DNA from: a virus
Length of the DNA stretch: 64,000 nt
Virus record (IMG/VR): IMGVR_UViG_3300042566_000678
Location: 62,001-126,000 of that record
Strand: one strand, 5' to 3'
The notes beneath the pieces were generated by a model. It was not told the DNA's origin and made no database searches. It saw only the letters and a list, made by a program, of their open reading frames with translations. Within the stretch, counting starts at the first letter, position 1. Every line of letters starts with the position of its first letter. Both the position numbers and the translations under genes were made by a program. This document shows positions 1-64,000 of this stretch, in pieces.

Positions 1-302
1 GATTGGATAAACGAATCTCTATCCTTTAATCCATTGGCACTTATCCCACCACTATCAAACTTCTTTTGATTTAAATAAATTATATACCTATATTGGTTCT
101 TATAATCCTTATCAAACTCCCTACCAATAAGTATCTTACCTATGTTATTGCCTCCCAACTCAAATCCAATTGAATAGTATTCAGGTTCTAAAATGGTCAA
201 ATCGGCATCATCGTATAAATGGACACCTTCGCTTACAAGATTAATCATCCACCCATTACAACGTATCCCTTCTAATGACCTAAAGTTTTTAATTGTTAGC
301 AT
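1..302 (-). CDS. MLTI-family small protein (3' end outside window)
   Basis: The first 100 codons of a gene that runs off the left edge; no stop is met. It opens MLTIKNF and starts one base after the stop of the gene at 304-627. It belongs to a family seen only by comparison within this window and here called MLTI: about 100-130 residues, opening M-L-T-I-x-N followed by a hydrophobic or aromatic residue and often K, an aromatic-rich mixed alpha/beta body and a helical C-terminus. No catalytic motif, signal peptide or membrane segment is visible. Function unknown. Confidence 0.75.
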   Translation of the reverse strand, partial: MLTIKNFRSLEGIRCNGWMINLVSEGVHLYDDADLTILEPEYYSIGFELGGNNIGKILIGREFDKDYKNQYRYIIYLNQKKFDSGGISANGLKDRDSFIQ

Positions 303-303
303 G

Positions 304-627
304 TTATGTATGTTTATTAACTTGTTTATTAACTATTTTGCATAGAAATTCAATCATCATATTCATATCTTTAATGTAATCGGCATCTACACAAAATCCG
401 ATTTTTTTATTTTCGTAATAAAAGAAGTATCTCCATTCACCATTACCCAATGATTCTAATCTTCTACTCAAATGAAATTCTTTTGTATCAATAATAGGTG
501 AATATGCAGGATTCTTTAAATGTATTGCATATGTATCCGCTTTCTCTATGCAAAATTCTACTCCCCACCCTCCGGTAAAATCTAAAAACCTTCCTTCTAA
601 TTTAGTGTAGTTTTGTATTGTTAGCAT
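304..627 (-). CDS. MLTI-family small protein
   Basis: 107 residues opening MLTIQNYTKLEG. The C-terminal third (FFYYENK...YIKDMNMMIEFL) resembles that of the gene at 1810-2106 (RFYDESRK...YIADMNNLLKAL), so the two are probably paralogues over their full length. The start sits in the context TAAGATATG, three bases after the stop of the GIY-YIG gene. Soluble; function unknown. Confidence 0.8.
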   Translation of the reverse strand: MLTIQNYTKLEGRFLDFTGGWGVEFCIEKADTYAIHLKNPAYSPIIDTKEFHLSRRLESLGNGEWRYFFYYENKKIGFCVDADYIKDMNMMIEFLCKIVNKQVNKHT

Positions 628-630
628 ATC

Positions 631-1107
631 TTATTTTTTAATAACAAACCACTCCGTACTACCCCAATTACCACTATACCTATTATGGTATCTATTTCCA
701 TCACGCCTCATTTCATCAAAATACCTAAACATTTTATTTTTGCTCAAAATCATTTTTTTAGTCCAACCATTAAAAATATCATTACCATATACTCGTTTAA
801 GTAGTTTAGTAGTATCATCAAACTTTTTTGGAAATGGGAACTCATCATTAACTACATACCTATTCTTAAATGAATACCCACATATACCTTTTATGGACAA
901 AACACATTTTTCTTCTTCTATTAGCATATCCGTAATAGATGCGTTTTTATCAAATAACTTAAAACTGACTATCTCCAAATTTTTGTAGTTGGGAAATTGC
1001 TTTAATCTTTTGTAAACGTTATAAGAATACCCAATTTTACATAGTTCGTATTTAGGAAACATTGAACCAAACTTTTTATCTCTAATATAATAAACACCAG
1101 TACTCAT
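631..1107 (-). CDS. GIY-YIG / T5orf172-like nuclease-domain protein
   Basis: 158 residues. The N-terminal half has the layout of the GIY-YIG superfamily (T5orf172/MUG113 type): GVYYIRD at residues 4-10, CKIGYSYNVYKRLKQF at about 23-38, and a conserved acidic EEEK near 65. The C-terminal part is basic and probably contacts DNA. Such genes in phages are often free-standing mobile endonucleases. The start overlaps a ten-codon leader that matches the beginning of an MLTI gene, suggesting this gene landed in or replaced an MLTI paralogue. The catalytic assignment is by pattern only and could be a non-cleaving DNA-binding relative. Confidence 0.6.
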   Translation of the reverse strand: MSTGVYYIRDKKFGSMFPKYELCKIGYSYNVYKRLKQFPNYKNLEIVSFKLFDKNASITDMLIEEEKCVLSIKGICGYSFKNRYVVNDEFPFPKKFDDTTKLLKRVYGNDIFNGWTKKMILSKNKMFRYFDEMRRDGNRYHNRYSGNWGSTEWFVIKK

Positions 1108-1136
1108 ATCTTATTGTAGTTTTCTATGGTTAGCAT
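1104..1136 (-). pseudogene. MLTI-gene remnant / leader peptide upstream of the GIY-YIG gene
   Basis: An 11-codon reading frame encoding MLTIENYNKI and a TGA stop. Its ATG lies at 1134-1136, overlapping the stop of the gene at 1130-1462, and its TGA overlaps the ATG of the GIY-YIG gene in the form ATGA. The peptide is exactly the opening of an MLTI-family protein, so this is either the stub left by replacement of the rest of that gene or a retained translation-initiation leader that couples translation of the nuclease. Confidence 0.5.
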
Positions 1137-1462
1137 AATTTTGGTAAAAGTCTAGATGAAATCCATTCTAATAAATGAATAGGGTCTTTTAAGTATTGAC
1201 AATGAATCCTATATCTTCTATTTGTTAATGATAGGCAATCTATTTGGTACTCAAATCCATTATCCATTAGCTGTCTCCATACCCATATATACTCAACCTT
1301 TTTTATGTTATATACTCTATTACCTTCATCTGGCATCAACGAAAGTTTATAGAACTCTGGTTGCTCATCTATGGATGCAACTATCCATTTGGTTATTCCA
1401 CCCGGTGAAAACGATTGGGTTTCCATACCCCTTATCTTATCGTAGTTTTTTATGGTTAGCAT
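1130..1462 (-). CDS. MLTI-family small protein
   Basis: 110 residues opening MLTIKNYDKIRGME. Same family and arrangement as its neighbours: an N-terminal MLTI block, a beta-rich middle with paired tryptophan and tyrosine residues and a short C-terminal helix (LLEWISSRLLPKL). Two bases separate it from the upstream MLTI gene at 1464. Function unknown. Confidence 0.8.
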   Translation of the reverse strand: MLTIKNYDKIRGMETQSFSPGGITKWIVASIDEQPEFYKLSLMPDEGNRVYNIKKVEYIWVWRQLMDNGFEYQIDCLSLTNRRYRIHCQYLKDPIHLLEWISSRLLPKLC

Positions 1463-1463
1463 A

Positions 1464-1808
1464 TTACTTATATTCTTCCATAGTTTTAAGCATAAGTGAA
1501 TAGAAATCCACTTTCTTTTTTAGTAGGATTCTTCCAACTTTAGTTTCAACTACAAACCCATCTCTATTTGTACCCGGCGTTGCCAGTTTAGTATCGTAAA
1601 GTCGTAAACGATATATGGATTGTTGGTAACTCGCCGGTACTCTATCCAAAAGAAACTTAAAACGTCGGGGTATCCCATAGGCATTCCAATAGAATGAATA
1701 ATACTCTCCATCACCATTTGGTTTTACAGAAGATAACCCGCCATCGCATAATGTGTACTCACCTATGGTCAGACCTATATCTTTTCTTACGTTTTGTATT
1801 GTTAGCAT
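1464..1808 (-). CDS. MLTI-family small protein
   Basis: 114 residues opening MLTIQNVRKDIG. It resembles the gene at 2108-2497 more closely than the others: both have a DGEYYSFYW or NYDYYAFYW segment, an RRFKF/SRFKC-FLxR segment, an IYxxRLYD/IYNFKIYD segment and a closing FYxxM. The two are therefore probably a recent duplication separated by one other paralogue. Function unknown. Confidence 0.8.
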   Translation of the reverse strand: MLTIQNVRKDIGLTIGEYTLCDGGLSSVKPNGDGEYYSFYWNAYGIPRRFKFLLDRVPASYQQSIYRLRLYDTKLATPGTNRDGFVVETKVGRILLKKKVDFYSLMLKTMEEYK

Positions 1809-1809
1809 A

Positions 1810-2106
1810 TTAAAAATGAAAAGTAAATTTGTCTAATGCTTTTAGTAGATTGTTCATATCTGCTATATAATCTATGGTTACACTTTGGTTGGTAGCTTTG
1901 CGAGATTCATCGTAGAATCTATATACAAACCTATCACCAATGTGTAAGGTCTTCTTTCTTTGTAGATAAACCTTTATAGATGATAAATGTTTGTGTTCTA
2001 ATTTAATCTCATAGAAATTAGAGTCTTCCCCACAATACTCAACTTTCCAACCCGATTGTCCTATGGGTTTGTCACATAATAGATAATAATTTTGTATCTT
2101 TAGCAT
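1810..2106 (-). CDS. MLTI-family small protein
   Basis: 98 residues opening MLKIQNYYLLCDK, the only copy in this block with lysine as third residue. It shares its C-terminal FYDESRK...DYIADMNNLLKALDKF layout with the gene at 304-627. One base separates it from each flanking gene. Function unknown. Confidence 0.8.
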   Translation of the reverse strand: MLKIQNYYLLCDKPIGQSGWKVEYCGEDSNFYEIKLEHKHLSSIKVYLQRKKTLHIGDRFVYRFYDESRKATNQSVTIDYIADMNNLLKALDKFTFHF

Positions 2107-2107
2107 A

Positions 2108-2497
2108 TTACATAAACATTATTATTTTATTTGTCATCCAAGTATAAAATCCAATTCTATCTTTTAGGTGTGTACGTGTACCCACAGATGTTTCATAAAT
2201 TAAACCCTCCCTGCCACTATGAGTGAAACCTTTTTGCTCGTCGTAAATCTTAAAGTTGTATATGGATGTTGTACCTACTATTGGGTTTCTTTCCAAAAAG
2301 CATTTGAACCTACTACGCCAAATCCTGCTCCTTCCATCGTTGTAACTCCAATAGAATGCGTAATAATCATAGTTACCCGAAATACCCGTTACTTCATCAG
2401 GTCGATTGTACAAACCTGCATTTACTAATTTGAATGAACCTATCACCATTCCAACATCTGGGTCTGCACCTTTTGTTTGGTTTTGTATTGTTAGCAT
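2108..2497 (-). CDS. MLTI-family small protein
   Basis: 129 residues opening MLTIQNQTKG, close to the gene at 1464-1808 (shared YYAFYW, FKCFLER, YNFKIYDE and FYTWM segments). Start in the context TAAGATATG, three bases after the preceding stop. This is the most upstream MLTI gene of the left-hand array, presumably transcribed from the promoter at 2875-2905 or read through from further upstream. Function unknown. Confidence 0.8.
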   Translation of the reverse strand: MLTIQNQTKGADPDVGMVIGSFKLVNAGLYNRPDEVTGISGNYDYYAFYWSYNDGRSRIWRSRFKCFLERNPIVGTTSIYNFKIYDEQKGFTHSGREGLIYETSVGTRTHLKDRIGFYTWMTNKIIMFM

Positions 2498-2500
2498 ATC

Positions 2501-2848
2501 TTATTTGTGACCAAAGTATTTGTGAAAATCTTCTAATTTAGCTATCATCCAACTATTGAACGCGGCGAATGATAGGAATTGGGATGTACGGACGAAATCA
2601 AAAGCTGGGAGTGTGGTGTGGAATATTTCTCCTACGCCGCTTGTAGCTACCTTAACCGTATAGAATTGTTTCTCCCAATTGAACTCCATTAGGATTACAT
2701 TACGAGAACTAGGATTTTGTGGGTATATCCATACTTGATTACCTATACTACCATCTGCTGATAATTTATATACATAATCACCAGGAAATGGACCTGTTTT
2801 GATTATATGTCCATCAACCTTTTGTGCGAAATTTTGTGGTGCTTTCAT
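2501..2848 (-). CDS. hypothetical protein, first gene behind an early-type promoter
   Basis: 115 residues from MKAPQNF. This start is preferred over an in-frame ATG at 2899 because the promoter -7 element (2875-2882) lies between them and the leader motif TTAAATATAAA immediately precedes 2848. The product is beta-rich and soluble, ending in a helix with several aromatic residues (FNSWMIAKLEDFHKYFG), which loosely recalls MLTI C-termini although the M-L-T-I opening is absent. Function unknown. Confidence 0.7.
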   Translation of the reverse strand: MKAPQNFAQKVDGHIIKTGPFPGDYVYKLSADGSIGNQVWIYPQNPSSRNVILMEFNWEKQFYTVKVATSGVGEIFHTTLPAFDFVRTSQFLSFAAFNSWMIAKLEDFHKYFGHK

Positions 2849-2874
2849 ATGATTTATATTTAACTGATGTTTAA

Positions 2875-2905
2875 CAAAGGTAAGTAAAAAAATCCACAAT
2901 TCCTA
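2875..2905 (-). promoter_or_regulatory. Bacteroidota-type promoter, TAG variant of the -33 box
   Basis: -7 element TACCTTTG at 2875-2882, 20-base spacer, and TAG instead of TTG at -33. The upstream block AATAATTAAGTAAAAATTAG matches the A-tract block of the stronger copies. Reads into 2501-2848. Confidence 0.6.
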
Positions 2906-2934
2906 ATTTTTACTTAATTATTTAATATCCAAAC

Positions 2935-3180
2935 TCATTCTTCATCGAAATCGTATCGTTTGTAGAATTTTTCATAGTTTTCTTTAGGTTCTTTGGGTTT
3001 CGATTCCACCACCAACACATCACTACACTCCACCACCTTAATCTTTACATCTTTGTAGTATGGTGATGATTGTCGTAACACTCTTTTTGCTTCATTCACA
3101 CCCGAAGCAACCACATAACGTTCATACATTATGTAACCATGTCGGTTAATCAAGTGGAATTTATATAGTGTTGGTTTCAT
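2935..3180 (-). CDS. hypothetical small charged protein
   Basis: 81 residues. The N-terminal two thirds look like a small beta-alpha-beta domain (LYKFHLINRHGYIMYERYVVASGVNEAKRVL), followed by an acidic and lysine-rich tail (KEPKENYEKFYKRYDFDEE). No known motif. It starts in the TAAGATATG context three bases after the stop of the membrane-protein gene at 3184. Function unknown. Confidence 0.65.
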   Translation of the reverse strand: MKPTLYKFHLINRHGYIMYERYVVASGVNEAKRVLRQSSPYYKDVKIKVVECSDVLVVESKPKEPKENYEKFYKRYDFDEE

Positions 3181-3183
3181 ATC

Positions 3184-3420
3184 TTATTTACGATTTAATT
3201 TACTAATACGATGCCATCTTTTGATGAACCAATACATATGGACCAATAGTACCATAACGTTGACGATGATAGTAGGATTGTTTTGGATTAAGAACCCATA
3301 CCACACCCACACTAAACAGGCGAAGAGATTGACCATCCTTACCAACTTTTGTTTGGAAAAGGCAAAGGATAGAACGGACATCCCCATAGCAAAGTAACCA
3401 ACTAATTCTAATGTATTCAT
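3184..3420 (-). CDS. small inner-membrane protein, YgjV/SemiSWEET-like
   Basis: 78 residues with three hydrophobic segments (about 5-20, 29-46 and 50-66) and a basic C-terminal tail (KRWHRISKLNRK). The pattern LVGYFAMGMSVLSFAFSKQK, then R-x-x-N-L-F-A, then a glycine and a buried asparagine, resembles small YgjV or SemiSWEET-like inner-membrane proteins. A transport role is not proven. Start in AAAAGATATG context. Together with its neighbours it forms a run of very short genes typical of phage early regions. Confidence 0.6.
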   Translation of the reverse strand: MNTLELVGYFAMGMSVLSFAFSKQKLVRMVNLFACLVWVWYGFLIQNNPTIIVNVMVLLVHMYWFIKRWHRISKLNRK

Positions 3421-3425
3421 ATCTT

Positions 3426-3578
3426 TTATATATTTGCGATTTCAATAAACTTATTTGTAGGGTACTCATCGGCTTCTTTATGAGCCATCTTCCATGCGGT
3501 AGATATATCCTCCGTAGTGTATATCCTTTCAAACTTAAACTTACCACTAATGTAAAATCTAAACTTATATTCGTTCAT
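3426..3578 (-). CDS. hypothetical 50-residue protein
   Basis: A 51-codon frame, MNEYKFRFYISGKFKFERIY... ending EIANI, starting at 3578 in AAAAGATATG context and filling the space between 3420 and 3584. Strand exchange is suggested by alternating aromatic and charged residues, then a helix (DISTAWKMAHKEADEYP). It resembles 2935-3180 in layout (short strands, then a helix with an alanine-rich face), but I cannot assign a family. Confidence 0.6.
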   Translation of the reverse strand: MNEYKFRFYISGKFKFERIYTTEDISTAWKMAHKEADEYPTNKFIEIANI

Positions 3579-3583
3579 ATCTT

Positions 3584-3835
3584 TTATCTTCCTATTTGAA
3601 AATCAATGTAATCCGATATTGCCATTGAGTTCCTAACGTTAATCCGTTTTTGAATCAACTCCATAGCTTCTTCGTATCTATCATACGAAACCACACCTTC
3701 ATTTATATAGTATTCGGAATTGGCTCGTTTAGGTGTTATACCCAATTGTTCTGCTCTCGCTTCGATGAACTCAACGTAACGTTCTAAAGAAAGTCGTTTA
3801 ATCGTTGATGGTTTTAAATCTAATATCCTTTTCAT
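3584..3835 (-). CDS. hypothetical protein, paralogue of 5445-5660
   Basis: 83 residues, all helical in appearance. It shares with the gene at 5445-5660 the pattern YVxFIEAxA, then G-x-T/S-P, an N-x-x-Y/D-Y segment, then GVVSYDRYEEAM. Two paralogues within 2 kb, both in the promoter-rich early-type region. No motif of known function; a small host-takeover factor is one possibility. Confidence 0.7.
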   Translation of the reverse strand: MKRILDLKPSTIKRLSLERYVEFIEARAEQLGITPKRANSEYYINEGVVSYDRYEEAMELIQKRINVRNSMAISDYIDFQIGR

Positions 3836-3847
3836 ATCTCTTATCTT

Positions 3848-4069
3848 TTATAGGTCGTAAATCTCTTCTAACTTACCATTGTAGTAGGCAACAAACAAAC
3901 CATACTCACCTACCTCAACGTTGTAATACCCATCGTTGTAATCCATCAAACTTACATCCAACCAACTTGTGTGGATACCATTCAGTTCACATAGGGTTTC
4001 GAACTCAACTGCGTTAATAGTGGGTGCAATTGCAATCAACTCTTTCTTCGTAATCTTTGTAGCTTTCAT
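3848..4069 (-). CDS. hypothetical small acidic protein
   Basis: 73 residues: a basic N-terminal stretch (MKATKITKKEL) followed by an acidic, tyrosine-rich body (DYNDGYYNVEVGEYGLFVAYYNGKLEEIYDL) that looks like a small beta-sheet. No signal peptide or known motif. It lies in the run read from the promoter at 4414-4444. Function unknown. Confidence 0.65.
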   Translation of the reverse strand: MKATKITKKELIAIAPTINAVEFETLCELNGIHTSWLDVSLMDYNDGYYNVEVGEYGLFVAYYNGKLEEIYDL

Positions 4070-4088
4070 AATATAAGGGGTTTAAGGA

Positions 4089-4376
4089 TTAACAATTAAC
4101 TCTGGCTTCAGAAGCCCAATCTTCATTAACTAAATACCAATACTTCTCTCTCATATGGATAATGTCGTAACCACCACCATTCTCCTCAATACTAACAATA
4201 CCTTTCTTAACCAAAGAACCTAACACACCACGAAGGACCTTTGTAGAGATTTCTAACTCCTTACTCAAATCATTCACATCCACATCGGAAAAGCCAGGTT
4301 CGGCATACAAACCACCAATAAAGGCAGTTAAGGTAAGTGATTCTAATTCCGTTAAATTCAATTCTAAATAGTTCAT
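4089..4376 (-). CDS. winged-helix DNA-binding protein (putative regulator)
   Basis: 95 residues from MNYLELNLTELESLT. Residues about 30-75 form a winged helix: helix DVNDLSKELEI, turn, recognition helix STKVLRGVLGSLVKKGIV, and a wing SIEENGGGYDIIH. This is the MarR/ArsR-type arrangement used by small transcription regulators. The start at 4376 is chosen because an in-frame ATG at 4406 lies almost at the transcription start predicted from the promoter at 4414-4444, and the leader box TTTAAACATAAAGATATG leads directly to 4376. It probably represses or activates phage early genes; the target is unknown. Confidence 0.7.
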   Translation of the reverse strand: MNYLELNLTELESLTLTAFIGGLYAEPGFSDVDVNDLSKELEISTKVLRGVLGSLVKKGIVSIEENGGGYDIIHMREKYWYLVNEDWASEARVNC

Positions 4377-4413
4377 ATCTTTATGTTTAAATTGTTTCTC
4401 TCTCAATGTTTAG

Positions 4414-4444
4414 TAAAGGTAAGTAAAATATCTTACAATGTCAA
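4414..4444 (-). promoter_or_regulatory. early-type promoter with upstream A-tract block
   Basis: -7 element TACCTTTA at 4414-4421, 20-base spacer, TTG at 4442-4444 within CTTGACATTGTAAGA. The upstream AATAATTAAGAAAAGAC block is shared with the copies at 4834, 5981, 55323 and 55644. Reads into 4089-4376. Confidence 0.8.
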
Positions 4445-4456
4445 GTCTTTTCTTAA

Positions 4457-4801
4457 TTATTTTAAAGGAAGTTCTAACCCTAATTGTAGTTCAAAGATGT
4501 GGTATTCGATTTCGGTAAGTGTCTTCTTACCACAATTACGTTGAGCCATTAATCTGGCTTGGGTTAGTTTAAGGAAATCACCGATAGTAACGATACCCAT
4601 TGCCTTAACAACCTGATATGCTCTAAACGATATATCCAAATCCGTAACTGGTGATAGGGGGTTAATTTCGATTTGGGTTAGGGATTCTACCTTCGCTGAA
4701 TGAATTGCTTCCTCTAACTGACGATTTAACTCCTTCATACGTTTGTTGTATTCGGATTGTAACTTTTGAATTTGATTGGAAATGGATTGTAGATTGTTCA
4801 T
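4457..4801 (-). CDS. RNA polymerase alpha C-terminal-domain protein
   Basis: 114 residues from MNNLQSISNQ (the in-frame ATG at 4864 lies inside the promoter and is rejected). Residues 1-40 are a predicted coiled coil; residues 52-114 match the helix-hairpin-helix fold of bacterial RNA polymerase alpha-CTD: DLDISFRAYQVVKAMGI, TIGDFLKLTQARLMAQ, then CGKKTLTEIEYHIFELQLGL. Arg60 aligns with E. coli alpha R265 and GKKT (91-94) with GKKS, the main DNA-contacting positions; Gln63 replaces N268. There is no alpha N-terminal domain, so it cannot replace alpha. It probably binds A/T-rich DNA, perhaps as a dimer through the coiled coil, and could recruit or compete with host polymerase at phage promoters. 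Confidence 0.85.
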   Translation of the reverse strand: MNNLQSISNQIQKLQSEYNKRMKELNRQLEEAIHSAKVESLTQIEINPLSPVTDLDISFRAYQVVKAMGIVTIGDFLKLTQARLMAQRNCGKKTLTEIEYHIFELQLGLELPLK

Positions 4802-4833
4802 ATTTTCGATGTTTATGTCTAACTGATGTTCTA

Positions 4834-4864
4834 TAAAGGTACGCAATAATAACCACAATGTCAA
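4834..4864 (-). promoter_or_regulatory. early-type promoter of the alpha-CTD gene
   Basis: -7 element TACCTTTA at 4834-4841, 20-base spacer, TTG at 4862-4864 in CTTGACATTGTGG, preceded by AATAATTAAGAAAAGA. A leader box GTTAGACATAAA follows before the start at 4801. Nearly identical to the promoter at 4414. Confidence 0.82.
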
Positions 4865-4894
4865 GTCTTTTCTTAATTATTTTTTCTTTTTGTC

Positions 4895-5155
4895 ATTTTT
4901 TTATACCTCCATATAGGATAGCAAAAAAGTAAATAGCGATAACCCTATTCAGACATACCCTTTGGGTATAATAGTATATTAAATAAGTCTAGCCCGAAAA
5001 CATGACCCCCGTATGAAAACGTACTCGGCTCGGGTCCGGCGGGTGCCTTTCGAGCGTGTTACGGGAAATGGAGAGTCTCCCTTAACGGTGAACGCCGGCG
5101 GCGCCGCCTCCACTCACCCACCGCACACACCCACGCTCTCATAGTTAGATGGTTA
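4895..5155 (-). ncRNA. GC-rich structured non-coding block, candidate ncRNA or 3' element
   Basis: No credible gene occupies 4865-5163. About 4985-5145 is strikingly GC-rich compared with the AT-rich flanks and holds several foldable segments: a GGCGGCGCCGCC palindrome near 5098-5109, GGAGA/TCTCC near 5070-5080, and a TACCC/GGGTA hairpin near 4958-4972. It lies 3' of the gene ending at 5164 and upstream of the promoter at 4834-4864, so it may be a 3' terminator-like RNA or an independent small RNA. Read on the minus strand it begins GAGAGCGTGGG, reminiscent of the G-rich 3' elements at 9.1 and 34.5 kb. Strand and ends are uncertain. Confidence 0.45.
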
Positions 5156-5163
5156 TCTAATTA

Positions 5164-5385
5164 TTAAATCTGCTTACGGATGGGACGTTCATACGCCTTT
5201 AAGGCTTGAGTAGCTATGTATTGATGTTCTCTGGCTGAACGTAGTGAGATTTCACATTGTTGTATTAGTGCTCCGTTCTTTTGGGATTGTGCTTGTAGAT
5301 ACATAACGATTATATCTTGTATATCTGTTTCTATTGCTTGTAGTCTACGTTGAAAGAAAGCTAGTGTCTGATTGTATGTACTCAT
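5164..5385 (-). CDS. hypothetical helical protein
   Basis: 73 residues, glutamine- and alanine-rich and probably all alpha-helical (FFQRRLQAIETDIQDIIVMYLQAQSQ...SLRSAREHQYIATQALKAYE), suggesting a two-helix hairpin or coiled coil. No membrane segment despite IIVMYL. Last gene before the GC-rich block. Function unknown. Confidence 0.65.
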   Translation of the reverse strand: MSTYNQTLAFFQRRLQAIETDIQDIIVMYLQAQSQKNGALIQQCEISLRSAREHQYIATQALKAYERPIRKQI

Positions 5386-5444
5386 AGTAGTCTTGATTTT
5401 GTTTTGCTAAAATAATTTTACCTTTGTTGTCCGCAGATGAAAAT

Positions 5445-5660
5445 CTATGCATGGCCTAGTCCGGTGAAGTGTTCTTCTATTACCTTACGAATCCCCAATC
5501 CCCACACTGCCTCCTCATATCTTTCTTCACTCACCACACCATACGAATAGCAGTAATCATAATTAACCTTTTCAGGTGTTGAACCATTCATTACAGCCAT
5601 ACCCTCTAACAGATTAACATAATCAACCAACTCTAAATTTGAAATCTCATTACTAGTCAT
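5445..5660 (-). CDS. hypothetical protein, paralogue of 3584-3835
   Basis: 71 residues sharing DYVNLLEGMA, S-T-P-E-K-V-N-Y-D-Y and GVVSEERYEEA with the gene at 3584-3835. The spacing of these blocks is conserved, so they are paralogues rather than chance matches. It lies in the transcription unit started at the promoter 5981-6011. Function unknown. Confidence 0.7.
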   Translation of the reverse strand: MTSNEISNLELVDYVNLLEGMAVMNGSTPEKVNYDYCYSYGVVSEERYEEAVWGLGIRKVIEEHFTGLGHA

Positions 5661-5680
5661 AGTGTGTGTGGGTTTAAAGA

Positions 5681-5926
5681 TTAAGAAATAAATTTTAATA
5701 CATAAGAAGGGATACCAGCCTCATTACCTCTACCCACTCTCAATGCCTCCTCAATGATTCCAGCTGATTGTTTGTAAAGAGCGATGAACTCTCTTATCGC
5801 CTGGCGTTGTAACTTATTACGATAAGGAAGACGAAAACGTTCAAAACAAATAATCGGCGTTCCAGCCTTAATAACTCGTCCGATGTTAGCAGAAATGTTT
5901 TTGTAGATAATTGGTTCGTAATTCAT
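5681..5926 (-). CDS. hypothetical basic protein
   Basis: 81 residues, basic, with a central arginine/lysine-rich helix (FERFRLPYRNKLQRQAIREFIALYKQSAGIIEEALRVGRG). First gene behind the promoter at 5981-6011 with a leader of about 45 bases containing GTTAAACATAAAA. It could bind nucleic acid but no family is recognised. Confidence 0.65.
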   Translation of the reverse strand: MNYEPIIYKNISANIGRVIKAGTPIICFERFRLPYRNKLQRQAIREFIALYKQSAGIIEEALRVGRGNEAGIPSYVLKFIS

Positions 5927-5980
5927 AGTAGTATATTTTATGTTTAACTGAATGTCAGAAGCGTTTCCCCCAACGTTTAA

Positions 5981-6011
5981 TAAAGGTACGCAAAATATTT
6001 CACAATGTCAA
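5981..6011 (-). promoter_or_regulatory. early-type promoter with upstream A-tract block
   Basis: -7 element TACCTTTA at 5981-5988, 20-base spacer, TTG at 6009-6011 in CTTGACATTGTGAAATA, preceded by AATAATTTGGAAAAGA. Reads into 5681-5926. Confidence 0.8.
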
Positions 6012-6252
6012 GTCTTTTCCAAATTATTTTTAAAATAAATTAAAATTATTTCGTGAGCATATACACAGCATTCACACGTACTACCATACGGATGTAAAAA
6101 TATATCTTCAAAAAAAATTGTATTATTCTTATAAACTGATTTACATATGTAAACAACACGCGTGTGAATAGGTGGAATTGAGAGAATTTCTCGTACGCAC
6201 GAATGAAATGTGCGCTGAAATAATGCATAGGATTATTCCGTAATTAGTGATT

Positions 6253-6278
6253 TAACTAATTAGTTGTTTAACTAAATA
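6253..6278. repeat. 26-base direct repeat, copy 1
   Basis: TAACTAATTAGTT, three variable bases, then TAACTAAATA. Matches copy 2 (6430-6455) at 23 of 26 positions; the first half is itself palindromic (AACTAATTAGTT). Confidence 0.75.
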
Positions 6279-6429
6279 CCTAAATATGTGAAAGTGTGTA
6301 AAATAAATTCAGGATTCCTTGGTTTTTTGCTCACAAATGAATATGTACTTGGCGTCCTTCAGGTGCGTTGTACCCGTATAGGGGACAGTGGGTTTCTTTT
6401 GCTATTTCCTATTGTGTTAATTACCCGTC

Positions 6430-6455
6430 TAACTAATTAGTTAAATAACTAAATA
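6430..6455. repeat. 26-base direct repeat, copy 2
   Basis: Same as copy 1 except for the central three bases (AAA instead of GTT). Centre-to-centre distance 177 bases. Confidence 0.75.
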
Positions 6456-6563
6456 TCCATACCTCGTCAATAAGGGCTTTTATACACCTCTCGTATGTGA
6501 TTATATACCTATGATGATTTTAACACCTTATAGACGAGCAAAAGAATAGACTATGTGTAACGA

Positions 6564-7013
6564 TTAGTGAACGAAAGGGTGTTGGTTAGAATAGAGGTGT
6601 TTTCTTACCTTAACTACGGTTCCCGTTGATATTCCCTTCGATTTTCTTACCTTAACAATAGTTTTGGATGAAGCACCTAAAACCTCTACTATCTTTCTAA
6701 CGGAATATCCTTTCTCTAATAGGGTAATTATTTCTTTGGTTATGGGTTTATTCATAAAAGTTTCGGTAGATTCCATACTACCTACTCTTCTACCTGCTAC
6801 TCCCCCATTTTCAATCCATTTTTCCCTACCTAATTTTATTAACCTTTTCCACTCATTAGGGTTCTTATGTATCCCCACATCTTTACCATGCGCTTTACCA
6901 TGGCATACATTACATAGGGGTATAGTTTTAGTACCACCCAATGATTTAGGTATAATATGGTGTTGATGTATATGTTCACCACTACCACACTCAAAACATA
7001 TTTTAGTATCCAT
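6564..7013 (-). CDS. HNH endonuclease with C-terminal helix-turn-helix
   Basis: 149 residues. Residues 5-45 form a zinc-bound HNH motif: CFECG, then HQHHIIPKSLGG, then PLCNVCHGKAHG. Residues about 90-125 (ITKEIITLLEKGYSVRKIVEVLGASSKTIVKV) are a resolvase-like helix-turn-helix, and the segment VRKSKGIS...VVKVRK is a partial tandem duplication. This domain order is that of free-standing phage homing-type endonucleases. It lies inside the MLTI gene array, as the GIY-YIG gene does. Start is AT-ATG directly after the preceding stop. Confidence 0.85.
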   Translation of the reverse strand: MDTKICFECGSGEHIHQHHIIPKSLGGTKTIPLCNVCHGKAHGKDVGIHKNPNEWKRLIKLGREKWIENGGVAGRRVGSMESTETFMNKPITKEIITLLEKGYSVRKIVEVLGASSKTIVKVRKSKGISTGTVVKVRKHLYSNQHPFVH

Positions 7014-7015
7014 AT

Positions 7016-7369
7016 CTATTGTATTACTTGTCTCCCACCACTATGTATTTGATTAAATACCCTTCTTATATCCTTAAAATCTTCTACTCTTAAAAATTTA
7101 GTACATCCTCTTGCAAGGGGTACGTTTACATTCTTACAATAGATTTTTACATATTCATGTCCAGCGAAATCATTTGGGTCATACATTTGTTGTGTTTCCT
7201 TATAGATTTGTACTAATATCTTTATATCCTTTTGTTCCTTATCCTTTAAGACGTACTCATATATACCCCCAATTGGGTTATCTCCTACATAATGTATTTT
7301 CCAACTCGTTAAACTCTTTTCTACGAAATTTACTAGCCTATTAGGATTTTCTATGTTTATCCTTTTCAT
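7016..7369 (-). CDS. divergent MLTI-family protein
   Basis: 117 residues opening MKRINIENPNRLVNF, which aligns with M-x-L-T-I-x-N of the MLTI family. It shares the beta-rich body and final helix (VEDFKDIRRVFNQIHSG). Its start overlaps the stop of the next MLTI gene at 7366 by four bases (ATGA type). Function unknown. Confidence 0.65.
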   Translation of the reverse strand: MKRINIENPNRLVNFVEKSLTSWKIHYVGDNPIGGIYEYVLKDKEQKDIKILVQIYKETQQMYDPNDFAGHEYVKIYCKNVNVPLARGCTKFLRVEDFKDIRRVFNQIHSGGRQVIQ

Positions 7370-7725
7370 ATTATGTAACTATGAATTATTATATCCGTAA
7401 AATTTCCTAATGCTAATCCAAATTGATTCATATCCCTCAATACCCTACTACTCACCAATTGGGTTTCAAATCGGTTTGTATATGCACCTATCTCCCAACT
7501 CAACTCCCAATACCTTTCTTCAAAGTAAACACCTCTCGGTGGTTTTCTATCCAATACAATCCTTATCTCTTTTGAATCTACAAGAAATGTGGAATGGATT
7601 TGTAATTCAAACACATAGGTATTATTATTCATCCAATACACATCTTTTACTCTACATGTCCAATGGTGTGATTGTATAGGTACTTTCCTATCTACCATCT
7701 TATGTATGTTCTCTATCGTTAGCAT
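7366..7725 (-). CDS. MLTI-family small protein
   Basis: 119 residues opening MLTIENIHKMVDRK, 5 kb from the left-hand array but with the same first codons (ATGCTAACGAT). Middle part beta-rich with W and Y (YVFELQIHSTFLVDSKEIRIVLDRK), C-terminus helical. Function unknown. Confidence 0.78.
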   Translation of the reverse strand: MLTIENIHKMVDRKVPIQSHHWTCRVKDVYWMNNNTYVFELQIHSTFLVDSKEIRIVLDRKPPRGVYFEERYWELSWEIGAYTNRFETQLVSSRVLRDMNQFGLALGNFTDIIIHSYII

Positions 7726-7767
7726 TTCTAGCTGAATTATTTTTATCTTATTTGTCCAACTTCCTAA

Positions 7768-8307
7768 CTAATCCTCATCCCATTCATAGTATCCCGTATA
7801 GACATCCAATAATTTCTTCTTAAATTTACTCACATCTTTTATATCATCTATGGATATGGTACTCCAATTATCACTATCATAATCCTCCAACCTATACAAT
7901 CCTTTTGAGTGTTCTTTTCTTTGTAGTTTAATATTCATCTCCGATGGACAATCCTCATATCTTCCACTAAAATCCCCATGTATAATAAATGTATATTCAT
8001 CCTTATCTTTATAGCATTTATGTATATTCGGCCATGGGTGATTACTATCATCATCCAATAGTTGATTTTCTAACTTACTAAAATTTTCGATATTTAACCT
8101 CATACCCTTTCTTTTAGGTTTAAGATTATACTCATCTAATAACTCATCTATAAGCTCTTTATCCTCATCAAATATATCTTCCCCATCAAAAAATACTTTC
8201 TTAACCCACCCATAGGTTTCTTCATCATCACCCTCTACCATTTGGATAATATCATTTATGGCGTTAGCCCATAGCATCTTTTGTACTTCTCTTTCCGTTG
8301 GTTTCAT
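7768..8307 (-). CDS. MLTI-domain protein with acidic N-terminal extension
   Basis: 179 residues. Residues 1-68 are an acidic helical domain (MKPTEREVQKMLWANAINDII...EDKELIDELLDEYNL); residues 69-179 begin MRLNIENFSKLEN and have the full layout of an MLTI protein. The second part could also be made separately from an in-frame ATG at 8103. This looks like an in-frame fusion of an unrelated small gene to an MLTI gene. Function unknown. Confidence 0.7.
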   Translation of the reverse strand: MKPTEREVQKMLWANAINDIIQMVEGDDEETYGWVKKVFFDGEDIFDEDKELIDELLDEYNLKPKRKGMRLNIENFSKLENQLLDDDSNHPWPNIHKCYKDKDEYTFIIHGDFSGRYEDCPSEMNIKLQRKEHSKGLYRLEDYDSDNWSTISIDDIKDVSKFKKKLLDVYTGYYEWDED

Positions 8308-8339
8308 TGTATGTTTATTTTATTATCCCTAATTTATTT

Positions 8340-8681
8340 TTATACCCCAATCTCCATCAACTGTCCTATTCTCTTCAATAGGGTATCCTTATCTCTTATA
8401 TCACTTGCCATCATATTCAACGTTTCTCCTCTACCATCTCTCAATGTGTATATTGGTGTGTGCGGCATTGAATCCCATATCCCCCCATGTCTAACCAATT
8501 GGACCTCACTCAACCCTACCATATCCTCATATTCGGTATGTAAATGAAAAGTATATAAATCCTTGTCCTCTACCACTCCGTTTATCACACATTTGAAAGC
8601 TCCATTCGGAAATTTTTGAGGTATTTCACACTTTACGATTTTATCCACATTATGGATTTTAATGGTCCTCGTCCCTATCAC
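8340..8681 (-). CDS. divergent MLTI-family protein
   Basis: 113 residues opening MIGTRTIKIHNVDKIVK; the TIKIHNVDKI part aligns with the MLTI opening. Beta-rich middle (DLYTFHLHTEYEDMVGLSEVQLVRHG) and C-terminal helix. Four-base overlap with the start of the membrane-protein gene upstream. Function unknown. Confidence 0.6.
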   Translation of the reverse strand: MIGTRTIKIHNVDKIVKCEIPQKFPNGAFKCVINGVVEDKDLYTFHLHTEYEDMVGLSEVQLVRHGGIWDSMPHTPIYTLRDGRGETLNMMASDIRDKDTLLKRIGQLMEIGV

Positions 8682-9007
8682 CCTATTTGATTCTTATCGT
8701 TTTCATCAAACTCTATATTAAAGAAATCATCCTTTTTAGTTATCATCATCTCTTTCGCATTTTTAGGTGTAACGCTAGGTGAAATGTTAGGTACAATGGA
8801 TTGTTTATCCCTATCCCTCTTATCCAACTCATACCTTATGGTATCCCACAACGGATATACAAATACAACACACACAAATCCAACCAATCCCACCGCAAGG
8901 ATATATCCCACAAATTGAGGATAGTTTTTAATTGAATAGATGATACCCCAAACCCCACCTATTATGGCAGCCGTCCATAGAGCTGCGATTATACCATTTT
9001 TACTCAT
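8678..9007 (-). CDS. membrane protein with two transmembrane helices
   Basis: 109 residues with hydrophobic segments at about 6-26 (GIIAALWTAAIIGGVWGIIYSI) and 33-54 (YILAVGLVGFVCVVFVYPLW), then a charged cytoplasmic tail (DKRDRDKQ...FNIEFDENDKNQ). First gene behind the promoter at 9029-9059, start in AAAGATATG context. Function unknown. Confidence 0.7.
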   Translation of the reverse strand: MSKNGIIAALWTAAIIGGVWGIIYSIKNYPQFVGYILAVGLVGFVCVVFVYPLWDTIRYELDKRDRDKQSIVPNISPSVTPKNAKEMMITKKDDFFNIEFDENDKNQIG

Positions 9008-9028
9008 ATCTTTATTGTTTATATCTCA

Positions 9029-9059
9029 CTAATATACGAAATTATTTTCATAAAACCAA
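9029..9059 (-). promoter_or_regulatory. Bacteroidota-type promoter
   Basis: -7 element TATATTAG at 9029-9036, 20-base spacer, TTG at 9057-9059. It directly follows the G-rich 3' element of the upstream gene. Reads into 8678-9007. Confidence 0.65.
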
Positions 9060-9143
9060 GGGGAAAGCATAAAAACTGAATCAAGGTAACTATCAAAAAA
9101 ATTAGGTTTCGACTCCGTTTCCTACCCCCGCCCCTCCCCCACG
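9060..9143 (-). terminator. G-rich structured 3' element, copy 1
   Basis: Begins immediately after the stop of 9144-9731. On the minus strand it reads GCGTGGGGGAGGGGCGGGGG, then a GGAGTCGAAACCT segment, a T-run and TTTGATAGT, ending in a CCCC run that can pair with the first G-runs. The 34.5-kb copy has the same order of elements. Placed between an operon end and the next promoter, so probably a terminator or 3'-end RNA structure; the G-runs could also form a quadruplex. Confidence 0.55.
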
Positions 9144-9731
9144 CTAAAATGGGTTATATGATGGGTTATGTTTTGTTGCTTGAATCATTGCTTTCTCATA
9201 CTGACTGAAAATATGCTCAACAAAAAATTCTTTACTCTTTAATACTTTTAGTGGTACTTTAGACCAGGAATACCCAACTGGTTGTTGTTTTTTATATACA
9301 GGTCTTACATCTTCATACCTTACCACCATCCTTACATACTTACCAATATTTTCATCCAATGGTGAGTCTTTATCCTCTTCTATTGGTTTGTATATCTTTA
9401 CAATACCACCACCTTGTGGCTTCGGACTTGAGAAACTCGGTAACAAATTAGATTGTTCTGTTATCGTATATGGGTAGTACTCTTCTTCAGGTGCCAATGT
9501 AGTGAATACAGAAGATGGTTTTAAAGATAGTGTTACACCATTTATCACCTTCCTTGCATTCAACTCCTTATAGTTATGCAGTTTGATATTCTTTACCCCT
9601 GGCTTATCTTTGATGTGGGCTTGGTATTGGTCAATTGCTTCCATTAGTTTTTGATTACTACTATCTATTTTGTGTGCTATTCTATCAAGTGTTATAGCAC
9701 GCATTATATCTGCGTATTCCATTGATTTCAT
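9144..9731 (-). CDS. hypothetical protein with an internal MLTI-like segment
   Basis: 195 residues. Residues 1-45 are helical; residues about 46-60 (VKNIKLHNYKELNARKV) resemble the MLTI opening; the centre is proline- and glycine-rich (SSPKPQGGGIVKIYKPIEEDKDSP), and the C-terminal part is basic. Last gene of its unit, followed by the G-rich 3' element. Start in AGATATG context. Function unknown. Confidence 0.65.
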   Translation of the reverse strand: MKSMEYADIMRAITLDRIAHKIDSSNQKLMEAIDQYQAHIKDKPGVKNIKLHNYKELNARKVINGVTLSLKPSSVFTTLAPEEEYYPYTITEQSNLLPSFSSPKPQGGGIVKIYKPIEEDKDSPLDENIGKYVRMVVRYEDVRPVYKKQQPVGYSWSKVPLKVLKSKEFFVEHIFSQYEKAMIQATKHNPSYNPF

Positions 9732-9952
9732 ATCTCCCCAAAATATTGTGCCGTTACTGCTATGAATACTCGCATTATATTTTCATCTACCTTACCCTCT
9801 GCTCTAACAAAATCCATATAGATTTCCGCAAGGTATTTAGTCATCTCACTCTGCTTATCTATGTTATTGGTTTTGGATTTCTGAATCATCTTCATCTTCG
9901 CCTCATATCCACCATGCTCATAGAATTGGTTGAACTTATCTATTATAGTCAT
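9728..9952 (-). CDS. hypothetical helical protein
   Basis: 74 residues, predicted all-helical (FYEHGGYEAKMKMIQKSKTNNIDKQSEMTKYLAEIYMDFVRA). Overlaps the next start by four bases. No known motif. Confidence 0.6.
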   Translation of the reverse strand: MTIIDKFNQFYEHGGYEAKMKMIQKSKTNNIDKQSEMTKYLAEIYMDFVRAEGKVDENIMRVFIAVTAQYFGEI

Positions 9953-9964
9953 CCGTTTATCTTT

Positions 9965-10246
9965 TTAATATGGTTTCCAACCATTTCGTTTTCTTTCCTC
10001 ATCTTTTAACCTTTGGTATTCCCTTGCGTTCTCCTTATCTTTCAAATAATCTCTAATTGGTAGTGAAATCACAAACACCATACCAATCAATAATATGGTA
10101 GTTAGCACATAGGGTAAGTAATCACCCAATAGAACTCCAATTGTCAGTATTACTAAAATTATACCAATAACAGCCATTACCATTAACGCTGCAATTCCAA
10201 TTGCGGTGATGTTTCTTTTCCAAACGTGTTTTGTGTATTGATTCAT
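9965..10246 (-). CDS. membrane protein with two transmembrane helices
   Basis: 93 residues with hydrophobic segments at about 14-36 and 43-65 and a strongly charged C-terminal tail (DYLKDKENAREYQRLKDEERKRNGW). The layout resembles the protein at 8678-9007. Located directly downstream of an exported barrel protein gene. Function unknown. Confidence 0.65.
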   Translation of the reverse strand: MNQYTKHVWKRNITAIGIAALMVMAVIGIILVILTIGVLLGDYLPYVLTTILLIGMVFVISLPIRDYLKDKENAREYQRLKDEERKRNGWKPY

Positions 10247-10248
10247 CT

Positions 10249-10752
10249 CTAAAATTTATATCCAACTCCCAAACCTATGGTTGATATTTTGGAAACCTGA
10301 CATTCTGTTCTAATCATTCCCTTTTTGTCTTCTCCAAAATAAAAATCAATACCAACCCCAACATATGGTTTTTGATATTTTTTATTACCAGTTGTAGTAA
10401 TGTCCTGTACAAACTGTCCACCAGCCGAAACAAACACATTTGCATTCTTATTGTTGTTTATATTAAACATAGGAACGAATACTCCTAAATTTCTAAAAGA
10501 ACTACTAATTGTATATGTATTTCCGTTAATAAAGTTTGTAGCATCCTCATCACCCAATGTCATCCCACGTTTAAACTCAATACCCACTTTTCCAAAATTA
10601 ACCCACCCACCATAAATCATTGATGGATTCAAACGATTTGTTGTAAAACCACTTACTCCACCAATTGTATAAATTACTTTCTGATTGGTTTTGTCTTGTC
10701 CATACGATACGGACGATAATAATAATCCTGCAATTACTAATAATTTTTTCAT
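10249..10752 (-). CDS. exported outer-membrane beta-barrel-like protein
   Basis: 167 residues with a signal peptide (MKKLLVIAGLLLSSVSYGQ, cleavage near 18/19). The mature part alternates hydrophobic and polar residues with glycines and aromatic girdles and ends in YKF, as expected of a small outer-membrane barrel of six to eight strands. One of three barrel-like exported proteins in the window. It may alter the host surface; no specific family is recognised. Confidence 0.7.
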   Translation of the reverse strand: MKKLLVIAGLLLSSVSYGQDKTNQKVIYTIGGVSGFTTNRLNPSMIYGGWVNFGKVGIEFKRGMTLGDEDATNFINGNTYTISSSFRNLGVFVPMFNINNNKNANVFVSAGGQFVQDITTTGNKKYQKPYVGVGIDFYFGEDKKGMIRTECQVSKISTIGLGVGYKF

Positions 10753-10765
10753 AACCTTTTTTTGT

Positions 10766-10849
10766 TTATTTCTTTGATGTCAATCTACCGTAGATAACAC
10801 CCACTAAAAATACAGATACTATTGTACCTATCATTACTAACTCTACCAC
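10766..10849 (-). CDS. possible 27-residue membrane peptide
   Basis: A 28-codon frame with GTG start at 10847-10849 (MVELVMIGTIVSVFLVGVIYGRLTSKK) or ATG six codons later. A single transmembrane helix with a positive C-terminal tail. It fills the gap between 10752 and 10851. Weak support: no homologue comparison possible and a non-ATG start. Confidence 0.35.
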   Translation of the reverse strand: MVELVMIGTIVSVFLVGVIYGRLTSKK

Positions 10850-10850
10850 A

Positions 10851-11387
10851 TTATTTATGTTTTTTTAAGAAAAATACCAATGTCAATCTACTATTTTCTT
10901 TTGTATCCCCAAACGGATTTGTTGGTCCATGTAGTATATCGGCTGGATATATTACCATTGTATTATATACATTCTCTGCTTCACCAACCTTATTACCTTC
11001 ATCATCGAAAAATGATGTCCCACTATTTTTTGGTGGGTTAGGGGTTAAATACACTAAACCTACTATCCTAGAATCATTACTATCGTAGTGCTTTGATGCT
11101 TCCTCAAAGCTTTCAGTAGTAAAATTAGCTCTTACCTCCTCCGATGTTATATGGAAATACAATTCCATTTCACCATATTTAAAATTAGGTATTCTAAATG
11201 AAACTTCTTCAACTATCATTCTCTCTAAATCAACCCCAGCCACTACTCTGTTTGTGGGATTAACTCTCATACCCCGCCAACCTTGCGTTGGTGATGGACC
11301 ATCAAAATCCATATTTAAAGCACACTCTCTTATCTCATCTGGATTATCAAAGAAATTATCTATCTTATATACCTTTACTATTTCCAA
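10851..11387 (-). CDS. 2OG-Fe(II) oxygenase-fold protein (DUF6445-like)
   Basis: 178 residues. The double-stranded beta-helix core is marked by His100-Tyr-Asp102 (iron ligands), a proline-rich strand-turn GLVYLTPNPP, SGTSFFDD, distal His153 in ADILHGPTNPFG, and Arg167 for 2-oxoglutarate. Paralogous to the next gene (11365-11925). Expected to hydroxylate or otherwise oxidise a substrate with Fe(II), O2 and 2-oxoglutarate; the substrate is unknown. Lies downstream of a nucleotidylyltransferase gene, so small-molecule or polymer modification is possible. Confidence 0.72.
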   Translation of the reverse strand: MEIVKVYKIDNFFDNPDEIRECALNMDFDGPSPTQGWRGMRVNPTNRVVAGVDLERMIVEEVSFRIPNFKYGEMELYFHITSEEVRANFTTESFEEASKHYDSNDSRIVGLVYLTPNPPKNSGTSFFDDEGNKVGEAENVYNTMVIYPADILHGPTNPFGDTKENSRLTLVFFLKKHK

Positions 11388-11925
11388 TGATATTATTATC
11401 TTTTATTGATGCAAAAAATGTTAATGCTAATCTACTATCCTCATTGGTTTCACCAAATGGATTTGTGGGGGCGTGGATTATATCAGCAGGGTAAAATACA
11501 AATCTATTATACACATTTTCCACCTCTCCAATCTTTCTACTAACATCGTCAAAAAATGATGTACCACTATGCGGTGGGGGTTCTGGTGATAAATAAACTA
11601 CACCTGCAAAATGTATTACTTCGCTATCGGTGTGTGATTGTAGATAATCAAATTTATCACCCATATCTCCCCTTACACTTTCAGGTAATAAATGAAATAC
11701 CAATCTTAAATCAAAATCAGGTACATCTGGCAACCAACCTTTAACTTTATCTTTTATATAAGTTTCTATGTTAATTTCACCAATTTCAATATCCAAATCT
11801 TCGGTTCTTAAACCCAACCAGCTTTCATCCGTATCCGGCGTTCTATATGATTGAGCAAGAGCACATTCCCTAATTAAATTTGGGTTCTCAAAAAAATTAT
11901 CACATTGTAGTGCTCTTACTTGCAT
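11365..11925 (-). CDS. 2OG-Fe(II) oxygenase-fold protein (DUF6445-like), paralogue of the adjacent gene
   Basis: 186 residues from MQVRALQCDNFFENP. An in-frame ATG at 11949 exists, but the alignment with the sister gene (MEIVKVYKIDNFFDNP) puts the start at 11925. Core residues are conserved: H-T-D (H98, D100 in this numbering), VVYLSPEPPP, SGTSFFDD, ADIIHAPTNPFG (distal His) and a downstream Arg. The gene overlaps both neighbours by about 25 bases. Tandem duplication followed by clear divergence suggests two different substrates. Confidence 0.72.
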   Translation of the reverse strand: MQVRALQCDNFFENPNLIRECALAQSYRTPDTDESWLGLRTEDLDIEIGEINIETYIKDKVKGWLPDVPDFDLRLVFHLLPESVRGDMGDKFDYLQSHTDSEVIHFAGVVYLSPEPPPHSGTSFFDDVSRKIGEVENVYNRFVFYPADIIHAPTNPFGETNEDSRLALTFFASIKDNNIIGNSKGI

Positions 11926-12409
11926 ATTGTTCTCTAATTTTAGTTCCACTTATTTGTGCTATATCAGCTGGTGGTTCGTGGTATATTACATCGTACCCAA
12001 CACCTCTACCATAGTTTACTGAATCAATATCAGGTATGATTGAAACCATTATTCTATCTTTGTTTTTAATAAAAAATGTTTCATCTAGCAAATCTAGCCA
12101 CACCCTATGTGAAGTTTTAGGATTGTTTTCATCCGTAGGTACATCCCTAATAGCTACCCATACATTTTTTCCCTTTTCCAATTGTTGGTTTATTAGCCAC
12201 TCATGTCCTTCATGCCAATTTTGCCACCTACCGATAAATAAACTATACTTTAATTGTGTTTTAGGCATACAACGATATTTTGTAGTAGGTCCTTTGGGGG
12301 CTACATACACAAAATCATCATCGCCAATGGGCTCGAATTGTCTGAATGGTTTGTGTTCTTTCTCAAACTCATTTAAACGATTGTTTATATCCTCTAAATC
12401 AATTCCCAT
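11900..12409 (-). CDS. nucleotidylyltransferase-fold protein (cytidylyltransferase/NMNAT-like)
   Basis: 169 residues. SLFIGRWQNWHEGHEWLI at about 56-73 carries the HxGH signature (HEGH 66-69) of the nucleotidylyltransferase superfamily, and ISGTKIRE near the C-terminus matches its ISSTxIR motif. Such enzymes attach CMP or AMP to a phosphate-bearing substrate. The N-terminal 50 residues are an extra segment. It sits directly upstream of two oxygenase genes, overlapping the first. Possible roles are NAD metabolism or activation of a sugar or lipid head group; substrate cannot be told. Confidence 0.75.
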   Translation of the reverse strand: MGIDLEDINNRLNEFEKEHKPFRQFEPIGDDDFVYVAPKGPTTKYRCMPKTQLKYSLFIGRWQNWHEGHEWLINQQLEKGKNVWVAIRDVPTDENNPKTSHRVWLDLLDETFFIKNKDRIMVSIIPDIDSVNYGRGVGYDVIYHEPPADIAQISGTKIREQYASKSTTM

Positions 12410-12411
12410 AG

Positions 12412-12678
12412 TTATTCACCTAAATACTCTTTTCTATAATATGCCTCATCAAAATAATACAATCTATACTCTTCCAAATAATTTTGTAATTTACACAAAT
12501 CACACCCATCAATAGTCTTATCTTTGATGCTTGATTCACTATGTATAAAATCTAAATCATTTATTTTTTGGATGAATGATTTAGTGCTTTCAATACAATG
12601 TGGTTGTATTTCATCAAACTCTCTACTATGTAATGCTGCTATAAATTCCTTAAATGTATATTTTTTTTTAGCTTCCAT
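12412..12678 (-). CDS. hypothetical protein
   Basis: 88 residues from MEAKKKYTFKEFIAALH. The start at 12678 overlaps the stop of the upstream gene (TAGTATG); a longer frame to 12723 would overlap it by 44 bases. Contains a CDLC pair (DGCDLCKLQNYLEEY), which could bind a metal only with partners elsewhere. Function unknown. Confidence 0.6.
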   Translation of the reverse strand: MEAKKKYTFKEFIAALHSREFDEIQPHCIESTKSFIQKINDLDFIHSESSIKDKTIDGCDLCKLQNYLEEYRLYYFDEAYYRKEYLGE

Positions 12679-12679
12679 A

Positions 12680-12988
12680 CTATTTTTTTGATTTTTTCTT
12701 TGTTGCTTTTTTAATTGGTTCAACTACCACTTCATCCACTTGCTCTGTAATTTCCTTTGGTATATTTAACTGCTGAAAGATGTGTTCGTTTTCCTCACTT
12801 CTCTCCAAATTAACCAAATCGTAATCATCATCCTCTACCATACCCCACTCTGGTCTTTCCCATAGTTCTTTGACAAGATTCTTAATATCCTCTTCTTCAG
12901 GAGCACCTTCCCAAACACAAATGTGCTTTACCAATACTCTACCATCTTCCTGATTCTTTGTTGCAATCGTTGCGTATTTAACTTCCAT
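12680..12988 (-). CDS. hypothetical protein
   Basis: 102 residues: a beta-rich N-terminal half (KYATIATKNQEDGRVLVKHICVWEG), an acidic centre (VEDDDYDLVNLERSEENEHIF) and a lysine-rich tail (KKATKKKSKK). The basic tail suggests nucleic-acid contact. Function unknown. Confidence 0.6.
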   Translation of the reverse strand: MEVKYATIATKNQEDGRVLVKHICVWEGAPEEEDIKNLVKELWERPEWGMVEDDDYDLVNLERSEENEHIFQQLNIPKEITEQVDEVVVEPIKKATKKKSKK

Positions 12989-12990
12989 TT

Positions 12991-13143
12991 CTATATTGTT
13001 TTTAATAATTCTCTTAACTCTTTTACTCTCAATCTACCTTCTGCATATTGGTCATCATCGGATGCTCTGTGTCCGTTTAGGTTGGCAATCGTTATTTCAT
13101 ATTCTAACTTAACCAACTCCGATATTATATCATTAAAATCCAT
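12991..13143 (-). CDS. hypothetical 50-residue protein
   Basis: 51-codon frame MDFNDIISELVKLEYEITIANLNG... ending RVKELRELLKTI, filling the gap between flanking genes with two- and one-base spacers. Predicted as two helices joined by an acidic turn (HRASDDDQYAEGR). Function unknown. Confidence 0.6.
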   Translation of the reverse strand: MDFNDIISELVKLEYEITIANLNGHRASDDDQYAEGRLRVKELRELLKTI

Positions 13144-13144
13144 T

Positions 13145-13591
13145 CTATATTGTTATGTATTTTCGTTTTATTCTACCAGCACCTTTGTATCCTTTCTTAT
13201 ACTTTGGTTCATCTAAATTACTAATCTTCACACCTTCTGCTCTATTGGCAGCGTGTACTATTTGGTTATTACCTATGTATGTACCACAATGCCAACCCGA
13301 TGGTGATATTCTACTTCGAAAGAATACCAAATCACCAAAAGATAAACTATCTCTATCAACCCTATCGGTTTGTATCCATTGTGTTTGACAATTGTTACCC
13401 AATCTAATATCAAATACCTCCTTATATAGGCGTTTGTTGAATTGTGAACAATCTATACCTCTTTCAGTAACACCACCTAACCTATACGGCTTACCCACCC
13501 AATGCTCTATAAACCTATTCATAGTTGAATCAGTTGTTTGTGCAAAGGTAGGTAAACTTAATAATACAAATATACTAAATTTTTTCATCAT
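13145..13591 (-). CDS. exported NlpC/P60 peptidase
   Basis: 148 residues with signal peptide (MMKKFSIFVLLSLPTFAQ). The papain-like NlpC/P60 domain has Cys48 in GIDCSQF, His101 in GWHCGTYIGN and a third polar position at His113 (IVHAAN). These enzymes cleave the gamma-D-glutamyl-diamino acid bond in peptidoglycan stem peptides. Export by signal peptide implies action in the periplasm, as a lysis or wall-remodelling enzyme. Four-base overlap with the upstream lipoprotein gene. Confidence 0.85.
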   Translation of the reverse strand: MMKKFSIFVLLSLPTFAQTTDSTMNRFIEHWVGKPYRLGGVTERGIDCSQFNKRLYKEVFDIRLGNNCQTQWIQTDRVDRDSLSFGDLVFFRSRISPSGWHCGTYIGNNQIVHAANRAEGVKISNLDEPKYKKGYKGAGRIKRKYITI

Positions 13592-14208
13592 TCACAAATA
13601 AATCTTATCTTTCTTTCTATTGAATCCTTTTCAATCCTAACAAATAATTTTGATGTTGGTATCTCTTTTGTTATATGAGCCACAGCAGTAATGGTTATTG
13701 TATCTCCCTTCATATAGTATATTGGAGCAACCATAGTATTCACACTACCATCCGATGATGATGGATACGATGAACCATTTACCGTTGGAATTAATGAATT
13801 TGATTGAGACTTAAATGTACCCAATTCAGCTGTTGTCAGTTTTCCTGTAAATGTGTTAAAATAGGTTTTATATACTACGAATAAATTAGTTTTATTATTT
13901 AAAATCCAATAATGAGAACTTTTCCATTCTATTTTACAATCAACGGGTGATGGAATTGGATTTGGTTCACCATTCCACAAAAATTTTCCGGTGATACGGC
14001 TAAATGTTTGAAAAGTATTTTCTGATAATTTTAGATGATAGTATCCATTTATATCCTTTGGTAAACTCCTAGTACCAAATCTATTTAAAGCAGAATCCAA
14101 TTGGAATGTAAAATTGTATGCAGGTGGTTTAGGTACTATATATTGCGGCTCTTCGTAGCAAGATATTAATCCTAATAGTATCGGTAAAAATAATAGTAAC
14201 TTTTTCAT
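13588..14208 (-). CDS. lipoprotein
   Basis: 206 residues with lipoprotein signal peptide (MKKLLLFLPILLGLISC; lipidation at Cys17). Mature part begins YEEPQYIVPKPP and is beta-rich with serine/threonine patches. Translationally coupled (ATGA) with the NlpC/P60 gene downstream and an MLTI gene upstream. It could position or regulate the peptidase at the envelope, or be a spanin-like lysis component, but no spanin feature such as a coiled coil is clear. Confidence 0.7.
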   Translation of the reverse strand: MKKLLLFLPILLGLISCYEEPQYIVPKPPAYNFTFQLDSALNRFGTRSLPKDINGYYHLKLSENTFQTFSRITGKFLWNGEPNPIPSPVDCKIEWKSSHYWILNNKTNLFVVYKTYFNTFTGKLTTAELGTFKSQSNSLIPTVNGSSYPSSSDGSVNTMVAPIYYMKGDTITITAVAHITKEIPTSKLFVRIEKDSIERKIRFICE

Positions 14209-14552
14209 CGTTCATTTACAAAATCATCTAGCATCTCATTTAATGCCTTTATAATATTATCACTACTCTCTAATGCTTTCTTTTTTATACCCAAATCCTT
14301 TCGTTTAACCCGCCCATCATCAAAACGTTGTATGATATGGGTGTCATAAACTGGTGTTTTATCGTTTGGAAACTTTGGGTCTACATCGGTTCTTTTGTTT
14401 CTAGCTATTCCTATGTATATTGGTACATTATGAAACTCAAATGCATACTCTACGAATATCCTATATGCCAATTCGTTTTCTTCGATGCTTTGTATGTACA
14501 ACCTACCTTCGAAATACCCATTCAGTTTATCAAAATTACTTATGGTTAGCAT
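14205..14552 (-). CDS. MLTI-family small protein
   Basis: 115 residues opening MLTISNFDKLNGYFEG. Same fold layout as the left-hand array, ending in the helix DNIIKALNEMLDDFVNE. It overlaps the lipoprotein start by four bases and touches the next MLTI gene. Function unknown. Confidence 0.78.
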   Translation of the reverse strand: MLTISNFDKLNGYFEGRLYIQSIEENELAYRIFVEYAFEFHNVPIYIGIARNKRTDVDPKFPNDKTPVYDTHIIQRFDDGRVKRKDLGIKKKALESSDNIIKALNEMLDDFVNER

Positions 14553-14890
14553 TACAATTCCACCCCCCTTATAATTTCTTCAACACATTTTAATAGTATA
14601 TACCTATTTTCTATATGCTTTGTTCCTACAAACATTTCGTCCAAAGATACCCAATTATTTGATGCTTGCCATAGTTTTGTTTCTAAATGGTATCCGTGTC
14701 CATCAACTTTGTTTCTATTGAGTGATACCTCTATAACAGGAAATTCAGATGGATTTGGTTTATTATAGAAAGCTAATACATATGCTTCATCGGAAGAATA
14801 TGTTTCCGTTGCTGTCCACATACCAAAATCAAAATAAACAGTATTAAGTGGTTCTTCTAATTTATGAAAGTTCTTTATTGTTAGAGTCAT
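14552..14890 (-). CDS. MLTI-family small protein
   Basis: 112 residues opening MTLTIKNFHKLEEPL, i.e. the family opening with one extra residue. Body rich in W and Y (WTATETYSSDEAYVLAFYN), final helix RYILLKCVEEIIRG. The start lies inside the 3' end of the upstream oxygenase gene (29-base overlap). Function unknown. Confidence 0.76.
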   Translation of the reverse strand: MTLTIKNFHKLEEPLNTVYFDFGMWTATETYSSDEAYVLAFYNKPNPSEFPVIEVSLNRNKVDGHGYHLETKLWQASNNWVSLDEMFVGTKHIENRYILLKCVEEIIRGVEL

Positions 14891-15467
14891 ACATTTCTAA
14901 AACATAGTTTATTACTACTCTCCTATCTGATAATTTTGGTGTTGTTGATGTGTGAACTCGATTTGAATCAAATAATATACCAGTACCACCTTTTGGGGTT
15001 TGTCTATAAATTTCTTTTAGTTGGCTTATATTATGTTCGTTTCCATCTAAATATGTATCAAACAATATAGTATCACCATCCGAATCATTTACATAATAAA
15101 CAAATGATAATAGATTTGGTCCAGAATAATCTATATGAGGACCATTATAAAAATCATTTGGATACGAAGCATCGCCAACCATAAGGTTTGCTTTAATACG
15201 AATTACTTTTTTTATTTTACTACCAGCTTCCTTTTCAATTATTCCCAGCATTTCTGAAAAATAATGGTAATATATACTTTTTTGTTGCTTATCAATCAAT
15301 ATGGTATGCGTGAATTGTGGCATATCTTTGGTTTTTGAATCAACAACAGTACCATAATCTCCTTCAAGCAATGTTGCACCATTCCAATACCAATCAAACT
15401 CCGAACCAAGCATTAATTCTGCCAAAACATCGGCATATTCCTTATCTATTTCTATTCTTTTTACCAT
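14862..15467 (-). CDS. 2OG-Fe(II) oxygenase (prolyl-4-hydroxylase-like)
   Basis: 201 residues from MVKRIEIDKEY; an in-frame ATG at 15497 would overlap the upstream gene by 55 bases and adds an unrelated stretch. Iron ligands His111-x-Asp113 (GPHIDYSG) and His172 (RVHTSTTP), with Arg182/183 for 2-oxoglutarate, and the FVYYVNDSDGDTILFD strand pair typical of viral P4H-like enzymes. Close in layout to the enzyme at 31187-31768. Substrate unknown. Confidence 0.82.
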   Translation of the reverse strand: MVKRIEIDKEYADVLAELMLGSEFDWYWNGATLLEGDYGTVVDSKTKDMPQFTHTILIDKQQKSIYYHYFSEMLGIIEKEAGSKIKKVIRIKANLMVGDASYPNDFYNGPHIDYSGPNLLSFVYYVNDSDGDTILFDTYLDGNEHNISQLKEIYRQTPKGGTGILFDSNRVHTSTTPKLSDRRVVINYVLEMYDSNNKELS

Positions 15468-15762
15468 AATAATTTTCAAATAAATCCATAAATCCACTAA
15501 CTATGAAAGAAACATCGTTTGAGGTTTTAATGTGCGATGGTATAAATTGTGCAGTATCTTTATATTTTCCATAACTGAAATGGATTTCATAAAAATTACT
15601 ATGTTGATTTCTATATATCATTATATTACCACCTTTCTTTTTGTGGTTAAACATAATTTTATATACACCATCCAATACTAATACATGGGTAATAATAGAA
15701 CCCATATCGGTTTTTTTACCAATTAAGGTTTCAATCGTTGGAATTATCAGTTTCTTGCTCAT
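15442..15762 (-). CDS. hypothetical protein, possible distant MLTI relative
   Basis: 106 residues. KLIIPTIETLIGKKTD near the N-terminus, a beta-rich core (GVYKIMFNHKKKGGNIMIYRNQHSNFYEIHFSYGKY) and a C-terminal helix ending basic (ENYYGKKNRNR). The order strand-rich body then helix is like MLTI proteins but the opening differs. Overlaps both neighbours. Confidence 0.6.
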   Translation of the reverse strand: MSKKLIIPTIETLIGKKTDMGSIITHVLVLDGVYKIMFNHKKKGGNIMIYRNQHSNFYEIHFSYGKYKDTAQFIPSHIKTSNDVSFIVSGFMDLFENYYGKKNRNR

Positions 15763-15886
15763 TTAATTTCTTTTTATGTTCTAACTCTTTTATTAAACCT
15801 TTCACTACTCTATTGGTATTTCTAACGTGTAGGTATATTAACCAAGCTGAAATACCGAACCAAAATAAATCTAATACCATTTCCAT
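15731..15886 (-). CDS. small single-pass membrane protein
   Basis: 51-residue frame MEMVLDLFWFGISAWLIYLHV... with one transmembrane helix (about 4-20) and a charged tail (ELEHKKKLNEQETDNSND). It overlaps the start of the downstream gene by 32 bases and ends in TGA at 15731. Part of a run of three tiny membrane-protein genes. Confidence 0.55.
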   Translation of the reverse strand: MEMVLDLFWFGISAWLIYLHVRNTNRVVKGLIKELEHKKKLNEQETDNSND

Positions 15887-15887
15887 A

Positions 15888-15980
15888 TTACATATCATCA
15901 AATAGCCAGAACATTATCCTAACTACTATTATTAAAATTACAATTATTGTTCCAAATGTTATATAAACAGGATTTATCAT
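15888..15980 (-). CDS. 30-residue membrane peptide
   Basis: 31-codon frame MINPVYITFGTIIVILIIVV..., one transmembrane helix followed by RIMFWLFDDM. Its TAA is followed one base later by the ATG of the next small gene (TAATATG). Holin-like accessory peptides have this size, but nothing specific identifies it. Confidence 0.5.
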   Translation of the reverse strand: MINPVYITFGTIIVILIIVVRIMFWLFDDM

Positions 15981-15996
15981 CCTACATAAATATCAG

Positions 15997-16125
15997 TTAT
16001 TCGGATTCACCAAATAAATCATTTCCTTTGTAATTGGGATGATTTTTTTTCATATTATCCATACCACCTATCCACAACCAGCATATTGGTGCCAATATTA
16101 CTAATATAATTACAATACCTATCAT
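15997..16125 (-). CDS. 42-residue membrane peptide
   Basis: 43-codon frame MIGIVIILVILAPICWLWIG..., one transmembrane helix and a soluble tail (KKNHPNYKGNDLFGESE). Its ATG overlaps the 3' end of the 16122-16457 gene by four bases, supporting translational coupling. Confidence 0.55.
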   Translation of the reverse strand: MIGIVIILVILAPICWLWIGGMDNMKKNHPNYKGNDLFGESE

Positions 16126-16457
16126 TTCCAAAATATTTGAATTATTACTACACACAATGCTAAAGCGATGCAAACTCCTGTTTTTATAGTTAGGGGTTCT
16201 CTAAAAATAATCCAACTCATAAGAGAGAAGATTATGATACCAGCTGCCTGTCCAATTAACCTACCAGGCCAAGTTGCGCCAGTTGCTTCGTTGATTAAGC
16301 GAGTTGAATTGATGAACAAATAACCAATTGGTAATCCACACAACGCCATCAAAGTTGGGTTCTCTTTAGCCCATTCCCACTTACCTTGTCCTTGCAATTG
16401 TAGGAACGAGATGACTTGAGCAATAATAATCAAGCCTAATCCGTTTATAATTTTCAT
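16122..16457 (-). CDS. four-helix membrane protein, DMT/SMR-like
   Basis: 111 residues with hydrophobic segments at about 3-20, 33-50, 63-83 and 90-109. Size and helix spacing, and the pair WPGRLIGQAAGIIIFSLMSWIIFREPLTIKTG, resemble half-size drug/metabolite-transporter or small-multidrug-resistance proteins. Transport activity is not established. The leader box AGTTAAACATAAA precedes its start even though no promoter is present in the 22-base spacer. Confidence 0.55.
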   Translation of the reverse strand: MKIINGLGLIIIAQVISFLQLQGQGKWEWAKENPTLMALCGLPIGYLFINSTRLINEATGATWPGRLIGQAAGIIIFSLMSWIIFREPLTIKTGVCIALALCVVIIQIFWK

Positions 16458-16478
16458 ATGTTTATAATTTATGTTTAA

Positions 16479-16685
16479 CTAAAAAAATCTGTTGAATCTC
16501 TCCTTCTCCTTTTTGGGTTTCTTCTTCTTTGGTTCAAACGGCTGATATTTTGATTTGATTTCAACCGATACCGGTCCATTGGTGAACTTTGAATAATCAT
16601 ATTTCCATATCATTATCGAATGTTCATCTTCATAGATTTGCTCAAACTTTCTGGGAGCTGTTGGTTCATTACTTATCTTTGCCAT
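16479..16685 (-). CDS. hypothetical basic protein
   Basis: 68 residues from MAKISNEPTAPRKF. A longer frame with ATG at 16700 is rejected because that ATG lies inside the promoter -7 element (16690-16697). With the start at 16685 only four bases separate the -7 element from the ATG, so the transcript would be leaderless or nearly so. C-terminus strongly basic (KKKKPKKEKERFNRFF). Function unknown. Confidence 0.6.
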   Translation of the reverse strand: MAKISNEPTAPRKFEQIYEDEHSIMIWKYDYSKFTNGPVSVEIKSKYQPFEPKKKKPKKEKERFNRFF

Positions 16686-16689
16686 AGAA

Positions 16690-16720
16690 CAAATATACAA
16701 AATTTATTTGACAAATCCAA
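16690..16720 (-). promoter_or_regulatory. Bacteroidota-type promoter fused to a terminator
   Basis: -7 element TATATTTG at 16690-16697, 20-base spacer, TTG at 16718-16720, directly behind the T-run of the terminator at 16729-16746. Confidence 0.72.
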
Positions 16721-16746
16721 ATAAAAAAGGTACTATTTCTAGTACC
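16721..16746 (-). terminator. intrinsic terminator
   Basis: Perfect 7-bp stem GGTACTA/TAGTACC with a four-base loop (16729-16746) followed on the minus strand by TTTTTTAT. Ends the unit whose last gene stops at 16752. Confidence 0.82.
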
Positions 16747-16751
16747 TTTTT

Positions 16752-16991
16752 TTACATATTCATCCACTTTAATTTCTTTTTGTAGATGAACTTTTTGATT
16801 TTTTCTTCGTTTAATGGGATTTCAAACTTATTGTTTGTTTTAGTTAGCGGGATGAATATTGTTGTATTTGCCTGCTGATTGTATAGAATTTTTGGTTTAC
16901 CCAATTTTTCAAAATAAGTTACTCTGTTGGTATCTACACCCTGTCCAACTGAACTGATTGATACTAATAATAAAATACATAACTTTTTCAT
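16752..16991 (-). CDS. exported small protein
   Basis: 79 residues with signal peptide MKKLCILLLVSISSVGQG. Mature part about 60 residues, basic, ending in a lysine-rich helix (NEEKIKKFIYKKKLKWM). Last gene before the terminator at 16729. Function unknown. Confidence 0.65.
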   Translation of the reverse strand: MKKLCILLLVSISSVGQGVDTNRVTYFEKLGKPKILYNQQANTTIFIPLTKTNNKFEIPLNEEKIKKFIYKKKLKWMNM

Positions 16992-17003
16992 AACCTTTTA
17001 TTT

Positions 17004-17426
17004 TTATTTACCTGTACTACCAAATCCTCCTATTCCTCTACTACTTTCACTCAACTCATCCACCTCTACAATCTGAATAATTGGGTGTGGTACGATGATT
17101 ATTTGAACAATCCTATCACCTATCTTATAAAACTCATCTTTAACACCATTCTTATTAAATGTTGCCTGCAATTCACCTCTATATCCAGCATCAATCACAC
17201 CAACACAATTGGATAGAGTTAGACCCGTATTACGGATTGATGAACGAGGGAATATCAACCCAACCATACCATCTGGTATTTCAATGGCTAATCCTGTCCC
17301 ATATGTTATTTGTGATGGCGTTTCACTAATGATTTCAGTTGCTACCAAATCCATTCCAGCATCGCTTTCTTTGGCATACTTTGGTTTAACTGCGTTTGGG
17401 TGTAACTTTTTAATCTTTACTTTCAT
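17004..17426 (-). CDS. dut: dUTP diphosphatase
   Basis: 140 residues, the usual length of a trimeric dUTPase. All five motifs are present: I DAGMDLVA (22-29), II PRSSI (60-64), III GVIDAGYRGE (76-85, catalytic Asp79 and uracil-contacting Tyr82), IV GDRIVQI (103-109) and V RGIGGFGSTG (130-139). Converts dUTP to dUMP and pyrophosphate, keeping uracil out of phage DNA and supplying dUMP to the thymidylate synthase encoded at 36631-37794. Four-base overlap with the upstream gene. Confidence 0.96.
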   Translation of the reverse strand: MKVKIKKLHPNAVKPKYAKESDAGMDLVATEIISETPSQITYGTGLAIEIPDGMVGLIFPRSSIRNTGLTLSNCVGVIDAGYRGELQATFNKNGVKDEFYKIGDRIVQIIIVPHPIIQIVEVDELSESSRGIGGFGSTGK

Positions 17427-17629
17427 ATACCTGAACTTCTTGTATTGTTTATTTCTTTAATGTAATATACTTCCTTTATATTCTTATCCATTATATCCAC
17501 CCACCTACATACTTTGTAGTACGTCTTTCCATTATCTTCTATTTCATACATAGCATCCGTATAGGATTTCACCTTTACACCAGTTGATACTTTATATTCT
17601 ATATCATTTAATATAATTATCTTTTCCAT
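17423..17629 (-). CDS. hypothetical protein
   Basis: 68 residues, small beta-rich domain (IIILNDIEYKVSTGVKVKSYTDAMYEIEDNGKTYYKVCRW) with a lysine-rich end. Coupled by short overlaps to dut downstream and the gene at 17629 upstream. Function unknown. Confidence 0.6.
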   Translation of the reverse strand: MEKIIILNDIEYKVSTGVKVKSYTDAMYEIEDNGKTYYKVCRWVDIMDKNIKEVYYIKEINNTRSSGI

Positions 17630-17934
17630 TATGGTATTGTAGATATTCTACATTTTATTCCATCTTCACTTTGAAACTCCCAAATAGTATCAGTTTGCTC
17701 AATAGTATATGATGCATATTTAACCTCTATCTTTTCATCGTATTCTTTAAGAAAAGAAAACCTACGAAATCCATTTGTTTTAGGATTTTGTATGATAAAC
17801 TTTTTCTTTTGGTTTGGGAATGCATCTACGCATTCTGGTCTATTCTCATCCCATAAATAAGCAGCTGATGCATAAAAGCAGTTATCCGTTTTGTTCCAAC
17901 GGAATTGGTTAATGCTATATTTATAGTTTTTCAT
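17629..17934 (-). CDS. hypothetical protein
   Basis: 101 residues, beta-rich with many aromatics (RWNKTDNCFYASAAYLWDENRPECVDAFPNQKKKFIIQ). No signal peptide or known motif. One-base overlap with the downstream gene. Confidence 0.6.
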   Translation of the reverse strand: MKNYKYSINQFRWNKTDNCFYASAAYLWDENRPECVDAFPNQKKKFIIQNPKTNGFRRFSFLKEYDEKIEVKYASYTIEQTDTIWEFQSEDGIKCRISTIP

Positions 17935-17937
17935 AAC

Positions 17938-18213
17938 TTATTGATTTTCTATTGCTCTACAAACTGATACAAAGTTTTCTAATAACTCTGCATCTTTAAT
18001 CTTATGATGTCCGTTGTCCAATAGTTCAACTATCCATCCACCATTTGCTTCTACTTCATCGTGCGCACACGTCAACAACGAAATAGCAGGATAATCATCT
18101 TCTTTCAGTAAATCTAATGAATAATAGTAGTATGCAGGTCCACCTGCTTCTTCTTCGCTAATTAAGTTCTTTTCAAAACCTAGCTTTTCCAATAGTTCTT
18201 CTGTAATTTCCAT
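17938..18213 (-). CDS. hypothetical acidic protein
   Basis: 91 residues, acidic: an N-terminal helix (EELLEKLGFEKNLISEEEAGG), a tyrosine-rich strand (PAYYYYSLDLL), then HDEVEANGGWIVELLDNGHHKI and a C-terminal helix. This strand-helix layout is common in small phage accessory proteins. Function unknown. Confidence 0.6.
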   Translation of the reverse strand: MEITEELLEKLGFEKNLISEEEAGGPAYYYYSLDLLKEDDYPAISLLTCAHDEVEANGGWIVELLDNGHHKIKDAELLENFVSVCRAIENQ

Positions 18214-18214
18214 A

Positions 18215-18418
18215 TTATTGTGCTTTACGAATATTCATTTTTGAGTTCTTCACTTTTGCTTTAAGTGATGTGTTAGTATTCATAGCGGATTTAGCATTAC
18301 TTTTACCTGCTCCAGCTTTTGTTTTATTGGTAAGTAAAATATCACCAATAAGTTTTAGGTTTGCCTTTCTGTCAATTGGTTGACCTACATTTGATTTACC
18401 TTCGTTTAAGTTTTCCAT
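18215..18418 (-). CDS. hypothetical basic, low-complexity protein
   Basis: 67 residues, rich in K, N, A and S (AGAGKSNAKSAMNTNTSLKAKVKNSKMNIRKAQ), probably unfolded alone and likely to bind nucleic acid or an acidic protein. Function unknown. Confidence 0.55.
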   Translation of the reverse strand: MENLNEGKSNVGQPIDRKANLKLIGDILLTNKTKAGAGKSNAKSAMNTNTSLKAKVKNSKMNIRKAQ

Positions 18419-18420
18419 AG

Positions 18421-18699
18421 TTATTTGATTTTGTGTTTTTTCATAAAATTCAAAACCTCACTTTCCTTAAACACATTGTTTTCTGGTCCGTATTTTGTAA
18501 TCCACTCTTTTGCATCATTTCCTTTGAAAGTTTGTTCTTCAATTCTTTCTCGTGAGTGTAATACATAGAATATCTTATGCTCTAAATTATTTATATAATC
18601 AGCCGTCATTGTTGAGTCTGTACCAAACATTTTAATATATTCGTCCATTCTATCTGCCAACGTTGATTCTTTATCAGTTAGTTCGTTCTTTTCTTCCAT
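18421..18699 (-). CDS. hypothetical helical protein
   Basis: 92 residues from MEEKNELTDKEST. The longer frame to 18723 overlaps the previous gene by 20 bases; the shorter start follows its stop by four bases. Helical and acidic, ending in LNFMKKHKIK. Function unknown. Confidence 0.58.
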   Translation of the reverse strand: MEEKNELTDKESTLADRMDEYIKMFGTDSTMTADYINNLEHKIFYVLHSRERIEEQTFKGNDAKEWITKYGPENNVFKESEVLNFMKKHKIK

Positions 18700-18703
18700 A
18701 TAA

Positions 18704-18877
18704 TTATACAATTGTTTCTTCAAACATTACATCTTGTATCTGCTCTAAAAAATACATTTGATTTTGCTGTCTCAATACTAAATTACAACCCAACGCCTCC
18801 TTTATACCATTATGGTCCTTAACCTTTTCGGCTGGGTATGTTGCATGGATAATGTATAAATTATCTTGATATTTCAT
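18704..18877 (-). CDS. hypothetical protein
   Basis: 57 residues from MKYQDNLYIIHATYPAEKV; an in-frame start at 18907 would overlap the upstream gene by 47 bases. Small alpha/beta appearance (ALGCNLVLRQQNQMYFLEQIQD). Function unknown. Confidence 0.5.
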   Translation of the reverse strand: MKYQDNLYIIHATYPAEKVKDHNGIKEALGCNLVLRQQNQMYFLEQIQDVMFEETIV

Positions 18878-19088
18878 AAAATCTTTCCGGAAGGGGTTCT
18901 TTGTCATTTTCTTTTGGATAACCGATTTGATAATCTACATCTAATTTATGTCCCCAATTATAAGGATTAAAGTTCATATTGAGCGTGATTGTACTAACTC
19001 CATCATCTTCAACGGAATCGTATAAATCACTAACTGCTTTGATTATTAGCTCTCGCTTTTGTAGTTTTGTAACATCTTGCCATTTCAT
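18861..19088 (-). CDS. hypothetical protein
   Basis: 75 residues: helix MKWQDVTKLQKRELIIKAVSDLYDSV, then strands TITLNMNFNPYNWGHKLDVDYQIGY. No motif of known function. Its 3' end overlaps the next gene. Confidence 0.58.
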   Translation of the reverse strand: MKWQDVTKLQKRELIIKAVSDLYDSVEDDGVSTITLNMNFNPYNWGHKLDVDYQIGYPKENDKEPLPERFYEISR

Positions 19089-19091
19089 AAC

Positions 19092-19358
19092 TTATTCTTC
19101 TTCTAATTTACGTTCTGCAACCCAAGCACTATCTCTTTTAGCCACATCTTCTGTTAGTTTATTCTGCAACCTATAATACTCATAAGAAACTGAATCCAAT
19201 TTGAATTTCATTTCAGAGTATTTGTTTTTCTTTTTGGTTTCCTTTTCAGTATAGCGAGTGTAACTAACCGTTGCTATAAATAAAAGAATAGAAGATAAGA
19301 ATATCTGTGTATTGTTATCTATAAAAAATTGTGTAACTTTTGTTATAAATGTTTTCAT
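19092..19358 (-). CDS. single-pass membrane protein with coiled coil
   Basis: 88 residues: transmembrane helix at about 17-36 (TQIFLSSILLFIATVSYTRY) followed by a charged coiled coil (KETKKKNKYSEMKFKLDSVSYEYYRLQNKLTEDVAKRDSAW). This is the topology of an inner-membrane spanin or Rz-like protein, and it sits next to a glucosaminidase gene, but the identification is by layout only. Confidence 0.55.
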   Translation of the reverse strand: MKTFITKVTQFFIDNNTQIFLSSILLFIATVSYTRYTEKETKKKNKYSEMKFKLDSVSYEYYRLQNKLTEDVAKRDSAWVAERKLEEE

Positions 19359-19396
19359 GTAAATGGTTGGTTATATTCACCAATAAATATACACTT

Positions 19397-19816
19397 TTAC
19401 AATAATTTTTTAATAGATTTTGAGTATCTTCTACTACCACTATAATACTTATCCAAGTATCTAAAGTAATCGTTTTTACTACGGATTTTACCTATAAATC
19501 TATCCTGAAAGTATTTGTAATCAATCACACTTTCTTGCCAAGATAGGTATCTTGCATATCCAAACTGCTTACCAACTGCCGTTGTGTAACGGCTTCTCGC
19601 AACTCTCATTCCGAACATATTGTTGTTGTATCGGAACAACTTTGAACGAAAACTGCCTGTTTCCCAAACTGCTTGCGCCCATACTATTTCTGGGTATTGA
19701 ACACCCAAACTATCCATGTACTTTAATACTACTTCTTTTTCGATTTTAGATTTTATAACTATTGGTTTTGCTAATGCTGTATTTACTATTAAAATTAAAC
19801 ATATCAATAATCTCAT
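19397..19816 (-). CDS. exported glucosaminidase-domain protein
   Basis: 139 residues with signal peptide MRLLICLILIVNTALA. The mature part matches the short glucosaminidase/FlgJ-type fold: AQAVWETGSFRSKLFRYNNNMFGMR with catalytic Glu at about 52, and YARYLSWQESVIDYKYFQDRF. It would cut the glycan strands of peptidoglycan in the periplasm. Its ATG overlaps the stop of the upstream small gene (ATGA). Likely part of lysis or wall remodelling, with the NlpC/P60 enzyme at 13145-13591. Confidence 0.8.
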   Translation of the reverse strand: MRLLICLILIVNTALAKPIVIKSKIEKEVVLKYMDSLGVQYPEIVWAQAVWETGSFRSKLFRYNNNMFGMRVARSRYTTAVGKQFGYARYLSWQESVIDYKYFQDRFIGKIRSKNDYFRYLDKYYSGSRRYSKSIKKLL

Positions 19817-19983
19817 ATTTTCCTTTGTTTGGTGATAGAATTACGGATGATTTCATTCTTGTCTACTCTCTTTCCGTTTTTATATACACGCAACTCTTCA
19901 GAGCCATCGGCGTGTGTTACGATAAAACTATGTATTTCATCATCTTTTTTGAATAACTGCTTTAACCAATTAAAAAATTTCAT
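19813..19983 (-). CDS. hypothetical 56-residue protein
   Basis: 57-codon frame MKFFNWLKQLFKKDDEIHSF..., amphipathic N-terminal helix, short strands (FIVTHADGSEELRVYKNGKRV), basic end. First gene behind the promoter at 20000-20030 and coupled by ATGA to the glucosaminidase gene, so it is probably co-expressed with it. Confidence 0.65.
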   Translation of the reverse strand: MKFFNWLKQLFKKDDEIHSFIVTHADGSEELRVYKNGKRVDKNEIIRNSITKQRKI

Positions 19984-19999
19984 TTGATTTAAGATTTTA

Positions 20000-20030
20000 C
20001 AAATATAACAATTTTTACTCTGTTCACCAA
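20000..20030 (-). promoter_or_regulatory. Bacteroidota-type promoter
   Basis: -7 element TATATTTG at 20000-20007, 20-base spacer, TTG at 20028-20030. About 10-base leader to the start at 19983. Confidence 0.72.
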
Positions 20031-20094
20031 ATGATTTTGGTGATTTTTTCGGGGGATGGTTTGACCCGTATAATAATAAGTATAACCAAAATTA

Positions 20095-20120
20095 CAAAAA
20101 CCTACACCCTAAAGTGTAGG
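20095..20120 (-). terminator. intrinsic terminator
   Basis: Stem CCTACAC/GTGTAGG (20101-20107 with 20114-20120) followed by TTTTTG on the minus strand. The stem contains the last codons and stop of the phosphoesterase gene. Confidence 0.78.
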
Positions 20121-20789
20121 ATTTGTATTATAGAAAGTATCTGTATCACTATCCCAACAAATTATCGGATTTTTTATCATATAATTTTCATCTAACAAAG
20201 ATGCGTTGATGGATGTGGTACTAAATGCTTCATCGTATAACTTACCACCATCCTCGTGAATGTGTCCAAAGACGTGTATTTTTGGTTTTACTATCTGAAC
20301 CTTTTGCTTTAACATTTCACAACCACAAGAGGTATGTGTGTATTTAGTAAAATCAAATCTGCCAAATGGTGGGCCGTGTGTAATAAGAATATCAGTATCA
20401 TCTGGTATTAGATTTACCTTTGTACCAATGATACCACCACGCGGTTTCATAAACGCCCAATTACCAAACAAAGGAGTCCAAGGAGAACCCCATATTTTGA
20501 ATCCATTCAACTCAATTCCACTATCGTTAAGATATATTAGGTCTTTATCTTTTAAGAGTTCCTGTGTAAGCTCTTGATGTTCTAATCCAAAGTCGTGATT
20601 ACCTGCTATAAAGATTTTATATTTGTATGGTAATCCACTAAACCACTCTACAAAATCCTTTAACTCATCCGGCTTACCTACATTACTAACATCACCAGCG
20701 TGAATGATACAGTCACCCTCTGGAAACTGATATAGTTTTTCCACCTCACGATGTAACCCGTGAGTATCTGATATAAATACAAATTCCAT
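20109..20789 (-). CDS. calcineurin-like metallophosphoesterase
   Basis: 226 residues. The five dimetal-site motifs are present: ISDTHG (Asp8, His10), AGDVSN (Asp33), AGNHD (Asn64, His65), THGPP and FGHIH. The family hydrolyses phosphomonoesters or diesters, including nucleotides and RNA ends; members in phages may act on DNA/RNA termini or cyclic nucleotide signals. No signal peptide, so cytoplasmic. Substrate not deducible. Confidence 0.88.
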   Translation of the reverse strand: MEFVFISDTHGLHREVEKLYQFPEGDCIIHAGDVSNVGKPDELKDFVEWFSGLPYKYKIFIAGNHDFGLEHQELTQELLKDKDLIYLNDSGIELNGFKIWGSPWTPLFGNWAFMKPRGGIIGTKVNLIPDDTDILITHGPPFGRFDFTKYTHTSCGCEMLKQKVQIVKPKIHVFGHIHEDGGKLYDEAFSTTSINASLLDENYMIKNPIICWDSDTDTFYNTNPTL

Positions 20790-20793
20790 TTGA

Positions 20794-20991
20794 TTAGATT
20801 TTTAGGTCTTTACACTCTTGCACAATATCTTGTTCATTAGCGTAAATATCCTTTACTTTGTCCAACGCTTCATTCCAAGCGGTTTCTGCGATTTTGGTAG
20901 CATCTTCTACCTTAATATATTTTGAACTAACTCCCTTTGAATCTTTAAGACTTAAAAAGGATGTTCCGTATAGTTTAGTTTCCCACATCAT
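20794..20991 (-). CDS. hypothetical protein
   Basis: 65 residues (start at 20991 or one codon later), with YIKVEDATKIAETAWNEALDKVKDIY suggesting a long helix. Overlaps the end of the upstream gene by 17 bases. Function unknown. Confidence 0.58.
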   Translation of the reverse strand: MMWETKLYGTSFLSLKDSKGVSSKYIKVEDATKIAETAWNEALDKVKDIYANEQDIVQECKDLKI

Positions 20992-21181
20992 TTTTTGTAG
21001 ATTTTTGGATATAAGTATTATCCTGAATCATTTTGTATAAAATAATAAGCTGGTCTTTTGATAAATTACCTGTTTTTTCTAAATGATTTTCACAGGAATA
21101 TACAAAGCCCAGCTTATATTCGTATTCTCTTTTAAGTCTATTTATGATATTTCTATCTCTGTAACCTTTTTTGTTTTGCAC
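20975..21181 (-). CDS. hypothetical basic helical protein
   Basis: 68 residues, basic N-terminus (MQNKKGYRDRNIINRLKREYEYKLG), single cysteine, then KDQLIILYKMIQDNTYIQK. Possibly nucleic-acid-binding. Starts at the last base of the preceding gene. Function unknown. Confidence 0.58.
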   Translation of the reverse strand: MQNKKGYRDRNIINRLKREYEYKLGFVYSCENHLEKTGNLSKDQLIILYKMIQDNTYIQKSTKNDVGN

Positions 21182-21636
21182 TATTTACCCATTTTAAGAG
21201 ATAAACCTAATCCTAATGTGAAATCAGAACCAACTAAATTACCAATTGTCCATAATTTCAAATCACCATTAGCTTTTAATGGATTGTACATTAAGAATAC
21301 ATTTGGTTTAGTTCCATTTAATGTTGGTTGAATACCAGCACCAAACATCCACTTACCATCAACTACTTGACGAAGAATACCATATTTCATTTGACCTGAA
21401 ATAGTACCTGTCTGTGTGTTAATTGCAGGAATTGCAATGTTTCCATTTGCTTGCGCAGCTTGTATTTCTGTATAAGGTAAACCTGCGTAGATTCCCCATC
21501 CTTTTTTGATGTATCCTGCAGTAATGTACCCATCTGATGGACCACCCTTTCTAGTTGCAGAAAACAACCACTCTTGTGCGTTTGCGGCAGTACTCATTCC
21601 GAATACGATAGCCGATAATAATAATAATTTTTTCAT
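21181..21636 (-). CDS. exported outer-membrane beta-barrel-like protein
   Basis: 151 residues with signal peptide (MKKLLLLSAIVFGMSTAANAQ). Mature part is glycine-rich with alternating strands (GYITAGYIKKGWGIYAG, GQMKYGILRQVVDGKWMFGAGIQP, SDFTLGLGLSLKMGK), as in small barrels. Similar in size and style to 10249-10752 but not obviously paralogous. Role at the host surface is inferred only. Confidence 0.65.
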   Translation of the reverse strand: MKKLLLLSAIVFGMSTAANAQEWLFSATRKGGPSDGYITAGYIKKGWGIYAGLPYTEIQAAQANGNIAIPAINTQTGTISGQMKYGILRQVVDGKWMFGAGIQPTLNGTKPNVFLMYNPLKANGDLKLWTIGNLVGSDFTLGLGLSLKMGK

Positions 21637-21686
21637 AATCTGTTTTTTGTTCCCATATAAATATATAGTTTTTTAGAAAAACAAAT

Positions 21687-21971
21687 CTAATCAAGTTCAC
21701 TCATATACTCCAAAAATGGATTAGTATTAATAATTCTTGTATTAGATTTCACTTCTCTATCAACCAATGCTTTCTTATCAATCAAAGGTTTTACTTCCTT
21801 AAATTTCAATTTAGATACCATCTCAACTACACATACCCAATTATAAAACTTACGTCCCAACACATCTGCGGATTTAACCCTGTACTCCATAGCATAACCA
21901 ATGTAGCCTGAACTTGAATGAGATGCTCTATAACGTTTACGTGAATTTTCGTAGTAATAAAATGTTTTCAT
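21687..21971 (-). CDS. hypothetical protein
   Basis: 94 residues, basic; N-terminal half aromatic (MKTFYYYENSRKRYRASHSSSGYIGYAMEY), C-terminal half with lysine-rich helix (KLKFKEVKPLIDKKALVDREVK). Sole gene behind the promoter at 21994-22024. Function unknown. Confidence 0.62.
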   Translation of the reverse strand: MKTFYYYENSRKRYRASHSSSGYIGYAMEYRVKSADVLGRKFYNWVCVVEMVSKLKFKEVKPLIDKKALVDREVKSNTRIINTNPFLEYMSELD

Positions 21972-21993
21972 TTATTTTAGATTTTAAGTTTTA

Positions 21994-22024
21994 CAAATAT
22001 AACAAATTAAAATGAGTTTTACAA
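21994..22024 (-). promoter_or_regulatory. Bacteroidota-type promoter
   Basis: -7 element TATATTTG at 21994-22001, 20-base spacer, TTG at 22022-22024. Reads into 21687-21971. Confidence 0.7.
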
Positions 22025-22042
22025 ATAATTAAAGGTAAAGTT

Positions 22043-22534
22043 TTAGAACAATCGCTGTAGTCCTTTGGTGTTTGCTCTCTTCAACTGAATATCCATTTCG
22101 GATTTGGTAGTTACCTCTTTACATTTCTTTTTATACCACCAATACAAATCTTCTAATGTTTTGAAACTACTTTTTAGGTTCATAGCTTTCTCCCACAAAT
22201 CATTATCAAACTCCTTCTTTAAATCATTCTGTAATTTCCAAAGGATTTTGTTTTCGTTGGCGAATGCTTCTAATTCCAATTTGATTGCCTTAAGTCTTTT
22301 CATTCTACTGGCTTCCATCGCTTCGTAAATACGATTATTTTCCTCTGTACCTTTATAGTTCTTATAGGTCAAATCATATACTTTCTGTGCTTCGGCTCTT
22401 GTATCTTCTGCTTCCTTAAACATATAAGAATAGCCATAATCACCATTACGAATTTTAAGTAACAATGGAGCATCCTCTTTAAGAGGTTTTTGGGGTCTAC
22501 CTTTTGTAAACCATCTGAACTTATTATATCCCAT
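22043..22534 (-). CDS. hypothetical helical protein
   Basis: 163 residues, almost wholly helical and highly charged (FKEAEDTRAEAQKVYDLTYKNYKG, SRMKRLKAIKLELEAFANENKILWKLQNDLKKEF), so probably a coiled-coil protein. Basic overall. Start overlaps the upstream stop (TAATG). Function unknown. Confidence 0.62.
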   Translation of the reverse strand: MGYNKFRWFTKGRPQKPLKEDAPLLLKIRNGDYGYSYMFKEAEDTRAEAQKVYDLTYKNYKGTEENNRIYEAMEASRMKRLKAIKLELEAFANENKILWKLQNDLKKEFDNDLWEKAMNLKSSFKTLEDLYWWYKKKCKEVTTKSEMDIQLKRANTKGLQRLF

Positions 22535-22728
22535 TACACAATACGATTTATATCTCGTATATAATCTGATAGTAATTCGGCTTCGTAAATATCCTGCTCC
22601 GTTAGGTTACATTCAATTTCCTCATCTAAAAACAAATCCAATGGTGGATTGTTATACTCTACATCATCATAAACCGATGAAGTATCCATGCCCAATGTTT
22701 CCAAGTAATACTCTTTTGTTCTGCTCAT
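22534..22728 (-). CDS. hypothetical acidic protein
   Basis: 64 residues from MSRTKEYYLETLG; the in-frame ATG at 22782 lies upstream of the promoter spacer and is rejected. Very acidic (SSVYDDVEYNNPPLDLFLDEEIECNLTEQDIYEAELLSDYIRD). Acidic mini-proteins like this in phages can act as DNA mimics or inhibitors, but that is speculation. First gene behind the promoter at 22748-22778. Confidence 0.62.
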   Translation of the reverse strand: MSRTKEYYLETLGMDTSSVYDDVEYNNPPLDLFLDEEIECNLTEQDIYEAELLSDYIRDINRIV

Positions 22729-22747
22729 AACTTTTATTTTTATAATG

Positions 22748-22778
22748 TAAATATACAAAAAATATTTTACAATTCCAA
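22748..22778 (-). promoter_or_regulatory. Bacteroidota-type promoter
   Basis: -7 element TATATTTA at 22748-22755, 20-base spacer, TTG at 22776-22778. Reads into 22534-22728. Overlaps the region just behind the stop of 22786. Confidence 0.7.
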
Positions 22779-22785
22779 GCATTTA

Positions 22786-23067
22786 TTAAAATAAATCTGC
22801 CATAGTTAGAGGACCATTTTTATATGGTGCAATATCTAATTCATATGTAGTTTCATCAATTTGTGTATATGGTAGTGAATCCTTCAAAGGTCTAATTGCT
22901 TTTGTTCCAACCGAACCTTTCCACATTACCGCTAAATCCGCATCATATACTAAATTATCTTCAGATGAAAATATATATTTGCTTTGAATTGGGTTTGCAT
23001 CTATAAAATAGATATTTTCTATAATAGTATCACCCTCTTTCATAATAACTTTGTCCATTAAATTCAT
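22786..23067 (-). CDS. hypothetical protein
   Basis: 93 residues, acidic, beta-rich (MKEGDTIIENIYFIDANPIQSKYIFSSEDNLVYDADLAVMWKGS). Start overlaps the upstream stop by four bases. Function unknown. Confidence 0.58.
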   Translation of the reverse strand: MNLMDKVIMKEGDTIIENIYFIDANPIQSKYIFSSEDNLVYDADLAVMWKGSVGTKAIRPLKDSLPYTQIDETTYELDIAPYKNGPLTMADLF

Positions 23068-23393
23068 ACTAACTCCTGTTTTTTAAGTTTATTTTGTTGT
23101 CTTTTGTACTTTTTCTCTGCTGATAAATATAACTCCCAAAACCTTTCCTTCCAATAATCTACGGATTTGGTTTCTTTTTTATCATATCGTAGAACACGTT
23201 TCTGCTTTCCGTTACGTGTCATAATCCATTCACCGAATATAGGTAAGTAGGCTGGAACTATATAATCTCCACCATGCTCTCTACTATGGTTGGCTAAATA
23301 GGTAATACTTTGTTGTGCTAGTTCCATAGCTTCATTAAAGTTTTTGGAATCTATAAACCATTTGGTTTGTTCTATTGTTAGTGATACGTTCAT
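23064..23393 (-). CDS. hypothetical basic protein
   Basis: 109 residues: helical N-terminus, strand pair (YIVPAYLPIFGEWIMTRNGKQKRVLRY), long basic C-terminal helix (YWKERFWELYLSAEKKYKRQQNKLKKQ). Possible nucleic-acid binding. Function unknown. Confidence 0.58.
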   Translation of the reverse strand: MNVSLTIEQTKWFIDSKNFNEAMELAQQSITYLANHSREHGGDYIVPAYLPIFGEWIMTRNGKQKRVLRYDKKETKSVDYWKERFWELYLSAEKKYKRQQNKLKKQELV

Positions 23394-23394
23394 A

Positions 23395-23634
23395 TTATTT
23401 GGCGGATTGAGATTTAACTAATGTGATTAATTTGAGTGGCGAAAGTGTCTGACCGAATATCAAATGTGATAAGATATTCAATCCAATTGCTTCCCAAAAA
23501 GTAATGTAACGTAATCCGAAGATTGATGGAACTATCCAATTCCATACATACATTAGTGGTGCACCCATCAAAATTAGTGAGGATAATCCTATAAATAATA
23601 TTCCAACTATTAAGTTTAATCTATCTGTATTCAT
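23395..23634 (-). CDS. membrane protein with two transmembrane helices
   Basis: 79 residues from MNTDRLNLIVGILFIG; an ATG at 23658 would overlap the upstream gene. Hydrophobic segments at about 6-31 and 40-60. Function unknown. Confidence 0.6.
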   Translation of the reverse strand: MNTDRLNLIVGILFIGLSSLILMGAPLMYVWNWIVPSIFGLRYITFWEAIGLNILSHLIFGQTLSPLKLITLVKSQSAK

Positions 23635-23645
23635 AATTTTAAGTT

Positions 23646-23978
23646 TTAATCGAACCATTGTGAACGATTTGTTTTTACATTTTTAATTTGAGGGTCTTTA
23701 TACTTTGGGTCACCACCCAATTTTTCAGCTGCCTGTGCTATTTCGTTTGAACGAAACTCATCACCAACTCTACCAATCTCCTTTGCAGTTTTTAACTCTT
23801 CAGTAGATAACTCACCACCATTACTCAATGCTGCGAATGTTTTAGCGTGATAGGTATCTAAAGGACGAGTGAATTGTTTTAGATATTTGGCTTTTGAATC
23901 TAAATACTCAAAGAAATCTGCTTCATCTAAACAATTTAATTCGTTTTGAGTTAGTTCGTTTTCTGGATTGTATTTCAT
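23646..23978 (-). CDS. hypothetical acidic helical protein
   Basis: 110 residues, helical and acidic (MKYNPENELTQNELNCLDEADFFEYLDSKAKYLKQF...LSTEELKTAKEIGRVGDEFRSNEIAQAAEKLGG). Directly downstream of the MoxR-type ATPase gene with 52 bases between, so it may be part of the same unit and a partner of the ATPase. No known motif. Confidence 0.6.
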   Translation of the reverse strand: MKYNPENELTQNELNCLDEADFFEYLDSKAKYLKQFTRPLDTYHAKTFAALSNGGELSTEELKTAKEIGRVGDEFRSNEIAQAAEKLGGDPKYKDPQIKNVKTNRSQWFD

Positions 23979-24030
23979 ATTAGTATAAAATAATGGCTGG
24001 ATGTTTTCACACCCAGCCGTAGTGAATTAA

Positions 24031-25251
24031 TTACCAAACAATGTTTTCTTCATCATTAGCTTCAACCTTTTCTTCAAACAATGGTTTATCACCACTCTCA
24101 TCACGAAGATACTTTTGAACTAATTGTTTGATGTAAGTACGTTCTGAATCAATACCACCATCCGTAGAATAGAATGGGAAGATAGAGATTTCAGCGGCCT
24201 CAACCAAATTGAAACCATCATATAACAACCCAGCTAACTCCACACTAGCACGCGTAGATACTGCCGTACTCAATTTACCTGCTTCATTACGAATCTGGTC
24301 ACGAGTGTGAGCGGCGATTTCAGCAACTGCATTCAAGTCATAAGAATCAACGCCTGGATACAACATCGTAAGTAACTCCAACTCTTGCTCTTTATCAAGC
24401 ACATCAACCTCAATCGTAGTGAATCGGTCCATAATAGCCCGGTCAAGAACACGCGTTGATGTATATTCATTACCGATGTTAGCCGTTGCGATGAAAGTAA
24501 CCCCCTCTGCAACAGGAACGATTGGTGAACCTTCAGCCTCATCCAAACGTAAGTAACGTTGTCCCTGGTCTAACACACTCATTAAGATGTTCCATGCTTC
24601 TGGGTGAGCTCTACTCAACTCATCTAATAAGATAACTGCGTTAGGAGTTTTGATTGCCGTAACGAAAGCGGAATCAGAGAAGAAAGTACCCTTTTGTTTA
24701 TCAAAGTGAGTATTACCAATTAATGCTGCTCTCGGGTCCTGCGTTGCTCCCAAGTTAAAGTAATGGAAAGGTCTTCCTAATGCTTCAACCAATGCTTTAG
24801 CTGCCAACGTCTTACCCGAACCAGCAGGTCCAGTCATCATAATGTTACGAGCTCTAACTGCTGAACGGATTAAATATTTCCATTTCAAATCAGTCATAAT
24901 TAACGATTTCGGTTTTAATGCTACCGAACTATTTTGGATAAAATCCACAATAGCGTTGTGTTCTTTTGGAATCTCATTCGTAGGTTCTGCGTTGGTAGTG
25001 TTTAATGGTTTAACCAACTTATCATACTCTTTCATATCTACTAATCGGTAGGTTTTGTTACCCAATTTGTTAATGTGTCCTCGAACTGCTTTGTTAGTTC
25101 GTAGTGCCTTTGAGCGGGTGATTTGATTTAATTTAACGCCGGTTGTAACATCACCTTGTGTGTTCAACATTTGGATTCTACCATTAGATAATTTCTCTAA
25201 TTTGTAAATCTCATTAGTGTAACCGAACTCTGAATTTTTTAACTTTGTCAT
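24031..25251 (-). CDS. MoxR-type AAA+ ATPase
   Basis: 406 residues. After a 115-residue N-terminal region lie Walker A GPAGSGKT (141-148), Walker B VILLDE (206-211), sensor 1 ATAN (255-258) and arginine-finger segment RAIMDRF (271-277). MoxR-family ATPases act as chaperones that insert metals or remodel complexes and almost always pair with a von Willebrand A protein, here the adjacent 25370-27529. It has its own promoter (25306-25336) and leader box. Probable role: ATP-driven remodelling of a partner complex; target unknown. Confidence 0.9.
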   Translation of the reverse strand: MTKLKNSEFGYTNEIYKLEKLSNGRIQMLNTQGDVTTGVKLNQITRSKALRTNKAVRGHINKLGNKTYRLVDMKEYDKLVKPLNTTNAEPTNEIPKEHNAIVDFIQNSSVALKPKSLIMTDLKWKYLIRSAVRARNIMMTGPAGSGKTLAAKALVEALGRPFHYFNLGATQDPRAALIGNTHFDKQKGTFFSDSAFVTAIKTPNAVILLDELSRAHPEAWNILMSVLDQGQRYLRLDEAEGSPIVPVAEGVTFIATANIGNEYTSTRVLDRAIMDRFTTIEVDVLDKEQELELLTMLYPGVDSYDLNAVAEIAAHTRDQIRNEAGKLSTAVSTRASVELAGLLYDGFNLVEAAEISIFPFYSTDGGIDSERTYIKQLVQKYLRDESGDKPLFEEKVEANDEENIVW

Positions 25252-25305
25252 AGGAATTGGATTTATGTTTTATGTTTAATAATTAGTAACTCTCTCAATG
25301 TTTAG

Positions 25306-25336
25306 TAAAGATACGCAAAATAATTGATAATGTCAA
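25306..25336 (-). promoter_or_regulatory. early-type promoter of the AAA+ gene
   Basis: -7 element TATCTTTA at 25306-25313, 20-base spacer, TTG at 25334-25336 within CTTGACATTATCAA; leader box TTAAACATAAAA follows. Confidence 0.75.
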
Positions 25337-25369
25337 GGTAATTGCCAAATATTTTTGAACTTTTTTTCA

Positions 25370-27529
25370 TTATTTTTTAAGAAATAATTCGTTCAAAGTT
25401 TTGGTGATTGGAACTAAACCATTTACATCAATAAATTTAGCATCCTTACCATACATTTCAGAAAACACTTTCTTTGAACTTTCGTATGGTGTGTAATCAG
25501 ATACAAAGTAACTCAACACCCCAATACCACGTTGTTTGATTCTCTTAACCATTTCAGCGGTGTGCTTACTTGCTACCTGACGAGAATAGTTAATTGAATC
25601 ATTACCAAAGTTTGGTTCACCATCTGAAATGTTTAGGAAATAGGATTCCAAATCGTTAGATGATTCAACAAAGTGTTTCATAATTGCTTCGAAACACAAA
25701 CCTTCAGGTGTAGTACCATTTGGTTCTAATGCTGCTACCAATTGTTTAACCTTTGTAAACTTATCAGTACGAGAATCGTATGCAATAACCATATAAGGTT
25801 TACTATTATTCCAGCTTCCACCATCAATTGTTGAACGAACTGAAACCTGTACATCCAAGTTGTTTACCATCGTAGCTGCTTTACAGATAGCGATTGTAGT
25901 GGTCATTGCCTGTCTCCATCTATCACCTGCCATAGAGCCAGATGCATCTAATGAAATATGAAGAATGATTTTCTTAAATTTATCAACCTCTTTAGTGTAG
26001 AAAACGTTTTGGTAATCATAACCCAAAGCAGAAACCAATCGGCGGTCAATTCGTCCATTTAACTGACGATTGTAAACCGTATCACGTTCTTCACTACGAA
26101 CTTGCAATCTCTTACCCAATAAAGTTCCCAATGCTAATCCCTTTTGTAAGGTATTCTCATCAACAACCAACTCTTTAGTTCTCCAATCCTGTCTAGCCAA
26201 AGGAAATGCTTCGGATTTCATCAACTCTTCTGTCAACTTTTTAACCACTACCACCTGCGTTTGAGGAACTTTACCCACACCTTCGATAGTTTCACCAGCA
26301 ACATTCACCAATTCAGTACCCGATTTAGCAATCTGTTCTAATGCTTTATCATCTTTGTTAGTGATTGTTTTCTTTTTAGTTTCACCTTTTAAGAAATCTT
26401 GTTGTTTCTTAATTGCTTTCTCTAATTTCTTACGATTAGCTTCACTTAAACCAGCACCTTTATCAGAACCTTTACCTTCAGATTCTTTAACTTTAACCTT
26501 ACCTTTAAGTGGTTGGTTTAGAGAAGCAGATGGACCTGAATCAGAACCCGAATCACCATCTTCTGAATCATCAAACTCAACCTCTAAATCATCATCTTCT
26601 TCACCATCTTCACCCTGTCCGTTGCCAGAACCCTCACCTTTCTCTTGTGGTCCATCCTGCGCATCTTGCTTACCATTACCATTCTTTTCATCCTCCAGCT
26701 CATCAGCGATAGATTGAATGATAATCTCAACAATACCTTCTGCAATCTCAACTGATTGTTGAGTAGAGGTGATACGATTGATATTGTTTAAGTTTAACAA
26801 TTTAGAAATCTTACCTAAACCTCTCAACTTTGATAAGTTAGTGTTGGGGTTGGTGATATTGATAATACGGAACAAATAAGAATCAATTGTTTCCGTAGTA
26901 TATTCATTTGAAAGTAATCCTTTATCAATAGAAGCATCGTTGAAATATGTATCATATAAAGAACGATAGTAATCTCGGTAGCCAGGGCAGGTAGTGTAAA
27001 CGTGATTGTCAATACGTTTATCTTCTACATAGTTAGTTAAGTTCTTAACCAAATCCCAAATCCGTTGTTTAGCCCAATTTTGGTGAGATTGATTACCTCT
27101 ATCTACATTTTCAACCACATCTAAATACTTATCAACCAATGTAGGATTGGCTTTGTAATTAACAAAGGTTTCAAAATCAGTAAGAACAATGTGAGATGCT
27201 TCGTGCAATGCTAAACCAACCGTAGAATCAAACTTATCTGGCTTCAAATCAGAAGAGATAGTAACAGATTTACCATCGGTATAAGAATCACCTTTGACGG
27301 TAAAACGAACAGGAATGTTTCTGTTAGTAAGGATATTAACAAAGTTAGAAATGGCTCTACGATGAGCATTTAACTTTAAATAATGTAGGGTAGAGTTTTC
27401 AGTAGCAGTTCTGGTAGGAACATCTGAATCATCCAAATCATCCCAACCATAATCTAAATCGTAATCATTAGCCCAAAAAGAAGTGGCTGATTTGGTAGAT
27501 GTTTTACCTTTGAAGAAGTTGTTTATCAT
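25370..27529 (-). CDS. von Willebrand A-domain protein with HExxH metallopeptidase-like domain
   Basis: 719 residues, cytoplasmic. Residues 105-175 contain HEASH (109-113) with a downstream EDKR/ID segment, the layout of a zinc-metallopeptidase-like domain found in some vWA proteins. Residues about 290-385 are an acidic and Ser/Gly/Lys low-complexity linker. Residues 524-719 are a vWA domain with complete MIDAS: DASGS (528-532), TTPEG (about 608) and SDGEP (about 636). It is the usual partner of MoxR AAA+ ATPases such as the adjacent gene; cobaltochelatase CobT has a similar acidic linker and MIDAS. Possible function: a phage chelatase- or chaperone-like machine. Two tandem promoters precede it. 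Confidence 0.85.
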   Translation of the reverse strand: MINNFFKGKTSTKSATSFWANDYDLDYGWDDLDDSDVPTRTATENSTLHYLKLNAHRRAISNFVNILTNRNIPVRFTVKGDSYTDGKSVTISSDLKPDKFDSTVGLALHEASHIVLTDFETFVNYKANPTLVDKYLDVVENVDRGNQSHQNWAKQRIWDLVKNLTNYVEDKRIDNHVYTTCPGYRDYYRSLYDTYFNDASIDKGLLSNEYTTETIDSYLFRIINITNPNTNLSKLRGLGKISKLLNLNNINRITSTQQSVEIAEGIVEIIIQSIADELEDEKNGNGKQDAQDGPQEKGEGSGNGQGEDGEEDDDLEVEFDDSEDGDSGSDSGPSASLNQPLKGKVKVKESEGKGSDKGAGLSEANRKKLEKAIKKQQDFLKGETKKKTITNKDDKALEQIAKSGTELVNVAGETIEGVGKVPQTQVVVVKKLTEELMKSEAFPLARQDWRTKELVVDENTLQKGLALGTLLGKRLQVRSEERDTVYNRQLNGRIDRRLVSALGYDYQNVFYTKEVDKFKKIILHISLDASGSMAGDRWRQAMTTTIAICKAATMVNNLDVQVSVRSTIDGGSWNNSKPYMVIAYDSRTDKFTKVKQLVAALEPNGTTPEGLCFEAIMKHFVESSNDLESYFLNISDGEPNFGNDSINYSRQVASKHTAEMVKRIKQRGIGVLSYFVSDYTPYESSKKVFSEMYGKDAKFIDVNGLVPITKTLNELFLKK

Positions 27530-27553
27530 AGTATCTATCTTTTAATGTATATA

Positions 27554-27584
27554 CAAATATAGTGAAAATAATTGAGAATGTCTA
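27554..27584 (-). promoter_or_regulatory. proximal promoter of the vWA gene, TAG variant
   Basis: -7 element TATATTTG at 27554-27561, 20-base spacer, TAG at -33 within TTAGACATT. Confidence 0.5.
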
Positions 27585-27658
27585 ATGGTATTTTACCAAC
27601 TTTTGGTGTTATTTTACCCAATATTGATTTTATTTTATATCTAACTCTCATTACCCTA

Positions 27659-27689
27659 TAAAGATACGCAAAATATATGATAATGTCAA
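27659..27689 (-). promoter_or_regulatory. distal early-type promoter of the vWA gene
   Basis: -7 element TATCTTTA at 27659-27666, 20-base spacer, TTG at 27687-27689 in CTTGACATTATCATA, with TTAAGAAAAAG upstream. The 130 bases down to 27529 contain no gene. Confidence 0.75.
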
Positions 27690-27715
27690 GCTTTTTCTTA
27701 AATATATTTTTGGAC

Positions 27716-27742
27716 ATAAAAAAACCTCCCACTTTGGGAGGT
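27716..27742 (-). terminator. intrinsic terminator
   Basis: Stem ACCTCCC/GGGAGGT (27724-27742) followed by TTTTTTTAT on the minus strand. Ends the unit of the small lipoprotein gene. Confidence 0.85.
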
Positions 27743-27763
27743 CTAATTATTAAATAGGTTTAA

Positions 27764-27925
27764 TTATTTAGCTACTGAATCAACTGCCGCCGAATCTGTT
27801 GCTACCGAATCTGCTGCAACAGTATCAACTGCTACTGAATCTGCTGCTGCTTCTGTGTTTTTCTCACCACAAGCTACTAATCCTAATCCTAATGCGATAA
27901 ACGCTACGAATAATAAATTTTTCAT
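27764..27925 (-). CDS. small repeat lipoprotein
   Basis: 53 residues, MKNLLFVAFIALGLGLVAC then GEKNTEA; lipidation expected at Cys19. The 34-residue mature part is built from imperfect repeats of VA(A/T/V)DS/T. This is a very short, acidic, probably extended lipoprotein, of a kind common in Bacteroidota (often AADSVAVDS-type). Its own terminator follows directly. Confidence 0.72.
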   Translation of the reverse strand: MKNLLFVAFIALGLGLVACGEKNTEAAADSVAVDTVAADSVATDSAAVDSVAK

Positions 27926-27935
27926 ACTTTTTGTT

Positions 27936-28256
27936 TTATTGTTTATTTGTTTTTGGTTTATAATAACGTCTTTTTTTCTTTACAGGAACTTCGTTTCCTT
28001 TTACTACATCAGCTACTTCGCCCATTTCTTTGGCTACTTTCTTAACTGCTTTAGTAACATCTTCAACTTGCTCCTTAACTTTTTCAATCTTTACCTTTGT
28101 TTCTGTAAAGGTTTTGTTTACTTCTGCAATAGATTCCTCTACTACATCTGGGATTGAATCCCCATCCGAGTCTTTAATTTTACCACCTTTGGTAAGTAAG
28201 TAGACCACACCAACTGCAACCGCTGCTAATGCGAGAATGATTAGAATTGTATTCAT
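27936..28256 (-). CDS. membrane-anchored coiled-coil protein with calcium-binding-like motif
   Basis: 106 residues: transmembrane helix 3-21, the acidic segment DSDGDSIPDVVEE resembling a thrombospondin type-3 or EF-hand-like loop, then a long coiled coil (SIAEVNKTFTETKVKIEKVKEQVEDVTKAVKKVAKEMGE), and a basic tail. Probably anchored in the inner membrane. Function unknown. Confidence 0.62.
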   Translation of the reverse strand: MNTILIILALAAVAVGVVYLLTKGGKIKDSDGDSIPDVVEESIAEVNKTFTETKVKIEKVKEQVEDVTKAVKKVAKEMGEVADVVKGNEVPVKKKRRYYKPKTNKQ

Positions 28257-28289
28257 TTATTTTTATTTATTTGGTTACTATTATAAATA

Positions 28290-28556
28290 TTAATCTTCGC
28301 CATATAACGAAAATCTTTTCTGTGGGACTTCCACTTCAACTTTGGTAACTATTTGAATAGTTCCTTCCCTCGCATCAATATAGAATTGAGTGCTACCATA
28401 CGATTGAAACCATGCTTCCAAAGCATCTGTAAGAGAACCGTAAGTTTGCCCAGCACCGATTGTCAAACCATTACCCTCTTTAGCAGCTTTCCATCTATCT
28501 CCAGGTGGAAATCTATTAAAAATAACCTTACGTTCTTCTTTAGTTTCTTTTTCCAT
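28290..28556 (-). CDS. hypothetical protein
   Basis: 88 residues, basic N-terminus (EERKVIFNRFPPGDRWKAAKEG) and beta-rich C-terminus (STQFYIDAREGTIQIVTKVEVEV). Stop and start overlap by one base with the DUF4494-like gene. Function unknown. Confidence 0.6.
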   Translation of the reverse strand: MEKETKEERKVIFNRFPPGDRWKAAKEGNGLTIGAGQTYGSLTDALEAWFQSYGSTQFYIDAREGTIQIVTKVEVEVPQKRFSLYGED

Positions 28557-28765
28557 TATTCAAATACCTCTACGATTTTTGATTGTGCTGCTCCTTTGAT
28601 GTTATACTCTAACTGAATGTTAGATGCTTCAAATTCCTTAACAACTCTTGCTTCTGCTTCGGTCACCGATTGAGCATCCACTAAATATTGTTCTGTTACT
28701 TTTTTAGTTCCACCCTTACCATTGTCTGTGTGTAACTCTACTGCTACTTGAAAGTACTTCGCCAT
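28556..28765 (-). CDS. DUF4494-like small protein
   Basis: 69 residues with the order KYFQVAVELHTDNGKGGTKKVTEQYLVDAQSVTEAEARV and a closing acidic strand, matching the DUF4494 layout (YLVDA-x-S-x-TEAEAR) found in Bacteroidota and their phages. Function unknown. First gene behind the promoter at 28807-28837. Confidence 0.7.
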   Translation of the reverse strand: MAKYFQVAVELHTDNGKGGTKKVTEQYLVDAQSVTEAEARVVKEFEASNIQLEYNIKGAAQSKIVEVFE

Positions 28766-28806
28766 AGTTTTTTTGTTTATTTATTAGTTTTAATTTTTAA
28801 GTGATA

Positions 28807-28837
28807 CAAATATACGAATAATATTTTATATCTCCAA
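28807..28837 (-). promoter_or_regulatory. Bacteroidota-type promoter
   Basis: -7 element TATATTTG at 28807-28814, 20-base spacer, TTG at 28835-28837. Reads into 28556-28765. Confidence 0.75.
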
Positions 28838-28853
28838 ATGTTTTAAGGTTTTT

Positions 28854-29357
28854 TTAAGTAGTTGGTAATTCTGTTAGTTTAAAGGCAATAGTAACACGCA
28901 AATTGTTATATCCTTTTCTTGGTGCCATTCCTTTGTGTTTATATTTATGTTCAAATAATACTGCCGAATTTGGTATTGGTGTTACGGCAATGGGTTCACC
29001 ATCTACCATAAAATAAGTTTCACCAACTAAAGATATATCATCGGTATCATTAAAGTAATATAAAAATGTGTAACCTATATCATTATTGAAAGAATCAACG
29101 TGCCAACTCCCATCTTGTCCTAATGTTTGACCATTGGCATATAACCTATCAATTTTAAACTTTTTATTACTTAACTTTTCGATTTCAGATAACCATTCCA
29201 CAAAGAACGGGTGTTCCATCAACTCCGAATACCAAAATCTATTAGCTGTTACATCTTTTGTACTATAACCAGAATAAACCCATTGTAAATTTTCAACAAT
29301 TTTTACAAGTTGATTATACTTTTCTTGTGTTAAGAAATCAAAATATCTCTGTATCAT
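28854..29357 (-). CDS. 2OG-Fe(II) oxygenase (prolyl-4-hydroxylase-like)
   Basis: 167 residues. Iron ligands His86-x-Asp88 (GSWHVDSF) and His141 (YKHKGMAP); Arg154 in NNLRVTIAFKL binds 2-oxoglutarate. TFLYYFNDT between them is the usual strand. Last gene of a run (28854-32640) in which three oxygenases alternate with small genes and ClpP. Substrate unknown. Confidence 0.82.
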   Translation of the reverse strand: MIQRYFDFLTQEKYNQLVKIVENLQWVYSGYSTKDVTANRFWYSELMEHPFFVEWLSEIEKLSNKKFKIDRLYANGQTLGQDGSWHVDSFNNDIGYTFLYYFNDTDDISLVGETYFMVDGEPIAVTPIPNSAVLFEHKYKHKGMAPRKGYNNLRVTIAFKLTELPTT

Positions 29358-29359
29358 AA

Positions 29360-30067
29360 TTATTCAATTGTAGTTTCATCCTCTGTTGCTTCATCTTCAT
29401 CGCCATCATCTACCACACCTTGTGTGATAATAGTTCCTCTCTTTGGTATCCTCCGTTTACCTACCAACAGAAAGAAGCAGTTATAGCAAAGGAATCGTAG
29501 ATTCTCCAACTTATGGTTTTGCCAATCATTATCTAAAAAATCTAATAATAGTGGAACTTTTCCATCGGTTGCTCTTTTCTCATCAAAACCACAACACGTA
29601 CATTCTTCTGCAAAGTAACCAGATGTAATCAATCTACGCTTTAATCTTGCAATTGGATAATCTGGTTTACCTTCACCTCTTAATATTTTATCTAATGCAT
29701 TCTCACCACTATGAACTTGGTTAGCACGGATAATACCAATACCAGCTGGATTTAATAAGTTTTCAAATATACCATAGGTTTTAGCCCATTTTTTATAGGT
29801 ATTATAAGATACACCCAATGTCCTAGCTGCCTCAAATGCGGATTTGGATTTAGATTGTGCATCTCTAATATCGTTTTCCAATATAGGACGAAACCCTGCT
29901 CCACGTGGATATGCTCCCGTAGACCATTTTTTCTTCACCATCGTATCTTTTATTTTTTCGATACGCTCTTCAGGTGTAAGTTTCTCCTCTTTGGGTTGGT
30001 CTACATCTTCCCACTTATCCTCACTATCTTCACCCCAATTAGCAAAAAACCTTTCTTCTTTCGGCAT
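29360..30067 (-). CDS. helix-turn-helix protein with HNH-like zinc domain
   Basis: 235 residues. Residues about 70-100 (SKSAFEAARTLGVSYNTYKKWAKTYGIFENL) are a helix-turn-helix; residues about 155-200 have CTCCGFDEKRATDGKVPLLLDFLDND...LENLRFLCYNC, a zinc-ribbon/HNH pattern in which the usual first histidine is replaced by Leu-Asp. N- and C-terminal tails are acidic. Either a divergent phage endonuclease or a DNA-binding protein that has lost cleavage. Confidence 0.68.
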   Translation of the reverse strand: MPKEERFFANWGEDSEDKWEDVDQPKEEKLTPEERIEKIKDTMVKKKWSTGAYPRGAGFRPILENDIRDAQSKSKSAFEAARTLGVSYNTYKKWAKTYGIFENLLNPAGIGIIRANQVHSGENALDKILRGEGKPDYPIARLKRRLITSGYFAEECTCCGFDEKRATDGKVPLLLDFLDNDWQNHKLENLRFLCYNCFFLLVGKRRIPKRGTIITQGVVDDGDEDEATEDETTIE

Positions 30068-30068
30068 A

Positions 30069-30314
30069 TTAATCTATATTGTATTCTCGTATAAGATGAA
30101 TTGGTGTGATGTATTTACCTGCATCATCTGTTAAATGATGGTTTAATACATTAAATTCCAAATGTTCCCAAGCATCACTATAAGTCATACCATCTCTAGT
30201 CATTAGAGTAGTAATCATTATATCCGTATCATATATGTATCTACCGGTATCGTAGCAGTTTCCTATAATAGCCCCATCAAATCCATCCCATTTTATTTTC
30301 TCTTCTTCTTCCAT
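30069..30314 (-). CDS. hypothetical protein
   Basis: 81 residues, acidic, with AIIGNCYDTGRYIYDTDIMITTLMTRDGMTYSDAWEHLEFNVLN. The segment MTRDGMTYSDAWEHLEFNV looks like a substrate-binding loop and helix, but no family is recognised. Soluble, one base from the oxygenase upstream. Confidence 0.6.
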   Translation of the reverse strand: MEEEEKIKWDGFDGAIIGNCYDTGRYIYDTDIMITTLMTRDGMTYSDAWEHLEFNVLNHHLTDDAGKYITPIHLIREYNID

Positions 30315-30315
30315 A

Positions 30316-30924
30316 TTATTCCTCTATATGTTTATACCAACCGGTTATAATATATTTAGTTTCAGTTTCACTAACTTGACCTTTATGAAAATGTGTCCAA
30401 AATGCAGGCCATATTAAAAATTTACCAGCTTCTGCTTTTTCTGTGTGGTTTTGTGATTTAAACTGCGTTCCACCTGCCTCTACATCATTTAGATATATCA
30501 TCCACGCCAAAACTCTATTAGAACTATTGGGATAGCCGGGGTTCTCACAATGCCAATTATAAAAACCTTCACCTGGTAAGTATCGTTGTATGTTATATCC
30601 TTCCAAATCAAACTTTTGTATGCTATCTAATGCTGGATGTTCCAACATATAAGAATCTAATCCCTTTTCCAATTTAGAATTTATATATTGTACATAATCA
30701 AACCATTCTGGTTCACCACGTTGTATAGCATCTTCGATAAAGCCAGGATACATAGAAATATCGGTTGATTTTTTAGTAGTATTTTCATCTTTAGTTTCAA
30801 TTACCCCACCATTTATCACATACGATGTACCTTTATGTTTGAAATTTGATTTTTCAAATAACTCTATAAGGTCTTTGCAAAACTCTTGTGATAATAAATT
30901 TGGTACTCTATGTATAAAATCCAT
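30316..30924 (-). CDS. 2OG-Fe(II) oxygenase, HxE-type (prolyl-4-hydroxylase-like)
   Basis: 202 residues. The iron site is His125-Cys-Glu127 (NWHCENPG), with Glu in place of the usual Asp, plus His178 (FWTHFHKG), and Lys190 in TKYIITGWY as the 2-oxoglutarate ligand, as in prolyl-4-hydroxylases. WMIYLNDVEAGGTQF and GKFLIWPAFWTHFH match the P4H core. The Asp-to-Glu change is uncommon but keeps a carboxylate ligand. Confidence 0.82.
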   Translation of the reverse strand: MDFIHRVPNLLSQEFCKDLIELFEKSNFKHKGTSYVINGGVIETKDENTTKKSTDISMYPGFIEDAIQRGEPEWFDYVQYINSKLEKGLDSYMLEHPALDSIQKFDLEGYNIQRYLPGEGFYNWHCENPGYPNSSNRVLAWMIYLNDVEAGGTQFKSQNHTEKAEAGKFLIWPAFWTHFHKGQVSETETKYIITGWYKHIEE

Positions 30925-30926
30925 TA

Positions 30927-31187
30927 TTACTCCTTTATAAATTTATCAACTGCTTTTTGATTTCTATCTAAAATCCGTTTAACATTATCCCAAGCATCAT
31001 CATTCTCTTTTAATAACTTTGGATTCACACATTCAATACGAGTTGGTTCATCTCTAACTGGAACGATATAAGAAATAATATCAGCATCCTTTGCTAATGA
31101 TTCTTTTATTAGTTCCATCATTTCTCCCAAATTACTATTAGGTACACCATCTATATTAATGTAGTGAACCAAAATTATCTTATCCAT
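30927..31187 (-). CDS. hypothetical protein
   Basis: 86 residues, alpha/beta: IILVHYINIDGVPNSNLGEMMELIKESLAKDADIISYIVPVRDEPTRIECVNP. The alternation is like a small Rossmann-type domain, but no signature is present. It lies between two oxygenase genes with two-base and zero-base gaps. Function unknown. Confidence 0.6.
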   Translation of the reverse strand: MDKIILVHYINIDGVPNSNLGEMMELIKESLAKDADIISYIVPVRDEPTRIECVNPKLLKENDDAWDNVKRILDRNQKAVDKFIKE

Positions 31188-31768
31188 TATACTAAATTAA
31201 AGTTTATAACACACCGCATACCATTTGTTGGTTGTTCCGCAGTGTGATAGTATTTACCATTAAATATAACTGCTCTACCTTTTTTTGGTGTTATACGATG
31301 TAAAACCTCATAATCGGTATGTTTTAAATCTTTAGCAACATCTTCACCTGCTTCAAATTTTTTATTTACAATTACAGTATCACCATCACTATCCAATACA
31401 TAATATAATACAACCAAATGTTCGGATGTAGAATCTATATGCAATTTATCAACAAATTCTTTTCTCCAATCTGTATTTAATGGGAATTGTAAAAAAGAAC
31501 GGACCTGTAATACATCTTGATAATCAAATCCATATAATTCTGCACCTTTATCACCAACATCTTCAATTAGATTATAAAATTGACTATTTGTTTTATAATC
31601 CAATCTATAATAATGATTCATAACAGGTGTGTTAGTTGATGATATAGTTGGATATGTTGCATCATTCAAATAAAACCAAGGAAACCCACCATTTAATAAA
31701 GTTTCTTTTATTTCATCTTGCTTTTCCAATGATACAATATCATCTACAATCAAAAACTTATCACTCAT
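31187..31768 (-). CDS. 2OG-Fe(II) oxygenase (prolyl-4-hydroxylase-like)
   Basis: 193 residues. His110-x-Asp112 (KLHIDSTS), VVLYYVLDSDGDTVIVN, His175 (YYHTAEQP) and Arg185 (MRCVINF). Shares the strand pair (Y)VxDSDGDT with the enzyme at 14862-15467, so those two are closer relatives. Coupled to the ClpP gene by a one-base overlap. Substrate unknown. Confidence 0.84.
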   Translation of the reverse strand: MSDKFLIVDDIVSLEKQDEIKETLLNGGFPWFYLNDATYPTISSTNTPVMNHYYRLDYKTNSQFYNLIEDVGDKGAELYGFDYQDVLQVRSFLQFPLNTDWRKEFVDKLHIDSTSEHLVVLYYVLDSDGDTVIVNKKFEAGEDVAKDLKHTDYEVLHRITPKKGRAVIFNGKYYHTAEQPTNGMRCVINFNLV

Positions 31769-32334
31769 TATAGTATTTCATCAATTACACCCAAATCCAA
31801 CGCTTCGTCTGCTGGGATGTACCAATCAATCTTTTCTTTATATACTTCCTTCAATCTTGTCTTCTTAATGCCAGTTCTACGGACTGTGAAATCTTCAATC
31901 CATTTCTGTAATCGTTTCATCTCAATCACATCATCATCAATATCCTTCAATGTACCAGCCGATACGGATGAAACTTGGTGATACAATAGAGTTGATGTTG
32001 GGTATGCAAATCGTTTATGACCTCCCAATGTAATTAAGAATCCACAACTCATAGCAACACCTGTAACAATCGTATGTATCGGTGTCGTTGAACGTTCCAT
32101 CACACCTAACAAACCCATACATTGATACACTTGTCCACCATAACTATCTATATATATCTTAATTGGTTGAGGTTCGTATGTTAAACCATGTATAGAATAC
32201 AATTTTTTTAAGTATTCATCATCCTCAACTATATCTACAATTGACTTTGTTAATTCCAATATCGTAGATTGCTCTACCTGTTTGGCAAAGTGTAGTGTTC
32301 TATTTTTAGGTAGTAATAATCCTCCTGCGCTCAT
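31768..32334 (-). CDS. clpP: ClpP-like serine protease
   Basis: 188 residues. Catalytic triad: Ser96 in TGVAMSCGF, His119 in LLYHQVSS and Asp170 in EKIDWYIPADEALDLGVID; also PIKIYIDSYGGQVYQ upstream as in ClpP. Length is close to host ClpP but it lacks a clear propeptide. It might degrade host or phage proteins with a host ClpX/ClpA, or act in prohead maturation as in some phages; nothing nearby encodes a capsid, so the first is favoured. Confidence 0.9.
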   Translation of the reverse strand: MSAGGLLLPKNRTLHFAKQVEQSTILELTKSIVDIVEDDEYLKKLYSIHGLTYEPQPIKIYIDSYGGQVYQCMGLLGVMERSTTPIHTIVTGVAMSCGFLITLGGHKRFAYPTSTLLYHQVSSVSAGTLKDIDDDVIEMKRLQKWIEDFTVRRTGIKKTRLKEVYKEKIDWYIPADEALDLGVIDEIL

Positions 32335-32337
32335 ATA

Positions 32338-32640
32338 TTAATCGTCTAAACTTTCTAAATGGTTAAATTCTGCAATGGCTTCACCTAATTCATCATCACT
32401 CCACTCACTCAAAGAATCTTTTAAATCAGTATTTTCAGTTTCGTAAATAGATTCTGCCATTTCTTTAATACCATAATTCCAAGTAGATTCATCGTACCCC
32501 AAACCTACCGTAATTCCTTTAAAAATATCCAATAACTCGTGTATATCTGTATCTGAATTAGCTAGTTCAATACTAACCTTTCTACCCCATTGTTCTCCTG
32601 TAATCTTTGTAGGTTGTGCACCTTTACTTATATATGTCAT
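32338..32640 (-). CDS. hypothetical acidic protein
   Basis: 100 residues from MTYISKGAQPTKITGEQW; an ATG at 32670 would extend it over the stop of the next small gene. The layout beta-strands (KVSIELANSDTDIHELLDIFKGITVGLGYDESTWNYGI) then acidic helix (SEWSDDELGEAIAEFNHL) is typical of small phage accessory proteins. Function unknown. Confidence 0.6.
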   Translation of the reverse strand: MTYISKGAQPTKITGEQWGRKVSIELANSDTDIHELLDIFKGITVGLGYDESTWNYGIKEMAESIYETENTDLKDSLSEWSDDELGEAIAEFNHLESLDD

Positions 32641-32656
32641 ATCTATTTTTTGTTTA

Positions 32657-32740
32657 TTACATAGTTGCACACTTCAATACCAAAAAGCACAAAGCGAAAC
32701 CAACTATGAAAAGTATTAGGGGTGTTTTAATTTCCTTCAT
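32657..32740 (-). CDS. 27-residue membrane peptide
   Basis: 28-codon frame MKEIKTPLILFIVGFALCFL..., one transmembrane helix, start in AATAGATATG context three bases after the next gene, two consecutive stops (TAATAA). Similar in type to the tiny membrane peptides at 15.9 kb. Confidence 0.5.
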   Translation of the reverse strand: MKEIKTPLILFIVGFALCFLVLKCATM

Positions 32741-32742
32741 AT

Positions 32743-33165
32743 CTATTTTGATTCAAAATCTAATTCTAATTGATTACTTCCCGTCGTTGGTTGTTGTGGT
32801 AATGTAGTTGTATAACTCCATGCAGAACCACTTGGATTCCACATCGTTGTTGTAGATGGATTATATGTAATAGAACCATATCCAGGCGTAGCTATAATAG
32901 TTCCACTACTACCGGTTGTTACTGTTAGCGTTGTGTCAGTTCCACAAGTTACCTTATATGGATTGTATGGGTCATATGGTTGGATAAATGGTAATGTTTG
33001 TATTGGTGCAGTATTTGGAACTCCAAATGGAAAAGATGGTGTTGATTCATCCTTAACCTCACCTAACTTATCTTTTAGGGTATCCCACTGCTTTGGTGTG
33101 GGTGAATAATCATTGCAGGCTTCTACAAAACCTTGCATCCAAACTACAAATTCTTTTGATGTCAT
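32743..33165 (-). CDS. hypothetical protein with Thr/Pro-rich tail
   Basis: 140 residues. Residues 1-45 (MTSKEFVVWMQGFVEACNDYSPTPKQWDTLKDKLGEV) match a short helical element widespread in phages (EF-x-x-WL-x-GF-x-EA, then P-x-x-QW-x-x-I/L). The rest is low-complexity (Thr, Pro, Gly, Ser), probably unfolded. Function unknown. Confidence 0.65.
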   Translation of the reverse strand: MTSKEFVVWMQGFVEACNDYSPTPKQWDTLKDKLGEVKDESTPSFPFGVPNTAPIQTLPFIQPYDPYNPYKVTCGTDTTLTVTTGSSGTIIATPGYGSITYNPSTTTMWNPSGSAWSYTTTLPQQPTTGSNQLELDFESK

Positions 33166-33169
33166 AATC

Positions 33170-33373
33170 TTATTTATCTAAATATTCTTTTACTTTACTC
33201 CAATACATATAACCCCTATCAGCTCCCATATCACTCAATACCTCATCACATACCTTTTTGGCAAATAGAATCGCAGTAGGACGATATAACCTACTATAAT
33301 CACTCATCTTCGGTGGTTCTGTGTTCATAAAGAACTCAATCAATTGTTCCCCTTTTTCTTCTGGTGTTATCAT
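33170..33373 (-). CDS. hypothetical protein
   Basis: 67 residues, helical (MITPEEKGEQLIEFFMNTEPPKMSDYSRLYRPTAILFAKKVCDEVLSDMG). ILFAKKVCDEVL looks like a helix from a small phage accessory family. Function unknown. Confidence 0.6.
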   Translation of the reverse strand: MITPEEKGEQLIEFFMNTEPPKMSDYSRLYRPTAILFAKKVCDEVLSDMGADRGYMYWSKVKEYLDK

Positions 33374-33374
33374 C

Positions 33375-33548
33375 TTATTTATCTTCTACCCAAATGTGCA
33401 TATCACTTTGAATTGGATTGCCGGTATAGTCGGGGTTCAAAACGGATTTCCATTTCTGCCCGCATCTTCTACATTTCATTTTAGATGGCATCCACCCAAA
33501 GTTCGTTTCGTAACGATGTCCTAAAATCTTACATAACAATTTTTTCAT
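33375..33548 (-). CDS. DUF1660-like zinc-ribbon protein
   Basis: 57 residues from MKKLLCKILGHRYETNFGW. The pattern M-K-x-L-L-C-K-x-x-GH followed by CRRCGQKW is that of DUF1660 prophage proteins, with one or two Cys pairs that may bind zinc. Start at 33548 lies one base after the stop of the SGNH gene; a longer frame to 33593 overlaps it. Function unknown. Confidence 0.72.
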   Translation of the reverse strand: MKKLLCKILGHRYETNFGWMPSKMKCRRCGQKWKSVLNPDYTGNPIQSDMHIWVEDK

Positions 33549-33549
33549 T

Positions 33550-34134
33550 TCAAAGATTATCAAATATGAATTTAGCAAACTTTCTATGTCCACTTGAAAT
33601 TAAATGTATCCCATCGGACGAGTCACCACGAAAAATACTATCTTCCATAGGAATTACAACACATTCTTTTAAATCCGTTTGTATTCTCTTTTGTAATGAA
33701 ATGTATCTATTACGGCATTTAGTTTCAACTTCAGCTGAATAGATTGTGGTTTGTATCACTCTTTGTGGATTATACCCAACAATTACAATTGGTACTGCTC
33801 CCATCTTTTTTGCGATGTAAACCATACTTTGAATGTTTTTGATGGTTTCATCCTCTTTAACACTACTAAATGAGTCGTTGATACCACCATAAATTATTAC
33901 AGTATCGTATTCATACGAACCCAATGGATATTTTTCCATTTGATTTAACATCCATTTAGTTCGTTTACCAGCCTTTGAGATGTTATCATATTTAGCGTGT
34001 CTTAACCTTGAAAGTTGATGCTGCCATCCACCTCTATAAGCCGTTAGAGAATCACCAACGAAAAGAATTTTTTCTTCTTCTTCCGTAAATCCCATCAAAA
34101 ACCAACACAATAATGTTATAAGTCCTATTCTCAT
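33550..34134 (-). CDS. SGNH/GDSL hydrolase, exported
   Basis: 194 residues. N-terminal hydrophobic segment (MRIGLITLLCWFLMGF) acts as a signal peptide or anchor. Motifs: FVGDSLT (catalytic Ser about 29), IIYGGIND (oxyanion Gly and Asn) and SSDGIHLISSGH (catalytic Asp and His). The family removes acyl or acetyl groups from lipids, sugars and peptidoglycan. In the periplasm it might alter surface glycans or wall O-acetylation. ATGA overlap with the small gene upstream. Confidence 0.85.
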   Translation of the reverse strand: MRIGLITLLCWFLMGFTEEEEKILFVGDSLTAYRGGWQHQLSRLRHAKYDNISKAGKRTKWMLNQMEKYPLGSYEYDTVIIYGGINDSFSSVKEDETIKNIQSMVYIAKKMGAVPIVIVGYNPQRVIQTTIYSAEVETKCRNRYISLQKRIQTDLKECVVIPMEDSIFRGDSSDGIHLISSGHRKFAKFIFDNL

Positions 34135-34244
34135 TTTAAATATTTTCTAATTCCATACCCAACGATACTGCCGGTATAGTTGTCGTAGATTGTACACAAT
34201 TCCATTCGGAATAAAAATCGTAGGATTTTATTTGTGAACTTCAT
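34131..34244 (-). CDS. 37-residue hypothetical protein
   Basis: 38-codon frame MKFTNKILRFLFRMELCTIY..., basic with an amphipathic N-terminus; start overlaps the upstream stop by 17 bases and its TGA overlaps the ATG of the SGNH gene. The double coupling supports translation. Confidence 0.5.
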   Translation of the reverse strand: MKFTNKILRFLFRMELCTIYDNYTGSIVGYGIRKYLK

Positions 34245-34383
34245 TTTTGGTTTTAAGTTGTTTGATTTGGTCTTTTAAGGATTTAATCTCGCTCTTTAAT
34301 TGGAATGTTCCAATCATTTGAATAGAAATACACACCAATAGACCTATTAGTACCCATACCAATGTATTATCTCTCTTATTCAT
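34228..34383 (-). CDS. small membrane protein with coiled-coil tail
   Basis: 51-residue frame MNKRDNTLVWVLIGLLVCIS..., one transmembrane helix (8-28) then a lysine-rich coiled coil (LKSEIKSLKDQIKQLKTKNEV). First gene behind the promoter at 34403-34433. Function unknown. Confidence 0.62.
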   Translation of the reverse strand: MNKRDNTLVWVLIGLLVCISIQMIGTFQLKSEIKSLKDQIKQLKTKNEVHK

Positions 34384-34402
34384 AACTTTTTATTTATTTG
34401 AA

Positions 34403-34433
34403 CAAAGATACGAAATTATCCGATTAAATCCAA
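34403..34433 (-). promoter_or_regulatory. Bacteroidota-type promoter
   Basis: -7 element TATCTTTG at 34403-34410, 20-base spacer, TTG at 34431-34433. Lies just behind the G-rich 3' element copy 2; same order as at 9.0-9.1 kb. Confidence 0.75.
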
Positions 34434-34449
34434 ATAATATCTATATTTT

Positions 34450-34541
34450 TTTATAGGATGGGGGAAACCGAAGATTGGGGGGAAGGCGCACTATCAAAAA
34501 TTTTTAGGTTCGACACCTTTTCTCCCCCCGCCCCCTCCGCG
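34450..34541 (-). terminator. G-rich structured 3' element, copy 2
   Basis: Starts right after the stop of 34542-35210. Minus-strand order: CGCGGAGGGGGCGGGGGGAG, then AGGTGTCGAACCT hairpin, AAAAATTTTTGATAGT, GCGCC, a CCCCCC run that can pair with the G-run, and a second CCCCC run. The segments GGnGTCGAAnCCTAA and TTTTTGATAGT are shared with copy 1 at 9060-9143. Probable terminator or 3' RNA element. Confidence 0.58.
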
Positions 34542-35195
34542 CTACTTAAAGGTGTAACCCGTTAGTTTTTGTATAACTGAAATATCTACTTGATTGTTTA
34601 GGAAACCATCTGGATTAGATAAATCATTATTAAATAGATATGCTAACCATTTGTTTGCCGATGGGATGTGAATTACCTTCCAACATTGTGTAGGAACTGA
34701 TACTAAACCAATCTTCTTTGCTTCTCCTACCGAACCACTCCACACTCTTACTCTATCATTTATTAATGCCCAATCTCTTGTTGCAGTTTCTAATGATTTC
34801 CAATCTCCTGCATTCAATCTATGAGTTTGTGCTACCATATTTGAAAAGTAGAAACACTCATCTTGTACCGCTTGAGTTTGACAAAGATTATCAGCTGCTG
34901 GCATTACGTGCCCTCTATCGTATCCACTCTTTACATAGTAGAATGCAATATTAGTTTCATCCACCAATTGTGGGTCTGGCTTAAAGTTATCCTTTCTTTT
35001 TAGTGGAGTTGGGCAACCCACCATTGCTTTGGTTGTTTCCCATTGTACTAATACAGGGTATCTTTTTGATTTACTGAATGTAGTTGTGTAATTTTGGTGT
35101 TTGATTGTTACTAAATCTTGTGCTACTAATCCACTAGCTACTAAAAGTACTACCGCTAATGTATTCAACCAATTCTTCCATGTTTGTTTGTTCAT
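34542..35195 (-). CDS. secreted DNA/RNA non-specific endonuclease (NUC1/EndoG-type)
   Basis: About 217 residues from MNKQTWKNWLNTLAVVLLVASGLVAQ, a signal peptide. The beta-beta-alpha-metal nuclease site is seen as SGYDRGHVMPAADN (His of DRGH is general base), then YFSNMVAQTHRLNAGDWKSLE with metal-binding Asn and downstream Glu. The enzyme would degrade DNA and RNA in the periplasm or outside. It could destroy incoming rival phage DNA or salvage nucleotides. The start overlaps the 3' end of the upstream gene by about 60 bases, long for this genome (an ATG at 35210 is also possible). Confidence 0.88.
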   Translation of the reverse strand: MNKQTWKNWLNTLAVVLLVASGLVAQDLVTIKHQNYTTTFSKSKRYPVLVQWETTKAMVGCPTPLKRKDNFKPDPQLVDETNIAFYYVKSGYDRGHVMPAADNLCQTQAVQDECFYFSNMVAQTHRLNAGDWKSLETATRDWALINDRVRVWSGSVGEAKKIGLVSVPTQCWKVIHIPSANKWLAYLFNNDLSNPDGFLNNQVDISVIQKLTGYTFK

Positions 35196-35541
35196 CGTAT
35201 TCATCTTCATTAAAATATTCGTTTAAGTATTGTTTTCCTGATTGTGTTAAATAAATAATTTCTTCCCCTGGCTTTGTATCATCTTCCTTATACATCCCCA
35301 TAAACCCTTTTTCTGTTAGTTCATATACTACCATCCTTGATACTATATATGATTGTAGATACTTTATCTCATTTCCATCTTCCAATGAAATCTCTTCTCC
35401 TTTGAGGAACTTTTGGAAAAAGTAATGATTGATAAACTCATTTGTATCTTTAAGGATTTCTCCTTCTAATTTCATACCAAATAGTCTCTTTACTACCATT
35501 AGGTATTTATCTGTTGCTTCTTGTACTGATTGTGGGTACAT
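35134..35541 (-). CDS. hypothetical protein, possible winged-helix
   Basis: 135 residues, acidic. Residues about 60-110 (YLQSYIVSRMVVYELTEKGFMGMYKEDDTKPGEEIIYLTQSGKQYLNEYF) have the helix-turn-helix then wing layout of a winged-helix domain (LTxxGxxYL is typical). Its 3' end runs far into the nuclease gene downstream. Possibly regulatory; uncertain. Confidence 0.58.
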   Translation of the reverse strand: MYPQSVQEATDKYLMVVKRLFGMKLEGEILKDTNEFINHYFFQKFLKGEEISLEDGNEIKYLQSYIVSRMVVYELTEKGFMGMYKEDDTKPGEEIIYLTQSGKQYLNEYFNEDEYDEQTNMEELVEYISGSTFSS

Positions 35542-35546
35542 ATTTG

Positions 35547-35783
35547 TTATTTGTGAAAGTGAATCATAATACCAGCATCTCCTGCTGATATTATATGTGT
35601 TCCACTTTTGTTTGATACTACATATCCGTATTTAATAAACCGATATATTATTACATCTTTATTTTCGAATGTTGCGTGTATTGCGTTTGTTGCAAAATCT
35701 AAATGTGGGTGTACGATGTGCCCCATTTTCCAACTATCTCTAAACTCTTCTTCTAATTCGTTTGGCGAAATAAGGATTATCAT
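35547..35783 (-). CDS. hypothetical protein
   Basis: 78 residues, mixed alpha/beta with several histidines (MGHIVHPHLDFATNAIHATFENKDVIIYRFIKYGYVVSNKSGTHII). Overlaps the upstream membrane-protein stop by four bases. Function unknown. Confidence 0.58.
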   Translation of the reverse strand: MIILISPNELEEEFRDSWKMGHIVHPHLDFATNAIHATFENKDVIIYRFIKYGYVVSNKSGTHIISAGDAGIMIHFHK

Positions 35784-36115
35784 TTAATTAAGTTTCGTAG
35801 TACAATTGTTAAAGATATAAATATCCAAATTGTATTAAATGTTATTAGTGTTGGTAATGATTTCCTCATACTTGCCCATATCAATGCCGATGATGTTGCC
35901 AATGTTAGAAAATGCAATTGCCATATCTCTATACCATATAATAATCCTGGTAATATTACCACTGCCTTTGCCATCCAAGCCATAAACTCTATGGTGTTGT
36001 AATCTGTCCAATAGGATTTCTTACTAAACATTTTAAGTGTGTTCCAAACCTTTTGGTAGCCAATTAGACCATACCAAATTCCAATAAATGTAATAAAAAT
36101 AAGTGTGTTTATCAT
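35780..36115 (-). CDS. membrane protein with four transmembrane helices
   Basis: 111 residues with hydrophobic segments at about 1-20, 45-62, 66-84 and 88-108. No transporter signature. ATGA-type overlaps with both neighbours, placing it in the unit led by thymidylate synthase and the oxygenase genes. Function unknown. Confidence 0.6.
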   Translation of the reverse strand: MINTLIFITFIGIWYGLIGYQKVWNTLKMFSKKSYWTDYNTIEFMAWMAKAVVILPGLLYGIEIWQLHFLTLATSSALIWASMRKSLPTLITFNTIWIFISLTIVLRNLIK

Positions 36116-36627
36116 TTAGTTTCTTTTTTAATCCAATGTAAAAACATCATAAAAATATATTCATCTTCACCACATACTAACTCATCTCTCCAATGCTCCA
36201 ATTCATGCGAGTTGTAAATCAACAAACCATCACCCAACTTAATATCTTTACAAGTTACAGATTCATCATAATCTTTTGAACAAATAGGCCATTCTATATT
36301 TGATGGATTTTCTATACAAATTGATAATGTTACACCAATATCTTCTCTATCTATATGTTTAGGGAGTCTTGAACCATTTACATATTCTCTACAATATGTA
36401 TTTACAGTTTCTACTTCAAAACCAACTAATTCTTCTATCTTTTCTTTTAAAGTGTGTAACCAAATGTAACATTCAGGAATATCACTTGTCCATACGCCAG
36501 TTGCGCCAGGTGCCGAAGCTGGACTATACTCAACCATATCTGGTCTGTTACACATTAAATCCATAGTTCTTTGTGTTATTTTTTCACAATCTTCTATTGG
36601 GATTACATTTTCTAAATAATGTATCAT
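36112..36627 (-). CDS. 2OG-Fe(II) oxygenase-fold protein
   Basis: 171 residues. Iron ligands His91-x-Asp93 (PKHIDRED) and His145 (HELEHWRDEL) are present and the GDGLLIYNSHELEHW strand matches aspartyl/prolyl hydroxylase-type cores. The usual downstream Arg for 2-oxoglutarate is not obvious (EDEYIFMMFLHWI), so the cosubstrate pocket may differ. Located beside thymidylate synthase. Substrate unknown. Confidence 0.72.
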   Translation of the reverse strand: MIHYLENVIPIEDCEKITQRTMDLMCNRPDMVEYSPASAPGATGVWTSDIPECYIWLHTLKEKIEELVGFEVETVNTYCREYVNGSRLPKHIDREDIGVTLSICIENPSNIEWPICSKDYDESVTCKDIKLGDGLLIYNSHELEHWRDELVCGEDEYIFMMFLHWIKKETK

Positions 36628-36630
36628 AGT

Positions 36631-37794
36631 TTAATTACTTAAAGGTGCTTTAATCTTTGGATGTGATTGGTAATCATTCAATTCAAAACAATCAGGTCTG
36701 TACGATAGTATCTTATCATTAAATGATTTTGGACCTAAATGTTCTTTTACTTTCTCATGCTGATACCAATTTCTTTCTGTTATTGTAATAGTTGGTAAAT
36801 CATATGGTTCTCTACTGATTTGCTCTTTAGCCTGTTCAATATGATTTTTGTATAAATGTACATCGCCCAAATTACCAATCAAATCTTCAGGTATCATATT
36901 AACTTCTTTTGCAATAATCTCTAATAGTAATGCGTAAGATGCTATGTTAAATGGTAATCCTAAAAATGTATCTACACTTCGTTGATTCCACATTAAAGAG
37001 ATTGCTCGTGTTGGGATGTTCAATTCATCTAACACATCAAATGTTATCCTTTTATCTGGAGTCCAGTCAAATTTTCTTTCATTTTTTAAAATAAAAATTT
37101 CAAATCTTTGGTCATAACTCAACTCTCTCGTATAAACTTGGAATCCATAATGGCAAGGTGGTAAAACCATTTGGTCTAACTCTGCTACATTCCAAGCATT
37201 TACCATCAATCTTCTACTATCTGGATTTGTTTTTAGAGAATGAACTAATTGTAGAATCTGGTCATACCATAATGAACCTTTCTCATTACCTCTCATATCT
37301 ACCCAACCTTGCCATTGTCTCCACTGCTTACCATAGATTGGTCCTAAATCACCCCACTTTTTGGCAAAATCTTTATCATTTTTTATTTTACTAATAAATT
37401 CTTCTTTTGTTAAGGGAATTAATTCATCGGTATTACTAAACATCGCTTCAATATGTGGTTGTATTCCCATAATGTCACCACATCTATAACCGTCAATAAT
37501 ATCTTCAACCGCATTAGTATAGTTTTTAAACGCATCACCATCCCAAATGTGGCAATCGTAATCCAATAGGAATTTGATGTTAGTATCACCACGTAGAAAC
37601 CATAGGAGTTCTGTAACAATTGTCTTCCAAGCCATCTTCTTTGTAGTAAGTAAAGGGAATCCTTGTGACATCTTATGACGGATTTGTCTACCGAATACAG
37701 ATATAGTACCCGTACCGGTTCTATCTTGCTTTTCAACTCCGTTGTCTAAAATATCTTCTAATAAGTCTTGGTATTTACTATCTATTGTGTTCAT
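36631..37794 (-). CDS. thyA: thymidylate synthase
   Basis: 387 residues, about 120 longer than the 264-residue E. coli enzyme. Motifs: phosphate-binding Arg in QDRTGTGT (about 25), FPLLTTKKMAWK, TELLWFLRGDTN, PDSRRLMVNAWN (191-202), catalytic Cys214 in LPPCHYGFQVY, and GDVHLYKNHIEQ. Extra length comes from insertions at about 92-150 and 225-265, as in the longer phage and Bacteroidota enzymes. Makes dTMP from dUMP with methylene-tetrahydrofolate, completing the dUTPase pathway. No sign of an altered active site that would make hydroxymethyl-dUMP. Confidence 0.95.
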   Translation of the reverse strand: MNTIDSKYQDLLEDILDNGVEKQDRTGTGTISVFGRQIRHKMSQGFPLLTTKKMAWKTIVTELLWFLRGDTNIKFLLDYDCHIWDGDAFKNYTNAVEDIIDGYRCGDIMGIQPHIEAMFSNTDELIPLTKEEFISKIKNDKDFAKKWGDLGPIYGKQWRQWQGWVDMRGNEKGSLWYDQILQLVHSLKTNPDSRRLMVNAWNVAELDQMVLPPCHYGFQVYTRELSYDQRFEIFILKNERKFDWTPDKRITFDVLDELNIPTRAISLMWNQRSVDTFLGLPFNIASYALLLEIIAKEVNMIPEDLIGNLGDVHLYKNHIEQAKEQISREPYDLPTITITERNWYQHEKVKEHLGPKSFNDKILSYRPDCFELNDYQSHPKIKAPLSN

Positions 37795-38402
37795 TATTTA
37801 ATATATACAAAATTGGTTATACAATATCTACCATATCCACTATATGGTTCTACCTCTTCAATCATTTTAATTGGTGTTACTTCGTGCAATCTCCAAGATG
37901 GAAATACAACCAATCTATTGTTTTTATATGTTATACCCGCATCTAATTCTGGCAATATCAAATCGCCACCTTCAAACTTTTTAGGTTCTTTATGACACCA
38001 ATACAGATAAGTCAATACTGCCGAATCGCTGTGTGCTTTGTAGTAATCTTTTTCTTCATAATAACTTATCAATGTTGAATCACTATTAGTATATCCGATA
38101 TATCTAAAACAATTATCCATACCTTCAAAGTTAGATATAACCTCCAATGAAAATAACTTTCTATTTAAGGTTAGTATATTAGAAAAATCACGTCTTGCAT
38201 ATAACCCATCTAAAAATAAAGCAGAGTTTTTCTTTAATGCTTTTCCCGTATCCAAATCATGTGCAGTACCCGTTTCTTCGGGTGGCATTAATTTTTTATC
38301 ATACGTTAAAAAATCCAATTCTTTCCAAATTTCTATTTGCTCTTCATCGGTAAAAAAATCATCTATAACCAAAAAATCTTTGGAATCACTTGCTACTTTC
38401 AT
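37794..38402 (-). CDS. 2OG-Fe(II) oxygenase, paralogue of the adjacent gene
   Basis: 202 residues. His124-x-Asp126 (YKAHSDSAVLTYLYWCHKEPK), FEGGDLILPEL, His173 (SWRLHEVTP) and Arg192 (YGRYCITNF) complete the iron and 2-oxoglutarate sites. It shares the opening SxSKxxLVIDDFF and most of the core with 38404-39015, so the two are tandem duplicates. This type is common in large phages of marine and freshwater bacteria. One-base overlap with thyA. Substrate unknown. Confidence 0.86.
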   Translation of the reverse strand: MKVASDSKDFLVIDDFFTDEEQIEIWKELDFLTYDKKLMPPEETGTAHDLDTGKALKKNSALFLDGLYARRDFSNILTLNRKLFSLEVISNFEGMDNCFRYIGYTNSDSTLISYYEEKDYYKAHSDSAVLTYLYWCHKEPKKFEGGDLILPELDAGITYKNNRLVVFPSWRLHEVTPIKMIEEVEPYSGYGRYCITNFVYIK

Positions 38403-38403
38403 A

Positions 38404-39015
38404 TTATTTTCCTATTGACGGATATACAAATAAAAATTTTGAGATAGAGTATCTACCTTTACCTTGCCCAATTTCTTCCATAGATACTGGCGAAACTGAA
38501 TGTACATTGTGTGATGGGAATATAACCAATCTATTGTTTTTCATACTAATAACCTCACCAATTTGATGTAGAGTTAAATCCCCACCTTCAAATGCTTTTG
38601 GTTCTTTATAACACCAATATAAGCAAGTTAGGATTGCTGCATCGGTATGTGGTTTGTAGTGGTCATCATTCTCATAATAATTCAATAGAGTTCTATCAAA
38701 GTTTACATAAAATGCATACTTAAACTCTGGACTCATTGTTGGGAACTTTTCATATACCTCCGTACAAATATACTTATCGTACATATTCAGTATAGATGAA
38801 TCTTCACGTTTCTCATAGTAATCATCTAAAAATATACCAGAGTTCTGTTTGATTATATTACCATCCTCACCCTTTGCTCCAGCAGTAATGCTTGGTGGTT
38901 GTAATGCATCCTTACTTTGTAATGTATCCAACTCTCTCCAAAGAGATATTAGTTCACTCTCATTAAAGAAATCATCTACAATTAAGTATTGTTTAGAATT
39001 ACTTGATACTTGCAT
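38404..39015 (-). CDS. 2OG-Fe(II) oxygenase, paralogue of the adjacent gene
   Basis: 203 residues. His123-x-Asp125 (YKPHTDAAILTCLYWCYKEPK), FEGGDLTLHQI, His172 (HNVHSVSP) and Arg188 (KGRYSISKF). One base from its paralogue downstream; start overlaps the coiled-coil membrane-protein gene by 17 bases. Substrate unknown. Confidence 0.86.
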   Translation of the reverse strand: MQVSSNSKQYLIVDDFFNESELISLWRELDTLQSKDALQPPSITAGAKGEDGNIIKQNSGIFLDDYYEKREDSSILNMYDKYICTEVYEKFPTMSPEFKYAFYVNFDRTLLNYYENDDHYKPHTDAAILTCLYWCYKEPKAFEGGDLTLHQIGEVISMKNNRLVIFPSHNVHSVSPVSMEEIGQGKGRYSISKFLFVYPSIGK

Positions 39016-39370
39016 ATCCTGCTTTTTGTTTTATTTTACGATTTTCCTCAAAGTAATCTTCGTTTAATTGTTCACTATATGCATCGCTGAACATAGCATA
39101 TCTAATAAACTCTTTACGATTGTGTTTATCTAAACCACCTATCCCAAACTCGTATTTAGCAATTAGGTTTTTTAGGTTTTCAACCTCTTCGTTTCTAACT
39201 TTATTCTCCATCTCTTGCTCTCCTTGCAAATCATAGATTACGGCTTGTAGAGAATCTGCTTTACATTCTGTTTGTGATACTATCGGTGCAGTATCATTAC
39301 GATGGATTACTACGAATACGATAATTTGTGCTAACACAACACCAAAGATAAATGCGATTAAATATTTCAT
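38999..39370 (-). CDS. single-pass membrane protein with coiled coil
   Basis: 123 residues: transmembrane helix 3-22 (YLIAFIFGVVLAQIIVFVVI), a coiled coil (SLQAVIYDLQGEQEMENKVRNEEVENLKNLIAKYEFGIGG), then a basic C-terminal part. Topology like spanins or membrane-tethered assembly factors. First gene behind the promoter at 39395-39425. Function unknown. Confidence 0.6.
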   Translation of the reverse strand: MKYLIAFIFGVVLAQIIVFVVIHRNDTAPIVSQTECKADSLQAVIYDLQGEQEMENKVRNEEVENLKNLIAKYEFGIGGLDKHNRKEFIRYAMFSDAYSEQLNEDYFEENRKIKQKAGYASIK

Positions 39371-39394
39371 AACTTTTAGATTTTAAATGTTTTA

Positions 39395-39425
39395 CAAATA
39401 TACTACTTTTTGTAGATTTTACCAA
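39395..39425 (-). promoter_or_regulatory. Bacteroidota-type promoter fused to a terminator
   Basis: -7 element TATATTTG at 39395-39402, 20-base spacer, TTG at 39423-39425, six bases behind the T-run of the terminator at 39432-39450. Confidence 0.76.
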
Positions 39426-39450
39426 ATAAAAAAGGGGAAATCTTCCCCTT
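39426..39450 (-). terminator. intrinsic terminator
   Basis: Stem AAGGGGAA/TTCCCCTT (39432-39439 with 39443-39450), three-base loop, then TTTTTTATTTGG on the minus strand. The stem begins within the stop of the HAD gene. Confidence 0.85.
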
Positions 39451-39979
39451 AAAATGTTTCTTTTGCTTGTTGTACGTTTATTCGTATGTTTGGGTACTTC
39501 TTTTGCAGTTTCTTTACTGCTTCCACATTCTTTCTGGAATCATCTAAAAAAAATATATCATCGTACCCTTTTTGGATTTGTGTTTCAATCCAATCTGCTT
39601 TCTTTTGTGGGTCATTCGATGCAAGTGTTACAATATAAACATCACCCATACCAATATCTTTTAGGTATTTCTTTACAGGCTCATATGCTGCTCTCGCAGT
39701 AAGGATAGTTACTCTGGCAATTCCCTCATCGTTTATAATCTTTTTAAGATACTTTGTGAACGGACGGATTTGCTTTGGTTTGTTTACCTTTTCAAAATCA
39801 TTAAAATTGAATGTATCACCCGGTCTTTCATCATATACTGCGTACTCACCTGGAGTTAGTTTAGATTTAGAACCATCTTTATGTGTGATGTATATAAATG
39901 ATTTGGTTTTGACAAGTGTGTCATCAAAATCTAAAACTCGTAATCTTTTCTCTACCAATAAATCTTTTAACTTTATCAT
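39449..39979 (-). CDS. HAD-superfamily phosphatase-like protein
   Basis: 176 residues. HAD motif I VLDFDDTLVKT (about 16-26; nucleophile Asp), motif II TILTARA, a lysine region (YLKDIGMGDVYIVT...KKADWIETQIQKG) and motif III FFLDDSRKNVEAV. Such phage HAD proteins act as 5'-nucleotidases, polynucleotide 3'-phosphatases or similar. No kinase domain is fused. Sole gene of its unit, with promoter at 40000 and terminator at 39432. Confidence 0.85.
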   Translation of the reverse strand: MIKLKDLLVEKRLRVLDFDDTLVKTKSFIYITHKDGSKSKLTPGEYAVYDERPGDTFNFNDFEKVNKPKQIRPFTKYLKKIINDEGIARVTILTARAAYEPVKKYLKDIGMGDVYIVTLASNDPQKKADWIETQIQKGYDDIFFLDDSRKNVEAVKKLQKKYPNIRINVQQAKETF

Positions 39980-39999
39980 ACTATATATTTTCGTACTTA

Positions 40000-40030
40000 C
40001 AAAGATAACTATATTATTTGATATTTCCTA
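40000..40030 (-). promoter_or_regulatory. promoter of the HAD gene, TAG variant with A-tract block
   Basis: -7 element TATCTTTG at 40000-40007, 20-base spacer, TAG in place of TTG at 40028-40030; upstream TTAAGAAAAGAC is identical to the block of the TTGACATTG promoters. Confidence 0.62.
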
Positions 40031-40038
40031 GTCTTTTC

Positions 40039-40809
40039 TTAATATTTTTCTACTTTTTTGTAATCAATTATTTCGGTAGGTTTCATAATAATCTCATTCC
40101 AAAGTGCGGTTTTGTTTTTCTTACACTCATCCCAATTCCTACATAAATTGTTTTCATTATCTGGATAAGAGAAACGGAATAGATTTGCTGCTCTATCACC
40201 ATTATCTACCACCAAAGATTTAACGTCTGATTGGAATGCTGCTACTAAATTACCTTTAACCTTTACTAATATATTACTCTCCGGTCTGAAGAATGATTTA
40301 GCTTGTGTAGTAAATGTGGAAATAGAAAATTGAGCTTTATTATCTATACTATCTTGTAAGTTAGCCAATCCTTCCTCACTTGTCCAATGTAATGTTACAA
40401 CTTCAACTGGCTTCTCACCATATGTATCGTTTGTAAATCGTTTATCTAATAGTATATATGGTTCTATTGCACCTCTACTGTAAAAGAATGAAAACTTATC
40501 ATTTTGTATATCAACAATATATTCAGCAAACTCATCAGCTAAACCCCACACTCTATGGTTTATAAAATCTTCTATAAAATCTAATACATTTTTTTGTGTT
40601 AAATCTTCAAACCTTTGTGTTTCTACATATAGTTGAAATCCAAACCATTTGTTTACTAATGCAATTAGTTCTGGACTATTATCAATCATACCACCACGAG
40701 TATCAAACCCCTTCTTTTGTAAAGATAAAAACTCGTTGGCAACGGCTTCCCACTCTGCTATGGTAGCGAAACTTTTATATGGGTGATAATATCCTCTTAC
40801 TTCTGTCAT
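40039..40809 (-). CDS. hypothetical protein, possibly ADP-ribosyltransferase-like
   Basis: 256 residues, soluble. The C-terminal half has the order EVVTLHWTSEEGLANLQDSI, QFSISTFTTQ, ILVKVKGNLVAAFQSDVKSLV, then LWNEIIMKPTEIIDY. A similar order (STS-like strand, V-x-V-x-G-x-V strand, N-E-x-I-x-KP) occurs in phage ADP-ribosyltransferase-type proteins, but the catalytic glutamate pattern is not clear. It opens a cluster (40-45 kb) that may be virion-associated. Treat the assignment as tentative. Confidence 0.45.
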   Translation of the reverse strand: MTEVRGYYHPYKSFATIAEWEAVANEFLSLQKKGFDTRGGMIDNSPELIALVNKWFGFQLYVETQRFEDLTQKNVLDFIEDFINHRVWGLADEFAEYIVDIQNDKFSFFYSRGAIEPYILLDKRFTNDTYGEKPVEVVTLHWTSEEGLANLQDSIDNKAQFSISTFTTQAKSFFRPESNILVKVKGNLVAAFQSDVKSLVVDNGDRAANLFRFSYPDNENNLCRNWDECKKNKTALWNEIIMKPTEIIDYKKVEKY

Positions 40810-40812
40810 TAT

Positions 40813-41442
40813 TTACTTTTCGTCTTGTAGGAAATTTGAAATATACCCCGCTAATCTATTTGATTCTGCTGATAAATATGATAATTGTTCTTGCTTCAAT
40901 TGTTTTGGTTTCTTTACCCAATCTACACCCAACGTTCCCATAAACTCATTTGTTCCTAAATTAAACAAACCAAATACATACGATGCTCTAGTACCAACTG
41001 CTTCTGCTCCACCTTTTAATCCAAATGTTGCTATTGTCTCATCGTTAAAATCTGCTATGAATATACTACCATTTTTTAATAATTCATCAAATGCTCTAGA
41101 GTATAATGAAGATGGGATGTTTCTAAATGTATGTGCTATTGGTGATACCCCGCTTGCATTTACTTCATGGAACACAGAAAACTTTTGTATTGATTTTGGT
41201 GAATGTAAAAACTTACCACCATTGTGAAATTGAGAAATCCAAACTCTATCTGCACTCAATGTATCTAATATAGTTTCCAATTCTTTGTTTATAACACAAC
41301 TCTTTGCAAGTTCTTCCTTTACGGGGTCTGTTATTGGTTGGGGTTTTGAAAACTTAACTTTTGCCCATTCTACAACAGTAGGACCTAATGTAGATACTAT
41401 AAATGCAACTGCAATACTAGCAAATATTTCTAAATTATTCAT
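40813..41442 (-). CDS. membrane-anchored GAF-like protein
   Basis: 209 residues: N-terminal transmembrane helix (about 4-22), then a domain with DTLSADRVWISQFHNGGKFL, ...FIADFNDETIATFGLKGGAEAVGTRASYVFGLFNLGTNEFMGTLGVDW, the pattern of a GAF fold (small-molecule sensing). C-terminal helix. In phages this kind of protein is seen near structural genes, but the role is unknown. Confidence 0.6.
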   Translation of the reverse strand: MNNLEIFASIAVAFIVSTLGPTVVEWAKVKFSKPQPITDPVKEELAKSCVINKELETILDTLSADRVWISQFHNGGKFLHSPKSIQKFSVFHEVNASGVSPIAHTFRNIPSSLYSRAFDELLKNGSIFIADFNDETIATFGLKGGAEAVGTRASYVFGLFNLGTNEFMGTLGVDWVKKPKQLKQEQLSYLSAESNRLAGYISNFLQDEK

Positions 41443-41444
41443 TA

Positions 41445-43679
41445 TTAATCCTGGTCAGGGTTTCCCTTATAGTATCTGTTTATAGAATGTAGGTAATCAC
41501 TTGCTAATGCAGTTTTTGCCTGAACCCACGCTGGTACATCAAAGTTTTCACCTTTTGATTGGATTGTTTGTTGAATACCTTGTGCCGATTCCATTGCGGA
41601 TGTTATACTACTGATAAACATTCCACTCTCATCCGCAGTTGTATCCATATCTTCTACCACTGTATTTTCAGTCTTTATCTTTCTCTTTTGCTGAATTATA
41701 CTTTGTATTTGTGAAAATATACTTTGTATATCCTTATCCAATTGCTTCTCATCTGCGGACATCGGTGTTGTAATATCCACATTAGAATAAAGTTTCTTCT
41801 TTTTAGCAATTAGAACATCAACTTTTTTAATTAAATCGTGTCTTACTTTATCCAAATCTTTAATGATAGCAGATGTATCTGTATCTTCTTTGATTACACC
41901 CTCTATTCTCAATCTATCAGTTACATTTGTTATTTCATCGTAATCGGAATTTCTCAATTCATCCTCAATATCTCTTCTACTTGCCTTTGGGTCTTTTAAC
42001 AATATAGTTCCAATTTTCTTACGAGTGAATGAACCACCCTTATCCCAAATTGCCATAATTGCTTTGAAATGCCAATCGTTTGTAGTTACTTCGGTTACTT
42101 CTTTCTTTGGTGCTTCTGCATTTGCGTCTGCTTTCTTTTGTTGAATACCAATTTGGTCTGCGAAATCATTTGATATTTTAACCAACTCTTTGATTGGCAT
42201 ATCAATTACTCTTACATTCATCATAGCAGGTTTACCACTTGCTACCGCAGAAGATGTAACTGCTGCCCATCTGTGATGACCATCTAATACATATCCATCG
42301 TTTGATACATAGATTGGTGCAGTAATCTTTGGATGATTGGGTTCTGTTTCCAATGCCTTTGTCATACCTGCTACCTTTGCCCCAACCAATTCAGTTTGAG
42401 TTGCTTTCAATTGGTCTGCTGCTACTTCTTGTGGTTCTGATACTTTTACACCATTCTTCTTTAATAGAACTTTGAATTGTGATTCTGTATCTACTTCACC
42501 ATCATTATTTTTTGGTAATTTATCAGCGATTGAACCTGGCTTTGCGTATCCTTTGAATTGTGGCATATCCTCACGAGGAATACCTTTGTTTCCTTTACAA
42601 TATAAGTTAGTACCAGGAATTGTAATATCACATAGATTAAAGTTTGGTGCTTTCTCACCTGCCGCTTTAGCTTCAGCTGCTGCTTTTGCTAATTGGTCTA
42701 TCTTCATAGATACCATACTACGGAACTTTTGTGGAATATCTTTGATGTGTGATTGTTTATCTACATCTAATTCAGGTCCTTTAGTTGAATTGTTTGAAAC
42801 CTTATTTACTCTTTCCTTTGCCCAATTTTCTAAATCGTTGGTAGAGTAATTGTTGGTTCTAAACTTACTTTCGTGTTCACTTTCACCACCAATCTTTGCC
42901 AATCTTTTTAATAGATTATCATATTGAGAGTCTTTTAATCCTAACGCAGATTGTGGGTCTTTTTCCCCTTTGATAAGTAGGTTCATTAGTTTTTCACCAG
43001 TAGTACCTTTTATATCTTCTAAATCTGATTTGATTTTTTTAGGTGATAAGTTGGAGGTTGGTTCTGCTTTTTGGGAATATTTAGCTATTATATCCTTTGC
43101 ATATTTGTTACCAGGATTACCAACAACCGCAGTCATAAAATCCATAGGTTTTAACTTTTTGGATTTCAAATCATCTGCCACTTTTGATAGGTTTACACCA
43201 TTCTCATCTGCCCACCCTGCTACTGCTTGTGCTCTTAAACCAGTTGTGGATGCAATACCATTTACGGTTGCCATACCATCTACTTTAGGTTCTGCTTTTA
43301 CCTCACCACCATTATCTGCTTTGGCTTTGGCTATATCACTTGCCGATGGTTTTGAATGGATTGCCGGATTAGCTTTCTTTACTGAATATACATTACCAGT
43401 CTTCTTATTCTTTACTACCACATCTTCACCTAAATTTACTGGCTCACCTGTTAATGCTTTTTCAAATGCAGCTTCTGCTCTATCTACCAACTCTTGATGA
43501 TATTGCATTTCACTATGCAATGCAATCAATTGTGGTTTTAATTTAACCTTTGCATTGTGGTCACCAACCTTAAATTGGTCAATTAAAGCACGTTGTTCTT
43601 TTTGCTTTGCTTGATATTGTTGAACTGCTCTTTGGTATAGCTCTGATGCCTTCTTAAATTGAGATGATATATTTGCCAT
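41445..43679 (-). CDS. large multi-domain protein with ParB/sulfiredoxin-like domain
   Basis: 744 residues, lysine- and alanine-rich. Residues 1-75 coiled coil; 130-330 several charged helical segments with a PMDFMTAVVGNPGN...YAKDI stretch; about 430-515 a ParB/Srx-like fold around ITAPIYVSNDGYVLDGHHRWAAV; about 525-600 a helical domain (WHFKAIMAIWDKGGSFTRKKIGTILL); then a coiled coil to the end. The DGHHRW motif is typical of ParB/Srx ATPase-nuclease folds in phage polyvalent proteins. The size and position next to DUF3008- and Dps-like proteins suggest a virion or injected protein. Confidence 0.6.
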   Translation of the reverse strand: MANISSQFKKASELYQRAVQQYQAKQKEQRALIDQFKVGDHNAKVKLKPQLIALHSEMQYHQELVDRAEAAFEKALTGEPVNLGEDVVVKNKKTGNVYSVKKANPAIHSKPSASDIAKAKADNGGEVKAEPKVDGMATVNGIASTTGLRAQAVAGWADENGVNLSKVADDLKSKKLKPMDFMTAVVGNPGNKYAKDIIAKYSQKAEPTSNLSPKKIKSDLEDIKGTTGEKLMNLLIKGEKDPQSALGLKDSQYDNLLKRLAKIGGESEHESKFRTNNYSTNDLENWAKERVNKVSNNSTKGPELDVDKQSHIKDIPQKFRSMVSMKIDQLAKAAAEAKAAGEKAPNFNLCDITIPGTNLYCKGNKGIPREDMPQFKGYAKPGSIADKLPKNNDGEVDTESQFKVLLKKNGVKVSEPQEVAADQLKATQTELVGAKVAGMTKALETEPNHPKITAPIYVSNDGYVLDGHHRWAAVTSSAVASGKPAMMNVRVIDMPIKELVKISNDFADQIGIQQKKADANAEAPKKEVTEVTTNDWHFKAIMAIWDKGGSFTRKKIGTILLKDPKASRRDIEDELRNSDYDEITNVTDRLRIEGVIKEDTDTSAIIKDLDKVRHDLIKKVDVLIAKKKKLYSNVDITTPMSADEKQLDKDIQSIFSQIQSIIQQKRKIKTENTVVEDMDTTADESGMFISSITSAMESAQGIQQTIQSKGENFDVPAWVQAKTALASDYLHSINRYYKGNPDQD

Positions 43680-43682
43680 TTC

Positions 43683-44060
43683 TTATTTCAATGTTAGTAA
43701 ATACTTTGTTTTATTACATTTTGCCATTAACTCATCACGTAAGTTTAATAGGTCTGTATCTCTTCTTGCATCCAACACATCTGTAAGGTTGATTGCGGTT
43801 TCAATCATATCATCAATTGCAGTTATTACATTAGCATCGCTGATATTTACAAAATCATAAGATAATCCAGCTACATCAACTCTACCATACTTACCCATAG
43901 CTGTTTCCGTAAACTCATCAACCAACTCTGTTATAGCATCAAATGCTTTACCCAATGCTTCGTGTTTTGCATAGATTTTAGTTTGCCAATGAAAGAACTT
44001 CAATGCGTTTGAAAAGTGTTGTGTATCTGCGATGTATTGTTGTAAATCTTTATTTTCCAT
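43683..44060 (-). CDS. Dps/ferritin-like phage protein (DUF5856-like)
   Basis: 125 residues, four-helix appearance: QHFSNALKFFHWQTKIYAKHEALGKAFDAITELVDEFTETAMGKYGR. HWQTKIYAKHEAL and DELVDEF are typical of the DUF5856 family of Dps-like proteins in T4-like phages. The ferroxidase residues are only partly kept, so iron storage is doubtful; DNA or virion binding is possible. One-base overlap with the next gene. Confidence 0.75.
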   Translation of the reverse strand: MENKDLQQYIADTQHFSNALKFFHWQTKIYAKHEALGKAFDAITELVDEFTETAMGKYGRVDVAGLSYDFVNISDANVITAIDDMIETAINLTDVLDARRDTDLLNLRDELMAKCNKTKYLLTLK

Positions 44061-45016
44061 TATCTAAAATTGTTTCTCGTTATCTTGCTTATTAAATCGT
44101 AATCTTTTGGGTCTAACTTTTTCTTCAAAACCTTTGCAAAATCTACTGTTCTTGGATGGGATACTGCGTGTTGAATATCTTCATCATTTTCTAATTCTTT
44201 TTCTAACTGGCGTATTCTACCCATATTCTTTAACGAAGTCCAAGCATTCTTAACACCCTGAATAGTACTCTTTATACCATTCATCGTTGCATCCTTTGAT
44301 GATTTTAAGAACTCACCAATCATATATCTAATTAAAAATCTTAAAAAGAAACTACCCGCTGCTATACCAATCATTTGCAATCCACTCATTACAACATCCG
44401 ATATATCTTCGTTTAGTTTAGATTCTGTTTGAACTTTTTTTTTTAAAATAGCTCTAACACTTTCCTTAATACTTTCAATTTGCTTTCTTTCGTAGTATAA
44501 TTCTTTTAATGAATTGAATACTTGCTCACCATCTGCTACACCTTCTCTCCAACCACCACCTTTCTTCTCATACATTTTGATACGTTCAACAACAGGTCTA
44601 CCTTCACAAACTTTACCAGTTGCGTTCCAAAGTACTCTGTTAGTTGGTAGTGGAAAATTCTTTTGTGTTCTATTGTTTGGTAAATCTTGGATAGATGCTA
44701 TGGTAGCATTTGGATTTACATCTGCCGATTCGGTTCTAAAACAACCACAACTTGCATCATATCCTTTTATAGTGTTTTCAGCACTAACGGGTAAAACAGC
44801 TGATGGTAAATCTTCATCTTCCAAATCTATTTTGTTTTCCTTCTTAACGTGGGTGGGTAAACCTTTGTGTTTTGTAGATGCAAAATCTTTTGCTGCTTTA
44901 TCGGTCATAGAATCTGCCGCTTTCTCAACTTCTGGAGATGGGTTTTCTAAATCGCCTTTTTGGGCGGCATGAACCATTCCCATAAATCTTTGTTGTGCTT
45001 TACTAACTGACGGCAT
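44060..45016 (-). CDS. DUF3008-domain protein with membrane segment
   Basis: 318 residues. Residues 1-56 match DUF3008 (MPSVSKAQQRFMGMVHAAQKGDLENPSPEVEKAADSMTDKAAKDFASTKHKGLP), a short domain common in phages. A middle part has paired cysteines (DASCGCF). Residues about 205-235 are hydrophobic (SDVVMSGLQMIGIAAGSFFLRFLIRYMIGEFL), followed by charged helices. It may be a small structural or membrane-associated protein of the virion; uncertain. Confidence 0.68.
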   Translation of the reverse strand: MPSVSKAQQRFMGMVHAAQKGDLENPSPEVEKAADSMTDKAAKDFASTKHKGLPTHVKKENKIDLEDEDLPSAVLPVSAENTIKGYDASCGCFRTESADVNPNATIASIQDLPNNRTQKNFPLPTNRVLWNATGKVCEGRPVVERIKMYEKKGGGWREGVADGEQVFNSLKELYYERKQIESIKESVRAILKKKVQTESKLNEDISDVVMSGLQMIGIAAGSFFLRFLIRYMIGEFLKSSKDATMNGIKSTIQGVKNAWTSLKNMGRIRQLEKELENDEDIQHAVSHPRTVDFAKVLKKKLDPKDYDLISKITRNNFR

Positions 45017-45056
45017 ATCTTTTAATATATAGTTTTACCAATATAAATATATAGAT

Positions 45057-46253
45057 TTAAAGTTTAACTAATGATTTTTGATACTCCGTTAGTTTATTTA
45101 CCGATATATCAAACACATCGTATTTGAATTTGCCCTCTGCCTTATTGTCAAACATCACCATAGGTAACATAGTTAGGAATCTAAATCTGTTTTGGTCTGC
45201 AAGTAAATCATCACAATTACACTTTACAACTACATCGTTGTATGTTGCACCATCTAATGGTTTGAACTTATTATTTATATCAATGTTGGTAAATCGTAGT
45301 TCACTAGCCAAATAATCAACTGCTATTTCAGTATCACAATGGATAGTTGAAAAGTATGGTTCTAAATAACCAATTACATCTTCTCTTGCATTTTCCAGCA
45401 CTAAACCAATATCATACTTTGGAACAATTGTTGGGTATTGATATTCATCATACAATGGAGTTGTTCCCCATTTACGAATGAACTCTCTTGTCTGTCTCAT
45501 AGCTAGGTAATTCCAATCATCACTTTTCTTTTGTAAATCATCCGTTTGATTTGCGTGTTCAAATTGTCCACCTCTACAAGTCAAATGATAAACCAATGCA
45601 TTCCAAGGTTGTACGAAATCAAAACCATTTAATAGGAAACGATTGAACAAATCTCTATCCTCACTATGTGATTTCATAATTGGGTCATGCCCACCCACCG
45701 ATAAGAAATCTTCTCTAGCTATCAACCAAGGAGCAAACACTCCCTTCGTTGTTCTATCATTATCTAAATTATGTTCTACGAAATCATTAAATCTCTGTTT
45801 CATAAAACCATCCTTCACATTTTCTTCTGGCCACAATCCAAAGTTTTCAACTATCTTTGCTGGGTCTGCTGGATGTAATGGTGGTTCGATTCTTGTAGCT
45901 GATACTACCAATCCTTTCTGCCAATTCTTATATAGATTTAAATCCATATCTTTACCCGCCAACATATCTGCATGATATATAACTACGAACTCCGTAGTTG
46001 CTTTCTCTACTAATAAGTTGTATGCATTACCAATACCATATAATTCTGTATGTGGGTTCTTATGGAAATCTACACCATTCTCCTTACACCAATTCTCCGT
46101 ACCATCATTATCAGCATCAATGAATACTAATATCTTATGGGTTTTATTATAGCAGTTATCTCTAATATACTGAACTGCGTGTTTTAAGTATCGTAAGTTA
46201 TTCTTACTGGTGATACAAAATGTAAAATCTGGTATTATTTCTATTGTTTCCAT
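45057..46253 (-). CDS. family 2 glycosyltransferase
   Basis: 398 residues. GT-A fold: TFCITSKNNLRYLKHAVQYI, ILVFIDADNDGTENW, nucleotide-binding acidic pair, EFVVIYHADMLAG, and the C-terminal MKSHSEDRDLFNRFLLNG typical of the galactosyltransferase-type domain. The final 100 residues are a separate domain. Transfers a sugar from a nucleotide donor; acceptor unknown. First of five glycosyltransferases (45-50.7 kb). Confidence 0.82.
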   Translation of the reverse strand: METIEIIPDFTFCITSKNNLRYLKHAVQYIRDNCYNKTHKILVFIDADNDGTENWCKENGVDFHKNPHTELYGIGNAYNLLVEKATTEFVVIYHADMLAGKDMDLNLYKNWQKGLVVSATRIEPPLHPADPAKIVENFGLWPEENVKDGFMKQRFNDFVEHNLDNDRTTKGVFAPWLIAREDFLSVGGHDPIMKSHSEDRDLFNRFLLNGFDFVQPWNALVYHLTCRGGQFEHANQTDDLQKKSDDWNYLAMRQTREFIRKWGTTPLYDEYQYPTIVPKYDIGLVLENAREDVIGYLEPYFSTIHCDTEIAVDYLASELRFTNIDINNKFKPLDGATYNDVVVKCNCDDLLADQNRFRFLTMLPMVMFDNKAEGKFKYDVFDISVNKLTEYQKSLVKL

Positions 46254-46900
46254 TATTCTCCTACGTCTACCACGTGTCTATCCCAACCAATATGCTTACA
46301 ATATCCTTCTGTGAATATCATTGCAAAGTATTCTCTTTCGTAATAGTATTTACTTATTTCTAACTCTCTACCAATTGGTGTGTACCCATCTTTTGGATAA
46401 TCTACCAACTTTCGTAGTGATGGGTTGAATGTGAATCCATGCCAATGTCCATCAAATCCCCAAATCAATCTACGAACTCCCTTACCATTTACATCATAGG
46501 TTGGGTCTATGGATGGGTGTGGTGTATCGTTAGGGTCTCTTGTCCATACACATATAATCTTTTCATCCAAATCAATTACATCCAAACAAGCCTCAATGAA
46601 TCCTTCTTTGTAGAACTCCCAATCTTCTTCCATATGGAAAATGTATGGGGTTGTTATCATAGTATATGCTTTATCTATACTACGAACTTGACCTATGTTT
46701 TTAGGATTATCTATAAACTTAATTAATGGGTACTTTTTAATCAAGTCATTATTGCAACCAACCACACCACTATCATCAATCACTATAAACTTTTTGATTG
46801 GATGTGTGTTAAACTTATGGAAACTATCCAAAGTTTTCTCTAACAAATCTGGTCTGTTACATGATGTAACTACAACTGAAACCTCTTTAAAGTCCTTCAT
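46253..46900 (-). CDS. family 2 glycosyltransferase
   Basis: 215 residues. VSVVVTSCNRPDLLEKTLDSF, FIVIDDSGVVG, and acidic HMEEDWEFY replacing the usual DxD, as in GT2 family enzymes that modify phage or host glycans. Starts 13 bases inside the 3' end of the next gene upstream, so expression is coupled. Acceptor unknown. Confidence 0.82.
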   Translation of the reverse strand: MKDFKEVSVVVTSCNRPDLLEKTLDSFHKFNTHPIKKFIVIDDSGVVGCNNDLIKKYPLIKFIDNPKNIGQVRSIDKAYTMITTPYIFHMEEDWEFYKEGFIEACLDVIDLDEKIICVWTRDPNDTPHPSIDPTYDVNGKGVRRLIWGFDGHWHGFTFNPSLRKLVDYPKDGYTPIGRELEISKYYYEREYFAMIFTEGYCKHIGWDRHVVDVGE

Positions 46901-47513
46901 AGAAATCGTTTTGTTTTCTTTGACGTTCTATATCTTTAATATGTTTGATTGAATATACCTCTTCCGTTGGGAATATAGAATAGGAATCATATCCCTGTAC
47001 CTTCTCATGTACTTTACCTGCCCAAAAGATGTTTTGTTTGTTTCGATACAATCTACCTTGTACATCTGGATAATTTACCCAACCTTGCTCATTAACTTGC
47101 CATCTCCATTTTGCAATATCCTCCGGTGTTAAACCATTTACGATGTTGATTCGTGGTAGCCAGAACATATCTATCTCTGGGTTTCCCTCTAATATAGTAT
47201 GTAGGTTTTCTATAAGTGTTGGGTCTAAATCTTCATCTGCATCTAATTGGAAAATCCAATCACCACTACAATTTTGATTTAGATGTTGTTTGAATTGCCC
47301 AAAATCCCCATTTAGTGGGAATGATACTAAACGTTGGATTGAACTATCTATTACAGATTTATTTAGATATTCAACTACCTCCACCGTTGCTTTTGGTGAA
47401 TCGAATTGAACTACGATTTCATCTTCTTCTCTTTTGTGTGAAGATAAACGTGTTATAAGGTTTTGTATCTCAACTATCTCATTGGATACTGTAACTGCGT
47501 AACTTATTTTCAT
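46887..47513 (-). CDS. family 2 glycosyltransferase
   Basis: 208 residues. Short GT2 enzyme with YAVTVSNEIVEIQNLITRL and a clear DxD-type motif FQLDADEDLD; W-rich C-terminal half (KWRWQVNEQGWVNYPDVQGRLYRN). Probable nucleotide-sugar transferase, close in size to the neighbour downstream. Confidence 0.82.
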   Translation of the reverse strand: MKISYAVTVSNEIVEIQNLITRLSSHKREEDEIVVQFDSPKATVEVVEYLNKSVIDSSIQRLVSFPLNGDFGQFKQHLNQNCSGDWIFQLDADEDLDPTLIENLHTILEGNPEIDMFWLPRINIVNGLTPEDIAKWRWQVNEQGWVNYPDVQGRLYRNKQNIFWAGKVHEKVQGYDSYSIFPTEEVYSIKHIKDIERQRKQNDFYEGL

Positions 47514-47521
47514 AATCTATT

Positions 47522-48055
47522 TTATTGTCTACCAACTGGCTTTATTTCAAGTCCAATTTTCTTACCTAATTTTTCTACATTGAAATACACTTCACTCAAT
47601 CTTTTTAATCCTGGTATTTTATAGGTTCTATAACAATCGTAGTTTTTAAGTAGTGTATTATTTTTAACTTGCTTTTGATAAAATGCAGCTCCTGTCCTAT
47701 CTATCTTTATAGCTTTAGCTTCTTTACTATATTGTAGATTTTCGGATAGTTCTGTATTAGTATCTTGTATATCTTTTAATAGTGCTACAACGTATAAAGG
47801 TTCTTGTATTTTCTGCATCAATTGAGTAAATACCCTTAAAGGTATTGCGTTTAACTTAATGCAATGTACTAATTTATCGCCTCTGTTAAAACCCAATACC
47901 AATAAGAGTGGAGTCTGCGAACCCCCATATGCTTTTGTTTTACCACTTACATAATCATACCCATATAATCTATAAAACCCACCATTTTTTATTTGGTTTT
48001 TTGTAGTGTTTCTTTCTAAATAGAAATATGGAATATAATAATATAGGTTATTCAT
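47522..48055 (-). CDS. hypothetical protein
   Basis: 177 residues, basic, with FYRLYGYDYVSGKTKAYGGSQTPLLLVLGFNRGDKLVHCIKLNAIPLRVFTQLM. No known catalytic motif. It is embedded in the glycosyltransferase cluster and overlaps the next gene upstream by eight bases, so it may be structural (the style resembles phage tail or neck accessory proteins) or a partner of the transferases. Confidence 0.58.
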   Translation of the reverse strand: MNNLYYYIPYFYLERNTTKNQIKNGGFYRLYGYDYVSGKTKAYGGSQTPLLLVLGFNRGDKLVHCIKLNAIPLRVFTQLMQKIQEPLYVVALLKDIQDTNTELSENLQYSKEAKAIKIDRTGAAFYQKQVKNNTLLKNYDCYRTYKIPGLKRLSEVYFNVEKLGKKIGLEIKPVGRQ

Positions 48056-49313
48056 TTACTTTTGTCAACTTTGGGATATTCAACGGAATAAATTGTTTTA
48101 TTGTTGGAACGTATTTAGTTAAAATACCATCAAACAAAGTAGTCATTTTTTCTAAACCAAAATTTTGTTGGTTTTGTTTTCCTAATTGTTGAGATGCTGT
48201 TTTGTACTTATCGTATCCCTTATAAATATCGGTAAATGTTTTAATTGCTCCGGTGTAATTCACATAGAACCATTTAGTTCCTTCCAAAATGAATTGGTCT
48301 TGTGCTGATGGGTGTACATCTTTCAACTCACCATCTAACAATACTGCACCTTTATTTAAGAAATCCAAATGCCCACTCCAATTAGATGCAATTACGGGCT
48401 TACCTGTCAAACTGAACTCTAATAATGGTCTACCAAATCCTTCACCATGTGTAAACGAAACCATAGTTTTTACCTTTGGATGTTGGTATAGTGCGTTCAT
48501 TTCTGAATCACTTAACTCACCATGCAGTAAATAGATAGATGGGATGTTCTTACCAAACTCTTCCGTAACCTCTTCTAATTTACCCATAGTTGCTTCTCTA
48601 TCCATTACAGAGAAACCCGCTGATGATGTTTTAAGGATTAGTGCAGGTGCGTTCTTTTGCCCTCTAAATGCGTGACAGAATGATTTAATCATCATACCTA
48701 CATCTTTTCTATCGTGCCCCAAATCACCTTTCAACCAATGCCCTACAAATAGGAATGCAAAATCTTCTTTGATTTTATCCAACTCTGGTAATTCAACTTC
48801 TGCTTTCTTACCAAAGAACTCTTCGTTGTATCCCTCAAATAAAACCTCAACCGGCTTTTCTAATTTATGTTCTTTAACTACTCGTTGTGTGTTTCTATCA
48901 GTTTCACTATAAATAGTTTTAACTAATACATCTTTAGAAAACTCCGATGGTACAATAATCATATCCATACGATTACACCCTGCAATAAAATCAACAGAAC
49001 AAGCCGTAGTTTCTATACCAGCAGTAATACCAATATTATATGTACCCATTGGTTGGAACTCATTTGGTACAGTCACTTGCATATACACATCTGGCTTACG
49101 TTCTACACCAGCCACAATTCTTTTAATAATATCTTCATCATTACCAGTTAATGCAGTCATCGGTGTTGCTCCCCATCTGGTAGATATAATACGAACATCG
49201 TACTTATCCAATTTGATTAGAGAACGAACCAAATCTCGTGCATGGTCCCCATAACCACTCCTTGTGGCTACGGGTCCTTGAAATAATAGTAAAGGTTTTT
49301 TAACTTCTGCCAT
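48048..49313 (-). CDS. family 4-type glycosyltransferase
   Basis: 421 residues, two-domain GT-B layout: N-terminal GPVATRSGYGDHARDLVRSLIKL (acceptor side) and C-terminal nucleotide-sugar site with SFTHGEGFGRPLLEFSLTGKPVIASNWSGHLDFL, the E-x7-E-type GEGFGRPLLE motif of GT4. GPVATRSGYG is also found in the next enzyme's phage relatives. Probable retaining sugar transferase. Acceptor unknown. Confidence 0.83.
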   Translation of the reverse strand: MAEVKKPLLLFQGPVATRSGYGDHARDLVRSLIKLDKYDVRIISTRWGATPMTALTGNDEDIIKRIVAGVERKPDVYMQVTVPNEFQPMGTYNIGITAGIETTACSVDFIAGCNRMDMIIVPSEFSKDVLVKTIYSETDRNTQRVVKEHKLEKPVEVLFEGYNEEFFGKKAEVELPELDKIKEDFAFLFVGHWLKGDLGHDRKDVGMMIKSFCHAFRGQKNAPALILKTSSAGFSVMDREATMGKLEEVTEEFGKNIPSIYLLHGELSDSEMNALYQHPKVKTMVSFTHGEGFGRPLLEFSLTGKPVIASNWSGHLDFLNKGAVLLDGELKDVHPSAQDQFILEGTKWFYVNYTGAIKTFTDIYKGYDKYKTASQQLGKQNQQNFGLEKMTTLFDGILTKYVPTIKQFIPLNIPKLTKVNE

Positions 49314-49316
49314 AAC

Positions 49317-50711
49317 TTATTTAATATCTAATGTAAAAATCTCGTGTTTCTTTCTCGGTGTAAAGTTTTCTAATGCATCATTGATTCCATCGGTCATAGT
49401 TTTACACATATTCTCTAATGATAATCCACCTTCGCCTAATGCCCACTCTCTACCTTTTAATCCTAACGCCTTTCTTTCTTCTCTACCCATATTGTAGAAC
49501 TCACTTAATGCCGATGTTACCTCATAAGTATCAACGTGGTCTTCCATAATGTATGGTGTTGGTGGTGAACCTGTATAAGAACGAGAACGGCTCCATACTG
49601 GAATTACCCAATCTCCCCAAGTTACTTTATCTTCAAACTTTCTCCAATCGTGCAAAGAACCAATCTCCACATAATCTTCTTCGTTTAATGCTACACCACT
49701 ATCTTTCCAACGGAAACCACATTGGTCTTGCAATCCACCAGTTACATTTACAATGACAGGTGTTCCTGCTACGATACTTTCTGCACTAGCCAATCCAAAT
49801 CCTTCTGCTGATGAAATGTTTAAAGTAACATCTGCTATATTGTATAACTGATTTAATTGCTGCTCATTCCACTTTCTATCATCAAATATCACATTGATAC
49901 CCGGAGCTAAATCTGCTACTACCTTCGGTAAATCCGTACCATTCTCATCTACCTTTTGTGTGTGCATCAATAAAGCACATTTATCACGTTTTTCTTCTGG
50001 TAGATTATTTACAAAATCTCTAAAAGATACAATCACATCAATTGCCTGCTTTCTACGGATGTTTCGGTTGTTCCAATATGCTACAAAATCATATTTTTTA
50101 TCACCCAATACCTCTTTGTAGAATTTATCATCAATTTGAGTTGGTTTGTAATCTACATCGTTTATACCGTGTGGTACATACTTTACTTGCCAATCAGCAG
50201 GTTGTTTCCAACGTGATTTTGCATCCATTCCCCATACTCTACGAGTAATCCCATAGGTTTGTCTTGAAATAGTACCTACCCAATCACAACTCTCTAAATA
50301 ATCTCTGTTGTATTGTGGGTCTGGTAAATCATCCCAAATGTGATAGAATAAAATTGGGATGTTTTGACGAATCTCATGCTCAATTTGATATAACCAAATC
50401 CAATACCTAGGGTCTGTAAAGTGTAGGATTGCATCTGGGTTTTCCATATTGATGATTTGACGTAACGAATCCGCAGTACCATATCCTGATGATGGGTAGA
50501 TTTTTACATATGCATCTTCGATACCCGTTCTCTTACGGACATCTTCACACAAATCCATAATCTTACCTTCTTCCGGATGTTTTACTGCTGCTCCGATTTG
50601 CACCCAATCGAAATCTTTTAATGTACCTAATACGAATTGCTTTGACATATTTGCAATACCACTTGCCATCCGTAGGTCGTCTGATAGTAACAATATCTTC
50701 TTTTTTGCCAT
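49317..50711 (-). CDS. family 4-type glycosyltransferase
   Basis: 464 residues, GT-B fold. N-terminal SDDLRMASGIANMSKQFVLGTL; central HIWDDLPDPQYNRDYLESCDWVG; C-terminal NISSAEGFGLASAESIVAGTPVIVNVTGG with the GT4 E-G-F-G-L-x-x-x-E motif. Paired with the preceding GT4 gene, three bases apart. Phages of aquatic Bacteroidota often carry such enzymes for virion or host glycans, but the acceptor is not known. Confidence 0.83.
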   Translation of the reverse strand: MAKKKILLLSDDLRMASGIANMSKQFVLGTLKDFDWVQIGAAVKHPEEGKIMDLCEDVRKRTGIEDAYVKIYPSSGYGTADSLRQIINMENPDAILHFTDPRYWIWLYQIEHEIRQNIPILFYHIWDDLPDPQYNRDYLESCDWVGTISRQTYGITRRVWGMDAKSRWKQPADWQVKYVPHGINDVDYKPTQIDDKFYKEVLGDKKYDFVAYWNNRNIRRKQAIDVIVSFRDFVNNLPEEKRDKCALLMHTQKVDENGTDLPKVVADLAPGINVIFDDRKWNEQQLNQLYNIADVTLNISSAEGFGLASAESIVAGTPVIVNVTGGLQDQCGFRWKDSGVALNEEDYVEIGSLHDWRKFEDKVTWGDWVIPVWSRSRSYTGSPPTPYIMEDHVDTYEVTSALSEFYNMGREERKALGLKGREWALGEGGLSLENMCKTMTDGINDALENFTPRKKHEIFTLDIK

Positions 50712-50717
50712 AATTTG

Positions 50718-50921
50718 TTAAAACGCTGAACCGCTTAATTGTAACTGATTGTAATTGTTTAATTTGTTTTTGTAATCTTCATCATTCAGATAAAGTTTTA
50801 TACTCCGATTTACTAATTTTTGTAACGTTATTCCGTTTTCACTTATTGACGAAACCCTAAATGTTTGGTATAAATCAGAGATTATCTTTACCGAAGTCAG
50901 TTTAGTTTCTGCTTTTTTCAT
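50718..50921 (-). CDS. hypothetical small protein
   Basis: 67 residues, basic N-terminus (MKKAETKLTSVKIISDLYQTF), then RVSSISENGITLQKLVNRSIKLYLNDEDYKNKL. The repeat-like SxSENGITLQKLVNRSIKLYL resembles an Arc/MetJ-type ribbon-helix-helix domain, so it may be a DNA-binding repressor. Behind the promoter at 50948-50977. Confidence 0.58.
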   Translation of the reverse strand: MKKAETKLTSVKIISDLYQTFRVSSISENGITLQKLVNRSIKLYLNDEDYKNKLNNYNQLQLSGSAF

Positions 50922-50947
50922 AATAACCCTCTATATATTTGTATATA

Positions 50948-50977
50948 TAAATATACAAAAAATAAAAAATCATACAA
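50948..50977 (-). promoter_or_regulatory. Bacteroidota-type promoter
   Basis: -7 element TATATTTA at 50948-50955, 19-base spacer, TTG at 50975-50977 upstream of it. Confidence 0.65.
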
Positions 50978-50988
50978 AAAAAATTAAA

Positions 50989-51858
50989 TTATTTTTGCCG
51001 AGCTGGACACCTATCCTTAAACTCACAGAATCTACAATTTTTATTACCCTCACCTGGATTTGGTGTGTAATCCGCATCTAAATTATCTGTACCATCTTCG
51101 TTAAATACCGAATCTACGAATCTCATAAAGTCTTTAACCGCACGAGCCACCGATGGACCACCATTAGCAGGAACTAATTTAGATATGCGTGGTATAGTAT
51201 ATTCCGTATTCTCACTAATTTTTCGTTTAATGATTTGGAACTCGACTTGTATCCTGTCTATCGGGTGATTGTACTGCTCTGAATAATAATGTTTGTATAA
51301 TAGTAATTGGTTTAGTTTAGTTTTGTCCGCCTTCTGTTCCTTTGTCCAACCACGCGTAGATGTTTTGAAATCAACAATCTTTAATAGGTTGAACTCTTTG
51401 TGGCGGGTTACTATATCCAAATATCCTAACATAGATACATTGGGTTTTAGTTGGATGTTTAGGGGTAATTCTATACCTACCAACTCCCAACCTTTCTTTG
51501 CGAAGAAGTCATCACTATTTTTCTTAAAGTACTCCAAACAAATGACTCCATCGTTATAGAACTCCATAAGTTCCTCTTTGGAACATACGAACTTGCCTTC
51601 CTCAAACCCTTCATGCTCTTTCTTAAAAGTATCTACAAGCCTTTCTTTAAGTAAAGCAGGTAAATCTATTTCGTTGGCCTCTTTCTTTGTCTTATTGTAG
51701 AATATACTCAAATAATGTTGTAGGGTTTCGTGAAATGCAGTACCAAAGATTGTGTGAATACTACCAGAGTAGACACCTAACTTATCAATGTAGTTGAACT
51801 TGTACTGCTGCGGGCAGGTGGTGTACATTGAATACCGTGAATAGGATACGCGAGCCAT
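50989..51858 (-). CDS. Cas4/RecB-like PD-(D/E)XK exonuclease with Fe-S cluster
   Basis: 289 residues from MARVSYSRYS (the promoter at 51876 excludes the ATG at 51906). Cys15 in MYTTCPQQYKFNY, then LGYLDIVTRH, VDFKTS and QLLLYKHYY form the RecB-type nuclease core (D-E/D-K and Q-x-x-x-Y), and CRFCEFKDRC at the C-terminus supplies three cysteines that with Cys15 can bind a 4Fe-4S cluster. This is the Cas4/AddB-type architecture used in phage DNA replication and recombination to resect DNA ends. No CRISPR array is present. Confidence 0.88.
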   Translation of the reverse strand: MARVSYSRYSMYTTCPQQYKFNYIDKLGVYSGSIHTIFGTAFHETLQHYLSIFYNKTKKEANEIDLPALLKERLVDTFKKEHEGFEEGKFVCSKEELMEFYNDGVICLEYFKKNSDDFFAKKGWELVGIELPLNIQLKPNVSMLGYLDIVTRHKEFNLLKIVDFKTSTRGWTKEQKADKTKLNQLLLYKHYYSEQYNHPIDRIQVEFQIIKRKISENTEYTIPRISKLVPANGGPSVARAVKDFMRFVDSVFNEDGTDNLDADYTPNPGEGNKNCRFCEFKDRCPARQK

Positions 51859-51875
51859 AATATTTTCTTTAAGTA

Positions 51876-51906
51876 CAAATATACAAAAAAGACTTGGGAT
51901 TACCAA
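51876..51906 (-). promoter_or_regulatory. Bacteroidota-type promoter overlapping a terminator
   Basis: -7 element TATATTTG at 51876-51883, 20-base spacer, TTG at 51904-51906. The TTG and spacer lie inside the terminator hairpin at 51889-51911. Confidence 0.76.
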
Positions 51907-51912
51907 GTCTTT
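51884..51912 (-). terminator. intrinsic terminator overlapping the next promoter
   Basis: Stem AAGACTTGG/CCAAGTCTT (51889-51897 with 51903-51911), five-base loop, followed by TTTTTTG on the minus strand. Ends the ParB-nuclease unit. Confidence 0.82.
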
Positions 51913-51939
51913 CTCATGTTATTTTTAACTTATTTAATA

Positions 51940-53190
51940 CTATTTTAAACTATCTAATTGAGCTACAACCTTTCCATAATTTTCATAAAGGTTACCATAT
52001 ACAATAACCATATTATCTTTATGATTATCTAATACATTCTTAATTGGTAAAGTATGCCCACTAATACCAGCGGATTTCCAATCCCTTTCATTAAGATATG
52101 TAAATATAACCAACCAACGATTAATAGTTTCATCATATGCTACTAAAATATATTGCCCCTCTCTAATACCCTGCCCACCTCGCCATTGTGTAGCTGAAGA
52201 ATTAAAATTCGTTACCTTTATTTCAACTTTATCATCAATATCATTGTGATAAATATCGGGGTCTGTGGCGTGACCATGTGCTGCTCTAACATCATATCCC
52301 TCACTTCGTAATATTTGAGCCCCAATCATCTCTGTTAAGTGAGAAATAATCGCAGAGGTAGAACCTTTAGTAAAATCCTTGTAGGGAAAATAATCTTCAC
52401 CATTAATAACTACTTTACTTTCACGTGTGGAATGGATTAAATTTGAAACTCTATTAAATATACTTTTGAAAATATCAGTAGTGTATATTTCACTCCAATT
52501 TCTATTAGGATTATTTGATTTAACTACTTTTGTTTTATTTCTACCAGTTGCCTCATCCCAAGCAGTTTTTACACTCATATCACCAGAATCAACTAGTGGT
52601 AATAAATCTTTACGCTTTGCTTTAATTTCTTGTAGTTTCTTTATCGTATCACGACTTGTACCCAATTGCTTAATATGTTCATCTTCTTGAGAAGTACTTC
52701 TATTAATAGCAAATTCTTTTACATGGGCCAAATTCATTTGTTCAAACTCATTCAATTTAACAGAGTGAGTCATCTTACGATAGATGTTTGAACTAACCAC
52801 AGATTGTAAAGTTGTATATGGTTCGTTTTCAAAATCAGGATAAGGTTTATCCGAAAATACTACCCAAATTTCGGTGTTAGCAAGTTTTGCAGCTTCAGTC
52901 CTAGTGTGACCAGCATCAATTAAACCATCCTCCCATATAATTACAGGTTGTTCGTTTGCAGTTAATCCCCGCTCAATACGTTTTTTAAAATCTTCTGATA
53001 ATTTTAATTGAGTTGCCTTTTCTTCCTCAATGTTTGTATATATCTCTTTGTTAAGAGGATTTGGAATAAGTAAATTTGGGTCTACAAATATCTTATCTTT
53101 TTTCTTTGTTGTAACTAATTGAATTGTTGTTGGCATTCCTTTTGGGGTTTTTGTAGGTATGGGTGATACCTGTATTTGATTTTTGTTCAT
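51940..53190 (-). CDS. ParB-domain protein fused to a PD-(D/E)XK endonuclease
   Basis: 416 residues. Residues about 35-130 are ParB/Srx-like (FVDPNLLIPNPLNKEIY, then ANEQPVIIWEDGLIDAGHTRTEAAKLA), followed by a helix-rich ParB-type region (KLNEFEQMNLAHVKEFAINRSTSQEDEHIKQLGTSRDTIKKLQEI) that could bind DNA. The C-terminal domain has DPDIYHND...DDKVEIKVTNF, the D-(x)n-E-x-K active site of a restriction-like nuclease, and HLTEMIGAQILRSEGYDVR upstream. This looks like a nucleotide-gated restriction enzyme; the neighbour at 53239 is another nuclease. Promoter at 53221 precedes it. Confidence 0.72.
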   Translation of the reverse strand: MNKNQIQVSPIPTKTPKGMPTTIQLVTTKKKDKIFVDPNLLIPNPLNKEIYTNIEEEKATQLKLSEDFKKRIERGLTANEQPVIIWEDGLIDAGHTRTEAAKLANTEIWVVFSDKPYPDFENEPYTTLQSVVSSNIYRKMTHSVKLNEFEQMNLAHVKEFAINRSTSQEDEHIKQLGTSRDTIKKLQEIKAKRKDLLPLVDSGDMSVKTAWDEATGRNKTKVVKSNNPNRNWSEIYTTDIFKSIFNRVSNLIHSTRESKVVINGEDYFPYKDFTKGSTSAIISHLTEMIGAQILRSEGYDVRAAHGHATDPDIYHNDIDDKVEIKVTNFNSSATQWRGGQGIREGQYILVAYDETINRWLVIFTYLNERDWKSAGISGHTLPIKNVLDNHKDNMVIVYGNLYENYGKVVAQLDSLK

Positions 53191-53220
53191 AATTTATTGT
53201 TTTAAAGTTTAAAATTTATG

Positions 53221-53251
53221 CTAATATACAACTAATATTTAAGATTTCCTA
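53221..53251 (-). promoter_or_regulatory. promoter, TAG variant of the -33 box
   Basis: -7 element TATATTAG at 53221-53228, 20-base spacer, TAG at 53249-53251. Reads into 51940-53190. It overlaps the 3' end of the 53239 gene. Confidence 0.55.
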
Positions 53252-53793
53252 ATAAAATCAACAAAATCTTGTAACTTTTTTTCGTTAATTGGTTTGTAGT
53301 TCGGATTTCTCCATATCGGTTTAGTTGATGAACGTTTCCCATCACACAGATAAAACACCTTATGAATATTACCCTCATCCATATAATACTCGTATGCCTT
53401 ATCACTTACACTATTTTCTAATGCAAGAATAAAAGTAGTTGGTTTGGATGTAACACCATTTAGGATTCTACCAAAATCTGAACTAGCCCTTTCCATAAAA
53501 CATCTATCTAAATATGCTTTACATTCACCAATCTTTTGCATAGTCCCATCTGTATGGTATAGGTGTCTATCTACCTGAAACTTTAAGGAATACCCACTTT
53601 TAGATACGGATTCAATAAAATCATTTTTCTTTGATTCACCACCGATTTCAGTTTTCCAAATCAAATCTAACAATCCTTCTACCACCTCTTTCATAGTGGA
53701 ACGAACCATACCCATTTCGCCTTTGTTGGCGTAAGACCTTGCCATTCCGACATTATCTTCGTAATACTTAATGTAAGTTTGTAAGTTGCTCAT
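53239..53793 (-). CDS. PD-(D/E)XK restriction-endonuclease-like protein
   Basis: 184 residues. Helical N-terminus (YIKYYEDNVGMARSYANKGEMGMVRSTMKEVVEGLLDLIW), then GTMQKIGECKAYLDRCFMERASSDFGRIL, where IGECKAY gives the E-x-K half of the active site and the following helix is as in type II restriction enzymes. TFILALENSVSDKAYEYYMDEG recalls the core strand of such enzymes. No methyltransferase is nearby, so phage DNA must either lack its sites, be modified some other way, or the enzyme acts on host or rival DNA. Confidence 0.65.
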   Translation of the reverse strand: MSNLQTYIKYYEDNVGMARSYANKGEMGMVRSTMKEVVEGLLDLIWKTEIGGESKKNDFIESVSKSGYSLKFQVDRHLYHTDGTMQKIGECKAYLDRCFMERASSDFGRILNGVTSKPTTFILALENSVSDKAYEYYMDEGNIHKVFYLCDGKRSSTKPIWRNPNYKPINEKKLQDFVDFIRKS

Positions 53794-53794
53794 A

Positions 53795-54070
53795 TTAATA
53801 AGATTTTATGTTTTCTTCGTGATAAGTTGTGGTTTTACCGCTACTATTTTGTTGTGTTGTTATGGTTTCACCTCTACTTGTAAAGTAATGAAAATGCATT
53901 CCATCATAAAAACGATACATTTTCACACCATCTTTCTCAAAAAGATATTCTACCTCAAACCCATCATCTTTACCAACACGTTCCTTTGACATTGGTTCGT
54001 TAGTACAAGCCCCAAACAACATAGCACCTAGTACTATGATTGTTATGTAAATCGCTAATATCTTTTTCAT
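53795..54070 (-). CDS. lipoprotein, DUF4884-like
   Basis: 91 residues from MKKILAIYITIIVLGAMLFGAC (lipidation at Cys22); an ATG at 54115 would overlap the next gene and prevent a normal signal peptide. The body EVEYLFEKDGVKMYRFYDGMHFHYFTSRGETITTQ resembles DUF4884 lipoproteins of Bacteroidota (YRFYDG-x-x-x-YY/HYF). Probably outer-membrane anchored. Two-base overlap with 54072. Confidence 0.72.
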   Translation of the reverse strand: MKKILAIYITIIVLGAMLFGACTNEPMSKERVGKDDGFEVEYLFEKDGVKMYRFYDGMHFHYFTSRGETITTQQNSSGKTTTYHEENIKSY

Positions 54071-54071
54071 A

Positions 54072-54527
54072 TTACCAAGATGAAGAGTAATAGTAATCAT
54101 CAGCATTAGTATCACTCAATGCTTCCTCTAAAATCTCAATTGTGTTTTCAATATCTTTGTAGTACCACTCATCGTATTCAGTACCACCAAAGAAGAAACC
54201 ACTTGCAGTTGGTAATAATTCTTCTGCCAATGAATTATCGTTTAGGATTTTCTTACATATATCCAATAATTCTTGCAACTTATCTAAACTTACATAATAC
54301 TCACTACAATTATCCACACCATTTTGCACATTCTCTACGAACCATTGGTGAATTTGGTTTGCTTTACGCCAATAACCAACCTCTTCAATAACATAAGTAA
54401 CACGTTTTGGGTCAATCTTTATAGATTCACCACCTTTGGTCACTTCCACTTTGTACTGCTCTTCTGGTGTTTGATGCTCCCATTGTCTAACATAGGTACG
54501 CTTCTCTAAATACATGTCTAATCCCAT
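54072..54527 (-). CDS. hypothetical phage protein, MGLDMYL-type
   Basis: 151 residues opening MGLDMYLEKRTYV, with YWRKANQIHQWFVENVQNGVDNCSEYYVSLDKLQELLDICKKIL and GFFFGGTEYDEWYYKDIENTIEILEE. The MGLDMYL opening, the YWRKANxIHxWFV segment and the FFFGGTxYDEWY segment are a recurring arrangement in phage and prophage hypothetical proteins. Function unknown. Confidence 0.75.
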   Translation of the reverse strand: MGLDMYLEKRTYVRQWEHQTPEEQYKVEVTKGGESIKIDPKRVTYVIEEVGYWRKANQIHQWFVENVQNGVDNCSEYYVSLDKLQELLDICKKILNDNSLAEELLPTASGFFFGGTEYDEWYYKDIENTIEILEEALSDTNADDYYYSSSW

Positions 54528-54545
54528 TGTTTTATTTTTTAAAGT

Positions 54546-54785
54546 TTATAAATAATTTTTAATAACTGAAACTACATTTTCTATTCTATTGTAAAGTGCC
54601 TTATCTATCTTTGCACCTCTAGCTACTTCAAGTAAATCATCGTAAAGGTAGCCATCATATAATCCGTATAACATATTCATAAGGTCAAAGCCAGTATTGA
54701 AATCAACCTCTTTAATAATATCCATAATTTCACCTAGCGTTGTTGGTGTCATATTGGCATGTCTATCAAATTTAATGTAACTCAT
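54546..54785 (-). CDS. hypothetical protein
   Basis: 79 residues, helical (TPTTLGEIMDIIKEVDFNTGFDLMNMLYGLYDGYLYDDLLEVARG). Start in TAAGATATG context, three bases after the upstream small gene. Function unknown. Confidence 0.62.
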   Translation of the reverse strand: MSYIKFDRHANMTPTTLGEIMDIIKEVDFNTGFDLMNMLYGLYDGYLYDDLLEVARGAKIDKALYNRIENVVSVIKNYL

Positions 54786-54788
54786 ATC

Positions 54789-54965
54789 TTATTTGTTTTG
54801 ATTGTCTAACTCAATAATTTCTGGTCCGTATTTGATGAACCGCTTTTTGGAATTGAAAATCTTAATTGCTTTCTCTTTTGAGGGAGCGGAGATGAAGATT
54901 TGTTCATCATCGAAATCGTTGTAACCCGGCACCCAGCCGTAATAATTAAATTGGTAATTTTTCAT
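54789..54965 (-). CDS. hypothetical 58-residue protein
   Basis: 59-codon frame MKNYQFNYYGWVPGYNDFDD..., small strand-helix fold with ISAPSKEKAIKIFNSKKRF, then PEIIELDNQN. The layout is like the genes at 2935-3180 and 3426-3578 (strands, then helix with AxxxA spacing). Function unknown. Confidence 0.62.
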   Translation of the reverse strand: MKNYQFNYYGWVPGYNDFDDEQIFISAPSKEKAIKIFNSKKRFIKYGPEIIELDNQNK

Positions 54966-54977
54966 AACTTTTATATT

Positions 54978-55286
54978 TTATTCTTCACAAACCGTAAACT
55001 CAATTGCTGGTCCAAAGTCCCAAATCCCCCCACTAACACCCATCCAATTGTAAGATGGTTCTAATATCGTTCTAACTTTCTCTCTATCTATGGAATCAAA
55101 CTGAATCTCATACTCATGTGGTTGAGTGAGGTACTCACCGATTGCGTTGATGATTTCTTTACGAGAAGCAATTGGATACATACCAGTCTTTTTATTGTAA
55201 AAATCATTACAATACTCAATGAACATAGTAAGTTCATTTAAAAAGTTTCTTTGAACTTGCATTGGAATTGGGGCTTCATTCATCAT
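54978..55286 (-). CDS. hypothetical protein
   Basis: 102 residues (or from the next Met). Helix NFLNELTMFIEYCNDFYNKKTG, helix SRKEIINAIGEYL, then strands YEIQFDSIDREKVRTILE. Behind the promoter at 55323-55353 with leader box GTTAAACATAAAA. Function unknown. Confidence 0.62.
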   Translation of the reverse strand: MMNEAPIPMQVQRNFLNELTMFIEYCNDFYNKKTGMYPIASRKEIINAIGEYLTQPHEYEIQFDSIDREKVRTILEPSYNWMGVSGGIWDFGPAIEFTVCEE

Positions 55287-55322
55287 ATCTTTGTTGTTTT
55301 ATGTTTAACTCTTATTACTCTA

Positions 55323-55353
55323 TAAAGGTACGCAAAATAAATGAGAAAGTCAA
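55323..55353 (-). promoter_or_regulatory. early-type promoter
   Basis: -7 element TACCTTTA at 55323-55330, 20-base spacer, TTG at 55351-55353 in CTTGACTTTCTCA, preceded by AAAAATATTTGAGAAAAGA. Confidence 0.78.
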
Positions 55354-55376
55354 GTCTTTTCTCAAATATTTTTTAA

Positions 55377-55607
55377 TTATTTTAATCGGTACATAAATAA
55401 ATGCCCACAATCATCATCATAATCTACATCTTCTACAACCTCATTCATACCACCGATAATGGATTGTAATTTATCCACATCAACGCTTCTCCAATAACCA
55501 AATCGGAAATACACATCGTAACTACCACCAAAAACTTGTTTGATTTCAAAATCACCAAACTCTGCTTCAATCTTTTTTAATGTTGAAATACCTAATCCAT
55601 TTCTCAT
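55377..55607 (-). CDS. hypothetical acidic protein
   Basis: 76 residues: helix (GISTLKKIEAEFGDFEIKQVFGG), strands (YDVYFRFGYWRSVDVDKLQSIIGG), then a very acidic EVVEDVDYDDDCGHL. Behind the promoter at 55644-55674 with leader box GTTAAACATAAAC. Function unknown. Confidence 0.6.
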   Translation of the reverse strand: MRNGLGISTLKKIEAEFGDFEIKQVFGGSYDVYFRFGYWRSVDVDKLQSIIGGMNEVVEDVDYDDDCGHLFMYRLK

Positions 55608-55643
55608 ATCTGTATTTGTTTATGTTTAACTTTTATTACATAG

Positions 55644-55674
55644 TAAAGGTACGCAATTTTTATCACAATGTCAA
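55644..55674 (-). promoter_or_regulatory. early-type promoter
   Basis: -7 element TACCTTTA at 55644-55651, 20-base spacer, TTG at 55672-55674 in CTTGACATTGTGATAAA, preceded by AATATTTTGGAAAAGA. Reads away from the only plus-strand gene. Confidence 0.82.
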
Positions 55675-55726
55675 GTCTTTTCCAAAATATTTTTTTGATA
55701 TATTTATATATACATTCGGGGGTTAT

Positions 55727-55885
55727 ATGAAATCATTATTTACAAAAGCATTAGTTTATTCAATTGGAACAATTGTAGTTTCAGCTGCGGTATTTAGTAT
55801 TACTATGGCAGGGTTGAACCTTGCTGGTAAGACAGATGTTACAAAGCAAGTTATTGAAGAAATGGATGAAGTTTTAGGAATCTAA
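55727..55885 (+). CDS. single-helix membrane protein, only plus-strand gene
   Basis: 52 residues from MKSLFTKALVYSIGTIVVSA..., transmembrane helix about 8-30, then GLNLAGKTDVTKQVIEEMDEVLGI. An in-frame upstream ATG at 55580 is in poor coding sequence over the opposing promoter, so the start at 55727 is preferred; it is preceded by CGGGGGTTATATG. It is the only well-supported gene on the plus strand, diverges from the promoter at 55644, and its stop overlaps the stop of the barrel gene by four bases. Confidence 0.65.
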   Translation: MKSLFTKALVYSIGTIVVSAAVFSITMAGLNLAGKTDVTKQVIEEMDEVLGI

Positions 55886-57462
55886 AGCATCAATCTAGAA
55901 CCTATTAAGAAATTACTTAATATCGGTGCTCCAGCAGCAGTTGATGTGTTTATCTTATAGTTGAAACTCAAACCAAACTTTTTGGATAATTTATAATCTA
56001 CGGATGTTCCTAATAGGAATCCAACATTAGTAGTATAACTAACCTCACCCTTTGCAGTATTTAAACTTGCACCAGGAGTCATTACAAACACCTGTGGTGA
56101 TAGAGTAAGTTTCTTTGATTTCTGATATGGTTTAGTCCAAAATACAACTGCTGAACTACTCATACTATAATCCTTACCGATAAATAAATTTACCAAACCT
56201 AAATTGTAACCATATACACCATACTTTGGATTTGGTATAATATGTGTAAATCCAGCCAATGCCATATAGTTACCAGATAGGTATGCAGTAGTTACTGAAT
56301 AGGAGTTCATAGAAGCCATCTTTCCATCCTTAAAGTTCATCTTTGTTACACCACCACTCAAAGCAAACTGCTTCAATGTAGACCATACCATAGAGTTTAA
56401 TGAATAGGTTACATTACCTGCTGCCGATGAACGTGATATACCATTAGTAAGTATAGCTGCGAACTCACCAGGTGAACCTTCTACTACGCTTAAATCAGAT
56501 GCTATTAATAGTGGATTTATTGGTGCTACTTTTTGTTTTTTCTCTTCTTTTTTTTCCTCTTTCTTTTCTTCCTTTTTTTCTTCTTTTTTAGATTCTTCTT
56601 TCTTTTCTTCCTTTTTAGATTCCGATTTAGATTCTTCTTTCTTTTCCTCACTCTTACTTTCAGATTTGCTTTCTGATTTGGATTCAGATTTGGATTCAGC
56701 TTTTGCTTCGGTTTTAGTTTCCGTTTTACTTTCAGATGATGAAGATGAACTATTGGATGATGAACTACTACTACCACCGGCCGATGGAGATGATGAACTA
56801 CTTGCTGGCGCTGGTGCGGATGATGCGGCAGGTGCTGGTGCTGAAGTAGTTGGTGTTGGTGGTGGAGGTGGAACTGCCGCCGATGCAGCTCCACTAGCTG
56901 CTCCACTCGCTGCCGAACTAGCCGCTCCACTTGCTGCCCCACTTGCCGCTGAACTTGCTGCTCCACTCGCTGCATTTGAGGCCGCTGAACTGGCTGCCGA
57001 TGAAGCTGCTGAACTTGCTGCACTACTTGCGGCAGAACTCGCTGCCGATGAAGCTGCTGAACTCGCTGCTTGGGATGCTGCACTACTTGCGGCTTGAGCT
57101 GCTGCCGCTGATGCGGCTTGTGTAGCTGCTTGGGCTGCTGCTTGCTGAACTGCCTGATTTACCGTTTGTTGAACTGTCTGTTGAACTACTATTGTTGCCG
57201 TTTGGCATCCTTGTGCGGAGTATGCAGTATAAACTGTCTGTAACCATATTCGCATTGCACCACTTTGAACTTCATCTGGTGAGAATACTCTCATCTGGTC
57301 ATAGAATGATACAAATGCACTTCCGTTGACATAAGTAGTAGTGGCAAGTTTTACCTCACCACTACACTTGTCAATAAATGTTTGTGTAAATGTTTGTCCT
57401 TTAGCTTTGGAAGCTAGACAAAAGATAAATAATACACTTAATAATATTCTTAAACTTTTCAA
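55882..57462 (-). CDS. exported beta-barrel protein with long Ala/Ser and Lys/Glu stalk
   Basis: 526 residues. Signal peptide 1-22 (MKSLRILLSVLFIFCLASKAKG); residues 23-95 small globular domain with two cysteine-containing strands (QTFIDKCSGEVK, AQGCQTATIVV); 95-195 an Ala/Ser/Gln tract of AASSAAS repeats; 195-250 Pro- and Ser-rich; 250-320 Lys/Glu/Ser tract; 325-526 a beta-barrel-like domain ending IGSRLML. The low-complexity part could span the periplasm or project from the cell. Its neighbours are a beta-helix lipoprotein and a TonB receptor. Function unknown; possibly surface masking or adhesion. Confidence 0.68.
   Translation of the reverse strand: MKSLRILLSVLFIFCLASKAKGQTFTQTFIDKCSGEVKLATTTYVNGSAFVSFYDQMRVFSPDEVQSGAMRIWLQTVYTAYSAQGCQTATIVVQQTVQQTVNQAVQQAAAQAATQAASAAAAQAASSAASQAASSAASSAASSAASSAASSAASSAASSAASNAASGAASSAASGAASGAASSAASGAASGAASAAVPPPPPTPTTSAPAPAASSAPAPASSSSSPSAGGSSSSSSNSSSSSSESKTETKTEAKAESKSESKSESKSESKSEEKKEESKSESKKEEKKEESKKEEKKEEKKEEKKEEKKQKVAPINPLLIASDLSVVEGSPGEFAAILTNGISRSSAAGNVTYSLNSMVWSTLKQFALSGGVTKMNFKDGKMASMNSYSVTTAYLSGNYMALAGFTHIIPNPKYGVYGYNLGLVNLFIGKDYSMSSSAVVFWTKPYQKSKKLTLSPQVFVMTPGASLNTAKGEVSYTTNVGFLLGTSVDYKLSKKFGLSFNYKINTSTAAGAPILSNFLIGSRLML
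56530..56745 (-). repeat. Lys/Glu/Ser-coding short repeats
   Basis: Near-tandem units such as AAAGAAGAAAAGAAAGAAGA and TCTGAATCCAAATC coding for KKEEKKEE and KSESKSES within the barrel gene. Prone to copy-number change. Confidence 0.75.
56880..57130 (-). repeat. Ala/Ser-coding short repeats
   Basis: Units built on GCTGCTTCATCGGCAGC- and GCAGCAAGT-type codons giving AASSAASSAAS over about 80 residues. Likely a spacer; internal deletions or expansions are expected. Confidence 0.75.
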
Positions 57463-57495
57463 CCATCTGATATTTGCTACTTATATAAATATCAA

Positions 57496-58692
57496 TTAGT
57501 TTCCTTTTGTTGGAAATTTTGTCCAATCATTTGTCCACATTGGTTTATCCATTGTAGGTATTATCACATCCACTTCTTTATTACTCTTTGAAAGTGCAAG
57601 AGTTTTTAATTGGTCATTTGTTAGGATTGTAGTTGCTTTACTGATAAAGTTTAGTGTAGGGTTAAACGTTCCTACTGAATTGTTTTCAAATACTGAAATT
57701 CCATCTTTCACAAATTGTGCGGTTTCATTACTTTCCAAACTTAATCCACCTTTCATCCATCCCCAAATTACACTATTCTTCATTGTGAATTGTGTTGCTC
57801 TTCTAAATCTTAAACCTAAATTATGGTTTGATAATGCAGTAGATGTATTCGGTCCAATCAAAATCATATTATAAAGTTTTGGATGTGTGAATGGAGTTGC
57901 AGATGAACCTGTTCCATCATTATCACATTCTACACCATTTCCTGCATCACCATTATCTACGAATTGTGGGTCTCTCTTTGCTACACCATTTGTGATTGTT
58001 CCAGTGAATCCAAAATCAAAATCAAAATCATCATCTGCGGTTGCAAATGCATATAAGTTTTTAGGTGATACAGTCCCACCAAAGAACTCAAATGCATCAT
58101 CGTTAGCGTAGATAGTTTGTACATTCTCAATGATTGTACCACTACCAACTCCACCTAATGTTAGTGCGTTGATTTCAGAGTTTGGCATTGCTGCAACTCC
58201 TGCGTATTCTATTCTTACATATTTTAGAATACCACTATTATCCAAATCGTTTGTTCCACCAAACGCTCTACCAATACCACCTTCGATTGTTGGTTCGGAT
58301 GTTCTATTGGTTTTTGCTCTACCCAATATTACAATACCACCCCAATCGCCAGGTGTTCTTTCACCGACTGCTCTACCCGATGTGAATACAATTGGTTTTG
58401 CCGAAGTTCCTTCTGCTATAATTTGTGCTCCTCTTTCGATACACAATGCACCTTTCTCACTTATATCTGATTTGATTATTGTACCCGGCTGAATGATAAG
58501 TTTTGCACCATCGGTTACATATACATATCCTTTTAATATCCACTCTTTATCAGCGGTTAGGGTTGTAGTTGCTGAAATGTTTCCACTTAAAGTTGTAGTT
58601 GATGGTACATTTATTGGAGTAACTTCTCCACCCAATTCTTTTGAACATCCAAAGATTGTTAAACTTGCAAATAATACTAATAATTTTTTCAT
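57496..58692 (-). CDS. beta-helix surface lipoprotein
   Basis: 398 residues, lipoprotein signal MKKLLVLFASLTIFGC (lipidation at Cys16). Body rich in short turns and Asn/Gly/Asp strands (GYVYVTDGAKLIIQPGTIIKSDIS, GGIGRAFGGTNDLDNSGILKYVRIEYAG, GSGTIIENVQTIYANDDAFEFFGG) as in right-handed parallel beta-helix proteins. ATGA overlap with the TonB receptor upstream indicates coupled synthesis, so it is probably the receptor's surface partner, by analogy with SusD-like or other lipoprotein partners of TonB receptors. Ligand unknown. Confidence 0.74.
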   Translation of the reverse strand: MKKLLVLFASLTIFGCSKELGGEVTPINVPSTTTLSGNISATTTLTADKEWILKGYVYVTDGAKLIIQPGTIIKSDISEKGALCIERGAQIIAEGTSAKPIVFTSGRAVGERTPGDWGGIVILGRAKTNRTSEPTIEGGIGRAFGGTNDLDNSGILKYVRIEYAGVAAMPNSEINALTLGGVGSGTIIENVQTIYANDDAFEFFGGTVSPKNLYAFATADDDFDFDFGFTGTITNGVAKRDPQFVDNGDAGNGVECDNDGTGSSATPFTHPKLYNMILIGPNTSTALSNHNLGLRFRRATQFTMKNSVIWGWMKGGLSLESNETAQFVKDGISVFENNSVGTFNPTLNFISKATTILTNDQLKTLALSKSNKEVDVIIPTMDKPMWTNDWTKFPTKGN

Positions 58693-61172
58693 AGGTTGTA
58701 ATTTAGTGTTAGTGAAATTGTTGTTTCGTTGTTTGTTTTAATTAAGGTACGATTTGGTTTTTGGTAATACTTAAATGGTTGTCTGAATATATCCGATACT
58801 GCTAATTTAATTTCTCCGTTTTTAATCTTACGAAGTAGAACTATATCCACCACATCACGAGAGTTTTCGAATATATCAGGATACCCTTGGAAACCAACTG
58901 CTGATATTCTATCTCCTACTCTATTGTATGATATGTTAAATGTGTTATTATTTTTGTGTAAGTTTAATCCACCATTTACTACATAGTTTGATTGCCCTTG
59001 CAATTGTCTTTTTACTGAACCTATTTGGACTTCCGAATTGATGAACGATGTGTTTGAGTATAAATCTAACCACTCATTTAATTTCTTACGAAGTTCTATC
59101 TCTACCCCATAAACTAATGCTTCTTTTGGGTTTTTGTATGTTAGTAAAAGGTTTGATGGAACTGAACCATCTGCTACTACTTGCTCAATTGGATTGAAGA
59201 ACTTTTTACCAAAGAAACCAATTGATATATTTTCACCTGATTTAGGATACAACTCAAACTTTATATCTGAATTGAATATATCAGTCTTTTGTAAGTTTGG
59301 ATTTCCCAATAGTTGTGCGTTTCTTACAAAATCATAATAAGCAAAGTTTGCTACCTCTCTGAACTCCGGTCTTGCTAATGTTTTACTTACGGATAATCTA
59401 ACCTTTGTTTTTTCCGATGTTGAATATGTTGCGTTTAATGATGGTAGTAAATCAAAGTATTCTCTATCTACTGAAATCTTCTGTCCACCAAAATCAGATG
59501 TTTGTACTTTGAATAAATTGTACTCCGTTCTGAAACCAGTGTTTATCTTTAACTTATCAATTTCTTTTTCGTACATCACATATCCATTTGCCAAATCAAA
59601 ATCAGCAGTATATCTATCCGTATTGTTTGTGATTTCGTTTAACATATCCAATGCTTCGTATCTGAATATTCTTGCTTTGAAGTTTCTTAATTTCTTCAAG
59701 TAACCCACTCCTAAACGAATATCTCCTATGGATTTGTTTAATCCCCCATTGAATGAGTTTTCATCCATTACACTCCAAAAACGGTAGGTGTCTCTCCACG
59801 CTATTGTGTAAGGTGTTGTTGTGTATAAAGATGATATGAATGGAGTTACTCTATAATCGGGTTGGTCTCTCAACATAAGGTTGTATCCTACATTAAAATC
59901 CCAAGTCTTAAATTTACCTTCGAATTGTGTATTGATTACTGCTTTTTGAATTGAGTTTGATGATTTACTATCCACATACTGAACATTATCATAGTTCTCA
60001 CCAACTCTACTTAAAAACGATGATTCGGTTTGGTAGTTAGCAAGTGTTTTCCAACTATAACGATTCTCTCCCAAATACACTATGTTTAACAATCCGTTTA
60101 ATGATTGTACATTTGAATAGTTTTGGTCTTTGTATTTGTATGCTAATTCCGTTGATGATTGGTAATCAATTCTTTCGGTTGTGTTGGCTGAATATGTATT
60201 TCTTGCAGTTGAACTGAATAAGATGTTCCATTTGTTTTTCACCACACCAAATGATAAACTACCATTTAAGTTTGGGATAGATGTTGATGTTTCAGTTTGT
60301 GGTGAACCTATTAGTTTTGTGTATGCTCTTCTATCACCATTACTGCCAATTCGGAATGTATTTGTTGATGGAAATGTTTTTGGGAATTGTATAGGGTCTA
60401 CCAACCTAAAATCCTGTCCAGTTGATAGTGAACCCCAACTTCCTCCCAATGATATATTAAGGAAATCACCACTAACTTCCTTTGTTGTAATTTGTACCAA
60501 ACCTCCTGCGAAATCACCCGGTAAGTTTGCAGATGCTCCTTTGTTGATGATGATATTATCTATAAGTGATGTTGGGATAATATCAAATGAGAATGCTCTC
60601 CTATCGGGTTCGGTTGATGGTAGGATTGATTTGTTTAGTAGAGCCGAGTTGTATCTATCAGCTAAACCTCTAACTAAAACAAACTTATCGTTTTGGATTG
60701 TTACTCCACTAACTCGTTTAAGTGCATCACCAACAGTTCTATCTGGTGTTTTCTTTATTGATTCAATTGATAAACCATCTGCTACAATGTAAGATGCTTT
60801 AAGTGTGTTGATAAGTGCAGATGCGGTTTCTTTCTTTGCAACTTGCTTTACCACAACTTCTTGCAACAATTTAGTATCCTCTTCTAATTGAATATCTAAA
60901 TTAGTTGTTGTATCAATTGTAATATCTTTGTTGTATTCTTTATATCCAACAAAAGATGCTTTTACTGAATAGTTTCCTTTTGCTATATTGGTAAATTGAT
61001 ATTTGGATTCAATATCAGATGTTGTTCCTGCTTTCTTATTTGTTGTATTATTGGTAAGCCAAATTGTTACACCTATAAGTTCTTCTTTGTTTGATTTTAC
61101 TTTACCTGAAAGGTTTTGAGAGAAAATTTGATGTGAAAGTAACAGAATTGATAATAAAAATAGTTTCCTCAT
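58689..61172 (-). CDS. TonB-dependent outer-membrane receptor (SusC-like)
   Basis: 827 residues, complete. Signal peptide 1-18; residues about 20-95 carboxypeptidase-regulatory-like beta-sandwich (LSGKVKSNKEELIGVTIWLTN...GYKEYNKDITID); plug about 115-230 (EVVVKQVAKKETASALINTLKASYIVADGLSIESIKKTP...RGLADRYNSALLNKSILPSTEPDRRAFSFDIIPTSLIDNIIINKGAS); then a barrel of some 22 strands with YGVEIELRKKL and closing ISLTLNYNL. Such receptors import oligosaccharides, peptides, siderophores or vitamins using TonB energy. A phage-borne copy is unusual; it could replace the receptor used by rival phages, feed the infected cell or be moron DNA from a host. Its leader may hide the start codon (see 61157-61212). 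Confidence 0.88.
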   Translation of the reverse strand: MRKLFLLSILLLSHQIFSQNLSGKVKSNKEELIGVTIWLTNNTTNKKAGTTSDIESKYQFTNIAKGNYSVKASFVGYKEYNKDITIDTTTNLDIQLEEDTKLLQEVVVKQVAKKETASALINTLKASYIVADGLSIESIKKTPDRTVGDALKRVSGVTIQNDKFVLVRGLADRYNSALLNKSILPSTEPDRRAFSFDIIPTSLIDNIIINKGASANLPGDFAGGLVQITTKEVSGDFLNISLGGSWGSLSTGQDFRLVDPIQFPKTFPSTNTFRIGSNGDRRAYTKLIGSPQTETSTSIPNLNGSLSFGVVKNKWNILFSSTARNTYSANTTERIDYQSSTELAYKYKDQNYSNVQSLNGLLNIVYLGENRYSWKTLANYQTESSFLSRVGENYDNVQYVDSKSSNSIQKAVINTQFEGKFKTWDFNVGYNLMLRDQPDYRVTPFISSLYTTTPYTIAWRDTYRFWSVMDENSFNGGLNKSIGDIRLGVGYLKKLRNFKARIFRYEALDMLNEITNNTDRYTADFDLANGYVMYEKEIDKLKINTGFRTEYNLFKVQTSDFGGQKISVDREYFDLLPSLNATYSTSEKTKVRLSVSKTLARPEFREVANFAYYDFVRNAQLLGNPNLQKTDIFNSDIKFELYPKSGENISIGFFGKKFFNPIEQVVADGSVPSNLLLTYKNPKEALVYGVEIELRKKLNEWLDLYSNTSFINSEVQIGSVKRQLQGQSNYVVNGGLNLHKNNNTFNISYNRVGDRISAVGFQGYPDIFENSRDVVDIVLLRKIKNGEIKLAVSDIFRQPFKYYQKPNRTLIKTNNETTISLTLNYNL

Positions 61173-61215
61173 TATTGTTTTTTTAGTTCAACAATAAGTA
61201 GGAAACTATCTTATT
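61157..61215 (-). promoter_or_regulatory. possible start-codon-sequestering leader of the TonB receptor
   Basis: In the 5' leader, 61200-61212 (minus sense AAGATAGTTTCCT) is complementary to 61157-61169 (AGGAAACTATTTT) right after the ATG at 61170-61172, with one G-T pair. The same leader segment also forms a local hairpin AATAAG-TAG/CTA-TCTTATT (61193-61215). The two structures exclude each other, as in a translational switch. Confidence 0.45.
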
Positions 61216-61223
61216 AAAATACC

Positions 61224-61242
61224 ATTTCGTATGTTACGAAAT
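61224..61242. other. 7-bp perfect hairpin
   Basis: ATTTCGT/ACGAAAT around a five-base loop between the gene ending at 61255 and the TonB receptor leader. Followed on the minus strand by GGTATTTT, so it may be a weak terminator. Confidence 0.45.
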
Positions 61243-61254
61243 TGTTAAATTATA

Positions 61255-62055
61255 CTATGCACCCAATGCTTTACTGAACCCATCTGGACAAGTTCTAGTA
61301 CATACTAAAGATGCAACAACTGGTGCTACTGCAGCTCCGATTGCGATACCAACTCCAGCAGGCGTTGCCCATAATGCAGCTGAATCTAAACTATAATAGA
61401 TACAATTTGAACATACGTTTCTTAATAATTGTGGGTCAACATTTCCACCAACACCAGGTATTGCTAAAAACCCATCTGCCACTATATTTCCCATTGCCGT
61501 TGATACTGCCATTTTAGCTGCCATATCTGCAACATAAAGAACCGGCGTAGCCATCAATGATAATGTAGTTGAAGTTGCTGCTCCAGCAGGTTGTGCAGGT
61601 GTAAATGCTGCAACACAACCCATAGAGATTGCTGCCGTTAATCCTAATCTACAAGCATTTGCATCTGCCCAATTGTATGCAGATATTGCACCTGCTGCTA
61701 CAATTTCAACACCTGCTACGATTTGTTGTTCGGCTTGTTTAGATAATTGAACGAACTCATTTTGAGTTACATCAAATCCTACCTTTGCAAATTCTTCCGT
61801 AGTACTTGCTACTGTGTTGGCTGCACTTTCTACTCTGTGTGCTGTATCAGTTGCAAATGTTACTGAATAATTGTATGCATCTTCAACACTACCTATTGCG
61901 GTATTAACACCACCAATCATTGGTTGAATAACATTATCGTTAATTGCATTGCCAGCATCTACTACCGCATCTCCAATTGGTTTAATAACATTATCGTTAA
62001 TTGCATTTCCCGCATCTACAAATGCGTCTTCGATTGCTTTTCCTGCTCCACCCAT
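61255..62055 (-). CDS. Ala/Gly-rich protein with N-terminal tandem repeat
   Basis: 266 residues, no signal peptide. Residues about 7-45 consist of two copies of a 19-residue unit ending VDAGNAINDNVI(K/Q)P. Middle amphipathic helices (VESAANTVASTTEEFAKVGFDV). The C-terminal 130 residues are strongly hydrophobic and glycine/alanine-rich (TSTTLSLMATPVLYVADMAAKMAVSTAMGNIVADGFLAIPGVGG) with four paired cysteines (NVCSNC, CTRTCPDGF). This could insert in a membrane or be a pore-forming or injected virion protein. Function unknown. Confidence 0.55.
   Translation of the reverse strand: MGGAGKAIEDAFVDAGNAINDNVIKPIGDAVVDAGNAINDNVIQPMIGGVNTAIGSVEDAYNYSVTFATDTAHRVESAANTVASTTEEFAKVGFDVTQNEFVQLSKQAEQQIVAGVEIVAAGAISAYNWADANACRLGLTAAISMGCVAAFTPAQPAGAATSTTLSLMATPVLYVADMAAKMAVSTAMGNIVADGFLAIPGVGGNVDPQLLRNVCSNCIYYSLDSAALWATPAGVGIAIGAAVAPVVASLVCTRTCPDGFSKALGA
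61927..62019 (-). repeat. two 36-base direct repeats, 57-base period
   Basis: AATAACATTATCGTTAATTG-type units at 61927-61962 and 61984-62019 differ at two positions. They encode the duplicated 19-residue unit of the gene above. Confidence 0.8.
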
Positions 62056-62080
62056 AATTTTTGTTTTTTTGTTTAGTTTA

Positions 62081-62389
62081 TTAATTTATTTCCATTCTCA
62101 TTAAATACAAATCGTTGTTTTCAAAAAAATCTTTGAATCCAAACATCTTTGCTAATTTCTTTGCTTTAAGATTACCTTTTAGGGGTGCTCCGTATATTTC
62201 GGTATATCCTTCTTTTTTAAAATTATCAAGTATACCAACATATATATACATCATTCTCTTAAAAAAAGAATGTGACCATACATCTTCATTAAAAGTTATG
62301 TGCATTGCAACCTTGCTACGATTATGTAGATAATCACATTCCACTAACACATCTTCATCTTGATATAACGTTACTCTTATTGGTGGCAT
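62081..62389 (-). CDS. small GNAT-like acetyltransferase
   Basis: 102 residues: RVTLYQDEDVLVECDYLHN, then MAMHITFNEDVWSHSFFKRMMYIYVGILDNFKKEGYTEIYGAPLKGNLKAKKLAKMFGFK. The GNLKAKKLAKMFGFKDF ending is the usual C-terminal helix-strand of N-acetyltransferases, but the acetyl-CoA-binding R/Q-x-x-G-x-G/A loop is not clear. Similar half-size GNAT proteins occur in phage virions. Activity uncertain. Confidence 0.6.
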   Translation of the reverse strand: MPPIRVTLYQDEDVLVECDYLHNRSKVAMHITFNEDVWSHSFFKRMMYIYVGILDNFKKEGYTEIYGAPLKGNLKAKKLAKMFGFKDFFENNDLYLMRMEIN

Positions 62390-62392
62390 TTT

Positions 62393-63133
62393 TTATTTAT
62401 TTACCCAATTTTCCAATGCTTCTATATACCCACCACTCATATGGTCTTTTATATTTTTACCTGAAAATAGTGCTTTTATGTATAACCAAAATGATTTTAG
62501 TGATTTATCATTTTTCAATCTATTACCATTATTATCTAATCTTACTTGATGATTGACGTGATAAAATCTAATGTATGGTGTATGTGTTACTAAATCGTTG
62601 TTATGTACTATTCGTAAAGTATCTATATCACTTTTATCATAGTTTTCTTTAAACACATTATTACCAACTCTCGGGCTACCAATAGTTGTTGCACTAACAT
62701 TATAGTGAGGAAAGTGTTTCTTTATTGAGTATGCATATAATGTTGCTACTGCACCACCTAAACTATGCCCACTAACTACAATATCAGTAGTTTCACCTTG
62801 TAGGTTTTCTAATGCAGTATCAATAGCATCGTAAGTATCACCTATTACTGATTCCCAACAATATTTAAATCCAATATGAACCTTCTCACCATCTTCAATG
62901 AATGGTACTTTATCAATTGAAGCATCGTTTTGGAAATCCTTCTTTGATTCACTACCTCTCCAAACTACATATATAGTTTTATTTCTCGTAGCCACAAATC
63001 CTTGTGTATCTGATTTTTTATTCTCAATCCACTTTACTAACGATAATCCCAATTCATCCCAATTTATCTGGTCTTTGTTTGAATACGCTAATACTGCTAA
63101 TTTTGAGTTATATAGTGCTTCCTTTCTTGTCAT
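62393..63133 (-). CDS. class 3 lipase (alpha/beta hydrolase)
   Basis: 246 residues, no signal peptide. Catalytic Ser124 in SGHSLGGAVATLYAYS, TIGSPRVGN strand after it, Asp180 in RIVHNNDLVTHTPY, and a histidine in the C-terminal KDHMSGGYIEAL. This is the class 3 lipase layout (PF01764). It could hydrolyse host phospholipids, acting in lysis or entry, but has no export signal unless it leaves with the virion or through lysis holes. Confidence 0.88.
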   Translation of the reverse strand: MTRKEALYNSKLAVLAYSNKDQINWDELGLSLVKWIENKKSDTQGFVATRNKTIYVVWRGSESKKDFQNDASIDKVPFIEDGEKVHIGFKYCWESVIGDTYDAIDTALENLQGETTDIVVSGHSLGGAVATLYAYSIKKHFPHYNVSATTIGSPRVGNNVFKENYDKSDIDTLRIVHNNDLVTHTPYIRFYHVNHQVRLDNNGNRLKNDKSLKSFWLYIKALFSGKNIKDHMSGGYIEALENWVNK

Positions 63134-63139
63134 AATTTA

Positions 63140-63859
63140 TTATTTTTGGAACTTACCCTTTTTAATCATTCTTAAAAGGATACGAGCACAAGCAATATCT
63201 AATGCCTTCTTTGTAGATGTTCCGATTGTTGATTGGTTAAATTTAACATCTGATAAATTATCATCGTTCAATAATGATAGTTCACGAGTTGTAGTTGCAT
63301 CACCTAAACCAGATGCTCCAAATACCTCGCCTGTCTCTGCGTCTGTGAAACGAACTTGTAAACCTAAACGAGTAACCATTTTGTTTTTAACACCATCTTT
63401 TAAATTGATTGTTTCATCCTCACTAATAGAGAAATCATATACCTCAATAGATACAAAATAATGTGCTAATCTAATCTTACCTCTACCATCTAACTTATCT
63501 TGGGAAATGCCCGCTTGAGAAGCTTGAAATTGTTTAACCATTCTATTTTTGATTTCGGTTTTGTCCTCTGTAAAAGTAAAACGGTTGAGATTTTCAAGGT
63601 ATTCCATAGATATATTCGCCACACCAAGACCCACCTTCTTTTCTTTAAGTTCCGGATATTGTTCCAAAATTTCATCACTAATTCCACATTTTAAGATTTG
63701 AATTGGAATTGTTGGACCATCGTAGTCCATCAACTCGCTTATGTCCACTTTTGTTTCAAAACTCGCTTTGTAGTTTTCAGTAGTAGTTTTTCCAACTACT
63801 TGTCCCTTTGCAATAAAGGTCAATAATCCCATTGCTAAAATTAGAAATATATTCTTCAT
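63140..63859 (-). CDS. exported CsgG/LpoB-like protein
   Basis: 239 residues with signal peptide MKNIFLILAMGLLTFIAKGQ (not a lipobox). The mature part has KVGLGVANISMEY, TEIKNRMVKQFQASQAGISQDKLDG, RLAHYFVSIEVYDFSIS, then RLGLQVRFTDAETGEVFGASGLGDATTTRELSLL and STKKALDIACARILLRM, the strand order of CsgG-like periplasmic/outer-membrane proteins. True CsgG makes curli pores; the missing lipid anchor argues for a periplasmic relative. Role in the phage unknown. Confidence 0.72.
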   Translation of the reverse strand: MKNIFLILAMGLLTFIAKGQVVGKTTTENYKASFETKVDISELMDYDGPTIPIQILKCGISDEILEQYPELKEKKVGLGVANISMEYLENLNRFTFTEDKTEIKNRMVKQFQASQAGISQDKLDGRGKIRLAHYFVSIEVYDFSISEDETINLKDGVKNKMVTRLGLQVRFTDAETGEVFGASGLGDATTTRELSLLNDDNLSDVKFNQSTIGTSTKKALDIACARILLRMIKKGKFQK

Positions 63860-63889
63860 ATCTTATAGTTTTTTCTTTCCTATAAGTAT

Positions 63890-63925
63890 ATAAAAAAAGG
63901 GAAAAACTTTCGTTCTTCCCTTTTC
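63890..63925 (-). terminator. intrinsic terminator
   Basis: Stem AAGGGAA/TTCCCTT (63897-63903 with 63916-63922) followed by TTTTTTTATATAC on the minus strand. Ends the unit whose last gene stops at 63932. Confidence 0.8.
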
Positions 63926-63931
63926 AATACA

Positions 63932-64000
63932 TTATCCTAATTCCTCTTCTTCCTTCATTGGTTCTGGCTTAATACTATCCAAATGATTTAGCTTATCATT
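63932..64000 (-). CDS. 3' end of a gene running off the right edge
   Basis: The last 22 codons and TAA (63932-63934) of a minus-strand gene, encoding a charged tail NDKLNHLDSIKPEPMKEEEELG. The terminator at 63897-63922 follows directly, so the frame is credible. Product unknown. Confidence 0.55.
   Translation of the reverse strand, partial: NDKLNHLDSIKPEPMKEEEELG

Follow-up and report, generated by a model that had tools for sequence, protein, structure and literature searches.

Why would a phage genome carry a gene for a TonB-dependent receptor (TBDR) next to a gene for a lipoprotein, and what would the two proteins do in an infected cell? An earlier note on this DNA had offered three options: the receptor could exclude rival phages, import a scarce nutrient or be a recent capture. 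We analyzed the window, a stretch of 64,000 nucleotides taken from a virus record (G000) of 148,235 bp, in which it spans bases 62001-126000, together with relatives of the gene pair in other viral contigs and in bacteria.

A receptor–lipoprotein gene pair in a myophage genome

In the window, we found an 827-aa TBDR open reading frame (58689..61172, minus strand) that begins with a signal peptide and has no internal stops, followed by a 398-aa lipoprotein gene (57496..58692, minus strand). The stop of the receptor gene and the start of the lipoprotein gene overlap in the 4 nt ATGA (58689..58692, minus strand), which likely couples their translation. The receptor contains a CarboxypepD_reg-like domain (aa 21-108; Pfam CarbopepD_reg_2/CarboxypepD_reg), a TonB-box-like motif, LQEVVV (aa 103-108), a Plug domain (aa 134-224) and a barrel that Pfam assigns to OMP_b-brl_3, so that PF13715, PF07715 and PF14905 are all present. 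Its AlphaFold model (pLDDT 84.6) shows a large barrel with a plug, and the Foldseek matches of this model in the PDB are TonB-dependent transporters, with E values down to 1.9e-23.

The lipoprotein N-terminus, MKKLLVLFASLTIFGC, holds a lipobox (LFASLTIFGC, Cys16) that is conserved among its relatives. In its AlphaFold model (pLDDT 88), the protein is all-beta with regular short strands as in a parallel beta-helix. Among the top Foldseek matches, which are singly non-significant (best E 0.0066), beta-helix proteins predominate, with pectate lyases and tailspikes as examples; pectate lyase Pel9A matches with a probability of 1.00 and a TM score of 0.39. Invariant acidic residues lie in the stretch from about aa 198 to aa 257. 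By sequence, the lipoprotein matched nothing in the PDB, and no family in Pfam, PHROG or NCBIfam covers it. Thus, the ORFs, Pfam domains, lipobox and models agree with the earlier note, which had described an intact receptor joined by ATGA to a beta-helix lipoprotein; the beta-helix itself is predicted from the model and from matches that are individually weak. The note's term "SusC-like" was too specific, since the SusC/RagA family models of NCBIfam do not match the receptor. We also rejected a SusD identity for the partner, which has no Pfam match and a beta-helix-like model, whereas the SusD fold is mostly helical.

To the left of the pair lie genes for a T4-type portal, a baseplate wedge, an endolysin and an SbcCD-like protein, and to the right lie a DNA polymerase gene and 25 tRNAs, all on the same contig, in which the large genes are nearly all co-oriented. 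The junctions of the pair recur on many other contigs of close relatives. When we looked for the T4-type portal family, we found it in 21 of 46 tested pair-bearing viral records (many of the portal-negative ones are fragments) as compared to 0 of 14 control genomes. The pair therefore sits inside a genuine myophage genome. An assembly chimera, or host DNA beside a prophage, had been named in the earlier note as what would overturn a phage location; the phage genes on both sides, the recurrent junctions and the portal co-occurrence all speak against it and we found nothing in its favor, so we reject it as having a negligible chance of being true. Judging from the nearest cellular copies of the pair, the host is probably a member of the Bacteroidota.

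The pair is flanked by two genes for secreted proteins. Downstream and co-directional is a 526-aa protein (55882..57462, minus strand) with a low-complexity middle rich in Ala, Ser and Lys and a C-terminus that by eye appears barrel-like; its gene is retained whether or not a relative has the pair. The conserved upstream flank encodes a 239-aa protein (63140..63859, minus strand) that is 96% identical in a relative, G251 (194,856 bp), whose portal is also 96% identical. In G251 the pair is absent and there is, between the same two flanking genes, a single 1007-aa Oar-like TonB-dependent receptor. Another contig has the same Oar-like arrangement, and one phage (L136) encodes an Oar-like receptor in addition to the pair.

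Conservation among phages and kinship with cellular phosphate loci

To find relatives of the pair, we scanned viral contigs with the receptor (17 loci) and with the lipoprotein (135 stretches, of which 80 were kept). Both genes are present on 70 other viral contigs, and the exact 4-nt overlap is present in all 70; in cellular loci it was found in none, and the spacing between the genes is mostly 20-60 nt. The phage pair is found in 26 upstream gene contexts and in a similar number of downstream contexts. Phage receptors form a deep clade, 62-95% identical to the receptor in the window, and the reading frame is open in the 59 full-length copies. The CarboxypepD_reg-like domain is absent from 22 of these 59, and the TonB-box-like motif LxEVVV, or a close variant, is at the expected position in all 33 phage receptors that we compared. 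In every pair of sequences for which dN/dS was computable, it was 0.03-0.24; the gene pair is under strong purifying selection. As host-type transport genes that lie in a bona fide phage genome and are under selection, the two are candidate phage auxiliary metabolic genes.

Could the pair be a passenger, a captured host operon with no role for the phage? Its distribution in related phages is patchy, as the absence from G251 illustrates, and this speaks for a passenger. However, the strength of the selection, the open frames, the phage-specific overlap and the retention of the pair across so many contexts make this reading very unlikely. The depth of the phage clade, the dN/dS values and the distance to the nearest cellular copy likewise contradict the recent capture that the earlier note had considered. 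That nearest copy is found in three Aquirufa genomes, with 71-73% identity for the receptor and about 75% for the lipoprotein; the remaining cellular copies are far more distant, and their identity over the matched parts is about 31-44% in the receptor and at most 52% in the lipoprotein. A search of plasmids returned distant TBDRs only.

Within the genus Aquirufa, a match was present in 34 of 38 genomes and in most cases is a native, divergent receptor about 940 aa long; the phage-like form is confined to the three genomes, one of which (G191) has both the native and the phage-like receptor. In our trees, the phage-like copies of Aquirufa are nested within the phage clade (SH-aLRT 95-96). An AU test did not reject phage monophyly (p 0.093), so that exchange between phages and Aquirufa may have gone in either direction.

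We then considered which genes surround the pair in 108 cellular loci, mainly from Chitinophagaceae and the Aquirufa family with some from Sphingobacteriaceae. In all 108 loci that hold the lipoprotein, it adjoins the receptor. Neighbors identified by Pfam include PitA/PHO4 (29 loci), PhoU_div (29 loci), Porin_O_P and calcineurin-like phosphoesterases, and in 16 loci there is a histidine kinase (HisKA) together with an OmpR-type response regulator near the pair. In Aquirufa, the gene order is TBDR, lipoprotein, phosphodiesterase, PitA, and one Aquirufa genome has a second PitA, a Porin_O_P gene and a phosphoesterase-glycosyltransferase pair within 15 kb. The link to phosphate is not universal, as a second cellular subgroup of about 25 loci adjoins carbonic anhydrase and SulP genes.

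A Pho-box-like repeat upstream of the receptor gene

In the window, the start codon of the TBDR gene is preceded, at a distance of 76 nt, by a Pho-box-like direct repeat with an 11-bp period, TTAACAATTTCGTAACA (61232..61248, minus strand). A Pho box consists of two direct repeats of 11 nt (PMC4415409), with YTTAAYYW as the consensus in cyanobacteria (PMC10976474). The repeat was first spotted by eye in TBDR upstream regions and then tested with a fixed pattern, TTAAYA-N5-TTAAYA, in the 150 nt upstream of each gene. We found the pattern in 27 of 42 distinct phage TBDR upstream regions (64%), whereas it precedes 0.5% of 660 other ORFs in these loci and occurs in 1.5% of sequences obtained by dinucleotide shuffling. 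The strict repeat is missing from about a third of the phage upstream regions. Counted by phage gene context, it is present in 21 of 26. The enrichment in phages is limited to period 11, and other spacings show nothing comparable. The same repeat, again at -76, precedes the Oar-like receptor of G251, and a weaker one precedes the Oar-like receptor of L136.

In the cellular loci, the repeat is found upstream of 91% of TBDRs, 65% of response regulators, 67-89% of the genes in two porin groups and 71% of phosphoesterases, as compared to about 0-5% of other genes; the PHO4 and PhoU_div genes are mostly without it. To score sites more finely, we used a matrix trained only on cellular non-TBDR genes, with training sites picked by the repeat pattern. 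This matrix separated phage TBDRs from intergenic controls with an AUC of 0.88 (p 9e-15), a value to be read with the caveats that the pattern itself was drawn from the TBDR upstream regions and that the phage upstream regions are related to each other and hence not independent. The site in the window (61248-61232) scored above all 163 of 163 controls. The two control phage genes with the highest scores were a glycosyltransferase, which belongs to a glycosyltransferase and phosphoesterase cassette beside the pair, and an Oar-like TBDR.

At the sequence level, the locus has a Pho-box-type element, as would befit a pair of the Flavobacterium PUSIV type discussed below, and the phage operon may be under PhoB control. 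In a study of cyanophages, some predicted phage Pho boxes failed to bind PhoB, so that Pho-box predictions in phages are unreliable (PMC10976474). No paper on a Bacteroidota Pho box was found in our literature search, which mostly lay outside subscription journals and preprints; the motif described here supplies a candidate.

Probable phosphorus import and the alternatives

The best explanation of these observations, to which we would give a probability of roughly 0.7, is that the pair is a PhoB-inducible phage cassette that imports a phosphorus compound during infection by means of a TonB-driven receptor and a surface lipoprotein. If the host is starved for phosphate, host PhoB would bind the repeats at -76 and thereby activate the operon in the infected cell. 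The lipoprotein would travel to the cell surface and capture the phosphorus compound or help to hydrolyse it, and the TBDR would move the compound into the periplasm with energy from host TonB. Host phosphatases and PitA-type transporters would complete the uptake. Phage DNA synthesis would be the beneficiary of the imported phosphorus. This reading predicts that PhoB binds the repeats, that the proteins reach the cell surface and carry out transport, that the substrate is phosphorus in inorganic or organic form and that the phage gains from it. Several observations count against it: the window's genome has no PitA or phosphatase gene beside the pair, the strict repeat is missing from part of the phage upstream regions, from most PHO4 and PhoU_div genes and from the pair of the huge phage LR745206, and one cellular subgroup adjoins carbonic anhydrase and SulP genes. 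Of the three options in the earlier note, import of a scarce nutrient is thus the one we favor, with the nutrient and its control put forward as predictions: phosphorus is preferred on account of the cellular loci, a counterpart in Flavobacterium that responds to Pi starvation, the Pho-box-like repeats and the kept TonB box.

That counterpart is the PUSIV system. In the PhoBR operon of Flavobacterium johnsoniae, the gene for the TBDT Fjoh_0545 (pf07715, pf13715, pf14905) precedes that for Fjoh_0546 (FII), a lipoprotein with a pectin-lyase fold, and both genes are strongly induced by Pi depletion (PMC8115612). The phage pair matches the PUSIV TBDT and FII by domain architecture and locus, not by alignment: the Pfam architecture of the receptor, the gene order (by locus tag) and, as predicted for the phage pair, the link of regulation to phosphate are alike, and a beta-helix-type lipoprotein, with fold matches that are individually weak, adjoins the TBDR downstream. 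By this comparison, the phage lipoprotein may be the counterpart of FII. In contrast to PUSIV, the phage pair has the ATGA overlap and no phoBR beside it, and some phage copies are without the CarboxypepD_reg-like domain. ElpS of Caulobacter crescentus, a surface lipoprotein of Pi starvation that is linked to phosphatase activity (PMC2996285), has been reported as related to FI-FIII (PMC8115612), and we liken it to the phage lipoprotein by description, not sequence.

In one alternative, superinfection exclusion, the phage receptor and lipoprotein would sit in the outer membrane and there mask or displace the host receptor through which rival phages enter, or compete with it. Phages commonly use TBDRs as receptors, phage lipoproteins that block them exist (T5 Llp and FhuA), and the different TonB-dependent receptor at the same site in a close relative looks as if receptors were traded. 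However, exclusion explains the regulation poorly, as neither Pho-box-like control nor kinship with phosphate genes would be expected; the kept TonB box and the intact plug and barrel indicate transport, and a complete receptor would open a possible phage entry door, not shut one. We therefore regard exclusion as improbable. Import of another nutrient, such as a carbohydrate, bicarbonate or another anion, or a metal, seems to us quite improbable as well. This reading draws on the cellular subgroup beside carbonic anhydrase and SulP, on the similarity of the lipoprotein fold to pectate lyases and on the TBDRs of two megaphages, Mar_Mega_1 and LR745206, which were read in 2021 as possible carbohydrate importers of the SusC kind (PMC9723777). 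However, we saw no CAZyme or SusD linked to the pair, and the closest cellular copies have phosphate genes as neighbors as well as the repeats. BtuB-BtuG and SusC-SusD resemble the phage pair in joining a TonB-dependent barrel to a surface lipoprotein, but the partner here is a predicted beta-helix and not of the SusD or BtuG type.

Returning to phosphorus import, the known phage phosphorus genes come mainly from marine cyanophages, and their products work in the periplasm (PstS, PhoA). The cyanophage genes are under the control of host PhoBR (discussed in PMC10976474), and, as predicted for the phage pair, they are phosphorus-uptake genes with a Pho box; like the pair, they are patchily distributed and exchanged among phages. 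PstS is a periplasmic binding protein, whereas the pair would be outer-membrane and TonB-dependent, is found in Bacteroidota-type phages and has a PhoB control that is predicted; on our best explanation, it would be the outer-membrane counterpart of PstS. Phages of another bacterial phylum seem to encode the outer-membrane step, with an energised receptor and a lipoprotein that are apparently wired to the phosphate sensor of the host. If this is true, viruses can alter which substances an infected cell acquires from its environment, a prediction that is checkable in phosphorus-poor lakes. The comparison would also direct interest to a group of uncharacterised lipoproteins, those with a pectin-lyase fold in the Pho regulon of Bacteroidota.

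The arrangement of the flanking genes suggests a wider, tentative reading. In several phages, the pair is followed by a glycosyltransferase and a calcineurin-like phosphoesterase. PlcP-type lipid remodelling releases phosphate from phospholipids, and by analogy these two proteins could do the same. It is possible, though we hold it rather less than an even bet, that myophages of Bacteroidota maintain a site under Pho control at which outer-membrane phosphorus receptors can be exchanged (the TBDR with its beta-helix lipoprotein, or an Oar-like receptor preceded by the same promoter element), that they trade it and in some genomes combine it with the glycosyltransferase and phosphoesterase, which could remove phosphate from the phospholipids of the host, and that it was passed to the Aquirufa phosphate locus.

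We found no paper on a phage phosphate TBDR in a search that was thin on subscription journals and preprints, and a Pho-linked TBDR and lipoprotein pair that is widespread among Bacteroidota-type phages is likewise absent from the literature searched. The earlier note's statement that no phage system of this kind is established was nearly right; it had missed the TBDRs of the two megaphages. In LR745206, a relative of the lipoprotein also adjoins the phage-encoded TBDR, but the receptor is about 26% identical to the one in the window, the gene order is reversed and the Pho-box-like repeat is absent. Two small, unannotated fecal "phage" records (MT838075 and MT837092), which may be bacterial, carry a distant version of the pair.

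Receptors at the cassette site and pairs in other genomes

In G251, a close relative of this phage that lacks the pair, we found that the cassette site between the conserved flanking genes is occupied by an Oar-like TonB-dependent receptor of 1007 aa (L303:8402-11425), and that this receptor is preceded by the same Pho-box-like element as the pair (TTAACAATTTGGTAACA at -76). In the 634-kb megaphage LR745206.1 (L185), the lipoprotein and the receptor are present in reversed gene order at about 77.5-81.3 kb; this pair is apparently an independent capture. Three Aquirufa genomes (G001, G123 and G191) carry the phage-like pair inside a phosphate locus, whereas the copy found in most Aquirufa genomes is native and divergent. 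The pair may have passed from phage to host in Aquirufa.

Genes near the pair

Downstream of the pair, several phages carry genes for a family 2 glycosyltransferase and for a calcineurin-like phosphoesterase (L004:4399-5986; likewise loci L003, L014, L016, L017, L137 and L165), and a phosphoesterase-glycosyltransferase pair is also present near the Aquirufa locus. The phage genes may act in phospholipid phosphate salvage. A 526-aa secreted protein (window 55882-57462) adjoins the cassette site and is kept there in relatives; it has a long repeat region, first Ala/Ser and then Glu/Lys, and its C-terminus is barrel-like.

Other genes of the phage

The window has a glycosyltransferase cluster (46887-50711) with two clear genes (48048-49313 and 49317-50711) and a weaker one (46887-47513), adjoined by an exonuclease gene (50989-51906). 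In the 387-aa thymidylate synthase (window 36631-37794), the matched stretch exceeds the length of the Pfam model by >100 aa; a large insertion is possible. A set of 25 tRNA genes (L104:11815-18668) lies at the genome's right end.
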